Of a stretch of 64,000 nucleotides of DNA, positions 1 to 64,000 are shown piece by piece (within the stretch, counting starts at the first letter, position 1; every line of letters begins with the position of its first letter). Origin of the DNA: Pseudomonadota bacterium (lineage in GTDB: Bacteria > Desulfobacterota > Syntrophorhabdia > Syntrophorhabdales > Syntrophorhabdaceae); the NCBI GenBank assembly GCA_026388255.1, contig JAPLKC010000018.1, positions 1 through 64,000 on the forward strand, given 5' to 3'. The translations under genes and the position numbers were made by a program. A model generated the notes under the pieces. That model searched no databases, had not been told where the DNA came from, and saw only the letters and a program-made list of their open reading frames with translations.

Positions 1-673
1 AATTATTGAAGCAGGTAAGGAATTGGGGGACACCATAGCCCTTCAACTCACAGAGAACCTCCAGCGGGAAGACTTAAATCCTATTGACCAGGCAAAAGGG
101 ATTCTTGCATATATTCAGGCAAAACATCCTGAGAAGGGGTACGATATAGACGGGGTGATGAGTGAGTTGGTGATGTATAATCGGAGGCCCGAAGACCTGC
201 CGGAAGAAATTGCTATCAATGTGATAGCAATTTCTGAAATCTCCGGAAAGTCAATAATGACGCTGCATCGCACAATTTCACTTTTAAAACTTTCTCCTGA
301 AATTCAGGCTGAAATCAGATCAGGAAATCTCCCTGTTTCTCAGGGTTATCTCTTTGCCGCGAACCTCGAATGTCCCGACCGCATGAAAATATTCACCGAC
401 ATTTTGAAAACTCCGGTTACTTATATTACCCTTGAAAGAATGCTTACAGCATACAAAAAAGCAAAACCTGATCCGAATAATACAAAACCCGTATCCGTGA
501 AAAAACAGGTTAAAAGCCTTGCATTAATAAAAACAGTTTTTGATAAAGGTCTTGGAACTTATATAAGAGAAGATGTTGAAAAATTCCTCTATGATTTGCA
601 GGTCTTCTGTGATCATGTCCAGCAGGAGATGCCTAACATCCCATACGGAAAGAAAAGGCCGCCACAAGTGTAA
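1..673 (+). CDS. ParB/Spo0J-like DNA-binding protein, 5' end outside window
   Basis: The frame is open from base 2, so the gene begins before the window; the TTG at 23 is only the first possible internal start. The visible 224 residues carry the ParB box (QLTENLQREDLNPIDQAKG) that in the family binds CTP and contacts the partner protein, then a helix-turn-helix stretch (ISGKSIMTLHRTISLLKLS) like the KorB/Spo0J DNA-binding domain. No parA lies next to it, and a broken paralogue occurs at 4344-4836, so a stray or plasmid-type ParB-like regulator is more likely than the chromosomal partition gene. The family is clear; the function is inferred. Confidence 0.8.
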   Translation, partial: IIEAGKELGDTIALQLTENLQREDLNPIDQAKGILAYIQAKHPEKGYDIDGVMSELVMYNRRPEDLPEEIAINVIAISEISGKSIMTLHRTISLLKLSPEIQAEIRSGNLPVSQGYLFAANLECPDRMKIFTDILKTPVTYITLERMLTAYKKAKPDPNNTKPVSVKKQVKSLALIKTVFDKGLGTYIREDVEKFLYDLQVFCDHVQQEMPNIPYGKKRPPQV

Positions 674-752
674 AAAAACAGTGAATAGTGAAAAAGGCGA
701 TGAATGACACATAGGCTTTTGACTAACGACTATTCACTTGGAGGTGCCCCTA

Positions 753-881
753 TTAAACCGGACACCCTTCTAACTTATCTAATGCTCTCCTGTGCTCCCC
801 CGGCGATTTCATTTTCAATCCCTTATGGGGATGATATTCATTATAATCTTCAAACCAAAATTTTCTTGACAATCTCATAAC
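753..881 (-). pseudogene. IS3-family transposase OrfB, C-terminal remnant
   Basis: On the minus strand a 43-codon open stretch ends ...FWFEDYNEYHPHKGLKMKSP...EGCPV-stop, the typical end of the IS3-family DDE transposase, where the family shows YN..RPH..L...SP. It is followed by GTCCGGTTTAATAGGGG, which resembles an IS3-type terminal repeat overlapping the stop codon. The upstream part of the transposase and the other insertion-sequence end are absent, so this is a relic. It is the footprint of an insertion sequence in the worn strip at the left edge. Confidence 0.7.
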
Positions 882-928
882 GCAGATAGAAAATGGAACG
901 GCAAGAAAAAAGCAGGAAAGGTGCGAAT

Positions 929-1774
929 ATGGGTGAAAATAGGTTTGTCATACGACAGATGACAAAGGATGATGTTGAACTTGCTGTTGATTGGGCAGCC
1001 CGGGAGGGCTGGAACCCCGGGTTGAATGACGCAGCATGCTTCTATAATACGGACCCCCAGGGTTTCTTTATCGGAGAACTGAACAGCGAACCGATAGGGT
1101 GTATCTCTGCGGTCTCTTATGGAGACTCTTTTGGTTTTATAGGTTTCTATATCGTCAGGGAAGAACTGCGCGGGAAATGGTATGGCGTCGAGCTTGGAAA
1201 AAGAGCAATGAGCTATCTTGGCGCCCGAAACATCGGTATCGACGGAGTGGTGAAGAAAATAAAGAATTATGAGAAGTTCGGTTTTACCCTTGCCCACAGG
1301 AATATTCGATACGAAGGCAGAGGAGGAGGATCAGGCTCCACCGGAGTTGTTGAACTGGCAGCTCTTCCCTTTGAGACGATTGTTTTCTATGATGCCGGTA
1401 TTTTTCCGGCGAAACGGGCCACATTTCTTGAACGATGGATTATACAGCCGGATGGCGCATCCCTGGGTTTTCTCGAAGACGGGAAACTGAAAGGCTACGG
1501 TGTGATACGCCCCTGCAGGACAGGATTTAAAATAGGCCCTCTATTCGCCGATTCCTTTGATATTGCCGAAAGATTGTTTGATGCATTGACAGGAAAGGTG
1601 TCGGCGCAGGCACCTGTGTTCCTCGATGTCCCCGCAATAAACCCCCCTGCCCTCGCGCTCGCACAAGGCCACAATATGACGCCCGTATTTGAAACAGGCA
1701 GAATGTACAATAAAAAAATGCCCGCTGTTCCCATAAGGAAGATATTCGGAATCACAAGTTTTGAACTCGGCTAA
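929..1774 (+). CDS. GNAT-family N-acetyltransferase, two-domain
   Basis: 281 residues. The N-terminal 130 residues have GNAT features: a start of the form FVIRQMTKDDVELAVDWA, a beta-4 strand FGFIGFYIVREELRGKWYG corresponding to the acetyl-CoA pyrophosphate loop (normally R/Q-x-x-G-x-G/A, here RGKWYG), and YEKFGF. The C-terminal half resembles the second domain of YitH-type acetyltransferases. The start at 929 is chosen because GGAAAGG precedes it at suitable spacing; an in-frame ATG at 893 has a poorer site. The substrate cannot be read from sequence. It stands alone between an insertion-sequence relic and a broken toxin-antitoxin pair. Confidence 0.75.
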   Translation: MGENRFVIRQMTKDDVELAVDWAAREGWNPGLNDAACFYNTDPQGFFIGELNSEPIGCISAVSYGDSFGFIGFYIVREELRGKWYGVELGKRAMSYLGARNIGIDGVVKKIKNYEKFGFTLAHRNIRYEGRGGGSGSTGVVELAALPFETIVFYDAGIFPAKRATFLERWIIQPDGASLGFLEDGKLKGYGVIRPCRTGFKIGPLFADSFDIAERLFDALTGKVSAQAPVFLDVPAINPPALALAQGHNMTPVFETGRMYNKKMPAVPIRKIFGITSFELG

Positions 1775-1958
1775 GGGGGGGGCTGCGTGGTTTTGGCTTT
1801 AGATGCTGATCTTCTTCCTGCAATGGAGTTTTTGAAACCTACACCCGTTGTACAACAATATAATCGGCAATCAATTACATTGTTTGATTTATACAAACTC
1901 ATGACTTTAAGATAAATGTAATTACAATGTGAACACCATTCAGTCAAGGAGGTAAAAT

Positions 1959-2054
1959 AATAAGAACACGCTGGCCCAAAACGGCCATCACATATTAATA
2001 GACGGAAACGAAAATATTTCCCATTCCTGGGATGAAAAGGAATGGCAATGGTAG
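1959..2054 (+). pseudogene. MazE/AbrB-type antitoxin remnant
   Basis: A strong ribosome-binding site AAGGAGGT (1946-1953) is followed by an open stretch with no ATG where one is expected (AAT at 1959). It reads KNTLAQNGHHILIDGNENIS and ends SWDEKEWQW-stop, resembling the acidic, Trp-rich tail of MazE antitoxins. The N-terminal DNA-binding part appears to be deleted. The stop overlaps the start of the mazF remnant in the usual antitoxin-toxin arrangement. It is most likely non-functional. Confidence 0.45.
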
Positions 2055-2372
2055 TGAACCTATTCGATGTGTATCTGACAAATCTTGATCCTACTGTTGG
2101 TTCTGAAATTCAGAAAACAAGGTCTTGTTTGATTATTTCACCGGACGAAATGAACAGGCACATCAGCACAGTATATAGTTGCCCCGATGACTACAGCCGG
2201 GGAAGACTATCCCACACGAATTGAATACCAATTTAAGAAGAAAAAGGCGCATATCGTTTTAGATCAGATACGAACAATAGACAAAACGCGACTTATAAAA
2301 AACCTCGGCACTCTTGATACAGAAACCCAGTTAAAGGTTATTCCCGTCTTGCAGAGGCTGTTTGCATTTTGA
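2048..2372 (+). pseudogene. MazF/PemK-type endoribonuclease toxin, frameshifted
   Basis: The first frame gives MVVNLFDVYLTNLDPTVGSE and QKTRSCLIISPDEMN, the MazF N-terminus with its conserved LDPTVGSEIQKTRP-like loop. Near 2172-2180 one extra base shifts the frame. The second frame then continues with TTAGEDYPTRIE, HIVLDQIRTIDKTRLIKNLG and VIPVLQRLF, the rest of a MazF protein of about 107 residues. Removing one base in the TATAG stretch would restore the full toxin. A MazF inactivated after its antitoxin decayed is a sensible history; a sequencing error is the alternative. Confidence 0.7.
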
Positions 2373-2842
2373 AATTTCCCAGCCTGGCAGCTCTCCAGAT
2401 CGTTGTTCCGCTGTGCTTCGCACCGGCAGGCGGCTTCACCGTTACTATACATAAGCTTTGTTTTCAGGAAACCGCAAAGCTCACGATTGGCAGGCTTGAC
2501 GGGCAGACAAGAACTCCTTCTTGAAGTTGATACTGCGTGGTTTTTGCATGAAGCTTTAAGGGAATTGGAACACAATTGATTTTATATGGAGGGCGATGAA
2601 CACGCGCTTAGATTTGAGGCGCCTGCAAAAAACAAGACCTGACCCTATAAAGCTTTAAAGCTTACAGACACCCTAAAATCAGGCTTCGCGGTCGCTGCCT
2701 TCAACAAAGCATAACTTCCTATAACCAAATGTTTGCTGGTTAAGCAATCTATGCCATGTTTCAACCGGTAATGGTTGTCAAAGGTCAATTTAATTGCCCA
2801 CTCTTGTGTTCAAGTGGGCAATTAAATCACAAATAAGGACTG
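2373..2842. other. Intergenic stretch without a supported gene
   Basis: No gene of recognisable family is visible in these 470 bases. A short open tail (about 25 codons, ending at 2579) reads like the end of a protein but has no start and no family. A strong hairpin at 2789-2826 marks the end of the gene on the minus strand. Confidence 0.5.
2789..2826 (-). terminator. Hairpin at the end of the DUF4412-like gene
   Basis: A perfect 14-bp inverted repeat (2789-2802 and 2813-2826, arms TTTAATTGCCCACT) with a 10-base loop lies just past the stop of the minus-strand gene at 2843. There is only a weak T-run, so termination is probable rather than certain. Confidence 0.55.
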
Positions 2843-3415
2843 TTAGTGGCCACCCAATACATCAGGAATTGTCATTGTGTCGAGGGTCGCGTTAACCGGT
2901 AAGTTGAAGATGTTATCAGGAGACACTTTTTTGATATTCTTATATTCCCTACTCCATTTTCCATTAGTATTCACTATTCTAACGGGAAAACGTATGTCCG
3001 TCGCAAACCACTGATGATATGTGTCACTCTTATTATCCTGTTTAACGATAACTTCATATTTCTTAGTCGGATGTCCGTCTATAGCTTCTGCACCGATTTC
3101 CTTCCTGCTTACTTCACCGAATATTTTTTCCTCCGTCCATGGCTTCAAGGCTGGTGTTAATTTTGCCTCAATATATGTATTTTCAGCGGCATTAATCTGC
3201 CATAATAGACCTTTATCTCCCCTTATGATCGTGTACATAGGGGTACTGCCTCTTTCCACGCGGCACTTGTTATCTTTTGAATAAAACTTGCCATTTCTTA
3301 TTACTTTCCCTTCTTTTGTAACCATGTCTGCCGTAATATCGATTGCAAACACATTTGAAAGCATTGTTATTACGAATAGGAGCACGAACCCTGATACAAA
3401 CAAATACTGTTTCAT
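2843..3415 (-). CDS. Exported protein, DUF4412/LolA-like fold
   Basis: 190 residues with a clear signal peptide (MKQYLFVSGFVLLFVITML, cleavage near NVFA-ID). The mature part has the pattern of DUF4412/outer-membrane-lipoprotein-sorting-like proteins: KFYSKDNKCRVERG, WQINAAENTYIEAKL, and IDGHPTKKYEVIV followed by WFATDIRFPVRIV. In this group the beta-sheet forms a half barrel that may hold lipid or sense envelope state; the actual role is unknown. AGGAGG precedes the ATG. The neighbouring gene upstream is also exported. Confidence 0.6.
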   Translation of the reverse strand: MKQYLFVSGFVLLFVITMLSNVFAIDITADMVTKEGKVIRNGKFYSKDNKCRVERGSTPMYTIIRGDKGLLWQINAAENTYIEAKLTPALKPWTEEKIFGEVSRKEIGAEAIDGHPTKKYEVIVKQDNKSDTYHQWFATDIRFPVRIVNTNGKWSREYKNIKKVSPDNIFNLPVNATLDTMTIPDVLGGH

Positions 3416-3564
3416 TACCTTCCTCCTGTTTAGTTGGTGAAATATTGATATTTGAGAGGTTAACAGATCAATTTTACCTCCTGTATCCTGTCATAAATAA
3501 AACCGCAACATATCCGGCCCAACAAAACAGGCAGGCTCTTTTGATAAACTGCTTATACGATGAT

Positions 3565-3978
3565 TCACTGTTTACACTTCCCGACTGAACCTATTTTGCA
3601 CATCTTGCCATTGATCCAGATTGCCTGATCAAGAAAAACATTCGTAAGGTTTGCCTTAGACACGTCGGCACCTGATAGAGCGGCAAAACCGAGATTGGTA
3701 CCTGATAGATTAGCGCCTGATAGATTAGCTTTTGAAAGATTTGCGTTACCCATCATTGAATTAGATAGGTCTGCTCCGGAGAGATTTGCAGAGGAAAGAT
3801 CAACGTATTCCATATCAATATTATTCAATTTTGCCCCTGAAAGGTCACACTTCGGGCATTTGTTTGTTTTTTTCAGTGTCTGAACCTGCTTTTCATCAAA
3901 CCCGTAAAGAGTCGTTAATGAAACAAAAAAACAAAAAACAACCATGACAATAGTCAACATTCCTTTTAGTTTGTACAT
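3565..3978 (-). CDS. Exported pentapeptide-repeat protein
   Basis: 137 residues. An N-terminal hydrophobic segment (about residues 5-25) serves as signal peptide or anchor. Residues about 45-110 are tandem pentapeptides of A(D/N)LSG type (SSANLSGADLSNS, NANLSKANLSGANLSGTNLG), which fold as a right-handed quadrilateral beta helix. Cysteines occur before (CPKCD) and after (CKIGSVGKC) the helix and could form disulfides in the periplasm. AAAGGAGG lies before the ATG. A terminator-like hairpin sits between its promoter and the start codon, so it may be controlled by attenuation. Function unknown. Confidence 0.75.
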   Translation of the reverse strand: MYKLKGMLTIVMVVFCFFVSLTTLYGFDEKQVQTLKKTNKCPKCDLSGAKLNNIDMEYVDLSSANLSGADLSNSMMGNANLSKANLSGANLSGTNLGFAALSGADVSKANLTNVFLDQAIWINGKMCKIGSVGKCKQ

Positions 3979-4013
3979 AAAAACCTCCTTTAATTTATTT
4001 AAAAAATACTAAT

Positions 4014-4178
4014 AAAAAAAGCCGCTACCTGAAGAATTTAATCTTCAGGTAGCGGCCCGACTATCCTGTATATTTACCTCCAGAGATATAAATCATCTCT
4101 GAACCCGTTCAGATATTCAGTTGTTTGTTTTCTCTATATCATAAAATATTTATATAGTCTTCTTGATAAGGAAGTCAA
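4014..4178 (-). promoter_or_regulatory. Promoter and terminator-bearing leader of the pentapeptide gene
   Basis: On the minus strand TTGACT (4178-4173) and TATAAA (4154-4149), 18 bases apart, form a good sigma-70 promoter. The transcript then has a small hairpin (CTGAACGGGTTCAG), a second (AGAGAT...ATCTCT), and a perfect 15-bp hairpin (4021-4035 with 4042-4056) followed by seven T residues, an almost ideal intrinsic terminator. The pentapeptide gene starts only about 40 bases further on. Either the leader is an attenuator/riboswitch-like control or it is a small RNA of about 125 nt. No known riboswitch consensus was recognised. Confidence 0.5.
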
Positions 4179-4343
4179 GTTTTTTTTAAGAAACAGGAGA
4201 TAATTTTGTATACAACTATAAATAAAATAACTAACTTGAGGGGTGAAAGTGGACATTCCTGAAATGTTAACATCCGTGGGGAGAGGTGTCTTGTGGCAGC
4301 CCATCAACTCGGACTTGAAACCGCACCGGTGCGAGTAATATAA

Positions 4344-4836
4344 GCAGGCAAAGAATTAGGTGATACCAAAGCCCTTCAACTGACTGATACCAATTCGCCT
4401 TCAATTATATAACTTTGTTAACTCGTCGTCACGCTCCTCGACGTACCGGAAAATATTCCTACGTCCTGGTACCCGCTTGCGGGTGTTCCTCGTTGCCCGG
4501 GCTATCTCTGAATCCGAATTGGTATGAGAACCTCCAGCGTGGAGACTTGAGTCCTATGGATCAGGCCAAAGGAATACTTGCTTTTATTCAGGCGAAACAT
4601 CCTGTGACAAGGGGTATACTGTAAACGGGGTTATGAGTGAGTTGGTAAAATTTGAGATGAGGTCTGAAACCTTGACAAAAGAAACCGTTGACACATTGTC
4701 AACAGCTTCGGAAATCTCCGGAAAGTCAACACGGACGGTGCTTCGCACAATATCACTTTTAAAACTTTCTCCTGAAATTCAGGGCGAAATCAGGTCAGGA
4801 AATCTCCCTGTTTCTCGGGGGCATGAAAACCCGTGA
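4344..4836 (+). pseudogene. Second parB-like gene, split by a mini-element and frameshifted
   Basis: This is a paralogue of the gene at 1-673. AGKELGD and ALQLT match before the break; the reading then resumes at 4528 with ENLQRGDLSPMDQAKGILAF and continues to about 4818 (ISGKSTRTVLRTISLLKLSP). Three lesions are visible: a stop at 4341 immediately before the match, the 137-bp element at 4388-4524, and a two-base length change near 4605-4622 that creates a stop (TAA at 4622). After 4818 similarity to the intact copy ends. It is clearly dead. Confidence 0.8.
4388..4524. mobile_element. Palindromic mini-element copy 1 (MITE-like), inserted in parB-like gene
   Basis: A 137-bp insertion with 10-bp terminal inverted repeats TACCAATTCG / CGAATTGGTA. 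It is flanked by a TGA direct repeat (4385-4387, 4525-4527); removing the element plus one TGA rejoins the parB-like reading exactly as in the intact copy at the window start. It contains no coding capacity but has an internal hairpin (ACCCGCTTGCGGGT). The right end of copy 3 (55970-56091, inverted) is homologous, and a truncated copy lies at 34626. It is non-autonomous and mobilised by an unknown transposase. Confidence 0.8.
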
Positions 4837-5006
4837 AGCCCCCGCCAAGCGAGTACAGGCGCAAAAGAAACTGACGTGAAGCGCTAAAAGATAAAGACCA
4901 TAAAACGGGAAAAACAAAATATGGATTTTACGAGATACGGGTGCCGTTATAATCAGCCCATTCTTCATATACTTTGCATGCTTCCTGAGTTATAATAACT
5001 AACAAC

Positions 5007-5834
5007 ATGACCCGTTTAAGAACTTTCTCAGGCAATTTTTTAAAAGGTCTTTCAGGGCTGACAAAAGACTTTTATATTGCTATCTCAATTTCGATCATAA
5101 TCCATGTGTTTGCAATGTATTGTTTATTTGCTATACCTTCAGCTCAACCCTTGAACATGGAAAGCATTACAGTAGATTTTGCCATGATTGAGTATGCAGA
5201 AAGATCGGGGGAGGCAAATATAAAGGGCGAAGGGCAAAGGGCGAAGGGCAAAGGGGAGAAAATATCCCCAAAAGTGGAAGGGGCAAAAGCAGGCAGCAAT
5301 AAAGTTCGAAATGTGGATAATCTCACTGGCAATAAGCAGTTTGCGGCAAACAACGCTATAGACTCAGAGGACAAGGATAAGAGCAGCATACCAACAGATA
5401 CGGTATCCTTGAATGCATTCATATCAAATCACAATGAACATGGCAGTCGGACCGGTGCGGGAGTCCATAAAGGCGGAAAAATTGGAAGCGGTGTTTCCGG
5501 CTCTTCTGAAGGAATAGATGGAGGAGGCGTGGGGTTACCCGGACAGGGAGGAGAAGGGAAGCTTTACGATTATGGATATGTCCGGGAAGCGGTTATGAAG
5601 AATTTGAAATATCCTGAAAAAGCAAGAAGGTTTGGCTGGGAAGGAAGGGTTATCCTTTATTTTATTATAAATGAAACAGGATTGGTTCGAGATGTAAAGA
5701 TTGTCAAGAGCTCAGGCATTCAAATGCTCGATGAGGCAGCGAAAGATGCATTAACAAGGGTTGCCGCATTCAACAATAAATACAAAAGATTAGTTGTAGT
5801 TCAATTGCCGATAGAATTCAAATTGAAGCAATAA
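5007..5834 (+). CDS. TonB-family energy transducer-like protein
   Basis: 275 residues. A single membrane segment at about residues 24-45 (YIAISISIIIHVFAMYCLF) anchors the N-terminus in the inner membrane, a long low-complexity periplasmic linker follows (residues about 60-185, Gly/Ser/Lys rich), and residues about 190-275 form a TonB C-terminal domain (VREAVMKNLKYPEKARRFGWEG, VILYFIINETGLVRDVKIVK, SSGIQMLDEAAKDAL). No exbB/exbD is adjacent. The linker contains a 7-bp tandem repeat that stays in frame. The ribosome-binding site is weak. The family is secure, the partner receptor unknown. Confidence 0.85.
   Translation: MTRLRTFSGNFLKGLSGLTKDFYIAISISIIIHVFAMYCLFAIPSAQPLNMESITVDFAMIEYAERSGEANIKGEGQRAKGKGEKISPKVEGAKAGSNKVRNVDNLTGNKQFAANNAIDSEDKDKSSIPTDTVSLNAFISNHNEHGSRTGAGVHKGGKIGSGVSGSSEGIDGGGVGLPGQGGEGKLYDYGYVREAVMKNLKYPEKARRFGWEGRVILYFIINETGLVRDVKIVKSSGIQMLDEAAKDALTRVAAFNNKYKRLVVVQLPIEFKLKQ
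5225..5259 (+). repeat. Heptanucleotide tandem repeat inside tonB-like gene
   Basis: Five 7-bp units: GGGCGAA, GGGCAAA, GGGCGAA, GGGCAAA, GGGGAGA. They encode part of the linker (KGEGQRAKGKGEK), where length change is tolerated. Confidence 0.75.
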
Positions 5835-5902
5835 TCCAACTTTATTTACCGGCCACGCTTGCAGCCGGTACAACCCCATAAACCCAATATTTGCAGAGAA
5901 CT

Positions 5903-6181
5903 TCAATCCTTATCGTTATTCTCTGGCGGGATATTCTTTATTACCTTGTCAAAACAACACCTTATACCAAAAAAAACAAGCAATACCCCGAAGGCAAGGA
6001 AAAAACGGTAAGGTATGCCTATTTTTAATTTTTCAGATATACCGACCATGATCTTCAAGCTGAGAAGATTAACAATAAAACCGGCGCTTTCCTTATAACC
6101 CGATACAAAAAGCAGCAGGGCAAGTGGAAAACAAACGCCGATAGCAATTAAGGTAATCCCTATTTTATGATTTCTTGCCAT
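5903..6181 (-). CDS. Small two-helix membrane protein, unknown
   Basis: 92 residues with two hydrophobic segments (about 8-27, GITLIAIGVCFPLALLLFVS, and about 58-76, RFFLAFGVLLVFFGIRCC) and a charged C-terminus (PPENNDKD). No family recognised. It lies convergent to the tonB-like gene; a weak hairpin (5849-5870, ACCGGC/GCCGGT) separates the two stops. It could be an orphan small inner-membrane protein. Coding status rests on the length, start codon and clean membrane topology only. Confidence 0.5.
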   Translation of the reverse strand: MARNHKIGITLIAIGVCFPLALLLFVSGYKESAGFIVNLLSLKIMVGISEKLKIGIPYRFFLAFGVLLVFFGIRCCFDKVIKNIPPENNDKD

Positions 6182-6230
6182 TTATTTACCTTTCCATAAA
6201 AATGTTTTTTCAGATACTTTATCAGTTTAA

Positions 6231-6268
6231 CACAAAAACGCCCGTCGAATACAACGGGCGTTTTTGTG
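6231..6268. terminator. Bidirectional intrinsic terminator
   Basis: A 15-bp inverted repeat (CACAAAAACGCCCGT, 6231-6245, with its complement 6254-6268) is flanked by A- and T-runs. It ends the acyl-CoA ligase transcript on the minus strand and could act on the plus strand too. Confidence 0.8.
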
Positions 6269-6300
6269 TATGCTTATTTATTGTTCGGATATTTTATCTA

Positions 6301-7899
6301 TCAACCACCTTTCTTGAATTCCTTCTCCATTTCATCTTTTGCAGGTTTTACATAAATGTCTCTAAGCTTCGGTTTTTCGATCTTCCCTGCAGGGTTGCGC
6401 GGGATAGTGGTATAGACGAATTTTTCAGGCCATTTAAATTTTGCAAGACCCTTTTCCTTGCAGAAATTTATTATTTCATCGTCTGTCAATGTCTCACCTT
6501 CTTTTGCCTGAACAAAAGCCATAACGATCTCTACAAGCCTCGGATGCGGATAGCCAAGGACCGCCACATCCTGTATCTTCGGGTGTTTCCGTAATGCATC
6601 CTCTATTTCGGCAGGAAAGATATTTTCACCGCCTCTGATGATCAGGTCTTTTGCCCTGTCTGCAAAAAAGATAAAACCCTCTTCATCTACATAGGCAAGG
6701 TCTCCGGTATGTAACCACCCATCCGTGATTGTTTTGGCTGTCATTTCAGCGTTAAAGGCATATTCCTTCATGAGACGGGGGCCTTTAAGGATGAGTTCGC
6801 CAATCTGACCGGCCGGAAGTTCATTGTTATCAGCATCAATCACCTTTGCTTCCATAAATGCTGTTGCCTGGCCTATTGAACCAGGTTTCCGCATGATGTC
6901 TTCGTCATAACAGTTTGTAAGCCCGCCGCCTCCGCCTTCGGTTATGCCGTATATATTTGCAATGGGCAGATTCGGGAAGAATTTCTTCGAATCCTCCAGA
7001 AGTATATATGGAACCGGCTGGGCGCCGATCTCGATATGTTTCAATGCAGAGAGGTCGTATTTAGAAAGGTCAACCTTGCCGGTTTTGATTGCATTTATTA
7101 CATCTGACCATGTAGGAACCGTGTTCCAGCCGCCGGTGCATTTTTCATCGGCAATCGATCTTAGATAAAATTCCGGCTGTATCTCCATCGGCATAAGTAC
7201 CTTGCCTGCTGCAATATAGCAAGGGAAAGAGAGGAAAAGTGTACCGCTGTGATAGAAAGGATGCGGCGAGAGGTAGATACTGTTGTAACCCTCATTATAC
7301 GTAAGGGCATTGCCTATCCCTATGAAAAACAGTGTTTTATGAGTATGGGAAACCGGTTTGGGCGCCCCCGTAGTACCGGATGTAAACATAAGCTCGGCCA
7401 TTTCGTCATCATCTGCTTCGACGCAGACGCTTGTCCCATTGCCTTTTTCCATGATCTCATTATACGATTTTACACCAGGCAATAAATTATCACCGAGGCA
7501 GATAAAATGTTTACAGTAATCCATCTCCTTCATGATCGGTTCGACTCGTTGGTTGAAGGCTTCACCGAAAATAAATGCCTTACATTTTGTAACATCAGCA
7601 GCATATTTGATATCCGAGCTTGCGAAACGGAAGTTTAGCGGCGTTACTGTGGCGCCTATTTTCAAAACAGCTATATAACTTGCGTACCACTCCATACAGT
7701 TCATCACGAGGTGCACAACGATATCGCCTTTTTTTATTCCGCATTCCTGCTTCAAATAGTTTGCAAGCTTATTTGCCTGATTATCAAACTGTTCCCAGGT
7801 CAGGCTCCTCCTGAGCCCCTTTGAAGGATAGCTCTCGATGATAAATTCTCTCTTTGGAAATTTGCTTGCGTTAAGTCCTGAAAAAACAGCAAAATTCAT
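6301..7899 (-). CDS. AMP-dependent acyl-CoA synthetase/ligase (1)
   Basis: 532 residues of the ANL superfamily: ATP and a carboxylic acid form an acyl-adenylate, then the CoA thioester. Visible motifs are the P-loop-like LMFTSGTTGAPKPVSHTH, the adenine motif YGITEGGG, the hinge/adenylate motif TDGWLHTGDLAYVDEEGF, DRAKDLIIRGGENIFPAEIE, and the catalytic lysine near the C-terminus in PRNPAGKIEKPKL. The ATG at 7899 is chosen for GGAGGG just upstream; the frame extends to 7938 without a site. It is divergent from a similar ligase. The substrate is probably a fatty or aromatic acid, not readable from sequence. Confidence 0.9.
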   Translation of the reverse strand: MNFAVFSGLNASKFPKREFIIESYPSKGLRRSLTWEQFDNQANKLANYLKQECGIKKGDIVVHLVMNCMEWYASYIAVLKIGATVTPLNFRFASSDIKYAADVTKCKAFIFGEAFNQRVEPIMKEMDYCKHFICLGDNLLPGVKSYNEIMEKGNGTSVCVEADDDEMAELMFTSGTTGAPKPVSHTHKTLFFIGIGNALTYNEGYNSIYLSPHPFYHSGTLFLSFPCYIAAGKVLMPMEIQPEFYLRSIADEKCTGGWNTVPTWSDVINAIKTGKVDLSKYDLSALKHIEIGAQPVPYILLEDSKKFFPNLPIANIYGITEGGGGGLTNCYDEDIMRKPGSIGQATAFMEAKVIDADNNELPAGQIGELILKGPRLMKEYAFNAEMTAKTITDGWLHTGDLAYVDEEGFIFFADRAKDLIIRGGENIFPAEIEDALRKHPKIQDVAVLGYPHPRLVEIVMAFVQAKEGETLTDDEIINFCKEKGLAKFKWPEKFVYTTIPRNPAGKIEKPKLRDIYVKPAKDEMEKEFKKGG

Positions 7900-7952
7900 G
7901 TTGCCCTCCTTTTTTTGTATACTATTTTTGTATTGCAATTGTATTATTTAGC

Positions 7953-7981
7953 ATGATAAATTGAACGGTAGTATTTGTCAA
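7953..7981 (-). promoter_or_regulatory. Sigma-70 promoter for acyl-CoA ligase 1
   Basis: On the minus strand TTGACA (7981-7976), 17 bases, TATCAT (7958-7953), correctly placed upstream of the ATG at 7899. The 117-bp gap is shared with the divergent ligase, so the two are probably controlled together. Confidence 0.65.
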
Positions 7982-8016
7982 TACTAAATTTATCAAGTAC
8001 ATGTGGAGGATTTTAT

Positions 8017-9597
8017 ATGGGAGATGTATACACACATATTGGTGAAATATTAGCAAGAAATGCACGTATGTACCCCGATGATGTGGCGCTCATCGAACGG
8101 ACAGCGGTTCCGAAGGCAAGACAGGAGATAACATGGAAACAGTTTGATGACAGGGCAAATCAATTTTCAAATGTCCTTGCAAAGAAGGGCATAAAGAAAG
8201 GCGACAAGGTTGTACATTTTATGATGAACTCTGTTGACTGGCTGGTGGCATATTTCGGTATAGTACGGACAGGTGCATGGGTTGTACCTCTCAATTTCCG
8301 TTTTACTGCCGATGATGTTAAATATTGCAGTGATGTTGCCGAGCCCAAGATGGTTATATTTGATGAAGAGTTTACCGGTAGGATAGATGCGATAAAGGAT
8401 AAACTCCCCACGGTTAAAAATTATATCTGTGCAGGGAAAACCGTTCCTTCTTATGCCGAATCTTTTGCATCGCTTGTTTATGCTTCTCCTTCAAACGCCC
8501 TGGATACCATGATAACCTATGATGACCCATGCGGCCTCTACTTTACCTCCGGTACCACAGGTCAGCCAAAACCGATATTGCTTACCCATAAGAATATGCT
8601 CAGCGCATGTATCACTGAGAATGCGCATCACAGGCAGACAAAAAAGGATTGTTTTATCCTGATCCCGCCTCTTTACCACACAGGGGCAAAGATGCACTGG
8701 TTCGGGAGCTTTATTGTAGGCAGTAAGGCCGTTATTCTGAAGGGCGTAACGCCGGAGTGGGTTCTCGAGGCAGTAAACGAGGAGGGTGGAACCATTGTAT
8801 GGCTGCTTGTACCCTGGGCTCAGGATATCCTTCTAAAGTTTGACAGCGGAGAGCTTAAGCCAACCGATTATAACTTGAGCCAGTGGAGGCTGATGCATAT
8901 AGGCGCCCAGCCTGTACCGCCAGCGCTTATAAAGCACTGGAAAGAATACTTCCCGACAATGGATTATGATACAAACTATGGTTTGAGTGAGTCTACAGGC
9001 CCCGGGTGTGTTCACCTCGGTATGGGGAATGAACATAAGATAGGCGCCATCGGTATACCCGGTTTTAATTGGGAAACAAAGATTGTTGATGAAAACGGCA
9101 ATCTTGTGAAAAGCGGTGAACCCGGAGAACTCTGTGTCCGCGGCGATGGTGTGATGAGAGAATATTACAAAAACCAGGAGGCAACAGCAAAGTCGCTTAT
9201 TGATGGCTGGCTCTTTACCGGCGACATGGCAAGGCAGGACGAAGACGGCTTCATCTGGCTCGTTGACCGCAAGAAGGATATTATCATAACAGGAGGCGAG
9301 AACGTATTCCCTGTTGAGGTTGAAGATTTCCTCCACACAAATCCCAAGGTAAAAGATGTAGCGGCTATCGGACTGCCCGATGACCGTCTCGGTGAGATAA
9401 TTGCCGTTATTATTGACGTGGTGCCGGGCAAAACGTTGACTGAAGATGAGGTAGCAAAATTCTGTGAGGGGTTGCCCAAATACAAAAGACCGAGAAAAAT
9501 CATCTTTGACGAAGTGCCCCGTAATCCTACCGGAAAGATAGAAAAGCCGAAACTGAGGAAAAAATTTAATGGAATGAAAGAAGCATTTAAGATATAA
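8017..9597 (+). CDS. AMP-dependent acyl-CoA synthetase/ligase (2)
   Basis: 526 residues, same superfamily and a clear relative of the divergent neighbour. Motifs: LYFTSGTTGQPKPILLTHKN, YGLSESTGPG, DGWLFTGDMARQDEDGFIW, DRKKDIIITGGENVFPVEVE, and the catalytic lysine in PRNPTGKIEKPKL. The ATG at 8017 has TGTGGAGG ahead; the frame extends back to 7975 without a site. Two ligases back to back suggest activation of related acids, fitting a fatty- or aromatic-acid-degrading anaerobe. Substrate not assignable. Confidence 0.9.
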   Translation: MGDVYTHIGEILARNARMYPDDVALIERTAVPKARQEITWKQFDDRANQFSNVLAKKGIKKGDKVVHFMMNSVDWLVAYFGIVRTGAWVVPLNFRFTADDVKYCSDVAEPKMVIFDEEFTGRIDAIKDKLPTVKNYICAGKTVPSYAESFASLVYASPSNALDTMITYDDPCGLYFTSGTTGQPKPILLTHKNMLSACITENAHHRQTKKDCFILIPPLYHTGAKMHWFGSFIVGSKAVILKGVTPEWVLEAVNEEGGTIVWLLVPWAQDILLKFDSGELKPTDYNLSQWRLMHIGAQPVPPALIKHWKEYFPTMDYDTNYGLSESTGPGCVHLGMGNEHKIGAIGIPGFNWETKIVDENGNLVKSGEPGELCVRGDGVMREYYKNQEATAKSLIDGWLFTGDMARQDEDGFIWLVDRKKDIIITGGENVFPVEVEDFLHTNPKVKDVAAIGLPDDRLGEIIAVIIDVVPGKTLTEDEVAKFCEGLPKYKRPRKIIFDEVPRNPTGKIEKPKLRKKFNGMKEAFKI

Positions 9598-9610
9598 CAT
9601 GTTTAAATAC

Positions 9611-9651
9611 AGGCACAGAGTCAAAGGCATTATGCCCTTTTCTCTGTGCCT
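9611..9651 (+). promoter_or_regulatory. Long hairpin immediately upstream of rnc
   Basis: AGGCACAGAG (9611-9620) pairs perfectly with CTCTGTGCCT (9642-9651); inside, AAAGGCA pairs with TGCCCTTT with one bulge, giving about 17 paired bases. No T-run follows. It may end the ligase transcript, or be a cleavage site through which RNase III controls its own message, as known for E. coli rnc. Confidence 0.45.
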
Positions 9652-9663
9652 CCGGCTTGAATT

Positions 9664-10338
9664 ATGGATCTTACTCCTTTAGAAATAACGATTTGTTATG
9701 TTTTCAAAAACAGAGAGCTGTTAAACCAGGCCATTACACACAGTTCCTGTTTTAACGAAAAAAAGGAAGTAAGACGGTCAGATAACGAAAAGCTCGAATA
9801 CCTTGGTGATGCAGTTTTGAACAGCATTGTCAGTATACTACTGTATAAAAAATTCCGTGACAGAGATGAAGGGTTCTTAAGCAATGCACGCTCAAGTCTC
9901 GTAAAGAGAGAGACTTTAACCGAGATTGCGCGAAGCATAGATCTGAAACAACATATGAATTACGGAAATGGTGAAAACAATGTACCGGAAGAATCCAAAG
10001 TCTTATCAAATATGCTTGAAGCACTTATAGGCGCCATCTATCTGGACGGTGGAATGAGAAAGACAGCGCAGGTTATTAAAAAACTGTTTAACCCGCATTT
10101 CAAGGAAGAAAAACTCACAGAAAAAAGTCCGAAAAATGTGCTCCAGGAATATTCCCAGAAAAAATGGGGTATGCTTCCGAAATACAAATTTTCAAGAAAA
10201 ACAAAGGATGGTTTCACTGTAATTGTATGTATTGGAAAAGAGTTTAAAGCAAAAGGCATGGGTAAGAACAAGAAAGAGGCGGAGCAGTATGCTGCTAAAT
10301 CGCTTCTTAATAGTTTGATTGGCACATATACGCTTTAA
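9664..10338 (+). CDS. rnc: Ribonuclease III
   Basis: 224 residues, the usual length. It cuts double-stranded RNA in rRNA processing and mRNA turnover. The signature NEKLEYLGDAVL (residues 41-52) holds the metal-binding Glu and Asp; the second catalytic Glu is in LSNMLEALIGAIYLDGG (about 115-131). A double-stranded RNA-binding domain follows (NVLQEYSQKKWGMLPKY and GKNKKEAEQYAAKSLL). There is no clear Shine-Dalgarno before ATG 9664, but a long hairpin sits just upstream. era is not next to it, unlike in many proteobacteria. Confidence 0.95.
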   Translation: MDLTPLEITICYVFKNRELLNQAITHSSCFNEKKEVRRSDNEKLEYLGDAVLNSIVSILLYKKFRDRDEGFLSNARSSLVKRETLTEIARSIDLKQHMNYGNGENNVPEESKVLSNMLEALIGAIYLDGGMRKTAQVIKKLFNPHFKEEKLTEKSPKNVLQEYSQKKWGMLPKYKFSRKTKDGFTVIVCIGKEFKAKGMGKNKKEAEQYAAKSLLNSLIGTYTL

Positions 10339-10434
10339 ATTCTCCAGTAACTTTATTTAATTTGTCATTCCGGCGGAAGCCAAAAACCCCATAACAAGCT
10401 GGATTCTTGCCCCCAAGTTTTGTATTCTATATGC

Positions 10435-11442
10435 ATGATTGTGCCTATTTTCCTTCCACACCTTGGCTGCACAGATCGATGCATCTATTGCGACCAGGGG
10501 TGTATTACCGATGTGCACAGTCATGATTTGCCTTCCCAGATTAAAAAATCGCTCGAAAAAATGACAGGGAAGTTTGAAGTAGGTTTATTCGGAGGAAATA
10601 TCTTCAATGTGGAACCCTCAACGCTTAAGATGCTTTTTCAATATTTTGATAACTTTTCAGAGAGGATTTTAAACTTCAAGATCTCCACAAAGCCTACCCC
10701 TCTCAATGACGAGACAATCCGTATACTGAAAGAGAACAGGGTGACTGTCGTTGAACTCGGTATGCCGGTCTTTAACGATATTATGCTTAAAAAACTCAAT
10801 AGGGGGCATACTATTGAGGATTTTTACAGGGCCTTCTATCTTTTGAAAAACGAGGGATTTCATGTTGCCCTTCAGGTTATGGTGGGCTTACCTGACGAAA
10901 CTATGAACGATATAAAGGAAACGACGAGGCAAATTATCCGTTTATCTCCTCATTATATAAGGATTTACCCGCTTGTTGTATTAAAAGATACCCCCCTTCA
11001 CAGGATGCATAAAGAAGGTCTTTTTGTACCCATTCAATTTGAAGAGGCAATTGAACGCGCAACCCATATATATCTTAATGCTTTGAGGCACAGCATAAAG
11101 ACGGTTAAGATGGGGCTTACGGCTAACGAATTGATAAAAGACAGTATAGTTGCAGGCCAATTTCACCCCGCCTTTGGATATATGGTCAAATCGCAGGCAT
11201 TCTATCTTGCAATTAAGACAAATATTGATGTTGCAGCAATAAAAGGTGATGTAACTGTGAAGTTAAACAGCGCAGACATCCCGCACCTTATAGGGCATAA
11301 GCGAGTGAATATTGAAAGGTTTAAAGAACAGGGTATATACGTGACCTGGGAAAAGCAGGATATTGAAAAGGGAAGCTTTATATTGTGCAGCGGCCCAACA
11401 GTAATAAAAGGCATTATCTTTGATGCACTTTCAACATCATAA
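10435..11442 (+). CDS. Elp3/HemN-like radical SAM protein
   Basis: About 335 residues. CTDRCIYCDQ near the N-terminus is the CxxxCxxC motif that binds the SAM-cleaving 4Fe-4S cluster. Further family features are GLFGGNIF, ISTKPTPLNDETIRILKEN, VELGMPVFNDIMLKKLNRGH and VALQVMVGLPDET. This matches Elp3-like radical SAM proteins of bacteria, several of which modify tRNA or remain unassigned. The C-terminal 80 residues are specific to the subgroup. ATG 10435 is chosen because MIVPIFLPHLGC aligns with family starts; TTG 10420 is an alternative. It follows rnc but is probably separately transcribed. Confidence 0.85.
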   Translation: MIVPIFLPHLGCTDRCIYCDQGCITDVHSHDLPSQIKKSLEKMTGKFEVGLFGGNIFNVEPSTLKMLFQYFDNFSERILNFKISTKPTPLNDETIRILKENRVTVVELGMPVFNDIMLKKLNRGHTIEDFYRAFYLLKNEGFHVALQVMVGLPDETMNDIKETTRQIIRLSPHYIRIYPLVVLKDTPLHRMHKEGLFVPIQFEEAIERATHIYLNALRHSIKTVKMGLTANELIKDSIVAGQFHPAFGYMVKSQAFYLAIKTNIDVAAIKGDVTVKLNSADIPHLIGHKRVNIERFKEQGIYVTWEKQDIEKGSFILCSGPTVIKGIIFDALSTS

Positions 11443-11506
11443 ATCATACTAATTTATCTTCAATTTCAAAAAAAATGCATAAAAAACTTACAAAATAGAA
11501 TCTTCT

Positions 11507-11514
11507 GCCGATAA
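11507..11514 (+). promoter_or_regulatory. FliA (sigma-28)-like -10 element
   Basis: GCCGATAA is an exact match to the -10 consensus of flagellar sigma-28 promoters, 38 bases ahead of the ATG at 11553. The expected -35 (TAAAGTTT 11 bases upstream) is not well matched (TTACAAAA), so the site is only suggestive. It gains weight from the FliM-type motifs in the downstream protein. Confidence 0.4.
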
Positions 11515-11552
11515 CATCTTAACGGAGTATTATTTCGACCTTTGGAAGGGTA

Positions 11553-11831
11553 ATGGACAATCAGTTATTACAGAACGACCTTAACGCACTGCTGGGCGGA
11601 CTGTCTGAAAGCACAACAGTAGTTTCTAAAAAAGAAATAAATGGAATAGAAGACCTGTTGTCACAGGACGACCTTAATGCACTGCTGGGCGGAATGCCTG
11701 AAAAAACAATAGCAGTTTCAAATCAAATGACATTTCCCGATATGCCTGCTGAAGACACAAGTGCAGGAGAAGAATCAATGTCCCAGGAAGAAATAGACGA
11801 AATGCTGCGCCAGTTTGATAGAGATATATAA
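11553..11831 (+). CDS. Small protein with three FliM/FliN-type CheY-binding-like motifs
   Basis: 92 residues. Three segments resemble the N-terminal LSQxEIDALLxG peptide with which FliM binds phosphorylated CheY: QNDLNALLGG (residues 7-16), LSQDDLNALLGG (36-47) and MSQEEIDEMLRQF (76-88), separated by flexible Ser/Thr/Asp/Glu-rich linkers. No other domain, no membrane segment, no signal peptide. GGAAGGG precedes the ATG. No flagellar or chemotaxis gene lies nearby. It could act as a free CheY-P sink or scaffold; that is inference. The family is not known to me as a stand-alone protein. Confidence 0.75.
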   Translation: MDNQLLQNDLNALLGGLSESTTVVSKKEINGIEDLLSQDDLNALLGGMPEKTIAVSNQMTFPDMPAEDTSAGEESMSQEEIDEMLRQFDRDI

Positions 11832-11857
11832 ACACCCCTCCCCGTAAGATCATTTTG

Positions 11858-11875
11858 AGACCTTTGCAAAGGTCT
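11858..11875 (+). terminator. Palindrome after the FliM-motif gene
   Basis: AGACCTTTGCAAAGGTCT is a perfect 18-bp palindrome followed by TTAAA, 27 bases after the stop. It probably acts as a weak terminator. Confidence 0.45.
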
Positions 11876-11931
11876 TTAAATGCATATTTCCGATGATTTT
11901 TTAAAAACTATCGCACGATAAAGGTCTTTCG

Positions 11932-12897
11932 TCAAAATTTGTATGAAAGCCCCACAAGAGACATCATGGTATATCTGTCAAAAAATCTTATATTTGATTC
12001 CGTTTGATACCCGTTTATGCCAGCCACTATTGTATACTTCTTCCATCCGAAGGGCTCCGGGAATGTGGCCACAACGCTTGTTCCATATGTGTTTTCATTC
12101 CTTGTCTTTGCAAATATCGGATGGAGTCTGTCAAATTTTGCCGTACTGCCATAAAACCGCGTATTAAGGTCGAAAAATGGAGTTCTCATTGCAAATCCGA
12201 GCCCGCCTCCATAACTGTTGTAGCTGTTGCTGCCGCCGTCAAACTGACCCCTTTCAAATGAAAATTCAGGTATGATACTGAACATTTTATTGAAATCGTA
12301 TTTATAATCGATGATTGCCCTATGGGTAAATCCATCCTGTCTGAGTGTTGAATGGAGACCCCCGATGACATCATTGTCGACATCAGTTCTGGCAATCTTA
12401 TAAGAAAGAGAAAGATTGGTGCCCATTATTTTTGCATAAGTAATCCTGCTGCCGAAATACATGGTATTTGTTGCTGTTCTGTATAACACATAAGGATTTT
12501 GCCAATTTTTTGCCACCAGAGAGTAAAAACCTGAGACATCGATAGCACCACTCTGGAAAACATGCCTTACACCGACGTTGATACTCCCCGGCTCGGCAAT
12601 GGTGTTGAAATATAAGGTGGTAATGCCTTTTTGTCCTTCCTGATAATCCGGGATATACTTTGCATCAAAGTACGGGAGCGCCAAAGAGGACGTGCTTGCG
12701 GCGGCTTTCGAACCAAGACTGTCAATTCTCCTGTTGCCCTTTCCCCAGAGGTTATCCGCCCTTTCCACTGCCATTGCCCAGCCTCCGACAGTTATCTCAT
12801 ATTTGCCGGCCCGGGCATCGGGGATGACAGAGAGAAAAAGAAAGAGCATACAAAAGAAGATGGTGCTTAACTCTCCAAATATATGCTCTTTCGTCAT
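11932..12897 (-). CDS. Outer-membrane beta-barrel protein, unknown family
   Basis: 321 residues. Signal peptide (STIFFCMLFLFLSVIPDARA, cleavage after ARA). The rest alternates short amphipathic strands rich in aromatic residues with Gly/Asn turns (ITVGGWAMAVERADNLWGKG, GSINVGVRHVFQSGAIDVSG, FDLNTRFYGSTAKFD) and ends in the outer-membrane signature GLSYKF with terminal Phe. The size fits a barrel of about 14-16 strands, possibly a porin-like protein. Convergent with the FliM-motif gene. No specific family recognised. Confidence 0.7.
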   Translation of the reverse strand: MTKEHIFGELSTIFFCMLFLFLSVIPDARAGKYEITVGGWAMAVERADNLWGKGNRRIDSLGSKAAASTSSLALPYFDAKYIPDYQEGQKGITTLYFNTIAEPGSINVGVRHVFQSGAIDVSGFYSLVAKNWQNPYVLYRTATNTMYFGSRITYAKIMGTNLSLSYKIARTDVDNDVIGGLHSTLRQDGFTHRAIIDYKYDFNKMFSIIPEFSFERGQFDGGSNSYNSYGGGLGFAMRTPFFDLNTRFYGSTAKFDRLHPIFAKTRNENTYGTSVVATFPEPFGWKKYTIVAGINGYQTESNIRFFDRYTMMSLVGLSYKF

Positions 12898-12927
12898 ATC
12901 ATGACCTGATTGTTGTGATATCGTTTA

Positions 12928-13242
12928 TTAACAACTACATGAACTCCCACAGCTTGAGTTTTTCGAGAGTTCAGATTTGATCATAAAACCTGCACCGGTA
13001 GCAGATTCAATGAATTCAACATTTATGGGTTGTACTTCTTTAAACAATTCCTTTTCGATAATAAATGTTATACCTTTTTCCTTGAAGACCTCATCATTTT
13101 CCTGTGACTCATCCAGAGCCATACCCAATGAGGGCCCTGATCACCCGCCTTCCATCTTCATAATCCGCACTGAAGTCGGGCCTTTATTCCCTTCAAGAAA
13201 CTGCTTTATTATTTCTCCAGCCTTATCCGATACCTCAAACAT
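12928..13242 (-). CDS. HesB/IscA-like selenoprotein (UGA = Sec34)
   Basis: 104 residues if the in-frame TGA at 13143-13141 is read as selenocysteine. Before it: MFEVSDKAGEIIKQFLEG and TSVRIMKMEGG; after it: SGPSLGMALDESQENDE, then ITFIIEKELFKEVQPINVEF and a Cys-rich tail (SCGSSCSC). The residue at the TGA is the position of the conserved iron/cluster-binding Cys of IscA/HesB proteins (GGCSG). HesB-like selenoproteins are a known bacterial Sec family. A stem-loop lies directly after the UGA. GGAGC precedes ATG 13242. A caller that stops at TGA would annotate only 12928-13128. Likely role: iron-sulfur handling. Confidence 0.85.
13114..13143 (-). promoter_or_regulatory. Putative bacterial SECIS element
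   Basis: On the minus strand, right after UGA and one base, CAGGGCC (13139-13133) pairs with GGCTCTG (13120-13114), seven pairs with one G-U, closing a 12-base loop containing GGG. Position and size suit a bacterial SECIS, which binds SelB within the coding region. Confidence 0.55.
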
Positions 13243-13397
13243 AACTTGCTCCTTTTCTTGAATTTGCTATTGCTTCTTGAGCAATAAACTTATCGATATA
13301 GCATAAGCATTTATATGATTTTTATCAAGCCATATCTTCCTTCCTGCGGACATCAAAACATGATAGACTATCGAGAAAACATTTAAGGCAACGCATT

Positions 13398-14465
13398 ATG
13401 AAAAGGACAGTTACTACTCTGCCATTACATTATGGAAAGGCGCCTGCATGGCTTTTTCAGAAGATGAAAAGGCTCTCTGCCGCGCTTATCGAAGTCATAG
13501 TTCTGGAGTTCGGGACAAAAGAGCTCCTTGTCCGTCTTGCCGATCCTGTATGGTTTCAGGCCCTGGGATGTGCCGTTGGCTTTGACTGGCACAGCAGCGG
13601 TGTTACTACAACAGTCTGCGGGGCATTAAAAGAAGGTCTTGCATCTATAGGTGATGAGATACCGATAGCAATATGCGGCGGCAAGGCAAAAAGGGCAATC
13701 CAAACCCCCGGAGATATTGAAGCCTATGGAGAAAAGTGGGGTGTTGACGTTACGGATCATATTGCCATGAGCCGCCTATGCGCAAAAGTTGACAATACTG
13801 CCGTCCAGGATGGTTATAATCTTTACCATCATACTTTTATATTCACAAAAGATGGTGATTGGGCAATCATTCAGCAGGGCATGACCGAAAATCTCAAAAA
13901 CGCAAGACGTTATCAATGGCTCTCAAGGGAAAGTCTTGATATAACAAATGAACCTCACACCGGTATTACCTGCAACGAGAGGGGGAACGTATTGAACCTT
14001 GTAGCTGGTGAGAGTGAAGGGACACGAAAATCAACAGTTGATTTTGTCAAAGAAAATCCTGATGAAATGATCAAGACATGGAAAGAGATTGCTTTGGCTA
14101 TGCCAAAAAGACATTACATATCACCTGCTGACATAAATCAAACACGCCTTTTCAAGATGTTCAGAACAATTCATGAATCACACCCTGAAACATTCAAAGA
14201 CCTTATAGGGATTCATGGCGTCGGCCCGAGAACCGTATCGGCTCTTTCTTTAATATCCGAGCTTGTGTATGAAAAGCCTCCGAGCTTTAAAGATCCTGCA
14301 CGGTTCAGTTTTGCCCACGGTGGCAAAGACGGTTACCCATTTCCTGTTGACAAAAATACCTATGAAAATTCCATAGAATTCCTGAAAATTTGTATTGAAA
14401 AGGCAAAGGTAGGGGATAGGGACAAGATCGATGCATTCAGAAAGCTTTCCGCATTATCAGGTTAA
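13398..14465 (+). CDS. DUF763-family protein
   Basis: 355 residues, the usual length of this family, common in archaea and anaerobes. Recognisable are the start RTVTTLPLHYGKAPAWLFQK, GFDWHSSGVTTTVCGALKEG, GGKAKRAIQTPG, FTKDGDWAIIQQGM, and GIHGVGPRTVSALSLISELV, a helix-hairpin-helix-like motif (GxGPxT) hinting at nucleic-acid binding. Molecular function is not established. It is followed 19 bases later by yjbQ-like and probably co-transcribed with it. Confidence 0.85.
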   Translation: MKRTVTTLPLHYGKAPAWLFQKMKRLSAALIEVIVLEFGTKELLVRLADPVWFQALGCAVGFDWHSSGVTTTVCGALKEGLASIGDEIPIAICGGKAKRAIQTPGDIEAYGEKWGVDVTDHIAMSRLCAKVDNTAVQDGYNLYHHTFIFTKDGDWAIIQQGMTENLKNARRYQWLSRESLDITNEPHTGITCNERGNVLNLVAGESEGTRKSTVDFVKENPDEMIKTWKEIALAMPKRHYISPADINQTRLFKMFRTIHESHPETFKDLIGIHGVGPRTVSALSLISELVYEKPPSFKDPARFSFAHGGKDGYPFPVDKNTYENSIEFLKICIEKAKVGDRDKIDAFRKLSALSG

Positions 14466-14484
14466 TTAAAAAGGAGGATAGATT

Positions 14485-14901
14485 ATGGTACATACCGAAC
14501 AATTTCAATTAAAAACAAAGGGGTTCGGGGATACGATAGATATTACCGGTAAAACCATAACGATAACCGGCAATTCAAAGGTTAAGAACGGTCTTGTGAC
14601 TGTTTTTTGCCCCGGTTCCACAGGCACAATTACCACAATAGAATATGAGTCAGGTGTTATAGGGGATCTGCAAAAGGCGCTGGAAAAGATTGCTCCTTCA
14701 AACACGGATTACGAACATAACCTGCGCTGGGGTGACGGGAACGGATTTTCCCATGTCCGGGCTGCTTTGATGAAGCCCTCCCTTTCGATCCCTCTGGTAA
14801 ACGGAGAACTTGCTCTCGGCACATGGCAGCAAATAGTCTTTATAGATTTTGATAACAGGGGAAGAAACAGAACTGTCATTGTTCAGGCAATCGGGGAATA
14901 A
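14485..14901 (+). CDS. YjbQ/UPF0047-family protein (secondary thiamine-phosphate synthase type)
   Basis: 138 residues, full length. Conserved blocks: TKGFGDTIDIT near the N-terminus, VFCPGSTGTITTIEYESG, the metal-site region YEHNLRWGDGNGFSHVRAAL, GELALGTWQQIVFIDFDNRG. Family members have weak thiamine-phosphate synthase activity but the main role is unclear. The usual first His of the pattern (H in the STGTI..HE-like stretch) is replaced here. AAGGAGG lies before the ATG. Confidence 0.85.
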   Translation: MVHTEQFQLKTKGFGDTIDITGKTITITGNSKVKNGLVTVFCPGSTGTITTIEYESGVIGDLQKALEKIAPSNTDYEHNLRWGDGNGFSHVRAALMKPSLSIPLVNGELALGTWQQIVFIDFDNRGRNRTVIVQAIGE

Positions 14902-15028
14902 TCGCACGTACATCAACGCCCTGCTTATAATTCCGGTGAAATATTTATTGACATATCTGTGAGTATTTTTTTTACTATCTTTTATTGCATAACGGCCTTT
15001 ATAAAACGGCACAGCAGGAGGTTACATA

Positions 15029-16783
15029 ATGGCATCAGATATAATACTAAGAAAAGGAAAGCTGTCGAAGGCCCTGTGGAACAGCTTTAATGACTATTAC
15101 AAATCCGTAGGCGCTGACAATAATTATACAAGCAAGAAGTGGCAGCAGTGGAAGGACAGCCCGGGCATTATTAAATACCTGGCAGAAATGGATGCCATAA
15201 AAGTGGGCTGGATAATATATGATCCGGAAAAGAGCACCATTGTTGAGATACTGGTAAGCAAAAAGGGGGAAGGTGAGCATATTGTGACAGGCATGATTGA
15301 TGCACTTGTTCTCAGGGAAAATCTTGTTACAGCGGAAATCCTGAAGACAGACCAGGAGAAGTACAAATGGATGATAGAATACGGTTTCCGCCCCACCCGA
15401 TCTTTTGCTGTGGATGGATTATCATTTCTCAGGATGGACCTTAGCATTGCGGTGCTTTTTAAAAAACTTGCAGGCCACAAGCCTGCCAGAATTTACCGGA
15501 AAACCGAAACAGTGGCCATTCAAAAGGTTTCCGATGCTGCTACGTATGATGGCGTTAAGTCTGCCATGAAGGCGCTTATCGACAAACTCGGAGGACTGAA
15601 GAGATATGTCAACCCGGGCCAAACAGTGGTGATAAAACCTAACCTTGTTGCAGATCACGGAATTAATAAGGATGGCGTCTACATAGGGGGCATTGTCACG
15701 GACATACGGGTCATCAAAGCTTTGATAGAACTGCTTCTCCCGATAGCAGGAAAGATAATCATTGCCGAAGGTTCGTCCATCAACAGAAGCCAGACAGCAA
15801 AGCAGTTTTCCCATTACGGGTATGACAAACTTATTGATCTCGATCCCTCTAAGGTAAGTCTCGTAGACTTAAATACCGACGAACTGGTGGAAAAGCAGGT
15901 ACCGCGAGGTAAAAGGATGCTTTCCCGGAAGATACCCCTTACCCTGGAAAAGGCAGATGTGATCATCAACATCCCGGTAATGAAGATACACTTTGCCGCC
16001 TATGTTTCCCTGAGTGTAAAAAGCCTGCAAGGAGCTATCCCGCCACTTGAAAAATACATGACCCATTTTTTCGGGCTCTGGCAGAATCTTGTTAATATCC
16101 ACCATCTTGTAAAACCGGATCTCATTATCATTGACGGAATTGTCGGGCAGGAGGATTTCGGGCCCGTATCCGGTATTCCGAAGACAATGAACCTCCTTAT
16201 CGGAGGGACCAACCCGGTGGCTACAGATGCTGCTACCATGAGAATCATGGGCCTTGAACCTGCGCTATCCCCACCTGTATACCTTGCTTATATGCAGGGA
16301 CTTGGGCCTATTGAATCGGAGAAAATAAATATTATCGGTTCTTCCATCGATGAAGTGAAGAGCCCATTCAAACTCCCTGAAATCAATATAAACAGCGGTA
16401 AGGACTTTATAATCCATGCAGGCCAAGCCTGTCCGGGCTGCAGGGGATATCTCCACTTTGTGGTAAGCAAACTAAGAAAACCCGATCCTAAGGACCCGGG
16501 AAGACTTCTAATAGACCGTCCCTTCGACAAAAAAGTGAACATCTTTCTTGGCCCTGTCACTGAAACCAAAATCAATCCTGAAGAAACAAATATATTTATG
16601 GGCATCTGCCAGCAGCATTACGCTGAAACAGGTACCCATCTGCCGGGCTGTCCTCCCCATGCAGAGGTCATCATGAAGGGGATATTCAGTCTGTTCCCGG
16701 ATGTGGAAAGACCCAAATACGCGGATAAAACAGAGGAGGAAAGGCTGGAAGAGATGCTCAATGAGGTTCTGGCAAATATTTAA
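15029..16783 (+). CDS. DUF362 protein with N-terminal GNAT-like extension
   Basis: 584 residues. Residues about 155-440 form a DUF362 domain (YVNPGQTVVIKPNLVADHG, AEGSSINRSQTAKQF, VIINIPVMKIHFAAYVSLS, GGTNPVATDAATMRIMGL), found in anaerobes, often with Fe-S domains. Residues 1-150 resemble an acetyltransferase fold by pattern (VGWIIYDPEKSTIVEILVSK, WMIEYGFRPTRSF), which is inference. The C-terminus has spaced cysteines (CPGCRGY, GICQQHY, PGCPPHAE) able to bind metal or cluster. Good AGGAGG site. Function unknown. Confidence 0.75.
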   Translation: MASDIILRKGKLSKALWNSFNDYYKSVGADNNYTSKKWQQWKDSPGIIKYLAEMDAIKVGWIIYDPEKSTIVEILVSKKGEGEHIVTGMIDALVLRENLVTAEILKTDQEKYKWMIEYGFRPTRSFAVDGLSFLRMDLSIAVLFKKLAGHKPARIYRKTETVAIQKVSDAATYDGVKSAMKALIDKLGGLKRYVNPGQTVVIKPNLVADHGINKDGVYIGGIVTDIRVIKALIELLLPIAGKIIIAEGSSINRSQTAKQFSHYGYDKLIDLDPSKVSLVDLNTDELVEKQVPRGKRMLSRKIPLTLEKADVIINIPVMKIHFAAYVSLSVKSLQGAIPPLEKYMTHFFGLWQNLVNIHHLVKPDLIIIDGIVGQEDFGPVSGIPKTMNLLIGGTNPVATDAATMRIMGLEPALSPPVYLAYMQGLGPIESEKINIIGSSIDEVKSPFKLPEININSGKDFIIHAGQACPGCRGYLHFVVSKLRKPDPKDPGRLLIDRPFDKKVNIFLGPVTETKINPEETNIFMGICQQHYAETGTHLPGCPPHAEVIMKGIFSLFPDVERPKYADKTEEERLEEMLNEVLANI

Positions 16784-16894
16784 TCCCTCTTCAAATCAAA
16801 GTGCTATCATCGTTGGCTTCGTCATCGGCTCCGCTATTTCTGTGGCTTGCGCCTGTCCCCGACACCGATACTTAGCCTAATGGAAAATATGGGA

Positions 16895-17437
16895 TTATTT
16901 CCCCTTGAATCTCTCTCTTTCGCTGAATATGCACCCACAATAGCTTTGTCTGTACATATTCAGTTTCTTTGACTCCTCCACCCCTTCTTTCCACCCAATC
17001 CTGAAATCCCTATAAAGAAAATCTATTCCATATTGGTCGGACAATTCCCCGCCTATTGTCTTTATATCATCATGCCTCTGGTATTTGCTATAGAGGAGCG
17101 TTGTTGTCACGGCCTCCGCACCTGTTTCCCTGCCTTTTTGAAATGCTTTTTCCAGCCTTATCCTGTAACAGAAAAGACATCTGTCTTTCCCATATTCAAG
17201 GGCGCCCTTCAAAAAGTCTTCAATCTCATAGGAACCATCTGTTTCTAACGGCAGCAGAGATATTTTTGCATAATTTTCAAGCGTCTTTAATCTTTTTAAG
17301 AATTCCGTATAGGGGTGAATGTTGGGATTATAAAAAAATCCATATACCTCTGCATTCTCGCTTTTCAATTGCTTTAAAGGATAAATGCTGCATGGGGCGC
17401 AACATATGTGAAGAAGCACTTTTTTTATTGTTGTCAT
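16895..17437 (-). CDS. queH: Epoxyqueuosine reductase QueH
   Basis: 180 residues. QueH reduces epoxyqueuosine to queuosine in tRNA in organisms without cobalamin-dependent QueG. Diagnostic are HICCAPCS at the N-terminus, FFYNPNIHPYTEF, DRCLFCYRIRLEKAF, TTTLLYSKYQRHDDIK, and the C-terminal YCGCIFSERER; the paired cysteines bind the 4Fe-4S cluster and the second metal. The start at MTTIKK (17437) fits the family; the upstream ATG at 17452 is possible. No other queuosine genes are in the window. Confidence 0.9.
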   Translation of the reverse strand: MTTIKKVLLHICCAPCSIYPLKQLKSENAEVYGFFYNPNIHPYTEFLKRLKTLENYAKISLLPLETDGSYEIEDFLKGALEYGKDRCLFCYRIRLEKAFQKGRETGAEAVTTTLLYSKYQRHDDIKTIGGELSDQYGIDFLYRDFRIGWKEGVEESKKLNMYRQSYCGCIFSERERFKGK

Positions 17438-17498
17438 TCCCGATTTTACCATCTATAAGGGCTTTTTTCTACACTACCTGTAAATAAACAAAAACTAA

Positions 17499-17526
17499 AG
17501 ACCCCGGAAAGTTTTCTCCGGGGTCT
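17499..17526 (-). terminator. Terminator of ppdK
   Basis: AGACCCCGGA / TCCGGGGTCT inverted repeat, followed on the minus strand by TTTAGTTTTTG. It lies 34 bases past the ppdK stop. Confidence 0.8.
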
Positions 17527-17560
17527 CTTAATCATTCTGCATTCATATTTTCTGAACTTA

Positions 17561-20314
17561 TTATTTTTTAAGCCTTTTTTCCTTTACGGCTGCCCTTGCG
17601 GCTGCAAGTTTTGCAAGGGTTACCCTGTAAGGTGAGCAACTCACATAATTAAGTCCGATCCTGTGGCAGAATTCAACGGAATTGGGTTCTCCTCCATGCT
17701 CTCCGCAGATACCGATTTTCAGATCTTTTCTCGTCTTCCTGCCAAGTTCGATGCCTATCTCCATAAGCTTGCCCACACCGCCTTCGTCTATTCTCTGGAA
17801 CGGGTCATAGGGATATATGTCGTGATCTACATAAAACCGCAGGAACTTCCCTGCATCGTCCCTGCTCATACCAAGCGTTGTCTGGGTCAGGTCATTTGTG
17901 CCGAAAGAGAAGAACTCGGCTACTTTCGCTATCTCATCAGCAGTTATGGCTGCCCTCGGTATTTCTATCATTGTCCCGATCTTATAATCTATCTTAACGC
18001 CATATTCCTTCATGACATCTTTTGCCGTATTCTCCACGATCTCTTTCTGGATGGATAGTTCATTTACATTTCCCACAAGGGGGATCATCACCTCGGGCTT
18101 TACATCAATTCCTTTCTTTTTCACCTCACAGGCAGCCTCAAAAATAGCCCTTGCCTGCATCCTGGTGATTTCAGGATAAACTATGCCGAGTCTACATCCA
18201 CGGTGCCCGAGCATGGGGTTTGCCTCATGAAGGCTCTGAATCTTCCCGGTTAATAACTTAACAGGAATATTCAGCTTTTCTGCAAGCGCTTTAATGTCTT
18301 TTTTATCATGTGGCAGAAACTCGTGAAGCGGCGGATCCAGTGTCCTTATTGTTACAGGCAATCCGTTCATAACCTTAAAAATATCTGTAAAATCCTTCTT
18401 TTGCATCGGAAGAATTTTTTTCAATGCCTTCACCCTGCCAGCCGTATCATCGGCCACAATCATTTCCCGTACTGCATCAATTCTGTCGCCTTCGAAGAAC
18501 ATATGTTCGGTCCTGCAAAGCCCTATACCCTCTGCCCCGAAAGCAACGGCAATACTTGCCTGCCCGGGTTCATCTGCATTTGTCCTTACCCCAAGGGTTC
18601 TCGTCTCGTCTGCCCATGTCATTAAAAGCGCAAAATCTTTATATATTTCCGAGTCCTTAGGTTTCAACGTCTTATCTATGATAACCCTTAATACCTCAGA
18701 AGGTATTGTCTTCATCGCTCCGATGAAAACTTCTCCCGTTGTTCCGTCTATAGAGATATAGTCGCCCTCTTTTATGGTCTTGTTTTGTACTGTAATAGTC
18801 TTCTTTTTGTAATCAATATCGAGTTCACCGCAACCTGCAACACAGACCTTGCCCATCTGTCGTGCAACAAGCGCAGCATGGCTTGTCATGCCGCCTCTTG
18901 CTGTAAGAATACCCTGTGCGGCATTCATCCCGCGTATATCCTCCGGGGAGGTCTCTATCCTCACAAGTATTACATGTTCCCCGCGGGCGGCCCAGGCTTC
19001 CGCATCTTCTGCATTAAACACGACTTTTCCAGTAGCAGCTCCTGGCCCGGCATTTAAGCCTATTACAACCATGTTCCCGGATTTAAGGGATTTTTCCTTC
19101 TCTTTCGGGTCAAAAAGGGGTCTCAATATCTGGCTTAATTGTTCCGGCTCCACCCTCATCAAGGCCTCTTCTTTTGTTATCAGCTTCTCTTTCACCATGT
19201 CCACAGCGATTTTAAATGCTGAAAAGGCAGTCCTTTTCCCGTTCCTTGTCTGAAGCATCCAGAGTTTTTTATTCTGAATTGTAAATTCCACGTCCTGCAT
19301 ATCCCGGTAATGTTTCTCAAGGATATCCCCGATCTTTATCAATTGCGTATATATTTCAGGCATTACCTCTTCCAAAGGCTGCACAGATTTATCAGCTATC
19401 TTCTGGTTTCTGTTTATAGGAATCGGTGTTCTGGTGCCGGCAACTACATCTTCACCCTGGGCATTAAGGAGGTATTCTCCATAGAAGGCATTTGCGCCTG
19501 TTGATGGGCCTCTTGTAAAGGCAACACCTGTTCCGCTATCTGTACCCATATTGCCGAAGACCATGCACTGAACATTAACTGCCGTACCCCAATCATCCGG
19601 AATATTATTCATCTCCCGGTAAGCAATGGCTCTTTCGTTATTCCAGGACTTGAATACTGCACCTATTGCTCCCCATAATTGCTCAAAGGGATCCTCCGGG
19701 AAGGAAATGCCCACCTTCTTTTTGATAATAGTCTTAAAGCTGGCCACTAGATCTTTCAGGTCATCAACGGTTAGTTCCACATCCAGCTTTATCTTCTTTT
19801 CCCTTTTCTTAGCTTCAATAATCTCTTCGAAGGGATCGTTCTCTTCTTTAGTCTGGGGTTTAAGTCCCAGCACAACATCACCATACATCTGGACAAATCT
19901 TCTGTAACAGTCATAGGCAAACCACTCATTTCCCGTCAGTTTTGCAAGCCCTGCCATGGTTTTCTCATTCAGGCCGAGGTTCAGGATAGTGTCCATCATA
20001 CCCGGCATACTTACCCGTGCCCCTGACCGGACAGAGAAAAGGAGTGGATTCTTGGGATCGCCGAATTTCTTACCCATTAAATCCTCAACCTTCTTCAGGT
20101 TTTTAAGCACCTGCTCTTTTAAACCTTCGGGGAATGTCTCATCGTGCTTGTAAAAGTAAACACATGCCTCGGTGGTTATAGTAAAACCAGGAGGGACAGG
20201 TATCCCAAGATTAACCATCCCTGCAAGCCCTGCGCCTTTTCCGCCCAGCAGATTCTTAAAGTCATCCCCGCCTTCCGCCTTATTTCCACCAAAGAAATAC
20301 ACAAATTTTTTCAT
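17561..20314 (-). CDS. ppdK: Pyruvate, phosphate dikinase
   Basis: 917 residues. Interconverts pyruvate + ATP + Pi with PEP + AMP + PPi. In order: ATP-grasp nucleotide-binding part ([48 protein letters not shown]), the swivelling phosphohistidine domain with catalytic His in [19 protein letters not shown], and the PEP/pyruvate TIM barrel ([45 protein letters not shown], catalytic Cys in GICGEHGG). In anaerobes it serves gluconeogenesis or PPi-saving glycolysis. It precedes a terminator and follows glyS by nine bases on the same strand, so it may be in the glyQS operon. Confidence 0.95.
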
Positions 20315-20323
20315 AATAACCCC

Positions 20324-22396
20324 TTATTCAATATGAATTTTTGAAAAATCACCAAACGTTAAAAACATATCTTTTATCTTCTTTAACAGGGCAAGCCTGT
20401 TGTTTTTTATGGCTTGATCTTTGTCCATCACAAAGACCTTGTCAAAATAACTGTCTATCGTTTCTTTGAAGCCGACAAGAATAGACAAGGCATAATCATA
20501 CTTTCTTTCACGCATAAAATCAAAAAATTTCCCCTTACTCGATTCATAGAGTTCAAAGAGCATCTGTTCTTCTGTTTCAGTAAACAGAGAAGTTTTAATC
20601 TCACGATCTTCAGTTATCATCTTTGTAATATTAAAAGCCCGTTTAAAGCCTACCATGAGTTTTTTAAAATCCTCTATGGATTTCTGTGTTTCAAGAGTTA
20701 TGAGTCTTACGTACCCATCGTATATATCCTTTGCAACAAAAGGCATAACACTCTCAACAAATTCCTGATTCCTGCCCTCTTCAATCATGGAAAATTTAAA
20801 CCGCGTCACGATAAAATCAATAAGCGAGGCTCTTGTCTCCTCAGGCGGAACTCTTCCATTAATGGCATCCCCGCTCACATAAGCAGTCTCTATGAGTCCT
20901 TCAATTGGTATATGTAATTTTTTATCGACTGCAATCTTTATGATGCCAAGCGCCTGTCTCCGTAAGGCAAAGGGATCAAGATTACCGGTAGGCGTTATAC
21001 CCACGGAAAAGAAAGACGTTAACGAATCAATCTTATCGGCAATACTGATAATCGTACCGAGAGTTGTCTCCGGTAAGCTGCTGTTGCCTCCGGAGGGCAG
21101 ATAGTGTTCTTCTATAGCACGGGCAACATCGCCGGCTTCACCCTGATGGCCTGCATATATCCTGCCCATAACCCCCTGAAGTTCGGGAAACTCGCCTACC
21201 ATGTGGGTCAGCAGATCTGCCTTCATCATACTGACTGACCGATCCACCTTTTCTATATCTGCAAATCCGAGAATCGAGGAAAGGGAGTGCGCTATCTTTA
21301 TTACCCTGTCGGTTTTCTGTTTCAACGTCCCGAGCTTCACATGGAATACAATCGAGGAAAGGCGCTCATAAAGGCCAGATAGCGGGATTTTTCCATCCTC
21401 TTCAAAAAAGAACTCCGCATCTGCAAGTCTCGCACGCAAAACCTTTTCGTTGCCCCTGATAACATTTTTGTCTTCAACAGGCACCGTATTTGCAAAAAAG
21501 ATAAAATAGGGCATTAGCTCGCCCCGCTCATCCATTATTGGAATATACCGCTGGTGACTTTTCATCACATTAATAAGCACTTCTTTAGGAATACCAAGGA
21601 ACTTTGCATCAAATTCCCCCCGAAGCGGGTATGGATATTCTGTAATATTCGTGATTTCTTTTATCAGATCATTATCTCCTATGGCATGACCGTGGACCTC
21701 TCCCTCAATTCGACTTATCCCTTGCAGGATTGTCCCCATCCTCTCTTCTTCGCTTAAGACTATATAGTTTGCCCTCATCTTTTCAGCATACTCTGAAGGT
21801 CGGGCAATCTCAATCCTGCCTGACGACAGGAACCTGTGGCCATATGTAAAATTTCCACTCTTCACATCTGCAATGGTAAAGTCTATCGGTTCTTCATCGA
21901 ATAGTGCAAGTATCCATTGAAGAGGTCGCGCAAATTCAAAACTTTCATTGCCCCACCGCATCTTCTTCTGAAAGGGAATGCGGGGGATTATATCTCTAAA
22001 GAGGCCGGAAAGCACATCTTTTGACGATATCCCTTTTTCCATCTTTTCAACTGCGATAAATTCCACACCATCTTTCACTGCCCTTATTAATTCTTCAACA
22101 GCAACACCCTGAGACTTTGCAAAGCCCTGTGCAGCCTTCGTAGGAGCGCCGGATTCATCAAAGGCCCTGTTTACGGGTGGACCATATTTTACAATAATGC
22201 TATCGCTCTGCTTTTCATACACATCATAGATAAAAGCAACCATCCTTCTGGGGGTTGTCTGGATCTTTATATTGCTAAAGGAAATTCTGGAAACATTAAG
22301 ACCTTCTTTTAAAAGATTAAAAAAACCTTCTTTTGCCAATTCAATAAACCGTGCAGGAATTTCTTCGGTACCGATTTCAAGCAGTAACGTTTTCAA
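20324..22396 (-). CDS. glyS: Glycine-tRNA ligase beta subunit
   Basis: 690 residues, the full size of the beta subunit of the alpha2-beta2 bacterial enzyme. N-terminus LLLEIGTEEIPARFIELA is diagnostic; further KMRWGNESFEFARPLQWILA, TYGHRFLS, ADAEFFFEEDGKIPL, ADLLTHMVGEFPELQGVMGR, DKIDSLTSFFSVGITPTG and DPFALRRQALGII. It binds tRNA and completes the active enzyme with GlyQ, encoded 80 bases upstream in the same direction. The ppdK start follows after nine bases. Confidence 0.95.
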   Translation of the reverse strand: MKTLLLEIGTEEIPARFIELAKEGFFNLLKEGLNVSRISFSNIKIQTTPRRMVAFIYDVYEKQSDSIIVKYGPPVNRAFDESGAPTKAAQGFAKSQGVAVEELIRAVKDGVEFIAVEKMEKGISSKDVLSGLFRDIIPRIPFQKKMRWGNESFEFARPLQWILALFDEEPIDFTIADVKSGNFTYGHRFLSSGRIEIARPSEYAEKMRANYIVLSEEERMGTILQGISRIEGEVHGHAIGDNDLIKEITNITEYPYPLRGEFDAKFLGIPKEVLINVMKSHQRYIPIMDERGELMPYFIFFANTVPVEDKNVIRGNEKVLRARLADAEFFFEEDGKIPLSGLYERLSSIVFHVKLGTLKQKTDRVIKIAHSLSSILGFADIEKVDRSVSMMKADLLTHMVGEFPELQGVMGRIYAGHQGEAGDVARAIEEHYLPSGGNSSLPETTLGTIISIADKIDSLTSFFSVGITPTGNLDPFALRRQALGIIKIAVDKKLHIPIEGLIETAYVSGDAINGRVPPEETRASLIDFIVTRFKFSMIEEGRNQEFVESVMPFVAKDIYDGYVRLITLETQKSIEDFKKLMVGFKRAFNITKMITEDREIKTSLFTETEEQMLFELYESSKGKFFDFMRERKYDYALSILVGFKETIDSYFDKVFVMDKDQAIKNNRLALLKKIKDMFLTFGDFSKIHIE

Positions 22397-22476
22397 CTTA
22401 ACAAACCCCTTTTTTTTATTATTATAGTATCATAGCTCACGAGTTATAAACCTTAATCCTAACCTGAAACATAAAA

Positions 22477-23349
22477 CTATTTTTTTAAAAGCGGAAACCC
22501 CATTTCTTCTCTCTTCTTTACATAAAGTTCTGCACACATCTTTGCGAGGCTTCTTACCCTTCCTATATAGTTTGCCCGCTCGGTGACGCTTATAGCGCCC
22601 CGTGCGTCGAGCAGGTTGAATATATGCGAGCATTTAAGACAAAAATCATAGGCTGGGAAAATGAGCCCCCTGCCTTTTACAAGCCTTTCCCCTTCGCGTT
22701 CACAACTATCGAAAAATCCTTTGAGCATAGCCGGATCAGATTCCTCAAAATTAAAAATCGAAAACTCTCTTTCCGGTTCAAGAAATACATCGCCATACAG
22801 AATGTCCTTATTCCATTTAATGTCAAATACGTTGTCTATATCCTGAAGATACATGGCTATTCTTTCTGTACCGTAAGTAATCTCCACGGAAATTGGTGAA
22901 AGGTTTATGCCGCCGACCTGCTGGAAATAGGTAAACTGGGTAATTTCCATCCCGTCAAGCCAAACTTCCCATCCAAGTCCCCACGCTCCAAGAGTGGGAG
23001 ATTCCCAATCATCCTCGACAAAACGTATATCATGGTAGGACGTATCTATACCGAAGCTCTTCAGGCTGTCTATATATATATTCTGTATATCCTTAGGGGA
23101 GGGTTTCATAATAACCTGGAACTGGTAATAGTGTTGAAGCCTGTTTGGATTCTCACCATACCTGCCGTCCGTCGGTCTCCGTGAAGGTTGAACGTATGCA
23201 GTATTCCATGGCTCAGGACCAAGCGATCTCAAGAAAGTGGAGGGGTGGAATGTGCCGGCGCCAACCTCCATATCATACGGTTGCTGGATTATGCATCCCT
23301 TGTCAGCCCAGAATTTCTGCAAGGCAAATATGAGTTCTTGAAAATACAC
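22477..23349 (-). CDS. glyQ: Glycine-tRNA ligase alpha subunit
   Basis: 290 residues, family length. Catalytic subunit: [88 protein letters not shown] are all standard motifs of the class II alpha subunit. The start is a GTG at 23349, the only start that keeps the conserved N-terminus [13 protein letters not shown]. No T-box structure was seen in the leader; a hairpin with arms ACACCG/CGGTGT-like sequence lies further up (about 23458-23482). Confidence 0.95.
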
Positions 23350-23511
23350 GCTTAATTTCCGTTTTTTTTATAACATAAATATACATTCATTGCTATCAAA
23401 TTTAGACCTTCAGGCTTGAAAACTGAACATAAGATTATGGGTTTGGCGTATAAATTACACCGCCGCAAGCGGACGGCGTGTCATAGATAAAACCGATATG
23501 TAATTGTTAAC

Positions 23512-23545
23512 GAAGCCGGGCAGTCAGGAGCGATTGCCCGGCTTC
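23512..23545 (-). terminator. Terminator-like hairpin after yeiH-type gene
   Basis: GAAGCCGGGCA (23512-23522) pairs with TGCCCGGCTTC (23535-23545), 11 perfect pairs, 17 bases past the stop of the exporter gene. The T-run is short. Confidence 0.65.
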
Positions 23546-23561
23546 TGTGGTTAATATGTTT

Positions 23562-25094
23562 TTAGAACTTCGGCACAGGGAATAATACCCCGCCAAAAAT
23601 GAGATATGCAAAAATAAGTGTCCAGACGACATTGAATGCCTGGGCAATGAGGAATACTGCCGCAGGTTTTCCACCGCCCATTGCTACAAGTTCCTTGAAC
23701 TTTGTATCAAGGCCGATACACAGGAAGGCGAGTGTAAACCACCAACCCCTTAAGCCGGCAGTAATACCGGTTACGGCTTTGGCTGAAGCATCAGACAGGA
23801 AGAAAGAAAAGATTATCGAGGCAACAATAAAGCCCACCACAAATTTCGGGAATCTGAACCAAATCTCCATTGCACTCGGTTTTTCGCCTGCTCCCCGACC
23901 TTTAAAGGTAAACCATATGGCAAGCAGAAATGCGGCAACACCGATAAGTACATTTTGCGCCATCTTTACCACAACAGCAACAGCCATTGCCTCCTCTCCG
24001 GCAATGGCTCCGGCAGCGACAACTGCGCCTGTCGTGTCAATAGTGCCTCCAATCCAGGCGCCTGCAATTGCCGGCGCCATTCCTACCGCTTTTGCAATGA
24101 GGGGCTCAAATATCAGCATTGGTATAGCACAGAGTAAAACAAGCGATATGGTATGACTTACTTTTTTCTGGTCACCATTTATTGCGCCCCCTGCAGCGAT
24201 TGCTGCGGAGACACCGCAGATCGAAACCGCTGAGCCAAGTATGGAGCAAAATTCATCATCAAGACCGAACTTCCGCCCAACCCATAAACAGACATAGAAA
24301 ACAGCAAAAATGACAATGACAGCCTGAATCATTCCATAGATCCCAACCTTTGCGATAGTGGTAAAGAGTACCTCTGCCCCTAATAGAACTAAACCTATTT
24401 TAATAAAAAATTCAGTTTTGACTGCTGTTTTAAGCCATTCAGGCACGCCAACGGTATTGCTTATAAGGAGTCCGAATATAAGGGACCAGAAAACCACCTC
24501 GAGGCCGTAAAAAGAAATGGTAGTGTTGCCTGCTACCAGAAATGAAAGGGCAGAAAGTATGTAAATTATGGGAAAACCAAGGGTAAATTTACCGACAGAC
24601 ATCCCCATACACGCCATCCCGACTGCACCGAGTATCCATAAACCGATCAACAGATAGAGAGCCCTTAAAATGTTATCGCCGGAGAGTGCCTTCCCGATTG
24701 TAGCACCGGCATCGCCTTTTATAGCTTTAGCAAGTTTGTCAGCATTCTTTCCGACACCCTTGTCTTTTGCGTCCTTCCCCACCTTCTCGAGTTTTGAGGC
24801 CTCATTTCCAATAGACTTTCTGTCTTTTGCATCAAGGGAGTTTTTAAGAACCATAGCCTGTTTCTGAATATCGGTATCACCCTTTTGCCCGGCATCCTTC
24901 GCGAGAGATTCGGCCTTGATTGACCAACCTGCAATATTTTCTATAAATGCACCATCGCTCATCCATTTCCATCCCGGAAGTTTGAATGTAGCACCTGCCA
25001 TAAAAAATATCAGAATAATAAATCCGATCCATACAGACATCCAATCGTCTTTTTTCCAGAGCGTTGTCCAGTCAATAGCTTTTTTTTCTGCCAT
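23562..25094 (-). CDS. YeiH-family putative sulfate exporter, long form
   Basis: 510 residues. The C-terminal about 340 residues carry the UPF0324/YeiH multi-spanning membrane domain: ILSALSFLVAGNTTISFYGL, SNTVGVPEWLKTAVKTEFFI, KIGLVLLGAEVLF, CGVSAAIAAGGAINGDQKK, and AGAWIGGTIDTTGAVVAAGA. The first 45 residues include an extra membrane helix (VWIGFIILIFFMAGATF) and residues 50-130 are a Lys/Asp-rich soluble, probably coiled-coil stretch, an extension that makes it longer than the common 330-350-residue form. Proposed substrate sulfate or sulfonate catabolic product; unproven. GGAGG before ATG. Confidence 0.85.
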   Translation of the reverse strand: MAEKKAIDWTTLWKKDDWMSVWIGFIILIFFMAGATFKLPGWKWMSDGAFIENIAGWSIKAESLAKDAGQKGDTDIQKQAMVLKNSLDAKDRKSIGNEASKLEKVGKDAKDKGVGKNADKLAKAIKGDAGATIGKALSGDNILRALYLLIGLWILGAVGMACMGMSVGKFTLGFPIIYILSALSFLVAGNTTISFYGLEVVFWSLIFGLLISNTVGVPEWLKTAVKTEFFIKIGLVLLGAEVLFTTIAKVGIYGMIQAVIVIFAVFYVCLWVGRKFGLDDEFCSILGSAVSICGVSAAIAAGGAINGDQKKVSHTISLVLLCAIPMLIFEPLIAKAVGMAPAIAGAWIGGTIDTTGAVVAAGAIAGEEAMAVAVVVKMAQNVLIGVAAFLLAIWFTFKGRGAGEKPSAMEIWFRFPKFVVGFIVASIIFSFFLSDASAKAVTGITAGLRGWWFTLAFLCIGLDTKFKELVAMGGGKPAAVFLIAQAFNVVWTLIFAYLIFGGVLFPVPKF

Positions 25095-25415
25095 GATTTG
25101 TGCCTCCTTCCTTAGAAGATATGCTGTACCGACATAGTTGTATGGAAAACCTTAAATACCTTATTAGCGTAGATTTTCTAAATTGTCAACCCTTGCTTTG
25201 AGAGTATAAATAGTTATCTGATTTATTCTTGCAGAGTCTAATAATACAAGCATTGCTGCGAGGTCTTTTCTGTTTCAGACCGTGTGGATATCCCGTTACT
25301 TGCAGCAGTATAGTCCAGTAATTATTCTTCTTGCAAAATCGGTTAGATGCGTTATATTAAGAAAATATTGGTTCCCACTGGTAAGCCCACGTGGGAATCT
25401 GCCAAGGAGGAAAAC

Positions 25416-25922
25416 ATGCAATATTCCGAAGTAGTAATGGATCACTTTAAAAATCCACGAAACATTGGCAAGATTGAGAATCCTGATGGGGTCGGAGAAG
25501 TAGGTAATCCGATATGCGGAGATATGATGACCATCGTCATAAGAGTCAAGGCCAATCGTATTGAAGATATAAAGTTCAGCACCTTCGGCTGTGGCGCTGC
25601 AATTGCCGTATCAAGCATGGTAACTGAAATGGCTAAGGGTAAGACCCTCAAAGAAGCAATGAAAATCACTAATGAGTCTGTGGCAAAAAACCTTGGCGGA
25701 TTGCCGAAAAATGAACTTCACTGCTCACATTTGGGGGCAGATGCACTTCACAAGGCAATTATGGACTACTATTCCCGAAAAAAGGGTAAAGGAGTTAAAG
25801 ATAAAAAAGTTGAATATATTGGAGAACGTAAGGGAAAATGTTACTGTCCATATTGTGATACCGAGATTCCCAAAACCACTCCTTATTGTAACAAGTGCGG
25901 AAAACCTGCTTTGAATCACTAA
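25416..25922 (+). CDS. NifU/IscU-type Fe-S scaffold with C-terminal zinc ribbon
   Basis: 168 residues. IscU domain with the three cluster cysteines and the labilising Asp: NPICGD (Cys34, Asp36), FSTFGCGAAIAVSS (Cys59), LHCSHLGADAL (Cys103). Residues 140-165 add a zinc-ribbon-like tail, CYCPYCDTEIPKTTPYCNKC, in place of the ferredoxin and thioredoxin-like domains of true NifU. ATG 25416 is chosen for AAGGAGG just ahead; the frame begins at 25347. A small hairpin (TTCCCAC/GTGGGAA) lies in the leader. It is followed 31 bases later by a nifS-like gene with which it should function. Confidence 0.85.
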   Translation: MQYSEVVMDHFKNPRNIGKIENPDGVGEVGNPICGDMMTIVIRVKANRIEDIKFSTFGCGAAIAVSSMVTEMAKGKTLKEAMKITNESVAKNLGGLPKNELHCSHLGADALHKAIMDYYSRKKGKGVKDKKVEYIGERKGKCYCPYCDTEIPKTTPYCNKCGKPALNH

Positions 25923-25953
25923 TTCATTATGTTATTTTATGGGAGCGCATACG

Positions 25954-27117
25954 ATGAATACCATATATTTTGACCATATTTCTGCAACCCCGATTCACCC
26001 TCTGGTAAAAGAGGCGATAATCGCATATTTACAACATGACGGATTTGGAAACCCTTTAAGTCAGCACCATATAGGTGATTCGGCGATCGAGATGCTTGAA
26101 GATGCCAGGGGCAAAGTGGCACAGCTCATTCATGCCGGAACTCATGAAATAGTGTTTACTTCAGGCGGGACAGAATCGAATAACAATGCCATAAAAGGGA
26201 TAGCCTTTGCAAAAGCAAAAAAGGGGAAGCATATTGTAACTACCAGCATCGAACACCAATCCGTTGCAAGAACTTTACGGGTACTCATGAGGATGGGATA
26301 TCAGGTAACGGCAATTCCAGTGGACAAGTATGGCCTTGTTGATCCGAAAGACGTGGAAAAAGCAATCAGGAACGATACCATCCTTGTCACAATTATGCAC
26401 GCAAACAATGAGATAGGAACTATCGAGCCCATTGCCGAGATCGGTAAAATTACCAGGGAAAGGAATGTGGTTTTCCATTCCGATGCAGTCATATCCTGTG
26501 GCAATATTCCTGTTGATGTGGATAACATGGGTGTTGATCTTTTGAGCATCGCTGCCAACCAGTTTTATGGACCATCAGGCGTAGGCGTTCTTTATATCCG
26601 CCAGAATACAGAGATTGTACCGATTATAGACGGAGGGACACAGGAAGACGGCAGACGTGCAGGAACCCAGAATATGCTCGGCATAGTCGGCATGGGAAAG
26701 GCTGCAGAGCTTGCTGTTATAGAAATGGAAGAGCGCAACGCACACCTGTTAACATTAAAAAAGTTCCTTATCGAGCATTTAAAAACAATTGATGAAATTT
26801 ATATAAACGGCCATCCTGATATAAGCCTCCCCGGCCTTGTTTCTTTTTCAGTTGATTATGTTGAAGGCGAATCCATGACAATCATGCTTGACGAAGAAGG
26901 CATTTGTGTTTCCACTCGTTCTGCCTGTGCGTCCGGGTCGCTTCGGGCGTCCCATGTCCTAATCGCAACAGGAAGGGACTATACTACGGCCCAGGGTACG
27001 CTTTGTTTTTCTTTTGGTATTGATAATACGCTTGAACAGGTGGGCAAGGCAGTAGAAGTTCTCAAAAAAAGTATCGCCTTTCTGAGAAGTATGTCGCCCC
27101 TCTATAAAAAGAAATAA
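25954..27117 (+). CDS. NifS/IscS-like protein lacking the PLP lysine
   Basis: 387 residues, class V aminotransferase fold. Typical cysteine desulfurase features are kept: YFDHISATPIHPLV, TSGGTESNNNAIKG, SIEHQSV (His101), HANNEIGTIEPI, HSDA (Asp177), and the mobile-loop cysteine in STRSACASGSL (Cys325). But where the family has SAHK-F-x-GPKG with the PLP Schiff-base lysine, this protein reads AANQFYGPSG: His is Asn202 and Lys is Gln203. The Gln that contacts PLP is Ile180. Classical desulfuration seems unlikely unless PLP binds without covalent link. Start ATG 25954 has GGGAG ahead. Confidence 0.8.
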   Translation: MNTIYFDHISATPIHPLVKEAIIAYLQHDGFGNPLSQHHIGDSAIEMLEDARGKVAQLIHAGTHEIVFTSGGTESNNNAIKGIAFAKAKKGKHIVTTSIEHQSVARTLRVLMRMGYQVTAIPVDKYGLVDPKDVEKAIRNDTILVTIMHANNEIGTIEPIAEIGKITRERNVVFHSDAVISCGNIPVDVDNMGVDLLSIAANQFYGPSGVGVLYIRQNTEIVPIIDGGTQEDGRRAGTQNMLGIVGMGKAAELAVIEMEERNAHLLTLKKFLIEHLKTIDEIYINGHPDISLPGLVSFSVDYVEGESMTIMLDEEGICVSTRSACASGSLRASHVLIATGRDYTTAQGTLCFSFGIDNTLEQVGKAVEVLKKSIAFLRSMSPLYKKK

Positions 27118-27200
27118 TGAATGACAGAAAATAGCGATCAGGGGACTTTCGCAAAGGTCTCGACAAAGAAAAATAAGTTTTTTATTAGCTTAATGGAATA

Positions 27201-27236
27201 AAAACCCCTCCAGCCCTTTTGGACTGGAGGGGTTTT
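27201..27236. terminator. Bidirectional terminator between nifS-like and ferredoxin genes
   Basis: AAAACCCCTCCAG (27201-27213) and its complement (27224-27236) around a 10-base loop, with A- and T-runs on both sides, between two convergent genes. Confidence 0.85.
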
Positions 27237-27256
27237 TATTAATCAACAGCTATTGT

Positions 27257-27757
27257 TCAACCTTCGTACTGAATTGTTGCGCCAAGTTTCTTTGCTTCTG
27301 AAATCTTGAATGCAGCATCTCTCTTCTTGGAAAGACTTTCTTTTCTGACATCAACAAAGTCAACTGCCTTCATGTCGCAAAATCTTACGCACTGTGGATC
27401 GCCGTCACAGAGGTCGCATTTAAAAACCTTTTTCATCATGGGGTTAAAGTTCATTGCGCCAAAGGGGCATACAGCCACACAGGAACGGCAGCCGATGCAC
27501 ATATCGTTGTCAACAGATACCAGGCCCTGGGCATCATCCCTTGTAATTGCCTTTACAGGACATACGTTCATGCAAGGTGCATCCACACACTGTTTGCATG
27601 ACATAGGGATATAAAGCCCTTCCCATTCCCATTTTTCTACTTTTATCCTTGCCTTGCTCGGATTTGCTACATTTTCGTGAAATACTGAGCATACGAGTTC
27701 GCATCTTCTGCAACCCGTGCATTTTTCATGATTTATCATGAGCACTTTTGCTTCCAT
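27257..27757 (-). CDS. Polyferredoxin, electron-transfer partner of the AOR-type enzyme
   Basis: 166 residues with the cysteine pattern of HycB/BamC-type subunits holding four 4Fe-4S clusters: CTGCRRCELVCS, CKQCVDAPCMNVCPVKAI, CIGCRSCVAVCPFGAM and CDLCDGDPQCVRFC. It is the last gene of the five-gene operon, directly after the AOR gene, and probably takes electrons to or from it. BamC of class II benzoyl-CoA reductase and AOR-associated ferredoxins share this architecture; which of the two cannot be settled here. AAAGGAGG precedes the ATG. Confidence 0.9.
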   Translation of the reverse strand: MEAKVLMINHEKCTGCRRCELVCSVFHENVANPSKARIKVEKWEWEGLYIPMSCKQCVDAPCMNVCPVKAITRDDAQGLVSVDNDMCIGCRSCVAVCPFGAMNFNPMMKKVFKCDLCDGDPQCVRFCDMKAVDFVDVRKESLSKKRDAAFKISEAKKLGATIQYEG

Positions 27758-27788
27758 TTAGTTTCCTCCTTTATGTTCTATATCCCAA

Positions 27789-29756
27789 CTATATACGTAA
27801 TGGTTCTTTATCGAGATTTTCAAGTCCGTACTTCTTCAGTGATTCCGGTGTGGGTACGCCATTCTCATCAAGACCTTTATATTTATAGAACAGAGCCCTC
27901 ATTTCCAGAAACTTTGGTTTGTCAATTTTTTTGCCGATAACATCCGGTGCTCCACGCTTACAAGGTTCAGTAAAGTAACGTTCTGCCAGAATTTCGCCTT
28001 TGAAGGGATCGTCTTTCTTCATACCTTCTCTTATGTTGAACAGTCTCTCAACCATATTAGATCTTTCTGCAACATCCCATATATCCTTCGGAGTCATCTC
28101 AAGTCCTACATTATAATAAAGGACCTTTGCCCAGTCTTCAAAGTTCGGCAATGTTGCCCCAAGGAATGTTGTATGATACTTGCATATGCCGAGGCAGTCA
28201 ACGGCCATGTAGCAGTTTTCATGCCATGCAACCTGCCATGGTTTTCCGATATATTCCGTATGGTCGGAGCTCAAGGGCCCATCATATGCAACAGGGCTGC
28301 TGTATATCCTTCTCATAACATCAACCGGCAGATGGTACAGGTCGATAGCCGGCCTGCTTCTCAAGTGGTCGGAACCTCTTGAGGCAAGTGCGAGATTTAG
28401 TGCAAGAGCCGGGGTTGCCCTTTCGTCAGAGTGAAGGTTCTGCATACCCTTCATGTGAATGAGTAATTTAAATGAATCTTTACCGATCTTCTCAGATGCC
28501 CTGATGCCTCCCTCGGCAAGAACGTCACCAAGCCAGGTGTCTCTCTTGCATATATGGTGAATCATTGCAATAACAGCATCATCATTTCCGAATCTCAAAT
28601 CAAGACCATCAGTCTCTTTGGTTGTTAATATTCCCTTCTCATAGAGTTCCATTGCCCAGGAGATAGTGCTTCCGATTTCAAGGTTGTCAACACCGTACTG
28701 ATCAACGAGGTGGTTGCCCATGAGCAGCGTATCAAGTCCTGTACATCCCGGTTCGCCGTTGAAAGCGCCCTGAGATGTATATTCCGGACCTTCATCGTAT
28801 TTGCCGACAAGGCCGTATTTCCGTGCAAGGGGTGTATCAGGAATTTTGTATTTGGCGCGGCAGTGTACCTGGCAGCCGAAACATGCCGACATGTTGTATT
28901 CACTGCCCATACTTTCTTTTGACCATTCATCGATTTCTTCAGGCTCTATCGGATCGGCATTGAGAAGCTGATTAAACTGGAAGTTGTTTGTTCTTATGCC
29001 CCCCCAGGAGTTAGTTGCACCCCAGATAAAAGGTGTTCCCAGCACACCCATGGTCTGGTTGACTTTTGCGCTGGTGATCTGTTCAATAAACCTCTTGTCG
29101 AATTCAAGTGCCTCATGTGGATGGGCAATCTTGATATCCATGGTTCCGCGTGCTGCAACCATTTTCAGGTTCTTGGAGCCCATTGTACATCCGCCGCCGC
29201 CTCTTCCGTTGGCATTCTTTATGCCTGTCATAACGTTGGCATATCTTACCAACTTCTCAGCAGCAGGGCCGCAAACTGCGCACTTTACATCAGGGTCTCC
29301 AAGCTCTTCCCTTACTGCCCACTGAGCTTCTGTAACTGTTTTTCCCCAGAGGTTCTTTGCATCCTTTATTTCCACTTCGCCGTCATGAACAAATATATAT
29401 ACTGGTTTTGCAGCTTTGCCTATTACGACAATGTGATCAAAACCTGCATACCTGAGTTCGGGGGCAAAGAAACCGCCAAAGTTGCCGCTTCCCAGAAGGC
29501 CTGTAAGGGGATTTTTCGTCATAACATCTGTTCTGGCGGATGCTGATGCAAGCATACCACCGAGAATACCGGCGCTGAAAATAACTGCGTTATCAGGCCC
29601 CAAAGGATCACAACCCGGTTTTGAGTAATTGTAAAGCAAATATGCTGCAAGCCCTCTGCCGCCAAGAAACTGTTTCCTGACTGCTAAAGGAATAGCTTTT
29701 ATGTCGATCTTACCTGTTGTAAGATCGACTATTGCAACTTTTCTATCTAGAGACAT
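27789..29756 (-). CDS. Tungsten/molybdenum aldehyde:ferredoxin oxidoreductase family (AOR or BamB-like)
   Basis: 655 residues, full AOR length. N-terminal domain with bis-pterin-binding features (FLGGRGLAAYLLY, RTDVMTKNPLTGLLGSGNFG, FAPELRYAGFDHIVVIG, GRGGGGCTMGSKNLK); cluster ligands in ACFGCQVHC (Cys292, 295, 299), and the fourth probably in the LGICKYH region. Just after DEGPEYTS is Cys338 (NGEPGC), where typical AORs have no Cys; the benzoyl-CoA reductase subunit BamB coordinates tungsten by a Cys in this part. The motif LHSDERATPALALNLA also departs from P. furiosus AOR. A BamB-like role is possible but unproven. AAGGAGG before ATG. Confidence 0.85.
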   Translation of the reverse strand: MSLDRKVAIVDLTTGKIDIKAIPLAVRKQFLGGRGLAAYLLYNYSKPGCDPLGPDNAVIFSAGILGGMLASASARTDVMTKNPLTGLLGSGNFGGFFAPELRYAGFDHIVVIGKAAKPVYIFVHDGEVEIKDAKNLWGKTVTEAQWAVREELGDPDVKCAVCGPAAEKLVRYANVMTGIKNANGRGGGGCTMGSKNLKMVAARGTMDIKIAHPHEALEFDKRFIEQITSAKVNQTMGVLGTPFIWGATNSWGGIRTNNFQFNQLLNADPIEPEEIDEWSKESMGSEYNMSACFGCQVHCRAKYKIPDTPLARKYGLVGKYDEGPEYTSQGAFNGEPGCTGLDTLLMGNHLVDQYGVDNLEIGSTISWAMELYEKGILTTKETDGLDLRFGNDDAVIAMIHHICKRDTWLGDVLAEGGIRASEKIGKDSFKLLIHMKGMQNLHSDERATPALALNLALASRGSDHLRSRPAIDLYHLPVDVMRRIYSSPVAYDGPLSSDHTEYIGKPWQVAWHENCYMAVDCLGICKYHTTFLGATLPNFEDWAKVLYYNVGLEMTPKDIWDVAERSNMVERLFNIREGMKKDDPFKGEILAERYFTEPCKRGAPDVIGKKIDKPKFLEMRALFYKYKGLDENGVPTPESLKKYGLENLDKEPLRI

Positions 29757-29757
29757 A

Positions 29758-30051
29758 TTATTTTACCTCCTTCTTTGCTAGTTCTTCATTCTTGCCTGCT
29801 TCTGCTGCTATCTGGTCTAATCTCTCATTGGCCAGTCTCTGGCTTGTCTCCCATACCGGACCTTTTACACGGGGGAGACCGGCGTTGATCCAGAAAATAC
29901 GCCATTCGGAACCACACTTCGGACATTTTGCCTGTGTCTGTCCCGGTGCAGGGGTAATTCTGCCTGCGCAACTCGGGTTCATGCACCTTACCTGGCCATA
30001 GCTTCTTGTGCTTCTCAGACTTTCTGCAGTTGATAATTTGTCATCTGCCAT
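29758..30051 (-). CDS. Small zinc-ribbon-like protein in the AOR operon
   Basis: 97 residues. CMNPSC at about residue 24 and CPKCGSEWRIFW at about residue 43 give two CxxC-like knuckles, enough for a zinc or rubredoxin-like iron site; the C-terminal third is a Lys/Glu-rich helix (LANERLDQIAAEAGKNEELA). No family recognised. Its stop is one base from the AOR start, so the two are certainly co-translated. It may be an assembly factor or an extra electron carrier of the AOR complex. ATG 30051 has AAAGGAGG ahead. Confidence 0.7.
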   Translation of the reverse strand: MADDKLSTAESLRSTRSYGQVRCMNPSCAGRITPAPGQTQAKCPKCGSEWRIFWINAGLPRVKGPVWETSQRLANERLDQIAAEAGKNEELAKKEVK

Positions 30052-30108
30052 CTTAATCCTCCTTTCCAAAAATGTTTTATTGAAACAAACAGCTCAATAT
30101 CCTATTTA

Positions 30109-30849
30109 TTAAGCTGCTTTGCGGGCATCACCTTTTACATATGCGTCATTTAACAGAACGAGGGGATGGATTACACGTATTCCTGTCCCTGCGGCCATCT
30201 GCAATCCACAACCGCCGCATTCCGTTACGGCAGCATCCACATTAGCCGCCTTTATCTCATTCCATAATTTCTGTGCAATCTCCACAGAACGTTCGTGATT
30301 TATCTTTTTCATGCCGTAAGAACCGCCCATGCCGCAGCAGTTCGTATTGACCTTTACAACTTCCAGGCCGGGAATAAGTCTGAGAAGTGCAACCGGCACG
30401 TCTGTAATGTTCTGCACCCTTAAATGGCAAGGGTTATGGTAGAATACCTTAAGTGGTATCTCACCAAAGTTCGTATTGAGTTTCCCCTCAAGGTACAGCT
30501 TGTAAATATATTCGCTTGCATCATAAATGCGTTCAGATATAAACCGTGCATCCTTACTGTCAAAAAAGGGCAATCCCTCTCTCTTCAGCATCATGTTGCA
30601 ACTTGGACAGCTTGTTATAATATCATATCCGGGAGCTGCAGCTTCAGCAAGCATACGGGCATTAAAATCAAAATTCTTTTTGGCCCCGGCCGGGTTCCCG
30701 TTTGCCATCATAGGCATTCCGCAGCATTTCTGCTCAGGTACAATTATTTCAATGTCATTCCTTTTCAAGATTGATACAAGGGCTTTTCCTGAATCAGGGT
30801 TGTAGTAGTTTGCAAAACAACCGTGATAATACACTACCTTATTACTCAT
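30109..30849 (-). CDS. HdrB/LldE-like protein with two CCG domains
   Basis: 246 residues. Two cysteine-rich CCG domains: CFANYYNP ... KCCGMPMMANG ... CPSCNMML and CHLRVQNITD ... CCGMGGSYGMKK ... CGGCGLQMAAG. In heterodisulfide reductase HdrB each holds a noncubane 4Fe-4S cluster. The start ATG 30849 overlaps the end of the upstream LUD gene by eight bases and has GGGAGG ahead; longer in-frame starts lie inside that gene. With the upstream 4Fe-4S protein it forms an HdrBC- or LldEF-like electron-transfer module for the AOR-type enzyme. Confidence 0.9.
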   Translation of the reverse strand: MSNKVVYYHGCFANYYNPDSGKALVSILKRNDIEIIVPEQKCCGMPMMANGNPAGAKKNFDFNARMLAEAAAPGYDIITSCPSCNMMLKREGLPFFDSKDARFISERIYDASEYIYKLYLEGKLNTNFGEIPLKVFYHNPCHLRVQNITDVPVALLRLIPGLEVVKVNTNCCGMGGSYGMKKINHERSVEIAQKLWNEIKAANVDAAVTECGGCGLQMAAGTGIRVIHPLVLLNDAYVKGDARKAA

Positions 30850-32143
30850 GAGAGCCTCCCTTGAACCAGTCTCTGAAAGTCTGGCGATGAAATTCAGGCA
30901 AGGTGGAATCTTTATGGACACCCGTAAAAAACTGTGTCATCATTTTTACGATCCACAGTTTTACCATCCAGTTAGACAGGGGAGCCGTCATCCCGCCAAG
31001 TTTTGCAAGTAGTTCAGGGTCGTCAAGCATCTTCTTTTTCAGGCTCCGGCCATCTTCTGCATAATGTTCAAACTGCGCCTTCCAGATTAATGTCGGTATA
31101 TCGATATCAACAGGACATTCCACCTGACAGCGTCCACAGTGGAGACAGACCTCAACTGGAGGGAGCCACCCCTGGAGGGAACCGAGAAGATAATTTTTCG
31201 GACTATACACCATACCCTTGTCAAGAAAGATGTGCTGTCCCACAGGGCACTGACGTGCGCATGCTCTGCAGTCGATGCATAAAAAGAGATCGCTATATCC
31301 GTTTTTTAAAAGTTCACTCCTTCCATTATCATAAAAGATAACATGGAGTTCCTGGCCATTTTCGCCGGAAAGTTCGGGAAGGCTTTCGAAGTCATATTTT
31401 TCAATATCATGAGGTATAAGGTCGAGAAGAATGCTTTCAAGACCGTAAATTCCCATTGATTTTGTATGAAAAAGGGCATCCTCTTTGTTCTTTAATATTT
31501 TTTCAATACCTACTACCAGGATAATCTTCTTTGCCTGCTGCAAATCTTTGGTTATATTAGACATATGTTGTAAAAAATATACGGTGCCATCCTCTGCGGA
31601 TATGGCATTAACTCCCATAATTGCAACATAATCTTTTATTCCGGATGAAGATAACCTTGTTATGCTGTGCCGTTTATCAAAGGATTCTACAAGATTCCTT
31701 CCATGCATACCGGGAAGAGACCAGTAATCTTCTACCTTTTTTTGAAATTTCCCTTCCTCAAAATTATTAAACTCTCCATAGTATCGTAAATATGTCTTAA
31801 AACCGGCAGCTTGAAGCCCAGGTCTTAATTCATTTACAACTATATTTGATTTATTTATTGATGCAAGGGTCGTATTATCGGCAATTTGTTTAATATACGA
31901 TACCGCTTCTTTTGCATCCTTGGCAGAAGTAATTTTCACGCCATCATATTTACCGAGGGTTTTTTGAAGTTGTTCAATCAACGATGCATTATTACTTCTC
32001 GCATCTTCACGTATTTTCCTGAGATGTTCCTTTACAGATTCGCCTTCAATCCTCTTCTCTTTTCTGACAAATATGCCTGCTGCTCGATGTTTGCTCTGTT
32101 CGGGTGAGGGTTCAACAACTATTAAACCTGGAATATTAGCCAT
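30842..32143 (-). CDS. LUD-domain protein with 4Fe-4S dicluster domain (LldF-like)
   Basis: 433 residues. Residues about 40-270 form a LUD (DUF162) domain as in lactate-utilisation proteins (ADNTTLASINKSNIVVNEL, SSGIKDYVAIMGVNAISAEDGT). Residues about 285-350 carry two CxxCxxCxxxC(P) motifs, CIDCRACARQCPVGQ and CLHCGRCQVECPVDI, for two 4Fe-4S clusters. The last 80 residues are alpha-helical. It is the first gene of the operon with HdrB-like, zinc-ribbon, AOR and ferredoxin genes, AAAGGGAGGG before ATG, and faces a divergent IclR regulator. Substrate oxidation by LUD proteins is not proven; an electron-transfer role is inferred. Confidence 0.88.
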   Translation of the reverse strand: MANIPGLIVVEPSPEQSKHRAAGIFVRKEKRIEGESVKEHLRKIREDARSNNASLIEQLQKTLGKYDGVKITSAKDAKEAVSYIKQIADNTTLASINKSNIVVNELRPGLQAAGFKTYLRYYGEFNNFEEGKFQKKVEDYWSLPGMHGRNLVESFDKRHSITRLSSSGIKDYVAIMGVNAISAEDGTVYFLQHMSNITKDLQQAKKIILVVGIEKILKNKEDALFHTKSMGIYGLESILLDLIPHDIEKYDFESLPELSGENGQELHVIFYDNGRSELLKNGYSDLFLCIDCRACARQCPVGQHIFLDKGMVYSPKNYLLGSLQGWLPPVEVCLHCGRCQVECPVDIDIPTLIWKAQFEHYAEDGRSLKKKMLDDPELLAKLGGMTAPLSNWMVKLWIVKMMTQFFTGVHKDSTLPEFHRQTFRDWFKGGSHE

Positions 32144-32309
32144 TATTTTTTACCCTCCCTTTCGATAAGGACTTATAGCGCTACCATATACCGAGGATAT
32201 GATTTTGATAAATATTTCACAAACATACGCATTAATAAAAGTGAACAGATTTGTGTTCTCATGGTTTTTGCATTTGAAATTCTGTATGCAATCTTTATTT
32301 TCATTGCAT

Positions 32310-32327
32310 CGTTCAATATCATAAACT
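32310..32327. promoter_or_regulatory. Secondary IclR operator-like site
   Basis: CGTTCA (32310-32315), six bases, TAAACT: a perfect left half and a degenerate right half of the operator found at 32451. It lies on the side of the LUD-AOR operon, about 170 bases before its start codon. Confidence 0.4.
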
Positions 32328-32420
32328 AATATTTTTTATAATATATCGTATTTTATGTCAAGGAATATTTATAATTATTAATAATAAATAGCTTTTTAAG
32401 CTATCAGCCTTAAATAAATC

Positions 32421-32468
32421 TTGACAATATTGTTTTTCACGGGTTAATATCGTTCAATATAATGAACG
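32421..32468 (+). promoter_or_regulatory. iclR-type gene promoter with palindromic operator
   Basis: TTGACA (32421-32426), 17 bases, TTAATA (32444-32449) forms a good sigma-70 promoter. Immediately downstream, CGTTCA-N6-TGAACG (32451-32468) is a perfect palindrome covering the expected transcription start; the half-site TGAACG recurs at the start codon (32513-32518). This placement suggests autorepression by the IclR-type protein. Confidence 0.6.
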
Positions 32469-32511
32469 TATTTACAAAGAATTTATTATTACATTATATT
32501 TTCTCAGGATA

Positions 32512-33306
32512 ATGAACGACTACAGCGCGCCAATTATAAAAAAGGCAATCGATATTATTGTGTTAATCGGAAAAGAGAACCGGCCGCTCGGCGTTTCGGA
32601 AATTTCCAAGACTCTCATCTATAGTAAAAGCACAACATATGGAGTTTTAAAGGCACTTAGCGAAGTGGGTTTTCTATATAAGGATTCCGAAACAAAGAAA
32701 TACTCAATCGGAAAAAAATTGCTGAGACTTTCAAAGATTATTTATAAAAATCAGGATATTCTTTTTATCATAAGACCATTTTTAGAAAACCTTGCTGAAT
32801 TGATAGATGAAACAGTTTTCTTCGGGGTAAATGAAAATGATGCATTAAAAATACTCAGTGTTGTCGAAGCTAAAAAAAGTCTTAAGTTGTCTGCTCCGGT
32901 AGGGACAAAGATGCCCTTAACTGCCGGAGCTGCCGGAAAGGTATTTTTTTCTGCTTTGAAAAATGATGAGATAATTTCGATTTTAAATGAAAAAGGCCTG
33001 CCGAAATACACTGAGAACACTATCACAGACTTGGATGACTTTATCAGGGAAATCGAGAAGACAAGGGAATTGGGATACGGGGTTGATCTTGAGGAATATC
33101 TGAAAGGCGTCAGGGCTGTGGCAAGCCTTATTTATCAGGACAATCATCCCTTGGGCGCTATCTGGGTTGTAGGTTTTTCAAATTCGATAATTGATGAAAA
33201 ACTTCAATTTATCATCAAACAATTAAAAATCACTGCGGAACGGATAAACAAAAGGATTTCATTCAGTACACATATGGATGAAGGCAGGAAGGCAAAGGAA
33301 TCATGA
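32512..33306 (+). CDS. IclR-family transcriptional regulator
   Basis: 264 residues. N-terminal winged helix-turn-helix (KKAIDIIVLIGKENRPLGVS, EISKTLIYSKSTTYGVLKAL), C-terminal IclR effector domain (ETVFFGVNENDALKILSVVE, APVGTKMPLTAGAAGKVFFS, RELGYGVDLEEYLKGVRAVA). The effector is usually a small organic or aromatic acid. It is divergent from the LUD-AOR operon and shares a palindromic operator region with it, so it is the likely regulator of that operon and of itself. It overlaps the next gene by ATGA. Confidence 0.9.
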   Translation: MNDYSAPIIKKAIDIIVLIGKENRPLGVSEISKTLIYSKSTTYGVLKALSEVGFLYKDSETKKYSIGKKLLRLSKIIYKNQDILFIIRPFLENLAELIDETVFFGVNENDALKILSVVEAKKSLKLSAPVGTKMPLTAGAAGKVFFSALKNDEIISILNEKGLPKYTENTITDLDDFIREIEKTRELGYGVDLEEYLKGVRAVASLIYQDNHPLGAIWVVGFSNSIIDEKLQFIIKQLKITAERINKRISFSTHMDEGRKAKES

Positions 33307-34622
33307 TTCTGATTACACATCATACCGGCGAACCCCACGGCATCCTGGGTGCTCAAACTGCATGTACATATATGACAACGAATTTGAATATGCCTTCAAT
33401 TGTAGTGGGCATTGAGAGACAATTTTCAAAAGAACTCCTGTTGAAATTTCTTGACGATTATTATGAAGGTAAGGAAAAAATCATTGGATTCTCACATCTT
33501 TGCGGGAGAAAAGACCTTGTGGAATTAATCGGTGCTGTGAAAGAAAGGAGCTTTTTCACTATACTCGGGGGCCCGCAGGCTGAAAAGGATTATTACGGGG
33601 AGATAGATTCAGTAAACTACACAACGAGATTCAAGGGGCTGCATAAGGAAATAGACCTTGCAATTCAAGGTCCTGTTGACTACCTTAAGCAGGAGGATTT
33701 CCATTCAAAAACCGGTTGTCTCAGCTTCCCATGGGGAAAGAATATTGCCCTTAATGTTGACTGGGCAAACATGTATACCTTTACGGATGCACTGAAAAGA
33801 CTCGAAGTAAAAACAGCACAGGTGTTGAATTCAATCGGTTGCCCATATGCAAAGAAGAAAAACACGGTGAGTTTACCGCTACCGGATACTATCAAAGAAA
33901 GATCATTATTCATTGATGTTGAGTCTTACGGCTGTATATTTTGCGACGTAGCAAGGGATAAAGGCTTTCACGGGCGCATTGACAGGGACATGGTATTGGC
34001 CCAAATAAAGGCATTACCCGAAGAAAACGGGAGAAAAATCCCTTTTGAGATTATAGACGAGTATCCGATTAACTCTTTGAAGCAGATAATTGATGATGCT
34101 GCCGGGGCAGACATTGAACTTTCCCGAATTGACCTTGTATGTAGAATTGATGATATAAACGCACACAAAGAACTTCTTGCTGATATTTTAAAAACTGCAA
34201 AAGAAAGGCAGCTAACAATCATGTTTTCGTCTATAGGCTTTGAGTCCTTTAATGACAAGATTCTCCGATTTCTTAATAAGGGGATAACGGTCGATGATAT
34301 TGTAAAGTGCGTCGGGATTCTGCGGCAATTAAAAGACAGATTCGGTGATTCCTTACTTTACAGAAGTGATGAAGGCGCAAATCATGGTTTTATTCATCCA
34401 ACCCCATGGGACGACAGCGAAACAATATCTGAAAACAATATGAACATTTTAATGTATCGCCTTTTTGACGATATATTACCGACCCATAGCGTCCCGCTGA
34501 TAATTCACCACTCTTCTTACCTTGGCGATTGGATAAGACAGATTGAATCCGAGTTAAATGTAGCATTTAAAAGAGATGGTTCATGGATTGAGTGGTGGAG
34601 TTCACCGGTATCTAATGCTTAA
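33303..34622 (+). CDS. Radical-SAM/B12-binding-like protein with reduced cysteine motif
   Basis: 439 residues. Residues 1-130 look like a Rossmann-type B12-binding fold (SIVVGIERQFSKELLLKFL, IIGFSHLCGRK, FTILGGPQA). Residues about 200-400 resemble a radical SAM barrel (SYGCIFCD; FSSIGFESFNDKILRFLNKG). The expected CxxxCxxC is reduced to Cys211-x2-Cys214, with Glu where the first Cys should be; another GCPY occurs at 179. The start overlaps the iclR-type stop (ATGA), so they are translationally coupled. Role unknown; possibly a degenerate Fe-S sensor or enzyme tied to the AOR operon. Confidence 0.65.
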   Translation: MILITHHTGEPHGILGAQTACTYMTTNLNMPSIVVGIERQFSKELLLKFLDDYYEGKEKIIGFSHLCGRKDLVELIGAVKERSFFTILGGPQAEKDYYGEIDSVNYTTRFKGLHKEIDLAIQGPVDYLKQEDFHSKTGCLSFPWGKNIALNVDWANMYTFTDALKRLEVKTAQVLNSIGCPYAKKKNTVSLPLPDTIKERSLFIDVESYGCIFCDVARDKGFHGRIDRDMVLAQIKALPEENGRKIPFEIIDEYPINSLKQIIDDAAGADIELSRIDLVCRIDDINAHKELLADILKTAKERQLTIMFSSIGFESFNDKILRFLNKGITVDDIVKCVGILRQLKDRFGDSLLYRSDEGANHGFIHPTPWDDSETISENNMNILMYRLFDDILPTHSVPLIIHHSSYLGDWIRQIESELNVAFKRDGSWIEWWSSPVSNA

Positions 34623-34625
34623 TTA

Positions 34626-34735
34626 TACCAATTTGCCTTCAATCATATGACTTCGTTAACTCGTCGTCGCACTCCTCTATTTCAGGAACACCCGTAAACG
34701 GGTACCCGGTCGTCCCCTCCACCGGCGAAGCCGTC
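34626..34735. mobile_element. Palindromic mini-element copy 2, truncated
   Basis: Begins TACCAATTTGCCTTCAATCA directly after the stop of the preceding gene and matches copy 1 for about 50 bases (GTTAACTCGTCGTCGCACTCCTC). It then carries AGGAACACCCG...CGGGTACC, the same internal hairpin as copy 1 but in the opposite orientation. The right terminal repeat is missing; the end given is approximate. Confidence 0.65.
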
Positions 34736-34834
34736 GTAGCAGAACCGCAAAATGTCAAGCATCTTTTTTACAATAAAACCTTTTATGATTTTTGCCGTAT
34801 AGTAAGCCCCGGGGATTTTTTAGATTGAAAAGAT

Positions 34835-34910
34835 CCCCTCCCCAAATGTTGCCCTCTACTTTTTTACGGGGGGGAGTAGGTAGAGGGCGTGGTAGGATAA
34901 TGGGGAGGGG
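34835..34910 (-). terminator. Large imperfect inverted repeat after the receiver gene
   Basis: CCCCTCCCC...CCCTCTAC (34835-34859) is complementary to GTAGAGGG...GGGGAGGGG (34880-34910), with a T-run in the loop. It lies just past the stop of the minus-strand receiver gene and probably ends that transcript. Confidence 0.45.
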
Positions 34911-34918
34911 TATTATGT

Positions 34919-35308
34919 TTATATATCATATTTCCTTCCATTCCTTGGAAATAATATTTCCAATACAGGAAGAAGCTCTGTTTGCAACATTCTTTTTGGC
35001 ACGTATGCATCCGCACCCGACGCTTCAGCATCTCTCCGGTGCACCTCATCTTCGTGTATAGTCAGCATTACAATCCTTGCATCATCATTATACGATTTTA
35101 TCTGTCGTACTGCTTCAATTCCGTTCATATTCGGCAGTCCAATATCCATAATAATTATATCATGTAAATCTTTTTTTACAATAGAAACCGCTTCTTCGCC
35201 ACTCCCTGCTTCTCTAACCAGAATATGCGGGAACTCAGATTCCAGCCAGTTTCTTAAAGACTTACGAACAGCTATATGATCTTCAACAATCAATATTTTA
35301 TCTGACAT
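34919..35308 (-). CDS. Stand-alone response-regulator receiver domain
   Basis: 129 residues, only a receiver domain: KILIVEDHIAV with the acidic pair, phospho-acceptor Asp in IIIMDIGLPNMNGIEAV, Thr in VMLTIHEDE, and Lys in YVPKRML. It is most like NarL-type receivers but has no output domain. It lies 89 bases after the LuxR-type regulator on the same strand and may compete for or relay phosphate from the same PAS kinase. Confidence 0.85.
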   Translation of the reverse strand: MSDKILIVEDHIAVRKSLRNWLESEFPHILVREAGSGEEAVSIVKKDLHDIIIMDIGLPNMNGIEAVRQIKSYNDDARIVMLTIHEDEVHRRDAEASGADAYVPKRMLQTELLPVLEILFPRNGRKYDI

Positions 35309-35397
35309 AACTATCTGTTGATATATCTATCGCAGTATTTCCTCAGATTGTCTGTCAGGAAAGTTTGATATTTGTTGTCAGGAAAGTTTGATAAACT

Positions 35398-36048
35398 TTA
35401 AAGCAAGGTTAGGCCGTGCAGAATGGCAAATTTTACAAGACTTGGGAGATCATTAATGCCAAGTTTATGCATTAAACGACTCCGATAGGTTTCAATTGTC
35501 TTTGGAGAAACGAAAAGGATGCCGGCAATTTCCGCATTTGTTTTTCCATCGGCAAGCAACTGGAGTATTTCCCTCTCACGTTGGCTCAGACGTGCAAGAG
35601 GGCTTTTTAATTCGTCTACCTGGCGATGTTTTACGTACTCATCTATTACTATACCTGAGATCTTTTCACTTAGATACCGCTTGCCCATATAGACGGAACG
35701 CGCTGCATTAATCACCTCCGAGCCTGCCGATTCTTTCAGTATATAACCGGATGCGCCTGCATGGAGGCCTTGAAATATATGCTCTGGAGTGGAATACATT
35801 GAAAGAATAACTATCTTTGTAGATGGACACAGTTCAAGAATTTTTCTCGTTGCTTCAATTCCATTCAACTCAGGCATGAAAATGTCCATAATTACCACAT
35901 CAGGACTGAGTTTTGCGATTTTACGCACTGCATCACGTCCGTTTGCAGCATCACCAACCACTTTTATATCAGGCTGCGTTTCGAGGAGCAGTTTAAGACC
36001 GTCACGAACAACAGAATGATCATCAACAAGAAAGACTGTAATATTCAC
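35398..36048 (-). CDS. NarL/FixJ-type response regulator
   Basis: 216 residues. Receiver with VFLVDDHSVVRDGLKLLL, Asp in VVIMDIFMPELNGIEAT, and SGYILKES, then a LuxR-type helix-turn-helix (LSQREREILQLLADGKTNAE, FVSPKTIETYRSRLMHKLGI). The start overlaps the kinase stop (ATGA-type overlap, 36045-36048), so the two form a two-component pair. Target genes unknown. Confidence 0.92.
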   Translation of the reverse strand: MNITVFLVDDHSVVRDGLKLLLETQPDIKVVGDAANGRDAVRKIAKLSPDVVIMDIFMPELNGIEATRKILELCPSTKIVILSMYSTPEHIFQGLHAGASGYILKESAGSEVINAARSVYMGKRYLSEKISGIVIDEYVKHRQVDELKSPLARLSQREREILQLLADGKTNAEIAGILFVSPKTIETYRSRLMHKLGINDLPSLVKFAILHGLTLL

Positions 36049-37916
36049 CTTATTATCTCAATTACTACCATTGTCCCCTTGCCGGGGGCGGATTCGATGT
36101 GCAGGTGTCCGCCTATCGTTTCAGCGCGCTCGGTCATAATCATTAATCCCCAACCGCGGTAGGCGTTTCTCCTGCCAGATACTATGAGGCGATGATAGTC
36201 AAATCCAATACCGTTGTCTTTTATTATTAGCTTTACCGTCCTGTTTCTTTCTTCTATCCTGACCGCTATTTTTGTTGCCTTAGCATGTTTTGCCGTGTTG
36301 GTCAATGCTTCCTGAAAAATATGAAACATTGCCTGTTCAATACGTCTTTCGAGTCTGGGCTCCGGCTCCAGCCCCTGAACTATTACCTGAATGCCGGTTC
36401 TTCCAGCATATTGTTCTCCGTACCACTTCAGCGCCACAACGAGACCATAATCATCAAGTACAGGCGTCCTGAGCTCTGCCATCAAGTCACGGACACACTC
36501 AGCCGTTTGACCAACGAGCGCTATCGAATCATCTATATGAGACTTGATCGATTCTTTTACTTCATCGGGAAGTTTAGATTTTATTATATTAAGGTTTATG
36601 CCTATGGCGGTCAGGTTCTGTCCGAGTTTATCATGCAGCTCCTGTGCAAGTCTCTGTCTTTTGTCCTCTTCGGTTTCTGCCAGCTTTGCAGCAAGGGACT
36701 TAAGCTTTTCCTGTGATTTTTTTAACCGCTTTTCTGCTTGCTTTCGCACCGTAATATCTTCCACGATACCTTCATAATAAAGCACTTTACCATCTGTATC
36801 CCGAACAGCGCAAACATTCATAGAAACCCAGATTTTTTTCTTATCCTTTCTATAGAGCTGCATTTCAAATCCCTGCGCAACACCCTGCCCTTCAACCTGT
36901 TTCCTCCATCTTTTCCGGTCATCAGGGTTCGGATAAATCTTCAAGCTGATATCGGCGATGTCTTGTATCATATCTTCCGGACTTTCATAGGCATGTATCC
37001 TCGCCAGGGACGGATTGACATTCAATAAACGTCCTTCAGGCGTGCTTTGGAAGATACCGACCATAGCATTTTCGTAGATATTCCGGTATTTTTCTTCTGC
37101 CTCTTTTAGTGCCTTCTCGTGCTTATTCTGTTCGGTAACGTCTCTGAAGATTCCCTGAACTATAATTTTATCCGAGAATCTGATTACACTCCCTGTTATA
37201 TCTACCGGGACCGTATCCCCGTTTTTTCTCAATATTATACCATTACAGAACAGCCCCGACCCTTGCCGGACTATTTCCTCGAAACACTTAAGTGTCCTTT
37301 CGATTTCTTCCTTCGGGTGTATACGGCCGATATGCAGACCTAAGAGTTCATTCTTTGAATAGCCGGTAAGTTTCTCTGCCTGTCTATTTACTTCAAGCAC
37401 ATTGCCGTGAATATCAACAAGCACCATGGCATCGCTTGCGCCTTCTACCAGTGCGCGATATTTTTCTTCCGACTCTGTCAACAACCTTTCCATCTTCTTA
37501 CGCTCGGTAATATTGCTCATAATGCAATGAGTTTGGCTGAAGCTACCTTCGTTGTCGTATTCTATTTTTCCATCAAACGATACGATTATTATCGAACCGT
37601 CTTTCTTTACCATTTCTAATTCTATACCGTGGATCTCACCTGATTTTTTGTAGAGGCTAAAACCCTTCATAAAGCTTTCCACATATTCCGGGGTAAGAAA
37701 ATCGCCAAGCCAGCGCCCCAGGATTTCGCCTCGTGAATATTCCATTATATTGAGCCACTCCTGATTAACGTCAACGATATAACCGTCTGCATTCAACGAC
37801 TGATACCCCAGAGGGATCTGCTCAACGAGAAGTCTAAACCTTTTTTCACCATTGTAAAAAGAATCGGCATTTTTGTATTTTTTATCTTGTTTTTTGAGAC
37901 GGTCTTTATTCTCCAT
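36045..37916 (-). CDS. PAS-containing histidine kinase, NarX/DesK (HisKA_3) type
   Basis: 623 residues, no membrane segment, so cytoplasmic. Three PAS domains (about 20-145, 148-270 and 272-395; e.g. LLVEQIPLGYQSLNADGYIV, YRALVEGASDAMVLVDIHGN, YRNIYENAMVGIFQSTPEGR), a coiled coil, a HisKA_3 dimerisation helix with the phospho-accepting His in LAQELHDKLGQNLTAIGI, and a C-terminal HATPase (IIKDNGIGFDY, GWGLMIMTERAETIGGHLHI). ATG 37916 overlaps the trmI end by 11 bases; the longer frame lies wholly inside trmI. The signal is unknown. Confidence 0.9.
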   Translation of the reverse strand: MENKDRLKKQDKKYKNADSFYNGEKRFRLLVEQIPLGYQSLNADGYIVDVNQEWLNIMEYSRGEILGRWLGDFLTPEYVESFMKGFSLYKKSGEIHGIELEMVKKDGSIIIVSFDGKIEYDNEGSFSQTHCIMSNITERKKMERLLTESEEKYRALVEGASDAMVLVDIHGNVLEVNRQAEKLTGYSKNELLGLHIGRIHPKEEIERTLKCFEEIVRQGSGLFCNGIILRKNGDTVPVDITGSVIRFSDKIIVQGIFRDVTEQNKHEKALKEAEEKYRNIYENAMVGIFQSTPEGRLLNVNPSLARIHAYESPEDMIQDIADISLKIYPNPDDRKRWRKQVEGQGVAQGFEMQLYRKDKKKIWVSMNVCAVRDTDGKVLYYEGIVEDITVRKQAEKRLKKSQEKLKSLAAKLAETEEDKRQRLAQELHDKLGQNLTAIGINLNIIKSKLPDEVKESIKSHIDDSIALVGQTAECVRDLMAELRTPVLDDYGLVVALKWYGEQYAGRTGIQVIVQGLEPEPRLERRIEQAMFHIFQEALTNTAKHAKATKIAVRIEERNRTVKLIIKDNGIGFDYHRLIVSGRRNAYRGWGLMIMTERAETIGGHLHIESAPGKGTMVVIEIIR

Positions 37917-38682
37917 AACAGGCACTGTCTGCAATATCTTCAATTTTTCTTGCAAATACAAGGTAACCGGTATGGGCAACCATCCTGTCAACAGGTCTGA
38001 CCCTCTCGGCAACAGTCTTGTATCTCCGCAGCATAATTTCCAGCACTTCAATATCCCCAAAACGTTTGTTCAGTTCTTTTAAGATGTCTGTTATCTGATT
38101 TGCAGTTGGCACTATCATCCCGAGCAACCCGCTGCCTTTTAAAAGCTCACTTGCTTTATCGAAGTACATCCAGGGTTCTCTCACATCAATGAATGCAGCA
38201 TCAAAACCGCCATCCTCATACTCCACAACATCGCCGCAGTAAAGCCTTGTATTATCCCATTTGGCAAAACGTTCAATGTTTTTTTTCGCATTCTTATAAT
38301 GCCTCTCTTCTTTCTCAAATGAAACAACCGAGCCCCCGGGTCCAACAACACACGAAAATATAAATGTAAGAGCGCCACTGCCGGTGCCAATCTCTAACAT
38401 CCTGGAGCCATGCATCAGTCCTAACCTCAAGCAGATAAATGCCGCATCCTTAGGAAAAACTATTTGAGTCTCCCTTTTTATACCGTACATTACGATATCT
38501 TCCATCGTAGGCTCGTAAATCTCATATTGACCGTATCGTATTCCAAATGGCATACCTGCCAGATCTGCAAAATTTATCATGCCGCCTTTTCCATGAAAAG
38601 ATTTATCCATTTGCAACTTTTTCAAATATCTTTTATCTTTATATATAATCAAAATTAAGTCGTTTTCAGCTATTGTCTTCAT
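37906..38682 (-). CDS. trmI: tRNA (adenine-N1)-methyltransferase, TrmI type
   Basis: 258 residues. Makes m1A58 in the T-loop of tRNA using SAM. Features: IYEPTMEDIVMYGIKRETQI, the SAM-binding motif [47 protein letters not shown]. The start at 38682 has GGTGAG ahead; 38709 is possible. A stretch PKDAAFICLRLGLMHGSRML matches the family, where PKDA is typical. It heads a transcript leading into the two-component genes, an unexpected partnership. Confidence 0.88.
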   Translation of the reverse strand: MKTIAENDLILIIYKDKRYLKKLQMDKSFHGKGGMINFADLAGMPFGIRYGQYEIYEPTMEDIVMYGIKRETQIVFPKDAAFICLRLGLMHGSRMLEIGTGSGALTFIFSCVVGPGGSVVSFEKEERHYKNAKKNIERFAKWDNTRLYCGDVVEYEDGGFDAAFIDVREPWMYFDKASELLKGSGLLGMIVPTANQITDILKELNKRFGDIEVLEIMLRRYKTVAERVRPVDRMVAHTGYLVFARKIEDIADSACYGE

Positions 38683-38709
38683 GCTCACCCATTTTCCGGT
38701 TACACGCAT

Positions 38710-39063
38710 AAACCTTTACAAGGCAACCGTTTTTATTGTTAATCTATAATAAACCATGTAACTTGTAAATAAAATTACATTTTTGTTATATCCATGGCCA
38801 TTGACATGACTTACGCCTGCCTGTCAGAAGACAGATAGCCTTTCCTCCAAACAGTTTGATTGGAACGCCAGCGCGGGTACCAGGGATGCTGTGCTCATTT
38901 TAAATGCCACGGGCTTGTGCCCACGGACATTCATAGAGTTTATAAACGCTATCTGCTAAAATCGTAAACTCTGGGGTGTGGACAAATTTAGCTTTAAAAT
39001 ATCTTACTCATTTGATATAAACATTTAGATATAAACATTTAGATACGGAGAGGGAGGATAATT
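38710..39063. other. Divergent intergenic region without a gene
   Basis: Between divergent trmI and proC. It contains a short hairpin GGGC-TTGT-GCCC near 38910, a wider inverted repeat GAGTTTA...TAAACTC (38936-38970 region), and a 14-bp tandem duplication at 39014-39041. No coding signal seen. Confidence 0.5.
39014..39041. repeat. 14-bp tandem duplication before proC
   Basis: GATATAAACATTTA occurs twice head to tail, ending about 22 bases before the proC start codon, next to its ribosome-binding site GAGGGAGG. Confidence 0.7.
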
Positions 39064-39864
39064 ATGGATAAAATTGGAATCATAGGACTTGGCAACATGG
39101 GAGAAGCTATTGTAAAAACTCTTTTAAAAAGCGGTGCTAAAAAAGAATCGGTACTATGTTTTGAGATAAAGCCGGAAAGGGCAATGTTTATAGAAGACAG
39201 ATATAAAGTAAAATTTATTGGCAGCGTCGAAGAGCTGATAAAAAAAGTAAAGTATATCATTCTATCAATAAAACCACAGGATTCTAAAAAGCTGTTAAAT
39301 GACATCGCCCCTCTTATTGATGATAAAAAAATCATCATATCCATTATGGCCGGCATTACCCTTTCGAATTTGTTGTCGGCCATAGGTAAACCGATAAAAG
39401 CAATCAGAATGATGCCTAATATTTGTGTGAAAGTAGGGGAAGGCGCAATCGGCATTGCGCCAGGACCTGATATCAAGAAGGACGAACTGGAAGCAGTTAA
39501 AACCATCATTTTGCCTATGGGGAAAACAGTAGAAGTAGGGGAAGAACTGATGGATGCCATTACCGCCCTTGGGGGAAGCGGGCCTGCTTTTTTCCTGCTT
39601 TTCCTTGAAGCCATGATTGATGCAGGTGTAAAAATGGGTATTGCAAGGGATAAATCAAAGACCATATGTACCCAGGTAGTTAAGGGCACCTTAAAGATGC
39701 TGGAAGAGGAAGGGATTCACCCTACCCTGATGAAAGAGATGATCACATCTCCTGCCGGAACTACCATATCCGGCCTTGCAATTTTGGAGGAAAGCGCTTT
39801 TAAGGGAAACATCATGAAAGCAGTTGAAATATCCACGAAAAGGGCAAAAGAACTTTCATTATGA
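39064..39864 (+). CDS. proC: Pyrroline-5-carboxylate reductase
   Basis: 266 residues, family length. Last step of proline synthesis, NAD(P)H-dependent. N-terminal Rossmann motif IGIIGLGNMGEAIVKTLL; SIKPQDSKKLLNDIAP; IRMMPNICVKVGEGAIGI; and the C-terminal signature LGGSGPAFFLLFLEAMIDAG with TSPAGTTISGLAILEE. GGGAGG before ATG. The stop overlaps the pcm start by four bases, so the genes are translationally coupled. Confidence 0.95.
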   Translation: MDKIGIIGLGNMGEAIVKTLLKSGAKKESVLCFEIKPERAMFIEDRYKVKFIGSVEELIKKVKYIILSIKPQDSKKLLNDIAPLIDDKKIIISIMAGITLSNLLSAIGKPIKAIRMMPNICVKVGEGAIGIAPGPDIKKDELEAVKTIILPMGKTVEVGEELMDAITALGGSGPAFFLLFLEAMIDAGVKMGIARDKSKTICTQVVKGTLKMLEEEGIHPTLMKEMITSPAGTTISGLAILEESAFKGNIMKAVEISTKRAKELSL

Positions 39865-40514
39865 TATTGAATGAATATGCCAGTAAAAGACAACAGATGG
39901 TGGATTCACAGATAGTGCCGAGAGGGATAAAGGATATCAGGATTATAAATGCCATGAAAAAGGTCCCTCGACACCTCTTCCTTGATGAAGCACTGCGGTC
40001 TCAGGCATATGAAGATTATCCATCCCCTATTGGAGAAAAGCAGACAATCTCCCAGCCCTATATTGTAGCCTTGATGACAGAATTACTCCAATTAAAAGGC
40101 AATGAAAAGATCCTCGAAATAGGTACGGGATCGGGATATCAAACAGCCGTGCTTGCCGAACTTGTTGATCAGATATATTCAATCGAAAGAATCCCGACAT
40201 TAGCAAAAAGGTCAAGAAAACTACTTGATGAGCTAAAATATACAAACATAGTAATAACAATAGACGACGGCACACTCGGATGGAGAGAACACAGTCCTTA
40301 TGATGGAATTATTGTCACTGCGGCAGCACCTTACATGCCAAAGACTCTTCTCGGGCAATTAAAAACAGGTTGTAAACTTGTTATCCCTATAGGCGAAGAA
40401 TATATACAGGATTTAATAGTCTACACTAAAGAAGATAATGACGAGTACAGCAAGGAAAGCTATGGGGGATGCAGGTTTGTGAAACTTATCGGTAATCAGG
40501 GTTGGGAAAGTTGA
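39861..40514 (+). CDS. pcm: Protein-L-isoaspartate O-methyltransferase
   Basis: 217 residues. Repairs isoaspartyl residues in aged proteins with SAM. Diagnostic: [78 protein letters not shown] and DDGTLGW. It sits between proC and an RpoS-like sigma factor; pcm near rpoS is a known proteobacterial neighbourhood (surE-pcm-nlpD-rpoS), though surE and nlpD are absent here. Confidence 0.95.
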
Positions 40515-41377
40515 TAGAAGAAAAACCACAGGCAAAGTCCTCGGAATACGAAGAATTTCAGGTTGAAAAGCTCTATATGAAAGAGCTGAGGAAACTTCCT
40601 GTTATGTCGGCAGCAGAGGAAATAACATATGCAGAACAAATGACGAATGGAGACCTTGAAGCAAAGAAAAGACTTGTAGAGGCCAATTTGAGACTTGTTG
40701 TAAAGATATCAAGGAGGTATGTAAACCAGGGCTTATCGAACCTTGACCTTATCGAGGAGGGAAACATCGGTTTGATAAAGGCTGTAGAAAAGTTTGATCT
40801 GTTAAGAAAATGCAGGTTTTCCACATATGCAACATGGTGGATAAAACAATCAATAGAGAGGGCGATAGCAAATTTCTCAAGAACCATCCGTCTGCCTATA
40901 CATATTTCCTCAAGGATTTATAAAATTTCAAGGATAGTGAACGATTATATGGACAAGGAGGGGAGAGAGCCCACACCTGAAGACATATCACGTGAAACGG
41001 GATTCCCCATTGATTTTGTAAATAATTTGTTCTCCATGATAATAAAAACATGCTCACTTGAAACTATTATTGATGAGGACGGCAAGCTCAGGCTCGAAGA
41101 TATTTTACCGGATACCCTGTACGAAGAACCTTTAGCAGCCCTTGAACAGGCAAAAAGGGTCGAAGAGGTTGCTTCATGGGTTGACGCATTAAATAATGAT
41201 GAAAAAAAGGTAATTATATTAAGGTATGGCCTTGACGGAGAGGAACCCAAGACCCTCGAATCCATTGGTAAGATCTCTGGGGTTACAAGGGAAAGAATCA
41301 GACAGATAGAGCAAAAGGCATTAATCAAACTACGCAAAACCGCTAAGAGAAAGAATATTGAAAGAGATAATATCTGA
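40511..41377 (+). CDS. rpoS: RNA polymerase sigma factor, RpoS-like group 2
   Basis: About 288 residues. Region 1.2/2: [76 protein letters not shown] (promoter -10 recognition); region 3: [13 protein letters not shown] and [14 protein letters not shown]; region 4: [19 protein letters not shown] and [20 protein letters not shown] (-35 recognition). No long region 1.1, so not the primary sigma. The TTG at 40511 overlaps the pcm stop (TTGA) with GGGAAAG ahead; TTG 40502 is an alternative. Position after pcm supports RpoS. Confidence 0.85.
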
Positions 41378-42890
41378 TCAGGACGCTTTAAATAATTCTA
41401 CAACCGATATAATAAGAAAAGGTTCAATAATTACCATAATTACATTAATAAGCAGGCCTCTCGGTTATGTAAGAGAGGCAATCCAGGCGTATCTCTTCGG
41501 CGCTACGCTGTTGGTTGACGCATTTGTTGTGGCTTTTAACTTTCCTGAATTAATTCAAACCCTTTTCTTTTCTGGTGCAACAAGTGCCTTCCTTATACCT
41601 GTATGCACAAAATACATGAAAAATGATGAAGAATACTCCAATATATATGCAACATTTATAAATCTTACTATAATTATTACACTTTTTTTATCAACAATAT
41701 TCTTTATTTTCAGTAGCGAGATCATCCAATTAATAGCGCCGGGATTTGATGCTGAATCAAAAAGGATTACAAGAATCTTATTCATCATTATGATACCCGT
41801 TATCGCTCTTCACGCAATTCTGTCGGTTATAAAGGCGTTTCTTAACGCAAAGGAGCATTTTGCAGCACCGGAGATGTCGGGGATCATGTGGAACATCATC
41901 TTTATACTTGCTGCAATTATTTTCAGTAAAAAGTTTGGTATATACAGCCTCGCCGTAGGGGTTACTCTCGGCTCTGTCTCCCAGATTATTGTACAATTTC
42001 CATATTTAAGAAAATTCAATATCAGATACAGGATTGCACTTTCCCTGAACCACCCGTCTATTACAGAGGCAAGGAGACTTTTTACAGGCGCCCTTATTGC
42101 CACATCAATCGTACCTATTAATAGCTTTGTTGGTAGAATCATAGCTTCTTATCTTCCTCATGGAGAGGTAGCTTCCCTGTCTTATGCTTTTAGAATCTTC
42201 ATCCTCCCTTTCAGCCTTTTCGCTGTCCCTGTTTATACGGTAATGTTTTCAAAGATTTCAAAACTGTACCATGAAAAAGACATGGGGGGCATCTATTCGC
42301 ACATTGACAGCTCCTTCATCCTCTTGTGTATAACCCTGATTCCCTCTACAATACTGTTGTGCTCCACAGGGGATTCAATCATAAAGATACTTTACGAACG
42401 CGGTGCTTTTACCTCAAAAGAAACGTTAATGACCAGCAGGGCTCTTTTCGGTTATGGAATAGGGATACTCTTTTATGCACTTTCACTCTCCCTTGTAAGA
42501 GTATTCAATGCCTTACATGATATGAAAACGCCCGCAGTTATAGGCATCACCTCAATTGTTATTAATGCAATACTTGCTGCCCTGTTGATGAAACAATTTA
42601 AAAATCTTGGCATCGCTCTTGCCACGTCCATTGTTTCGCTTTACAATTTTTCAGTTCTCTATATTTTTTTAAAGAAAAAAATTAAATACAGAATGACGAG
42701 AAACACCTTCCGGCAGATAACTAAATCCTTGCTGTCCGGAATTATACTGCTATTATCGATTTTTGCGGTGAAATGCATATGGCAGGACAGGGCATATCTG
42801 ACATTATCCTTGAGTGTTGTCCTGACGATTGTCACCTATTACGTTTTTTTTAGAGATTACTACCTGATGCTTATTCGCAGAAAGATATAA
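41358..42890 (+). CDS. murJ: Lipid II flippase MurJ/MviN
   Basis: 510 residues with about 14 membrane helices. Moves lipid II across the inner membrane for peptidoglycan synthesis. Family marks: [70 protein letters not shown], and [20 protein letters not shown]. It starts with TTG 41358 inside the end of the sigma gene, so it is probably translationally coupled; no better start lies downstream before the conserved N-terminus. Confidence 0.92.
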
Positions 42891-42982
42891 TAAATTAATA
42901 TTTATTTAGATAGTAAAATGATATAATTATCTATATTTTTATTTTGTATAATCATATTTTATTATTAGGGGAAAATAGTGTA

Positions 42983-43831
42983 ATGCTCGCCGACAGAGAC
43001 TTAAAAAGTAGAAATATCATAGCCGGAATCAAGACGGTCTATCATGACAACTACGAAAACGATGATACAAAGACTGTTAATATGGTATTGAAGGACGTTG
43101 TAGACCTCTTTAAAGGCAAAAGAAAAGGGTTCCAAAAATGTGACGTTAAATATCATAATATTTACCATACTTTACAGACAATTCCCCCTTTTGTGGAGAT
43201 CATAGACGGATGGAACAAGAGCGGAAATCCCTTGAGAATTTCAAAGGAATACTTTGATCTGGGGATTGTTGCCGTTTTACTGCATGATACGGGTTATATA
43301 AAGACAGAGGACGACAATGCCGGTACAGGTGCAAAATATACGTTTACCCATATACAGAGAAGCATTGATTTTACAGATCAATATCTGCACCAGGCAGGTT
43401 TTGATGAATATAGTATTTTACACATCAAGCATGCAATCGCGTGTACCGGTGTAAATTATTCTCCTGTAGATATCCGTTTCAGCTCAGAGGAAGAACAGGT
43501 AATAGGGTATACGCTCGGAACGGCAGATTTACTGGGACAGATGGCGTCGCCCGATTATCCCCGGAAACTCCCTTTGCTATTTAAGGAGTTTGAGGAGGCA
43601 TATCGTTTTGAAAACACGGAAAAGCTGCTTGGCATAGGTATAAAATTATTTAATAATGCCGATGAATTGGTAAAAAATACTCAATATTTTTACAAAAAAG
43701 TTGCAATGAACCGTTTTTTAAAAATGGGTTCCATGTATAAATACCTGACTTACCATTTTGGAACTTTAAACAACCCATATATAGAAGCAATCGAGGAAAA
43801 TATCAGAAAGATACAAGCCTTATTTCCATAA
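42983..43831 (+). CDS. HD-domain metal-dependent phosphohydrolase-like protein
   Basis: 282 residues. Residues about 50-200 show HD features: YHNIYHTLQTIPPFVEI (first His), VAVLLHDTGYIKT (HD pair), FTHIQRSIDFTDQYL and LHIKHAIACTGV (further His), then TADLLGQMASPDY (final Asp). It has no GGDEF, EAL or receiver domain. Related HD proteins cleave nucleotides or cyclic dinucleotides; the substrate here is not clear. ATG 42983 has GGGGAA ahead; the frame starts at 42944. Confidence 0.75.
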   Translation: MLADRDLKSRNIIAGIKTVYHDNYENDDTKTVNMVLKDVVDLFKGKRKGFQKCDVKYHNIYHTLQTIPPFVEIIDGWNKSGNPLRISKEYFDLGIVAVLLHDTGYIKTEDDNAGTGAKYTFTHIQRSIDFTDQYLHQAGFDEYSILHIKHAIACTGVNYSPVDIRFSSEEEQVIGYTLGTADLLGQMASPDYPRKLPLLFKEFEEAYRFENTEKLLGIGIKLFNNADELVKNTQYFYKKVAMNRFLKMGSMYKYLTYHFGTLNNPYIEAIEENIRKIQALFP

Positions 43832-44015
43832 TTCAAATATACCGTATCATTACATTGTAATACTCAATTCAGCAAGGATGTTTAAAACCACAATCAGGGT
43901 AAACAACAACTGTCCGTTGGTGCGCGGAAGTTTGACATCCAGTCCATTCTTTTCTATACTATGTTATAAGAAATAACTGGATATTCCCGGTTAAAATGAA
44001 CGAAAGGACATACAA

Positions 44016-44978
44016 ATGAAAAAGATTGCTATATTCATCGTAGCTTTTGTGTCAATTTATGCGTTGACAAGCCTCTCGCTTAATGCCGGAGAAAATAAAG
44101 ACAGTAAGCCTTTGCCTGTCGTAAATTTCGGGACACTTCCCGTTTTGCAGGCACTGCCGCTTTTCGTTGCAGTGGAAAAGGATTTTTTTAAAGAACAGGG
44201 GTTATCCGTAAACCTTGTCAGATTTAATTCTGCTATGGAAAAAGATGTGGCACTCTCTGCAGGACAGATCTCCGGGTATTTCGGCGATATGATGACTCCT
44301 ATGGTATTGAATGCCAATAAGACACCTGCAAAAATGATTGCCACAATATTTAACACATCAAAAACACAACGCATGTTTGCAATTATTGCCTCGCCAAAGC
44401 ACTCAAATAAATCAATTTCCGAGATATCCAGGGAGGGGATTGCAGTAAGCTCTAACACCATTTTAGATTACCTTATGACAAAGCTTTTAAAATCAAAATC
44501 TAATCAAACAGAAAGCGTAAAACAGATAGAGATAAAAAGCATACCAATCCGCCTGCAAATGCTGCTCTCAGGCCAGATACCGGCAGCAATGCTTCCCGAG
44601 CCCCTTGTAACCCTTGCCGAGCAGAAAGGCTGCAAGGTCTTGATTGACGATGCAGGAGCTGATGCGTCCGCTACCGTACTTGTATTTAACGAAAAGTTTC
44701 TTGCAGATTATCCTGATGTTGCAAGAAGGTTCCTAACAGCGGTAGAAAAAGCTTCACAATATATAAACAGGCATCAAGATGAAGTCCGCTCGATCATGAA
44801 CCGTGAATGCAGGGTTCCGGATCCTCTTCAAAAAACATTTCCCATCCCCGAATTCCGGAAACTCACTACACCTGATTATAATCAAGTTATGGACGTATAT
44901 CAGTGGTTGAGAGGGAAAAAGATTATAAAAACAGAAATGACATTCAAGCAAATGGTGGGTAATGGCTACCTCCCATGA
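44016..44978 (+). CDS. ABC transporter substrate-binding protein, NitT/TauT (SsuA/ThiY) type
   Basis: 320 residues. Signal peptide (KIAIFIVAFVSIYALTSLSL, cleavage near NAG). Mature part has the NMT1/SsuA-like periplasmic-binding pattern: VNFGTLPVLQALPLFVAVEK, FFKEQGLSVNLVRFNSAMEK, AGQISGYFGDMMTPMVLN, ISREGIAVSSNTILDYLM, and LLSGQIPAAMLPEPLVTLAE. AAAGGAC before ATG. It overlaps the ATPase gene. The gene set runs without gaps into ubiE/menG and menA, so the ligand may relate to quinone biosynthesis, but sulfonate, nitrate or thiamine precursors are classical ligands of this family. Confidence 0.88.
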   Translation: MKKIAIFIVAFVSIYALTSLSLNAGENKDSKPLPVVNFGTLPVLQALPLFVAVEKDFFKEQGLSVNLVRFNSAMEKDVALSAGQISGYFGDMMTPMVLNANKTPAKMIATIFNTSKTQRMFAIIASPKHSNKSISEISREGIAVSSNTILDYLMTKLLKSKSNQTESVKQIEIKSIPIRLQMLLSGQIPAAMLPEPLVTLAEQKGCKVLIDDAGADASATVLVFNEKFLADYPDVARRFLTAVEKASQYINRHQDEVRSIMNRECRVPDPLQKTFPIPEFRKLTTPDYNQVMDVYQWLRGKKIIKTEMTFKQMVGNGYLP

Positions 44979-45720
44979 CCTTTTAAGACTCGATAATATA
45001 AAAAAAACATTTCTTAATGCTGATGAGTCAAAAACCGTATTGGAGGGAATCAATCTCAGGCTTTCAAAGAGTGATTCCTTTTCTATTGTCGGCCCCTCAG
45101 GGTGCGGCAAGACAACACTTCTGCTGATTACGGCAGGACTTCTCCCTCCAACAGAAGGCAGCGTATGGATGGATGACAGTCCGGTAAATGCACCAAACAG
45201 AAAGATCGCGCTTGTACTGCAGCATTACGGACTATTCCCCTGGAAAACTGTAGCAGCCAATATTATGCTGGGGGCTCACCTGCAAAAGATTAAAATTGCT
45301 GAGGAGGAGTTGATTACTATAAAACAAAAGCTGGGCATTGAAGATATTGACCACCTTTACCCCGGACAGTTAAGCGGAGGGCAGCGCCAACGCGTTGCCC
45401 TTGCAAGGGCAATTATTCTTCACCCGTCACTTTTGCTTCTTGACGAGCCCTTTGCCGCAATCGATACGATTACCCGTGAACGCTTGCAAAATAGACTTCT
45501 TACAATATTTACCCAAAGGAAGTTCAGCTTCATCATAGTAACTCACAATATTGAAGAGGCGGTTTTTCTCGGGCGCAAAATTATGGTGCTTGATAATCAG
45601 GGGGCCGGCATAAAGACCGTTATTGAGAACCCAGAAATGGGAAGCCTTGAATACCGGAACAAACCTTCATTTTTTGAACGATGTCTTGAATTACGTAAAA
45701 TACTTGAGAAATTTGCATGA
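44962..45720 (+). CDS. ABC transporter ATP-binding protein, NitT/TauT type
   Basis: 252 residues. Walker A GPSGCGKTT, Q-loop VLQHYGLFPWKTV, signature LSGGQRQRVALARAI, Walker B LLLLDEPFAAID, H-loop FIIVTHNIEEAVFLG. The FPWKTV after the Q-loop is typical of SsuB/TauB-like ATPases. It starts inside the end of the substrate-binding gene and its stop overlaps the permease start (ATGA). Confidence 0.93.
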   Translation: MATSHDLLRLDNIKKTFLNADESKTVLEGINLRLSKSDSFSIVGPSGCGKTTLLLITAGLLPPTEGSVWMDDSPVNAPNRKIALVLQHYGLFPWKTVAANIMLGAHLQKIKIAEEELITIKQKLGIEDIDHLYPGQLSGGQRQRVALARAIILHPSLLLLDEPFAAIDTITRERLQNRLLTIFTQRKFSFIIVTHNIEEAVFLGRKIMVLDNQGAGIKTVIENPEMGSLEYRNKPSFFERCLELRKILEKFA

Positions 45721-46463
45721 AAAAAAGGCAGATCATTACATATGGCATAACGGTAGTCCTTGTTTATGCATTCTGGTACGTTCTTTCTTTAATACTCGGC
45801 AGTACAATACTCCCTGACCCGATATCGGTATTTATTCAAGGTTTTCGGGAGATCGGGGAACACAGCTTCTGGGAACATGTGCTGGCAAGCGCTTTTCGCA
45901 TTATTACCGGGCTTCTTATTGCCTTTTTCACAGCAACCCCCCTGGGGCTTCTCCTTGGGAGTAACGATAAGCTCGACCGCCTGTTTTCGCCGTTAATATA
46001 TCTTGGATACCCGGTGCCGAAGATTGTCCTTATGCCTATTATCTTCGTTGTTTTCGGGCTTGGAGATGCAGCCAAAATTGTTCTTATCACCATGATTATC
46101 TTCTTCCAGCTTCTAATAACAACCCGCGATGCTGCACGTACAATAGATAAGGAGGTAATCTACTCGCTCCGGTCGCTCGGCAGCCGGCAATGGGATTTTT
46201 ACCGCCATGTGGTATGGCCGATCAGCCTTCCAGGTATCTTTACTTCACTGCGTATAGTTACAGGCACGTCCATTGCAGTGCTCTTTTTTGTCGAATCTAT
46301 CGGGACAAATATGGGGCTTGGATTTTATATAATAGATGCCTGGGGAAGAGCGGATTATACAACTATGTTTGTCGGTATTATTGCATTATCTTCTATCGGC
46401 ATTGTAATCTATGAGATATTTGACCTCCTTGAGAGAAAAGTGTGCAGATGGAAAAACGTCTGA
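45717..46463 (+). CDS. ABC transporter permease, NitT/TauT type
   Basis: 248 residues, six membrane helices. Family marks: ILPDPISVFIQGFREIGE, HVLASAFRIITGLLIAFFTA, TPLGLLLGSND, PVPKIVLMPIIFVVFGLGDA, and the EAA loop VIYSLRSLGSRQWDFYRHVV. Together with the two upstream genes it forms a complete importer. The end overlaps ubiE/menG by 16 bases, so all five genes probably form one operon. Confidence 0.92.
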   Translation: MKKRQIITYGITVVLVYAFWYVLSLILGSTILPDPISVFIQGFREIGEHSFWEHVLASAFRIITGLLIAFFTATPLGLLLGSNDKLDRLFSPLIYLGYPVPKIVLMPIIFVVFGLGDAAKIVLITMIIFFQLLITTRDAARTIDKEVIYSLRSLGSRQWDFYRHVVWPISLPGIFTSLRIVTGTSIAVLFFVESIGTNMGLGFYIIDAWGRADYTTMFVGIIALSSIGIVIYEIFDLLERKVCRWKNV

Positions 46464-47212
46464 ATAAACAATATCCTTCAGTATCTATGGTTACCGGGAC
46501 GGAACACGCCGGCATGGTTAAAGAAATCTTTTCCACCATAACAAAGCGATACGATTTTTTGAACCATTTTCTCAGCATGAGGCGTGATGTTGCCTGGCGG
46601 CGTTTTACCGTAAAAAAAATGAGATTTTTTCTCACTGGCCGTTTTCTGGATGTGGCCTGCGGCACATCCGATCTTGCCATTATGACTGCAAAGAGATTTC
46701 ATGATGTACAATCAACAGGTGTAGATTTTGTCCAGGCCATGCTCGTTGCCGGCCGGAAAAAAATTTACCGTAAAGGACTTGGGCAGGATATCAACTTAGC
46801 CAATGCAGATGCCCTCAGCCTTCCTTTTAAAGACAATACCTTTGATGTTGCAGCCATCGCCTTCGGCATAAGGAATATCCCCGATAGAACGGCGGCTTTG
46901 GGAGAGATGATACGTGTAATAGTGCCGGATGGACAGGTAATGGTTCTTGAAATGACATATATCCGGAACCGTTTATTTAAAAGACTCTACCACCTGTATC
47001 TAAATTTTATATTGCCTGGTATTGCAGGTTTGCTGTCTTTTAATCCTGCTGCCTACCTGTATCTTGCCGACTCGATCATGAATTTCCCTTCACCGGAACG
47101 GTTTGCAGGCTTAATGGGAGAGGCAGGGCTGACAGAGGTAAAAAAATATAAACTTACATTCGGTATCACCTATCTTTATACTGGGATCAAACCGGGGAAC
47201 GGCAAGTCGTGA
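46448..47212 (+). CDS. ubiE: Demethylmenaquinone methyltransferase
   Basis: 254 residues. UbiE/MenG family: ITKRYDFLNHFLSMRRDVAW, FLDVACGTSDLAIMTAK (SAM-binding motif I), NADALSLPFKDNTFDVAAIAFGIRN, and the C-terminal YLADSIMNFPSPERFAGLM. It methylates demethylmenaquinone in the last step of menaquinone synthesis. ATG 46448 lies inside the permease end; GTG 46442 is an alternative. The next gene is menA, which makes its substrate. Confidence 0.92.
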   Translation: MEKRLNKQYPSVSMVTGTEHAGMVKEIFSTITKRYDFLNHFLSMRRDVAWRRFTVKKMRFFLTGRFLDVACGTSDLAIMTAKRFHDVQSTGVDFVQAMLVAGRKKIYRKGLGQDINLANADALSLPFKDNTFDVAAIAFGIRNIPDRTAALGEMIRVIVPDGQVMVLEMTYIRNRLFKRLYHLYLNFILPGIAGLLSFNPAAYLYLADSIMNFPSPERFAGLMGEAGLTEVKKYKLTFGITYLYTGIKPGNGKS

Positions 47213-48093
47213 GCAATGAAACACTGAAGGCCTGGATCCAGGCGAGCCGTCCGCCTTTTTTCATCGCCACCCTCGCCCCGCTTTTGATCGGGTGGATGTC
47301 TGCAAAGGCTTATGGCCTGCATCTTGACAAGTTTTTCCTGGTTATTTTTGGATCGTTTATTGTCCATCTTGTTACCAATCTTGCAAATGACTATTTCGAT
47401 TATATAAAAGGCGCTGATTCAGGTGAATCAATAGGCGGCTCCCGTGTCATACAGGAGGGCAAAATCTTGCCTGATGTATTATTGAAGGCGATCATCATTT
47501 TATACTGCATTGCCTTCCTGATTGCCTTTACCATCATGTTCAGCTTTAACCTCTTTGCGATCCTTCCTTTGGTTCTTTTTGCCGCTTTTAGCAGTTTCTT
47601 TTATGTAGCGCCACCGATCCGGTATGGATACTACGGACTGGGTGAACTTTTTGTCGGGATAAACATGGGGCCGATCATTGTGGTAGGAACTTATTGGGTT
47701 ATTGCAGGCCGGTTTGACTGGGCGCCCTTTTATCTGTCCTTGCCTGTCGGGCTGATGGTCGCCTCGATCCTGTATTATCAAAGCCTCCCTGATATGAAAA
47801 CCGACCTTGCTGCGGGTAAATATACCCTGGCTGTAAGACTCGGTAAAAGAGGTGCATTTGTCGGCCTTATTGTTTTCTGGGTTTTGATTTATCTGGCTGT
47901 TATAGCCCTGATACTTACAAATGCACTCTCATGGTATGCCCTGATATGCCTTGCAAGCATCCCTGTATGCGTAAAAATGATCCGGACGGTCAAGAATACA
48001 GAAGATTGGGTACTTCTCGACCAGTATGGCAGGTATGTAAGGATACTCTACGGCCTCAATAGCATTGCCATAATTTCAGGGCTGTTTAAATAA
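47209..48093 (+). CDS. menA: UbiA-family prenyltransferase, probable 1,4-dihydroxy-2-naphthoate octaprenyltransferase
   Basis: 294 residues, about nine membrane helices. N-terminus ASRPPFFIATLAPLLIGWM, first Asp-rich motif NLANDYFDYIKGAD, and GGSRVIQEGKI are MenA features; the second Asp motif is in SLPDMKTDLAAGKYTLAVRLG. It attaches the isoprenoid chain to the naphthoate ring, just before the UbiE/MenG step. GTG start overlaps the ubiE stop (GTGA). No other menaquinone genes are in the window. Confidence 0.9.
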   Translation: MSNETLKAWIQASRPPFFIATLAPLLIGWMSAKAYGLHLDKFFLVIFGSFIVHLVTNLANDYFDYIKGADSGESIGGSRVIQEGKILPDVLLKAIIILYCIAFLIAFTIMFSFNLFAILPLVLFAAFSSFFYVAPPIRYGYYGLGELFVGINMGPIIVVGTYWVIAGRFDWAPFYLSLPVGLMVASILYYQSLPDMKTDLAAGKYTLAVRLGKRGAFVGLIVFWVLIYLAVIALILTNALSWYALICLASIPVCVKMIRTVKNTEDWVLLDQYGRYVRILYGLNSIAIISGLFK

Positions 48094-48219
48094 TTGTTCC
48101 AATATCTTCTTCATTTCTACTTTAGGGCACGAATTCCGGTTTGCACAGATATTTTTCACTGCTTTTGACGGGCATTTCTTGTGAACATTTATGTTGAAAT
48201 ATTTGAAATCATATGATAT
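48079..48219 (-). pseudogene. Short Cys-containing open stretch without start codon
   Basis: 47 codons on the minus strand read YDFKYFNINVHKKCPSKAV and then NICANRNSCPKVEMKKILEQ to a TGA inside the end of menA. The composition is protein-like, with three cysteines, but only ATA follows the upstream stop and no ribosome-binding site is seen. Possibly the tail of a lost gene; possibly chance. Confidence 0.2.
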
Positions 48220-48238
48220 TTAATACATGATTTCAAAT
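48194..48238 (+). promoter_or_regulatory. Probable rpsB promoter inside an inverted repeat
   Basis: TTGAAA (48194-48199), 17 bases, TATTTA (48217-48222) is a fair sigma-70 promoter. A perfect 12-bp inverted repeat, ATTTGAAATCAT (48201-48212) with its complement (48227-48238), brackets the -10. A leader of about 95 bases then precedes rpsB. Confidence 0.5.
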
Positions 48239-48325
48239 TAGCACGCCTTTCAATTGGGAATAGGGTGCGGGTAAATCTGTCTATTTCCAAAGTGCGAAAA
48301 GCGGAAGTATAAACTAGGAGGATAC

Positions 48326-49120
48326 ATGTCTAATTTAACCATCAAACAGTTACTCGAAGCAGGCGTCCATTTCGGACATCAGACAAAAAGGTGGAATCCG
48401 AAGATGAAACCTTATATTTTCGGTGCGAGAAATGGCATATACATTATTGATCTTCAGCGGACATTAAAAATGTTCAAAGAAGCATACAATTTTGCAAGGG
48501 AAGTAGCTTCCCGGAATGAGTATATCCTTTTCGTGGGCACCAAGAAACAAGCACAGGAAGGAATCAAGGAAGAAGCAAAAAGATGCGACACATTTTATGT
48601 CAACTCCAGGTGGCTTGGCGGAACAATGACAAACTTTCAAACCATGAAAAAAAGCCTCGAAAGACTAAGAAAGTATGAAGAAATAAAAGGGAGTGACATC
48701 ATAAAGGCCCTTTCCAAAAAAGAGGCGATAGGCATAGACAGAGAAATTGCGAAACTTGAAAGGAATATCGGCGGCATAAAAGGTATGGATCGGCTGCCTG
48801 GCGCTGTTTACGTCGTAGACCCGAAAAAAGAGTACATTGCAGTAAAAGAGGCAAGGAAACTTGGCATTCCAACGATTGGCATCGTTGATACAAACTGCGA
48901 TCCCGATGATATAGATTATATTATACCCGGAAATGACGATGCAATCAGGGCTATCAAACTCATCACCATGAAAATTGCAGATGCAGTTCTCGAGGGAAAG
49001 GCGCTGTATGTGGAAGAGTTCCAGGGTAAAGATGAGACAGGAGAAGAACCGAAACCTTTTATAGACGAAAGCATACTTATAGAAAAATATGACGATGATG
49101 ACCTCGAGGAAAACCAGTAA
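48326..49120 (+). CDS. rpsB: 30S ribosomal protein S2
   Basis: 264 residues, with the usual body and a longer acidic tail. Marks: [93 protein letters not shown]. The last 35 residues are Asp/Glu-rich. AGGAGG before ATG. It begins a long same-strand run rpsB-tsf-pyrH-frr-uppS-cdsA-dxr-rseP, conserved widely in bacteria. Confidence 0.97.
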
Positions 49121-49131
49121 GGAGGAAGCTG

Positions 49132-49737
49132 ATGGAGATAACAGCAGAACATGTTAAAAAGTTGAGAGAGAAAACGGGCGTAGGCCTGATGGATTGTAAA
49201 GAGGCATTAAAACACTCAGATGGCGATATGGAAAAGTCCATTGAATATTTAAGAGAAAAGGGTCTTGCAAAGCTACAGAAACGTTCAGGAAGGGCTGCAT
49301 CAGAAGGCGTAATAGCCTCTTATATACATACCGGTGCAAAAGTCGGTGTTATGGCAGAGGTGAACTCTGAAACGGACTTTGTTGCAAAAACAGATGAATT
49401 TCAGGACTTTGCAAGAGATATTGCAATGCAGATTACGGCCGCTACCCCGATTTATATAAAAAGGGAGGATGTTCCGGAGGAAGTAAAGGAAAAAGAGAAG
49501 GCACTTTACCGCAGACAGGCCCTTGACTCGGGCAAGCCGGAGAAGATTGTTGATAAGATCGCCGAAGGGAAGATGGAAAAATATTATCAGGAGGTATGCC
49601 TCCTTGATCAGTCCTTTATTAAAAATCCCGATATAACGGTAAAAGGGCTTCTTGAAGAACTTGTTATAAAGCTGGGAGAGAATATTGTTATCAGGAGATT
49701 TGTGAGATTCCAGCTCGGCGAGACCGTCGAAGAATAA
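49132..49737 (+). CDS. tsf: Elongation factor Ts
   Basis: 201 residues, the short form common outside gammaproteobacteria. UBA-like N-terminus [20 protein letters not shown] and core motif [20 protein letters not shown], with [20 protein letters not shown] in the C-terminal part. It recycles EF-Tu by nucleotide exchange. AAGGAGG lies in the 11-base gap after rpsB. Confidence 0.97.
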
Positions 49738-49738
49738 C

Positions 49739-50452
49739 ATGACCTATAGCAGAATTCTTTTAAAATTAAGCGGAGAAGTCCTTATGGGTGGAGAGGGCTT
49801 CGGTATAGACGCTGATATAGTCAGAGAGATAAGTTCCCAGATTAGAGATATTGCAGACCTCGGGATTGAGATTGCTATTGTAGTAGGCGGCGGGAATATA
49901 TATCGGGGAGGCAAGGCTGAAAAACAGGGTGTTGACAGGGTAACCGGCGATTACATGGGCATGATTGCAACTCTGATAAATGCCCTTGCGCTACAGGAAG
50001 CGCTTGAAAAAATGCATGTCCCCACACGGGTCCAGAGTGCCCTGGAGATGAGAGGGATTGTAGAGCCCTATGCACAAAGAAAGGCATTAGAGCATCTTGA
50101 AAAGGACAGGGTTGTGATTTTTGCCTGCGGTACGGGGAACCCTTTTTTTACTACAGATACTGCCGCTGCCTTACGGGCACTGGAGGTTGAAGCTCAGGTG
50201 ATTTTTAAAGCAACAAGGGTTGACGGCGTATACGATAAAGACCCTGAAGTATATGAAGATGCATTGTTTTTTAAGGAAATTACCTATTCCGATGTGTTGA
50301 ACAAAGGTCTAAAGGTAATGGATGCAACAGCCATAACCATTTGCAGGGAGAATAACCTGCCTATTATTGTGTTCAACATAAAGAAAAAGGATAATTTAAA
50401 GAAGGTGGTTCTGGGAGAAAATATCGGAACAATTGTCAAGGGGGTATTATGA
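49739..50452 (+). CDS. pyrH: UMP kinase
   Basis: 237 residues, amino-acid-kinase fold. [77 protein letters not shown] and [14 protein letters not shown] are diagnostic. Makes UDP from UMP. It starts one base after tsf ends and overlaps frr by four bases. Confidence 0.97.
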
Positions 50453-51006
50453 AGAGTGAGATTATGAGCGAGCTTGAAGATAAACTGGATAAATCACTTG
50501 CCACGTTTAACAAGGACCTGTCTAAACTCAGAACAGGTGTGGCATCTGTATCTCTTCTCGAAGATATCCGGGTTAGTTACTATAACCAGCCTACTCCTTT
50601 AAATCAAGTGGCAGCAATAGGCGTACCTGACAGCAGAACTATAACAATACAGCCCTGGGAGGTGTCTATCATAGGTGAAATAGAAAAGGCAATCCAAAAA
50701 TCGGATATCGGAGTCAATCCTATGTCTGATGGAAAGATGATACGTCTTTCGTTTCCCAAGTTGACAGAAGAGCGCAGGCGCGAGTTGGTAAAATTTGGCG
50801 GGAAGATGCTTGAAAGCACAAAGGTTGCCATAAGGAATGTCAGAAGAGACATGAATGAAAAGTTGAAGAAGATGGAAAAAGACAAACTCCTGTCACAGGA
50901 CGATCTCCACAAACATCAGGATGATATACAAAAAATTACAGATAAATATATCCAGATGGCAGAGAAAATCTATACTGATAAAGAAAAAGAAATCCTGGAA
51001 ATCTAA
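50449..51006 (+). CDS. frr: Ribosome recycling factor
   Basis: 185 residues, standard size. [40 protein letters not shown], and [20 protein letters not shown] are the family marks; the C-terminus forms the long helices. With EF-G it splits post-termination ribosomes. Its ATG overlaps the pyrH stop (ATGA). Confidence 0.97.
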
Positions 51007-51014
51007 TATCTCCA

Positions 51015-51728
51015 ATGCAAAATATCGAGATCAATAAACTTCCAACCCACGTAGCCATTATAATGGATGGAAACGGTAGATGGGCAAAGCTCCGCAACCT
51101 TCCAAGGGTGGAAGGACATCTTCAGGGTATGGAATCTGTCAGGGATGTGGTAACTACAACGAGGAACCTCAAGATCCCATATCTGACGCTTTATGCCTTT
51201 TCCAAAGAGAATTGGACAAGATCCGAAGATGAAGTAAAGAGGCTGCTTGAGATTCTGGGCGTTTATCTTCAAAATGAATTGCCTCTTATGATGGATAAAA
51301 ACATAAGGTTTAATGTAGTCGGAAACTTAAAAGATTTTCCGAAGAGGTTACAGCATCATATAAAAGATGTAATGGATAAAACAGCCGGTAATACATCGCT
51401 TACCCTCAGCATCGCCTTAAGCTACAGTGGAAGGGAAGAGATAGTAAATGCCGTTAAATTGATTCTGGAAGATGCAAAAAAAGGCGCTGTTAAAAGAATC
51501 AATGAAAATGTCTTTTCCAGATATCTATATACCAGGAATATGCCCGACCCTGATCTTCTTATAAGGACAAGCGGAGAGATGAGGATAAGCAATTTTCTGC
51601 TCTGGCAGATTGCATATACAGAGCTTTATGTGACGGACACGTTATGGCCTGATTTTGGAAAAGAAGCATATATTGAGGCATTGAAAGCGTATACCCGGAG
51701 AGAGCGAAGATTCGGGAGTACAAAATAA
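51015..51728 (+). CDS. uppS: Undecaprenyl pyrophosphate synthase (cis-prenyltransferase)
   Basis: 237 residues. HVAIIMDGNGRWAKLRNLPR with the catalytic Asp, GHLQGMESVRDVV, LTLYAFSKENWTRSEDEVKR, and the C-terminal PDPDLLIRTSGEMRISNFLL and WQIAYTEL. Builds the lipid carrier for cell-wall synthesis from farnesyl-PP and isopentenyl-PP, the latter supplied by the pathway of dxr three genes on. Confidence 0.96.
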   Translation: MQNIEINKLPTHVAIIMDGNGRWAKLRNLPRVEGHLQGMESVRDVVTTTRNLKIPYLTLYAFSKENWTRSEDEVKRLLEILGVYLQNELPLMMDKNIRFNVVGNLKDFPKRLQHHIKDVMDKTAGNTSLTLSIALSYSGREEIVNAVKLILEDAKKGAVKRINENVFSRYLYTRNMPDPDLLIRTSGEMRISNFLLWQIAYTELYVTDTLWPDFGKEAYIEALKAYTRRERRFGSTK

Positions 51729-51798
51729 TCCCCAGGTTGTTTTGGAGCCTCGCATGTCTTTGAAATTAAATAATTGCAGCTTAAAGGAAAATTAGAAA

Positions 51799-52593
51799 GT
51801 GGGAGAATTAAAAAAAAGGGTAATTGCAGGCATTCTTCTTGCTCCCATTACTGCATTTTTATTTTATATTTTACCACTTAAATGGTTTTTTGCGTTTTTA
51901 GCCATAATTGCTGTTCTTGCAGCTTTTGAATGTATCACAATGGTGAAAATACCGGGTAAACTTCTGCCGTTATTCATTATTATCGTCAGTCTTGTCCCTC
52001 TCTATTATAAATGCTATCAGGTATATTTCATGTGGCTTATTGTGTCACCTATGATTTATCTTTTTGCCGGACTTGCAGCCGGAAGAGGGGAAAAAGAAGA
52101 CATAAACAAGGAAATCATACAGACAGTCACAGTTGTTCTGTTTAGCGAAATATTTATCATCCTTCCCCTTTTTTATATCTACCTGTTAAAAGAGTTGAAC
52201 AACTATTTACCCTTAATCCTCCTTTTTACGTTGTGGTCAAGCGATACATGCGCCTACTTTGCAGGAAAAACATTCGGGAAGATCCCCCTTGTACCTCAAA
52301 TCAGTCCGAAAAAAACATTCGAGGGGCTGCTGGGCGCCATATTCGGCAGCATGCTCATCATTGTTTTGACAAGTTGTTTGTCGGGTTTAAGTTTAACAAA
52401 GTCGCTTATTATCGGAGCTTTAATTGGTCTGCTTGGTCAGCTCGGTGATATATTTGAGTCCATCGGCAAGAGAGTGTCTGGCGTAAAAGACTCATCATCC
52501 CTGATCCCCGGGCACGGAGGCATACTTGACAGAATGGACAGCTTTATTTTTACCGCACCGTTTCTTTACAATATATATCTGACAGGTATCTAA
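51799..52593 (+). CDS. cdsA: Phosphatidate cytidylyltransferase
   Basis: 264 residues with several membrane helices. The C-terminal signature runs SDTCAYFAGKTFGKIPLVPQ, ISPKKTFEGLLGAIFGS and LGDIFESIGKRVSGVKDSS. Makes CDP-diacylglycerol for phospholipids. The start is GTG 51799, preceded by AAAGGAAAATTAGAAA; no ATG lies near. The 70-base gap after uppS is the longest in this run. Confidence 0.94.
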   Translation: MGELKKRVIAGILLAPITAFLFYILPLKWFFAFLAIIAVLAAFECITMVKIPGKLLPLFIIIVSLVPLYYKCYQVYFMWLIVSPMIYLFAGLAAGRGEKEDINKEIIQTVTVVLFSEIFIILPLFYIYLLKELNNYLPLILLFTLWSSDTCAYFAGKTFGKIPLVPQISPKKTFEGLLGAIFGSMLIIVLTSCLSGLSLTKSLIIGALIGLLGQLGDIFESIGKRVSGVKDSSSLIPGHGGILDRMDSFIFTAPFLYNIYLTGI

Positions 52594-52599
52594 GGAGAT

Positions 52600-53769
52600 A
52601 TGAAAAAGAAGATCGCAATACTCGGTTCAACAGGCTCTATCGGGCGGGCAACACTTGAGGTCATAGATAACCAGAGAGATACCTTCGAGGTATTCAGCCT
52701 TGTCTGCAAGGGGAATACAGAGTTATTTAATAAACAGATAGAAAGATTTAAACCGAAATATGTATGTATCTACGAAGAATCTTTAAAAGGAAAGGTGCGT
52801 TTTGATCGGAAGAGGCTTTTTACCGGTATTAACGGGATAAATGAGATAATCAACATGGAGGAAGATATAGTAGTAAATGCCATGCCCGGCAGTATCGGTC
52901 TTGAACCTACAATCAGCGCTTTAAAGGCAAAGAAGATCCTTGCTCTGGCAAATAAGGAGAGCCTTGTTATGGCAGGCAGAATTGTTTCAAACCTGCTCAA
53001 AACGCATGGATCAAAACTCATCCCCGTTGACAGTGAGCACTCTGCTCTTTTTCAAGTCATGAAAAAGATAAGAAGACATGAGTTGAAAACCATAATCATC
53101 ACGGCTTCAGGAGGCCCTTTCAGGGAGCACGGAAAAACCGCTCTGGCAGATGTGAAGCCGGAAGAAGCGCTTAATCATCCTACCTGGAAAATGGGGAAAA
53201 AGGTGACACTCGATTCGGCAACATTGATGAATAAAGGCCTTGAGGTGATAGAGGCACGCTGGTTGTTTAATATTAAGCCTGAATTTATCAGGGTTCTCGT
53301 CCATCCTGAAAGCATCATCCATGGGATGATTGAGTGTACTGACGGCGCCATGATTGCATATATGGCGCATCCTGACATGAAAATCCCGATTTCTTTTGCC
53401 ATCAATGAGGGGAAGATTCGCAGCCTTCCTTCTGTCCGGTTAAACCTTGAAGATTTGCACAAATTGACATTTTATCCGCCTGATATGGATAGATTTCCAT
53501 CACTCAGGCTTGCCTTTGATGCGCTTCGCGCAGGAGATAGTGCCCTTGTTACACTGAATGCTTCAAACGAGGTCGCCTCCGAAGCATTCATAAACAACAG
53601 AATCCGGTTTACTGATATCCCTGTTTTTATAGAACAGGCTCTTGAACGTCATCCGGCATTACCGGTGATTGAAGATATTGAAACCATATGGGAGATACAT
53701 AATTGGGCAAAGAAATATACGGAAGAAATAATAAAGGGGTCAGGGGTCAGGGGTCAGGGGTCGGCATAA
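52600..53769 (+). CDS. dxr: 1-deoxy-D-xylulose 5-phosphate reductoisomerase
   Basis: 389 residues. NADPH-binding start IAILGSTGSIGRATLEVID, ANKESLVMAGRIV, IPVDSEHSALFQVM (metal ligand region), ITASGGPFREH, HPTWKMGKKVTLDSATLMNK and GLEVIEARWLF are diagnostic of the MEP isoprenoid pathway enzyme. The last eight residues (GVRGQGSA) are written by four copies of a 7-bp repeat that runs into the stop, so the C-terminal tail appears to be a recent extension. AGGAG before ATG. Confidence 0.96.
   Translation: MKKKIAILGSTGSIGRATLEVIDNQRDTFEVFSLVCKGNTELFNKQIERFKPKYVCIYEESLKGKVRFDRKRLFTGINGINEIINMEEDIVVNAMPGSIGLEPTISALKAKKILALANKESLVMAGRIVSNLLKTHGSKLIPVDSEHSALFQVMKKIRRHELKTIIITASGGPFREHGKTALADVKPEEALNHPTWKMGKKVTLDSATLMNKGLEVIEARWLFNIKPEFIRVLVHPESIIHGMIECTDGAMIAYMAHPDMKIPISFAINEGKIRSLPSVRLNLEDLHKLTFYPPDMDRFPSLRLAFDALRAGDSALVTLNASNEVASEAFINNRIRFTDIPVFIEQALERHPALPVIEDIETIWEIHNWAKKYTEEIIKGSGVRGQGSA
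53736..53763 (+). repeat. Heptanucleotide tandem repeat at the dxr 3' end
   Basis: Four units: GGGGTCA three times, then GGGGTCG, ending three bases before the stop codon of dxr. It encodes KGSGVRGQGS. Confidence 0.85.
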
Positions 53770-53838
53770 TTTTTCTGCCTTCAATACCGGATTACAAATA
53801 CTTGATGCCCGATTATCTAAATATGAGAGGTCAATAAT

Positions 53839-54906
53839 ATGGTTATTAACATAATTTATGGTTTTATCGCACTGAGCCTCCTGATACTTGTACATGAGCT
53901 CGGTCATTTTCTTGTTGCAAGATGGGCAAATGTAAAGGTTCTGTCGTTTTCGCTGGGTTTCGGGAAAAAACTCCTGAGTTTTAAAAAGGGCGAGACAGAA
54001 TATGCCTTATCTGCCATCCCTCTTGGCGGATATGTAAAGATGCTCGGTGAAGCGCCGGGAGAAGAGGTGCCGGAAGAAGAAATATCCCGGTCATATTCGA
54101 ACAAGCCGCCTCTTGTGAAGATGCTCATAGCCTTTATGGGTCCCTTTTTCAACATACTCTTTGCCCTTGTCCTTTTCTACTTTGTATTCCTGAGCGGATA
54201 CTCCGTCCTTTCAACAAAGGTAGGAAGCGTAGACAAGAATTATCCTGCTTATGCAGCAGGCATCAGGGAAGGGGACACCCTTTTGGCCATCGACGGTAAA
54301 AGCATTGCCGAATGGTCGGACCTCATGGATGCCATGGCGCAAACCGGTTCGCAACCTATAAAGGTGACTGTGAAAAGAGACGGAAATTTATTTGATATAT
54401 CACTGACCCCGAAGGAGATGGAAAGTAAAAACATCTTCGGAGACACGATCAAGAGAAAGGTCATAGGCGTCGCAGCATCGAATGAATTTTTTGTAAAAAA
54501 GGAGACGGTTTCAGGCGCAGCAGTAAAGGCTGTTTATCAGACGTACAACCTTACAAAGATAACTATAGTGGGAATTGTCAAATTGATAGAGGGAAGTATC
54601 TCTCCGAAGCAAGTCGGCGGGCCCCTGCTTATTCTTGAGGTGGCCGGCAAACAGGCAAAGGAAGGTAAAAAAAATCTCATATACTTTATTGCAATAATCA
54701 GTATCAACCTTGCGGTTATTAATCTCCTCCCTATTCCCATTCTTGACGGGGGTCATATCCTGTTCCACGTCATAGAGCTTGTTATAAGAAGAAGGGTGTC
54801 ACAAAAGTTTATTGAAATTTCTCAGAAGGTCGGTATGGGAATTCTAATTGCTATTATGTCACTTGCCTTCTTTAACGATATTACGAGGATGTTTTTTGGA
54901 AAATAG
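53839..54906 (+). CDS. rseP: RseP-type site-2 intramembrane metalloprotease
   Basis: 355 residues. Zinc motif HELGH in LVHELGHFLVARWANVKVLS, then GFGKKLLSFKKGETEYALSA, YVKMLGEAPGEEVPEEE, one PDZ domain (about 120-200; AYAAGIREGDTLLAIDGKSI), and the third conserved membrane motif NLLPIPILDGGHILFHVIEL holding the Asp ligand. In the family it cleaves anti-sigma factors in envelope stress response. Four membrane helices. It ends inside the tsaB start. Confidence 0.95.
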   Translation: MVINIIYGFIALSLLILVHELGHFLVARWANVKVLSFSLGFGKKLLSFKKGETEYALSAIPLGGYVKMLGEAPGEEVPEEEISRSYSNKPPLVKMLIAFMGPFFNILFALVLFYFVFLSGYSVLSTKVGSVDKNYPAYAAGIREGDTLLAIDGKSIAEWSDLMDAMAQTGSQPIKVTVKRDGNLFDISLTPKEMESKNIFGDTIKRKVIGVAASNEFFVKKETVSGAAVKAVYQTYNLTKITIVGIVKLIEGSISPKQVGGPLLILEVAGKQAKEGKKNLIYFIAIISINLAVINLLPIPILDGGHILFHVIELVIRRRVSQKFIEISQKVGMGILIAIMSLAFFNDITRMFFGK

Positions 54907-55578
54907 GATTGTCCTCGGGATAGATAATTCCATGGATTTTCTGAGCATTGCCCTGTCTATTGAAGAGAGGCTCATCGAAGAAAGACAAACAAAAAAACGC
55001 CGTCAGAGATACTGCCTGTTGAAATATCCCATATACTTTCCAATAATGGCTATACGATAAATGATGTACATCTTGTGGCTGTAACACTGGGGCCCGGTTC
55101 ATTCACCGGTATACGGGTCGGCCTGGCTTTCTGCAAAGGGCTCAATGCAGGCGGTAACATCCCCATAGTCGGCGTGCCGACCCTTGATGTGCTTGCATCG
55201 CCTTTTTCGTTTATGGAGGGGTACTATATTTGTCCGCTTATAGATGCAAAAAAGGGCGAGGTTTTTGCTTCCCTGTATCATATGTCCGGCGGGTGCGTGC
55301 AAAGGCTTACCGATTATTGTTCAATTAAGCCCGAACACTTGGCGGACATCATTAAAACACCCTGTATATGCTTCGGTACCGGTACAGCCCTCTGTGAGCC
55401 CTTTCTTTCCGGCATGCATGATGTTCTGACAATCAGAGAAGGCTTTTTACAGATTTCGGGCGAAGCGCTTGTCAAAGAAGGGTTAAAAAGAGAGGAAATA
55501 TCAGGCAAAGGCTCCCTTGACCCCATCTACTGCAGAAAATCTGAAGCAGAAATAAAGTTTAATGTAACGGTTAAATAG
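54896..55578 (+). CDS. tsaB: TsaB (t6A synthesis), frame shifted at a seven-A run
   Basis: The first frame from TTG 54896 gives IVLGIDNSMDFLSIALSIEE and RLIEERQTKK. The run of seven A at 54991-54997 is where frame changes: moving back one base, the reading continues TPSEILPVEISHILSNNG, TINDVHLVAVTLGPGSFTGI and GVPTLDVLASPFSFMEG to the stop at 55578, together about 227 residues, the normal TsaB length. Unshifted, translation stops at 55060. TsaB works with TsaD/TsaE on tRNA threonylcarbamoyladenosine and is usually essential, so slippage or a sequence error is likelier than loss. Confidence 0.8.
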
Positions 55579-55672
55579 TTTCCATCCGGAAACTCCATAC
55601 GAGAAACTATTGGTTCCCGAATGGGAAAGTTCTGCGGCTTTGCAATAAGCCTTTAAATAAGACGTTTTAGTG

Positions 55673-55701
55673 TTGACACAACTTGCTCTTCTTGTTAGCC
55701 T
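55673..55701 (+). promoter_or_regulatory. Dodecin gene promoter
   Basis: TTGACA (55673-55678), 17 bases, TAGCCT (55696-55701), about 50 bases before the dodecin ATG. The -35 is perfect, the -10 is weak. Confidence 0.5.
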
Positions 55702-55749
55702 TTTAAATTAGTTTTATTTATTTTATAAAAAACCAGGAGGGTACTGAAT

Positions 55750-55965
55750 ATGAGGTCTGACGGCAAAGTAGCAAGAATAACAGAGGTGGTTTCCAGTTCA
55801 CCTAAAAGCTTCGACGATGCAATTATGGTCGGTTTCAAAAGGGCTTCTAAGACGCTGAGAGGTATAACCGGCTTAAAAGTAAAAGACCAACGCTGCAAGG
55901 TGGAAGACGGGAAAATTATTGAATACAGGGTTACTCTTGAAGTGCTCTTTATATTGGAAAGCTAA
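55750..55965 (+). CDS. Dodecin-family flavin-binding protein
   Basis: 71 residues, standard dodecin size. Matches: KVARITEVVSSSPKSFDDAI, GFKRASKTLRGITGLKVKDQ and EYRVTLEVLFILE; the DA(I/V)..(G/A)..RA(S/A)KT(L/I) helix is typical. Dodecins form dodecameric shells that store flavin. The flavin-stacking Trp of archaeal dodecin (near GLK-W) is not obvious here. GGAGGG before ATG. A mobile mini-element sits four bases after the stop. Confidence 0.9.
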   Translation: MRSDGKVARITEVVSSSPKSFDDAIMVGFKRASKTLRGITGLKVKDQRCKVEDGKIIEYRVTLEVLFILES

Positions 55966-55969
55966 CTCA

Positions 55970-56091
55970 TACCAATTCGGTTTCATGCATAGAACGAGGC
56001 AACGACGACGAGCCGACGCAGGCGTACTACCAGTACGTCGAGGAGTGCGAGGAGGAGGCAACGAAGTTATATGATTGAAGGCAAATTGGTA
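55970..56091. mobile_element. Palindromic mini-element copy 3, complete
   Basis: 122 bp with ends TACCAATTC... / ...AAATTGGTA, flanked by a TCA direct repeat (55967-55969, 56092-56094). Reading its minus strand gives the same order as copy 1 (GCCTTCAATCATATAACTTC, then CTCCTCGACGTAC). It is imperfectly palindromic over most of its length. It sits between the dodecin stop and a convergent glycosyltransferase gene. Confidence 0.8.
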
Positions 56092-56107
56092 TCACGCGGC
56101 ATATATA

Positions 56108-57073
56108 TTAACCGCGCAGGCCGCCGTTATCCGGGCAGCCTTTTATATGCCAGAGGAATAGCTTTGTATAGTAAGTATATGACCTCTTTAATTTATCTTT
56201 AACCGGGAAAAAGGGCAGAGTTGAGAATATTATGAGGAATATGCAACACTTTGTGAACCTGACAGCTTTAAAAGTCATGTAATATAAGCAAGTGTGGTGC
56301 TTTCTGATAAATTTATAAAGAGATATATTGTATTCTATTCTGCCCTTGACCCAGTTTTTTGCGACTGTTTTCCCCTGCAAGTGAATAACCTTTGCATGAG
56401 GATAAAAAACAACCCTGAACGTTTTGCCCTCTGTTCCAAACTTTATCTTCCTTGTCCTTAAACAAAGATCTGTTTCTTCAAGGAAGAAGAAGAACCTGTC
56501 ATCAAAAGCCCCAAGAGATTCCAGCACGTTTCTTCTTATCAAAACAGCAGCGCCGATGAGGGAAGGAACGTCAAGCGCAGAGGACGGGGCGCGTAACGCA
56601 GAAGGTCTGGCAGAAATTGTTTCAGGAGATAGAAATTCAATAAGCGCTCGTGGAAATATCTCAGAAACCAAAGAGGGGGCAAATGCAAACGAGCGCTGAG
56701 GACTCATATCAGGATAAACAAGCTGGGGGCCACATATCCCGATATCCGGGTTCTCCTTCATTAAGTCAAGTATCTTTAATATTTCACCCTCGATGAGAAG
56801 TGTATCGGAATTCAAAAAAAGTATATATTCTCCAACAGAATGAAAAAAACCCTTGTTGACAGCAGCAGCAAACCCTTCATTCCTCTCGTTTTTGATATAT
56901 AAATAACCGGGGAAATCCTTCTTTACCATGTCGCCGGTTCTGTCGGCAGACGCATTGTCCACGACAATTACCTCTTTTAAGAGCGGCTCCAGCATTTTAT
57001 CTTTTTTGATTGAGGATAAAAGATTTTTGAGAAGTGCTTCTGTATCCCTGGTTGTTATAATAATGGAAAGCAC
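56108..57073 (-). CDS. Family 2 glycosyltransferase
   Basis: 321 residues. GT-A fold: SIIITTRDTEALLKNLLSSI, EVIVVDNASADRTGDMVKKD (nucleotide-binding Asp), NEGFAAAVNKGF, LFLNSDTLL (the DxD-like motif), GAAVLIRRNVLESLGAFDDR and FFFFLEETDLCLR. It resembles rhamnosyl-type transferases (WcaA/RfbN group). Residues about 150-170 (SARPSALRAPSSALD) are a low-complexity insert with degenerate 7-base periodicity. Start GTG 57073. It may be co-transcribed with iorA 16 bases upstream, though functionally unrelated. Confidence 0.85.
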   Translation of the reverse strand: MLSIIITTRDTEALLKNLLSSIKKDKMLEPLLKEVIVVDNASADRTGDMVKKDFPGYLYIKNERNEGFAAAVNKGFFHSVGEYILFLNSDTLLIEGEILKILDLMKENPDIGICGPQLVYPDMSPQRSFAFAPSLVSEIFPRALIEFLSPETISARPSALRAPSSALDVPSLIGAAVLIRRNVLESLGAFDDRFFFFLEETDLCLRTRKIKFGTEGKTFRVVFYPHAKVIHLQGKTVAKNWVKGRIEYNISLYKFIRKHHTCLYYMTFKAVRFTKCCIFLIIFSTLPFFPVKDKLKRSYTYYTKLFLWHIKGCPDNGGLRG

Positions 57074-57088
57074 CGGGTTTGCCTTAAC

Positions 57089-58897
57089 TTATTCCTTTTT
57101 TTTCGGCCTTATTATGCTGCAGGCGACAAGACACATCCCGCATTCAGCACACAGGCCTTCATCAATAACAACCTTATGTTTTTCATCGTTGAACAACATG
57201 GCGGGACAATCAAGAAGTTTAATACAGCGCTTACATCCGATACAATCCTCTTCCAGGGCTATCCTGTCAAATGTGCCTGTATATTTCACTTTTGTATGAA
57301 GCAGGCATTCCCTTCTCGCAATGATCACCGCAGGGCCATTACCATTTTTACTGAGATAGGTCTTTGCCTCCTTTATTGTGTTTATCATATGGGGTATGTC
57401 ATAGGGATCGAGAATTTTCAAAAACTCAACACCAAAACCTTCTATGATATTTTCTATCAGCACCCGGCGTCCCTGAGTACCGTCTGCCATAATGCCTGTT
57501 TGTGGAGTCGGCTGCATGCCTGTCATTGCTGTGGTGCCATTGTCCATGATAACAAGTATAAACCGCTTTTGTTTTTTTACCGCATCGTAGAGGGGGGACA
57601 GACAGGCGTGAAAAAATGTCGAATCCCCGACAGAGGCAAGGATGGGTATAATTTCTCCATCCTGATTAATGGTATCGTAGAAACCCGAAGCCATGGTAAC
57701 TCCGGAGCCCATATCAAGACAGGTGTCTACAGCTCCCTGTGAGATGCCCAGAGTATAGCACCCGATATCGCCCGGAAAAATTGCCTCAGGATATGCCTGT
57801 CGCATTGCAAAGAAAGAGGCCCTGTGTGAACAGCCGGCACATAATTTCGGGGGCCTCGGCGAAAACTGTACACCTTTCAGCGATTCGTCTATCAGGGGAT
57901 CAGGCGTAAATATGTTTGTCCTTATTCCTGAATCTGCAGCAGTCCTTCCTACCACATCTCTAACAATATCATAGGTCAGCTCACCGGCATCAGGAACGTA
58001 GCCGTTTGATCTTCCATAAATTTTATTTCCATTATCAATAAGCGCTTCCAGGACAGTGTCCGGTTCTTCGAGCACCAATATCCTGTTCATATTATCAATA
58101 AATTTATAAAGCTCAATGTTTTCGTTTTCTTGTTCCAGACTTTTTGATCCTTGACCGGGGACAGGGGGCCGTGCATTCGGTATCTTAATAACTTTATAGA
58201 CAGGGACAACCGTTTCAAGGCCAAGCTCTGATATGACATCCGAGACGATGGAATAGCTCATGCCTGAAGCGATAATACCAAGCTTAACGGGTGCAGGACT
58301 GATGGCATTGAGCACAGGATATGGAGCGCTTACGCCCTCCATCAGGACGACATGCCTCGTGCCCGGTGGATAAAGCGGTACTGCTTCTCTTGAATGGCTC
58401 ACCCTGTGGGTAGACCTTAATATTACAGGGGTGTGTTTTTCAATGGAATACTGTAAAGCAAAATAGGCAACATCAGACGCTTCTTTCGGCGAAGCCGGGT
58501 CAAAGACAGGGATATCAAATAACGTGGCAAGAAGCCGCGTATCCTGTTCGGTCTGTGAAGATTGCGGTCCCGGATCATCGCACGATATTATTACAAGGGC
58601 GCCTTTTAACCTTTTTCTTCTTGCGTTTAAAAGCGGCGGAAAGGCAACATTCAATCCAACCTGTTTCATCATACATGCAGCCTTTTTGCCTGCCGAGGCT
58701 GCGCCAAAGGCTGCTTCAAGGGCACATCTTTCGTTGACAGACCATTCTGTGAGGATATTACCTTTTTCTCTCCTGTTAAATTCTATGATACCCGGTATGA
58801 TTTCCGAGCTCGGTGTTCCGGGATATGCTGTTGCAATTTCTAATCCTGCCTCTACAAGGCCTCTTGCTATCGCATAATTACCGATCATTACTTCCAT
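57089..58897 (-). CDS. iorA: Indolepyruvate:ferredoxin oxidoreductase alpha subunit
   Basis: 602 residues. Oxidatively decarboxylates aryl-pyruvates from aromatic amino acids to aryl-acetyl-CoA, reducing ferredoxin. N-terminal pyrimidine domain (GNYAIARGLVEAGLEIATAY, PGTPSSEIIPGI), TPP-binding domain (FPGDIGCYTLGISQGAVDTC, VGDSTFFHACLSPLYDAV, MDNGTTAMTGMQPTPQTG), and C-terminal ferredoxin domain (CIGCKRCIKLLDCPAM, CAECGMCLVACSI). ATG 58897 has AAAGGACG ahead; GTG 58915 is possible. iorB lies directly upstream. Confidence 0.95.
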   Translation of the reverse strand: MEVMIGNYAIARGLVEAGLEIATAYPGTPSSEIIPGIIEFNRREKGNILTEWSVNERCALEAAFGAASAGKKAACMMKQVGLNVAFPPLLNARRKRLKGALVIISCDDPGPQSSQTEQDTRLLATLFDIPVFDPASPKEASDVAYFALQYSIEKHTPVILRSTHRVSHSREAVPLYPPGTRHVVLMEGVSAPYPVLNAISPAPVKLGIIASGMSYSIVSDVISELGLETVVPVYKVIKIPNARPPVPGQGSKSLEQENENIELYKFIDNMNRILVLEEPDTVLEALIDNGNKIYGRSNGYVPDAGELTYDIVRDVVGRTAADSGIRTNIFTPDPLIDESLKGVQFSPRPPKLCAGCSHRASFFAMRQAYPEAIFPGDIGCYTLGISQGAVDTCLDMGSGVTMASGFYDTINQDGEIIPILASVGDSTFFHACLSPLYDAVKKQKRFILVIMDNGTTAMTGMQPTPQTGIMADGTQGRRVLIENIIEGFGVEFLKILDPYDIPHMINTIKEAKTYLSKNGNGPAVIIARRECLLHTKVKYTGTFDRIALEEDCIGCKRCIKLLDCPAMLFNDEKHKVVIDEGLCAECGMCLVACSIIRPKKKE

Positions 58898-58929
58898 AGT
58901 TACGTCCTTTATCACAAAACCTCCATATG

Positions 58930-59499
58930 CTAAGGCTTCCTAATGTTTCTGTCTTTAGCAATCGTATAACCCAGGTCAAAGACCTCCAGGTTTTTTTCTA
59001 AAAACTTTCCCTTCGTCCTTTCCCTGATTGTTTCCCTGATGCTCTCAACATTATAGGGCTCAACAGCCAAATAAGAGAAGAAACCAAGGAGAGCCATGTT
59101 TGATGCCTGAAGCATGTTCTGTTCCGCTGCAGCACCATCAGCATTGACAAGAAGGCATGTAATGTTCCTTTTTGAAAGCATATTGTCAACCTCTGCCGGG
59201 AGGATATCTTTTCTGGTATTAACTATTGCCAGACCGCCTTTTTTCAGAAAGCCGAGGTTGCGGTAAAATTCACTTTCCTCAAAGGAAATGAGTATGTCGG
59301 CATTCTCTTTTCCTATCAGCGGACTTTTAAAATTACCGATCTTGACAAGTGAAACAACGGAGCCTCCCCTTTGGCTCATGCCGTATTCATCTGATACCAG
59401 CGCATGATGTCCTGCACTGATTGCCGCTTCAATCAGGATTGTAGATGCGAGCAGCACACCTCTTCCACCTATGCCTGCGCAAACAATTTCAAGTTTCAC
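58930..59499 (-). CDS. iorB: Indolepyruvate:ferredoxin oxidoreductase beta subunit
   Basis: 189 residues. Gamma-type CoA-binding/oxidoreductase domain: EIVCAGIGGRGVLLASTILI, SDEYGMSQRGGSVVSLVKIG, ADILISFEESEFYRNLGFLK, and NMALLGFFSYL. Forms the IOR complex with IorA. The start is GTG 59499 with GGGAGG just ahead; a longer frame to 59523 lacks a site. Confidence 0.93.
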   Translation of the reverse strand: MKLEIVCAGIGGRGVLLASTILIEAAISAGHHALVSDEYGMSQRGGSVVSLVKIGNFKSPLIGKENADILISFEESEFYRNLGFLKKGGLAIVNTRKDILPAEVDNMLSKRNITCLLVNADGAAAEQNMLQASNMALLGFFSYLAVEPYNVESIRETIRERTKGKFLEKNLEVFDLGYTIAKDRNIRKP

Positions 59500-59540
59500 A
59501 GCGCCTCCCTGTGAAAATAGCATAAAACTTTTATCTGACG

Positions 59541-59575
59541 ATTCTCAATTCTACATTCTACATTCTCAATTCTCA
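59541..59575. repeat. Heptanucleotide tandem repeat between iorB and the iorA-like gene
   Basis: Five units: ATTCTCA, ATTCTAC, ATTCTAC, ATTCTCA, ATTCTCA. It fills most of the short intergenic gap in the middle of the operon. Confidence 0.85.
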
Positions 59576-59584
59576 ATTGCATCA

Positions 59585-60874
59585 TCATAATATCCCCCTG
59601 CAAAAAAGCACGGTCAAGCTATCTGCATCGCAAAAACGTTCTATTTCCGAAACGTTCTCTATATGAAAAAAGTTGTGAAACCCACACCCCTCCATGATCT
59701 TTTTAATCTCATTTTCCTTTTCGTTCGTCAGGATTAAAAGTACATAAGATGAGTTGTTATAAAGTGTATTTACAAAGGCAGGCATCCCTGAATGAAAGAA
59801 GTGGTCTTCGAAAGTAATGGCAAGGATTTTTTTATCAGGATCGGTTTTTTTGATGCCGTGTGCCATGCTGATTGAAGAAGCGCCGCCGAGCGTATCCCGT
59901 ACCACCTCGAAGCCATACATGGTTTCCTGCGGTTTTGTCCACTCAGGCATTCCTTCGATGTGCTCTGCTATTACTTTTGTCCTGTCCCGTATCTGTAATT
60001 CAATGGCCGGGTACTCCCCTTCGATCACGAATACCTTATCCATCTGTTCTATGAAAGCATCCACCAGCTTTGTAGGCAGTGGGTAAACTGTTGAAATATA
60101 TAAAACGCTTGAATCTTCCCCGTAAAATTCCGCATACGAACGCTTATCGGTAATAACCCCTGTCTTCCCCTGCATAATCTTCAGAGTATTCCCCTCATAT
60201 TGTTCAAATTCTGCCCGGATTTTCTCCGTCTTTTCATTGAGCAGTTTGTGCAACTGATACCTGAACTTTGGTGTGGCTGCCCAGCGCGCAGGGTTTTTTA
60301 TAAATGTTGAATGTTGAATGTTGAATGTTGAATTTTTATCTGACTGTACTGTCTCTATTGTTGACTGATCACTTGGGTTCTCATTCTTCGACATTTGACA
60401 TTTGACATTTGACCCTTGAAAACCCCCTTCATCGAGTGCTGCCTGGATAATAACGGGAATTTCGTACTTCTCTGACAGATAATATCCGAACTCCACGGAA
60501 CGGGCCAGTGCAACAGATCCTTCTGCTACTATAATGGGTAATTTTGAAAAAAGCCCCATTGGTGTCACTTCCTCTTCGGTCTCCTGAAGGCAAAGAATAA
60601 GAAAACCGCCGACTGTGCCGGTGTAGGCGGAACTCATTAAAGGATCTAACGCTTCATATAGGCCTTCTGTTGAAAAAACACATGCAGTCCTTTCTGCAAC
60701 CATACCACCCGTCAAAGCAAGCTCATAGGCTATTTTTTCATTTATTGAAACTTCGGAATAAAAGGCGGGATTTTCCTTTTTCAATGCCTCAAGGGCATGT
60801 CCCGCTGCCCTGTTTGTCGTATATATGAGCCGCGCACCGTTATCTATGAGCAATCTGCATATTTGTTTATACAT
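59585..60874 (-). CDS. IorA-like protein without TPP motif or ferredoxin domain
   Basis: 429 residues. The pyrimidine-domain start resembles IorA (GARLIYTTNRAAGHALEALK, VSINEKIAYELALTGGMVAE), the middle part VLYISTVYPLPTKLVDAFIE and VFVIEGEYPAIELQI matches the IorA transketolase-C-like region, and the end ILAITFEDHFFHSGMPAFVN aligns with the IorA segment VGDSTFFHACL. There GD-S has become ED and the following DN motif is TN-E-K, so the TPP diphosphate/metal site is lost, and no ferredoxin domain follows. A pseudoenzyme or regulatory subunit is likely. Two heptamer repeats lengthen it at residues about 155-190. Confidence 0.7.
   Translation of the reverse strand: MYKQICRLLIDNGARLIYTTNRAAGHALEALKKENPAFYSEVSINEKIAYELALTGGMVAERTACVFSTEGLYEALDPLMSSAYTGTVGGFLILCLQETEEEVTPMGLFSKLPIIVAEGSVALARSVEFGYYLSEKYEIPVIIQAALDEGGFQGSNVKCQMSKNENPSDQSTIETVQSDKNSTFNIQHSTFIKNPARWAATPKFRYQLHKLLNEKTEKIRAEFEQYEGNTLKIMQGKTGVITDKRSYAEFYGEDSSVLYISTVYPLPTKLVDAFIEQMDKVFVIEGEYPAIELQIRDRTKVIAEHIEGMPEWTKPQETMYGFEVVRDTLGGASSISMAHGIKKTDPDKKILAITFEDHFFHSGMPAFVNTLYNNSSYVLLILTNEKENEIKKIMEGCGFHNFFHIENVSEIERFCDADSLTVLFCRGIL
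60303..60330 (-). repeat. Heptanucleotide tandem repeat inside iorA-like gene (a)
   Basis: Four perfect AATGTTG units on the plus strand. On the coding strand they give STFNIQHSTF. Confidence 0.9.
60391..60418 (-). repeat. Heptanucleotide tandem repeat inside iorA-like gene (b)
   Basis: ACATTTG three times then ACCCTTG on the plus strand, encoding SNVKCQMS on the minus strand. A different heptamer from the one 60 bases away. Confidence 0.85.
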
Positions 60875-60922
60875 GGCTTATATCCTCTGCAATACGATTG
60901 ATGATATATGCTTTTGTCTCTC

Positions 60923-62020
60923 TCATGCCATCTTCCTTAATATCTCTATACCCTTCAACAGGTTCTCGTCGCTGGTAGCGAATGAAATACGCACATTTGA
61001 CTTCCTGCTTGAAAAAACACTTCCCGGTATTATAAACAGGTTATTTTCCAGGGCCTTTTCGACAAATTTATCGCCGTCCCCACCGGGAACCTCGGGAAAA
61101 ATAAAAAAGGCCCCTCCGGGTTTTACCACATTGTATTTGTCTTTCAGACCATCGTAAATGAGATCCCTTTTCCTTTTGTAGCCTTCAATAAACGAATCCA
61201 TATTATAATCAAGGGCTAATAGCGCTGCCTTCTGAGCAAAGGAATTAACGCTGCTGAATACATACTGTTGCATGGTTACCATAGATTGAATGATCTCTTG
61301 CGGTCCGGCAACAAACCCGAGTCTCCAGCCTGTCATTGCCCATGTTTTTGAAAAGCCCCCGATTGTAAGGGTCTTATCGTATAACTGACCCAGACAAACC
61401 TTTTCCGAGTTATTCTCATATACAAATCTATCATATATGTCATCGGAAAATACAAGCAGATCTTTTTCCTTCGCAACCCTTGCAACCATATCAAGCTCTT
61501 CTTTAGAGCATACTGCGCCTGAGGGGTTATTGGGGCTATTGATCAAAATAATCTTTGTTCTACCGGTGATAGCTTCTCTTAATGCAGCTTCCTTTAGTGT
61601 AAAATCGGGGTAGGTATCGATGAAAACCGGTTTTCCGCCAAGAAGCATGATCTGATATTCATATAAGACAAAGTACGGGTCCGGAATAATAACTTCGTCG
61701 CCGGGATTCAGAGTAACCATAAGGGAAAGCAATAACCCACCCGTCGCTCCGGCAGTAAGTATCACATCGTCGCATATAATACCCTGACCCTTTAAATGAT
61801 GCAGGAGCTTTTCCCGTAATTCCTGAATGCCCCCTGATGGTGTATATTTGTTAAATCCCGCCCGTATCCATTTAATCCCTTCCTCCTTTACAGGATCGGG
61901 GATATCAAAATCAGGTTCGCCGATACTCAGGTTTATCGGGTTTTTCATCTTATTTGCAAGGTCGAAGATTTTCCTCACACCTGACGGCCTTAAACTCATT
62001 ACCCTGTCAGAAAGCAGCAT
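60923..62020 (-). CDS. PLP-dependent class I/II aminotransferase
   Basis: 365 residues. INLSIGEPDFDIPDPVKEEG, YTPSGGIQELREKL, LTAGATGGLLLSLM, LINSPNNPSGAVCS, FSDDIYDRFVY, and the PLP lysine in TIGGFSKTWAMTGWRLGFV; C-terminal arginine in NVRISFATS. It resembles the aspartate/aromatic aminotransferase group. ATG 62020 has AGGAGGG ahead; the frame runs back to 62095. With the IOR genes downstream it would supply aryl-pyruvates from aromatic amino acids. Confidence 0.9.
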   Translation of the reverse strand: MLLSDRVMSLRPSGVRKIFDLANKMKNPINLSIGEPDFDIPDPVKEEGIKWIRAGFNKYTPSGGIQELREKLLHHLKGQGIICDDVILTAGATGGLLLSLMVTLNPGDEVIIPDPYFVLYEYQIMLLGGKPVFIDTYPDFTLKEAALREAITGRTKIILINSPNNPSGAVCSKEELDMVARVAKEKDLLVFSDDIYDRFVYENNSEKVCLGQLYDKTLTIGGFSKTWAMTGWRLGFVAGPQEIIQSMVTMQQYVFSSVNSFAQKAALLALDYNMDSFIEGYKRKRDLIYDGLKDKYNVVKPGGAFFIFPEVPGGDGDKFVEKALENNLFIIPGSVFSSRKSNVRISFATSDENLLKGIEILRKMA

Positions 62021-62104
62021 TGTCCCTCCTGTCCTTTTGTCTGTGCAAATAGCGTTTAGCGTATAAGATATAATATTTTTATCATAATAGAACAACGTTT
62101 TTTT

Positions 62105-62257
62105 ATGTCTGAAAGCAAAGAACCAATTGATTACGCAGGGTGGAGATCAGAAGGTCTGAAGGTATTGCCCCGTCAGTTTCTCAAACATATCGTGAATCTG
62201 CTCATGGATGGCTGGGAATTAAATAAACTGTTTGTATTTATAGAATCAAAGGGTTAA
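62105..62257 (+). CDS. Possible 50-residue protein
   Basis: ATG 62105 opens a 50-codon frame (KEPIDYAGWRSEGLKVLPRQ, LLMDGWELNKLFVFIESKG) with protein-like composition, ending just before the nucleotidyltransferase remnant. No ribosome-binding site is visible and no family is known to me. It could be a fragment of a lost gene. Confidence 0.3.
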   Translation: MSESKEPIDYAGWRSEGLKVLPRQFLKHIVNLLMDGWELNKLFVFIESKG

Positions 62258-62294
62258 CATTCTGTATACAGCAAAATGGAGAAAAGGGATAATA

Positions 62295-62492
62295 ATGAAT
62301 CTTAGAAATCTTGTAAGAGAGAAACGGGCAGTAATATTGGATACCGCCAAACGACACGGCGCCCAAAACCTGAGAATCTTCGGGTCTGTTGCACGGGGCG
62401 ATTTCGATGAAAAAAGCGATCTGGACTTTCTCGTTGAAATGGAACACGAGAGAAAATCGTTCAAATCAGAGCCCTCATGGATGAGACCTTGA
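62295..62492 (+). pseudogene. MNT/MntA-type nucleotidyltransferase, 5' part only
   Basis: The first 50 residues match minimal nucleotidyltransferases: AKRHGAQNLRIFGSVARGDF and EKSDLDFLVEME, including the GSxARG and DxD signature. Homologues of about 95-100 residues continue; here the sequence runs at about 62445 into the tail of an unrelated Fic gene. The usual HEPN partner is absent. A deletion fused the two remnants. Confidence 0.7.
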
Positions 62493-62725
62493 AGGTCGGA
62501 AAAGAAAAACTGCCCTCCCGCGTATATTCGAAGGAACTTATTGAACTACTTTTCCATCAGCCCTATATCAAGAGCGAAGCTCTTGTGCGGGCAGCGATAG
62601 TTGGAAGGAAGACGGCTTCTGTTTATCTGAAGGAATTAGAGAAGGCAGGTATTGTGAAGGGACAGAAGGTCGGGAGAGAGAATTTGTACCTCAACGTTCG
62701 CCTTTATGATCTTTTGTTCGGATAA
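62477..62725 (+). pseudogene. Fic-family protein, C-terminal winged-helix remnant
   Basis: MDETLKVGKEKLPSRVYSKE, LIELLFHQPYIKSEALVRA, TASVYLKELEKAGIVKGQKV and NLYLNVRLYDLL match the C-terminal DNA-binding end of Fic/Fido AMP-transferases. The catalytic HPFxxGNGRxxR part is missing, lost in the deletion that joined it to the nucleotidyltransferase remnant. Confidence 0.65.
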
Positions 62726-63138
62726 TGTGTCCATGGTGTGGACATATCCAAAAAACGTGTCCATTTCTTGCTAATTATTGGACACATTACTGAAACAGGT
62801 CCAAATGAAGAAAATGACTCAGAAATGGTTATATGTCTCATGGGCAGACAAGGCTGGTCAAGGTTCTATGTTAGAGGTCATGGGTTATGGGCAAGAGGCT
62901 ATGGGAAGAAAAACCTTTCGATGTTCAGGGTTTGCTGATTACCATGAGCTATGAACTATCAGCCGTATTTAAGGGGAAGGGATGGATTTAGAAATTATGC
63001 AGTCGGGAAACAAAGCCCCACTGTTTTTAAAATCTTTCAATTATCTCCTAAGATTGATATTTTAAGTGGTTTTTTCTGTTTCTAAATTATATATTTTCTG
63101 AAACAAGAACTTAGCATGATTGGTAGAGGGGGCGATAA
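62726..63138. other. Intergenic stretch with heptamer repeats
   Basis: No supported gene. It contains a period-7 tract at 62876-62910, a further one at 62951-62975 (CATGAGC, TATGAAC-like units), and an AT-rich segment (63030-63110) that probably holds the hsdM promoter. Confidence 0.5.
62876..62910. repeat. Degenerate heptanucleotide tandem repeat before hsdM
   Basis: GGTCATG, GGTTATG, GGCAAGA, GGCTATG, GGAAGAA: five related 7-bp units in series. Confidence 0.6.
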
Positions 63139-63207
63139 ATGACAATAGGCACAACCAGCTGGACAATACAAGCTATATCATCACAGGGTGGGCCGACAGA
63201 TGGCTAA
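63139..63207 (+). CDS. Possible 22-residue leader peptide before hsdM
   Basis: GAGGGGGCG precedes ATG 63139; the frame reads MTIGTTSWTIQAISSQGG then PTDG and stops at 63205-63207, overlapping the hsdM ATG (63200). The arrangement would allow coupled translation. Too short to prove. Confidence 0.3.
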   Translation: MTIGTTSWTIQAISSQGGPTDG

Positions 63208-64000
63208 TCACCAGGAACATGCGAATTTAATATGGCAGATTGCTGATTTGCTGCGCGGACCTTACAGGCCACCGCAGTATGAGCGGGTCATGCTGCCCAT
63301 GACGGTGCTGCGCCGGTTTGATTGCGTACTCGCGCCCACCAAGGACGCTGTGCTAAAAAAGTATGAATTGATAAAAGAGAAGCATCACGACACGGCCCTG
63401 GAGAGCATACTCGACAAGGCTGCCGGTCAGCGGTTTCATAACCATTCACCCCTTACCTTTGAGAAGCTGAAGGGTGACCCGGACAATATCGAAAAGCACC
63501 TTGTCAGTTACATCAAAGGCTTTTCAAACAACGTCCGGACAATCTTCGATTATTTCGAATTTGAGGGTGAGATTGAGAAAATGCGGGAGGCCAACATTCT
63601 CTATCTTGTTGTCTCCAAGTTCTGCGATGTGGATTTACATCCCGACAAGGTACCCAATGAGGAAATGGGCCTCATCTTCGAAAACCTTATCCGCCGCTTT
63701 AATGAACTTGCCAACGAAACAGCCGGTGACCACTTTACGCCCCGTGAGGTTATCCGGCTCATGGTGAGTGTTCTCTTTATAAACGATAATGAACTTCTTG
63801 CCACGCCCGGTACGGTACGCAAACTCCTCGATCCGGCCTGCGGCACCGGCGGTATGCTGGCCGAAGCCCAAAACTATCTGCGTAATCACCACAAGGAAGC
63901 AAGGCTCTATGTCTATGGTCAGGATTATAACAAGAGGGCCTTTGCCACTGCCGCGTCAGATATGCTCATGAAGCAGGTCGATCATAACGGCAGCGGTGAT
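63200..64000 (+). CDS. hsdM: Type I restriction-modification DNA methyltransferase HsdM, 3' end outside window
   Basis: 267 residues visible, frame open to the last base. N-terminal HsdM_N domain (HANLIWQIADLLRGPYRPPQ, YERVMLPMTVLRRFDCVLAP), then the N6-adenine methyltransferase core begins: AGDHFTPREVIRLMV and the SAM-binding motif LLDPACGTGGMLAEAQNYLR. The catalytic NPPF motif would lie beyond the window. hsdS and hsdR probably follow. The start ATG is chosen because MANHQEHANLIWQ fits the family and GGGTGGG lies ahead. Confidence 0.93.
   Translation, partial: MANHQEHANLIWQIADLLRGPYRPPQYERVMLPMTVLRRFDCVLAPTKDAVLKKYELIKEKHHDTALESILDKAAGQRFHNHSPLTFEKLKGDPDNIEKHLVSYIKGFSNNVRTIFDYFEFEGEIEKMREANILYLVVSKFCDVDLHPDKVPNEEMGLIFENLIRRFNELANETAGDHFTPREVIRLMVSVLFINDNELLATPGTVRKLLDPACGTGGMLAEAQNYLRNHHKEARLYVYGQDYNKRAFATAASDMLMKQVDHNGSGD

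Follow-up and report, generated by a model that had tools for sequence, protein, structure and literature searches.

A short gene with a sigma-28-type promoter in Syntrophorhabdales encodes a putative CheY-P ligand with FliM-like and CheZ-tail-like peptides

The locus and its product

The window, which is the whole 64-kb stretch of DNA that was analyzed, belongs to a host genome of 3.83 Mb that is 98% complete. An open reading frame with an ATG start codon in this window encodes a stand-alone protein of 92 amino acids. The features of the locus, in window coordinates, are as follows.

11487-11490, + strand: -35 element CTTA, without the G-TTT that follows in flagellins
11506-11514, + strand: -10 element TGCCGATAA, sigma-28-type, with an exact or one-mismatch copy 5' of every homologue
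11544-11550, + strand: ribosome-binding site GGAAGGG, also present 5' of the homologue from the same genus
11553-11831, + strand: open reading frame of the stand-alone multi-motif protein (G000:C18), 92 aa, stop codon included
11562-11597, + strand: motif 1, QLLQNDLNALLG, residues 4-15, in a FliM-like N-terminal position, with a predicted helix at 7-15
11655-11690, + strand: motif 2, LLSQDDLNALLG, residues 35-46, a duplicate of motif 1, with a predicted helix at 38-46
11775-11822, + strand: motif 3, SMSQEEIDEMLRQFDR, residues 75-90, in a C-terminal, CheZ-tail-like position, with a predicted helix at 78-90
11851-11882, no strand assigned: hairpin directly 3' of the stop codon (z = -3.6), a possible terminator with a weak T tract

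Excerpts of the protein sequence, in order, are MDNQLLQNDLNALLGG...LLSQDDLNALLGG...SMSQEEIDEMLRQFDRDI. The gene was present in a single copy in a search of the whole host genome. An rnc/radical-SAM pair lies upstream of it and an outer-membrane-type gene lies downstream on the opposite strand; because of these neighbors, we regard it as a single gene that stands apart from the flagellar cluster, which is on contig C89, the 92-aa gene being on contig C18. The hairpin at 11851-11882 was not called as a terminator by the terminator scan. Elsewhere in the window, a ParB-like coding frame (23-673, + strand), a second ParB-like copy that is broken and diverged (4415-4836, + strand), and two short overlapping frames that together resemble a frameshifted MazF-type toxin gene (2042-2372, + strand) were recognized by eye.

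Each motif was scored with a profile built from real FliM N-termini, using 28,000 shuffled proteins as the background. Motif 2 and motif 3 (SMSQEEIDEMLR) scored above all 28,000 shuffled proteins. Motif 1 was weaker because S is replaced by L, and its score was reached by 0.7% of the shuffles. These scores bear out the FliM-type motifs proposed in the initial annotation. Motifs 1 and 2 are a tandem duplication that is still visible at the DNA level. An AlphaFold prediction (14 sequences; pLDDT 64, pTM 0.22) gave no fold for the 92-aa protein and only three short helices (7-15, 38-46, and 78-90), all at the motifs.

Conservation of the family and its promoter

Whole-genome searches identified orthologous short open reading frames in 17 of the 46 genomes of the order Syntrophorhabdales, all within one taxonomic family. 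When named contigs were searched with the window protein alone as the query, there were zero matches; with the family alignment, five named MAG records were found. Syntrophorhabdus MAGs are among these matches, and the carrier family was therefore taken to be Syntrophorhabdaceae. Orthologues are 56-123 aa long, and the promoter, like the motifs at both termini, is conserved over five genera. The family is under purifying selection (dN 0.16-0.36, dS 0.43-2.0, dN/dS about 0.1-0.5). A chance open reading frame was ruled out by dN/dS, the homologues, and the promoter, and the product can be taken as a real, conserved protein encoded outside the che and fli clusters, as had been proposed.

The alignment keeps M1, an N-terminal SQxDL[DN]AL[LF], and a C-terminal SQ[DE]x[IV]D.[LM]L, while the linkers between motifs vary freely and middle motif copies are optional, from none to two. 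This is the reverse of the pattern named beforehand as speaking against the motifs, in which homologues would lose them and conserve the linkers. In all 14 members scored with the FliM profile, the C-terminal motif was above every shuffle and the N-terminal motif was in the top 0.7% of shuffles or better; the N-terminal copy of the window protein was the weakest of the 14. In each of the 14 members, the N-terminal motif begins at residue 3 or 4, compared to residue 4 in FliM. The three-motif layout described initially holds for the window protein, but homologues have 2 to 4 motifs, so three copies do not define the family. As aligned, the invariant core is a FliM-like motif at the N-terminus paired with a CheZ-tail-like motif at the C-terminus, rather than three equivalent copies.

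In genera g4 and g10 and in one g11 genome, the gene is near coaD-rsmD-ArsA-type ATPase genes, and in g11 it adjoins a DEAD-box helicase gene. These common neighborhoods support orthology. None of the carrier loci inspected had the family gene among che or fli genes, in agreement with the earlier claim that the gene lies far from chemotaxis genes.

The distance from CTTA to the -10 element is identical to that in the flagellin promoter of the host genome itself (TACTTAAGATTTGAGATCTGTCGCCGATAATA vs AACTTACAAAATAGAATCTTCTGCCGATAACA). Flagellin promoters common to the order read CTTAAGTTTT-N11-nnCGATAAT, and flgM and the HDOD/EAL gene adjoining the che cluster have TTAAAGTTT variants; the latter gene (L170:16682-17899, G000:C89) has its own sigma-28-type promoter. 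We built a position weight matrix from 17 sites of flagellin, flgM, and HDOD/EAL genes, with zero sites from the small genes. A matching site was located 12-45 nt before the start codon in 17 of 17 homologues, with scores of 6.2-16.6 bits, and the 103 upstream regions used as controls, from the window and neighboring loci, all stayed below 6 bits. Flagellins scored 21-31 bits, but they are part of the training set. The small-gene promoters have a perfect or one-mismatch -10 element and a weaker -35 element, and they score below flagellin promoters. The exact sigma-28 -10 sequence noted initially was confirmed; the -35 element, which had been called poor, is less so than claimed, as CTTA is correctly spaced. 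The word TGCCGATAA occurs 161 times genome-wide compared to 31 times for the reversed word, a count that is uninformative because, among 30 sites examined, almost all sit inside coding frames. A promoter like the flagellin promoters of the clade is thus a feature of all homologues, as would be found in a sigma-28 (FliA) regulon, and the suggested co-regulation with flagella stands at the level of promoter sequence. From these sites, the family gene would be expressed by FliA.

Genome context and comparison with known proteins

CheA was present in 17 of 17 carriers compared to 20 of 29 non-carriers (Fisher p = 0.009, shared ancestry ignored), and FliM was present in 16 of 17 carriers compared to 19 of 29 non-carriers (p = 0.03, shared ancestry ignored). 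The sole carrier genome without FliM is 66% complete. The protein, FliM, and CheA are jointly absent in G004 (genus g4) and G024 (genus g10). The expected confinement to chemotaxis genomes was therefore observed, and among the 17 carriers checked there was no homologue in a genome without CheA, the occurrence that had been set out as evidence against the idea. Within the family of the carriers, 13 FliM-bearing genomes do without the protein, which is thus not essential for flagellar motility.

No family member tested reached a Pfam or NCBIfam cut-off (Pfam: 14 members), and solved structures gave no PDB match beyond weak ones. The weak matches in these collections (DUF7662, sigma-70 region 1.1, and paxillin) were judged to be chance or analogy. 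A search of the literature on CheY-binding motifs, sinks, and tandem or small proteins, mostly papers available without subscription, revealed no such family. Within these sources, the initial statement that no family with this layout has been described holds. A fragment of FliM, FliN, CheZ, or FliY was ruled out, since each homologue is a short gene that is complete and has its own promoter, and the host genome has a real FliM elsewhere (G000:C89).

The EIDALL motif is a documented CheY-P site in FliM and FliY (PMC9126983). Peptides with this motif dock in the alpha4/alpha5 groove of CheY-P and act as a high-affinity tether, from which CheY-P is passed on to the middle domain of FliM (PMC9126983). 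The family protein resembles the FliM N-terminal peptide in its motif, in placement after the start methionine, and in the flexible linker behind it. The N-terminal consensus is SQEEIDALL in FliM and SQxDLDALF in the family protein (L for I, F for L), and, unlike FliM, the family protein has two to four motifs per chain. FliM (PF02154) also has middle and C-terminal SPOA domains; the 14 members had no Pfam match to either, and without them the family protein cannot join the C-ring. FliN and FliY proteins with N-terminal EIDAL motifs likewise carry a CheY-binding-type motif on a flexible N-terminal arm, but they have a FliN C-ring domain and the family protein has none. In some genomes of the phylum, FliN-type proteins (loci L192 and L195) have two tandem motifs (TQEELDKLL / SQ[DE][DE]LD[KE]L[LM]) on this arm.

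The other end of the protein resembles CheZ. E. coli CheZ (read from MG1655) ends in VASQDQVDDLLDSLGF, which scored 29.9 on the FliM N-terminus profile, within the range of the C-terminal copies of the family, and both share the consensus SQDQ[IV]D.LL. The CheZ tail has 4 residues after the 12-mer, and 4-6 residues follow the C-terminal motif to the chain end in the family. The C-terminal CheY-binding peptide of CheZ matters for phosphatase activity, as indicated by Q204L (PMC12270135). However, CheZ (PF04344) has a helical-bundle phosphatase domain, and the family protein does not (no Pfam match, 56-123 aa, no predicted fold). From the placement and scores of the two motifs, the protein would therefore be a FliM-type head and a CheZ-type tail peptide without the usual domains. 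Judged by its motifs, the family combines docking peptides of known type in a free-standing arrangement that is new.

Simple DxLLxxL helices are known outside bacteria as well, one example being the LD motifs of paxillin, which were weakly matched in PDB sequences, and repeats resembling the motifs are found in other long disordered proteins of the phylum. Both observations would fit acidic amphipathic repeats that have no CheY specificity and serve another role, for example in a secreted or structural late flagellar protein. We consider this very unlikely, as the S-Q-x-[DE]-[IL]-[DN]-x-[LM]-[LF] core, its position at the termini, the sigma-28-type site, and co-occurrence with CheA together form a specific combination.

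Proposed role and alternatives

Our favored reading, held with modest confidence, is that the product of this late flagellar gene binds CheY-P by its FliM/CheZ-like peptides, either as a soluble competitor or buffer or as a bridging tether. More tentatively, it may represent a new class of chemotaxis component, namely a soluble, disordered, multivalent CheY-P ligand made only of FliM-head and CheZ-tail peptides that is produced late in flagellar expression and buffers or bridges CheY-P in bacteria lacking CheZ. In simple terms, this small flexible protein, encoded by motile bacteria of soil and sludge, is probably a hitherto overlooked component that captures CheY and tunes steering.

In the proposed mechanism, a late (sigma-28-type) flagellar gene would produce a short disordered protein that presents two, and up to four, CheY-P docking peptides, FliM-type at the N-terminus and CheZ-tail-type at the C-terminus. 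Each peptide would form a helix when seated in the alpha4-beta5-alpha5 groove of CheY-P. Because it has neither a C-ring domain nor a phosphatase domain, the protein could only hold CheY-P. It would then compete with FliM N-termini for CheY-P as a buffer or sink, lowering or smoothing motor switching; alternatively, it could act as a bridge from one CheY-P molecule to another, or from CheY-P to a second partner. With one groove per CheY, extra motif copies would add capacity and local concentration, and avidity would be expected only where CheY is clustered. Apart from CheA, every CheY-P ligand known to us is either a motor part or a phosphatase. Phosphate-sink CheY proteins of multi-CheY systems, such as those of rhizobia, are receivers that take phosphate. 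The proposed outcome, less CheY-P at the motor, is the same, but the family protein would be a ligand that holds CheY-P.

The CheY encoded beside the flagellar cheA keeps D57, T87, the aromatic residue at 106, and K109 (E. coli numbering). Together with the motif similarity, this permissive surface speaks for binding of CheY-P; the similar motifs in long disordered proteins of the phylum, which have no evident chemotaxis link, and the departure of the N-terminal consensus from that of FliM speak against it. A sink would have to be highly abundant because monovalent FliM-N peptides bind activated CheY weakly (about 27 uM, quoted in PMC9126983), and this reading needs abundance or affinity beyond what a sequence can show. 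The scores of the family promoter, lower than those of flagellin promoters, would argue against an abundant sink.

The two ends differ in consensus, which leaves room for two different partners. The N-terminal SQxDLDALF and the C-terminal SQDQIDxLLxEF could differ in specificity, so that the protein would be an adaptor that connects CheY-P with, for example, CheX, FlhG, or a CheY belonging to either of the two other CheA systems, bringing CheY-P to a phosphatase or linking pathways. The two motifs are distinct and each is conserved, and the host genome has three CheA genes. Of the 46 genomes in the order, none had CheZ above the cut-off, 32 had CheX above it, and 6 had CheC/FliY-type proteins above it; as the order is without CheZ while CheX is common, a separate part that targets CheY-P is conceivable. 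However, a second partner has no direct evidence, and CheX is also present in genomes without the protein, so we regard an adaptor as unlikely.

The FliM N-terminus also binds FlhG (PMC12826062), the chief competing candidate, so that CheY-P as the ligand is inferred. The peptides could stand in for FliM in binding FlhG, a MinD-like ATPase that contacts the N-terminus of FliM while the C-ring assembles; this sigma-28-late protein would then occupy FlhG once the flagellum is finished and set flagellar number or gene expression. The host genome encodes a MinD/ParA-type FlhG and an SRP54-type FlhF beside a sigma factor and che genes, and late expression would suit a completion signal. However, the C-terminal copy resembles the CheZ tail and is placed like it, and that tail is a CheY ligand outside the C-ring. 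We also know of no precedent for FlhG binding by a C-terminal motif copy, and FlhG as the target seems improbable.

If the protein is a CheY-P ligand with neither motor nor phosphatase activity, these bacteria would tune free CheY-P by titration or bridging. The family protein would offer a natural tool to study how motor switching is set by occupancy of the FliM N-terminal peptide. The analysis also adds a previously unannotated, putative late flagellar gene for a syntrophic lineage with little-studied motility.

The long disordered proteins mentioned above belong to other families of the phylum (L182, L183, and L185, with open reading frames of about 410-430 aa, and L184, L186, L188, L189, L191, and L197) and have about 4-10 [SGN]QDD[IL]D[AS]L[LF] repeats each. 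Four long repeat sequences scanned (from L186, L187, L188, and L190) had no match in Pfam. Such proteins may be further multi-copy docking proteins, and in some of them the repeats are joined to a transmembrane segment or to a helical region conserved at the C-terminus.
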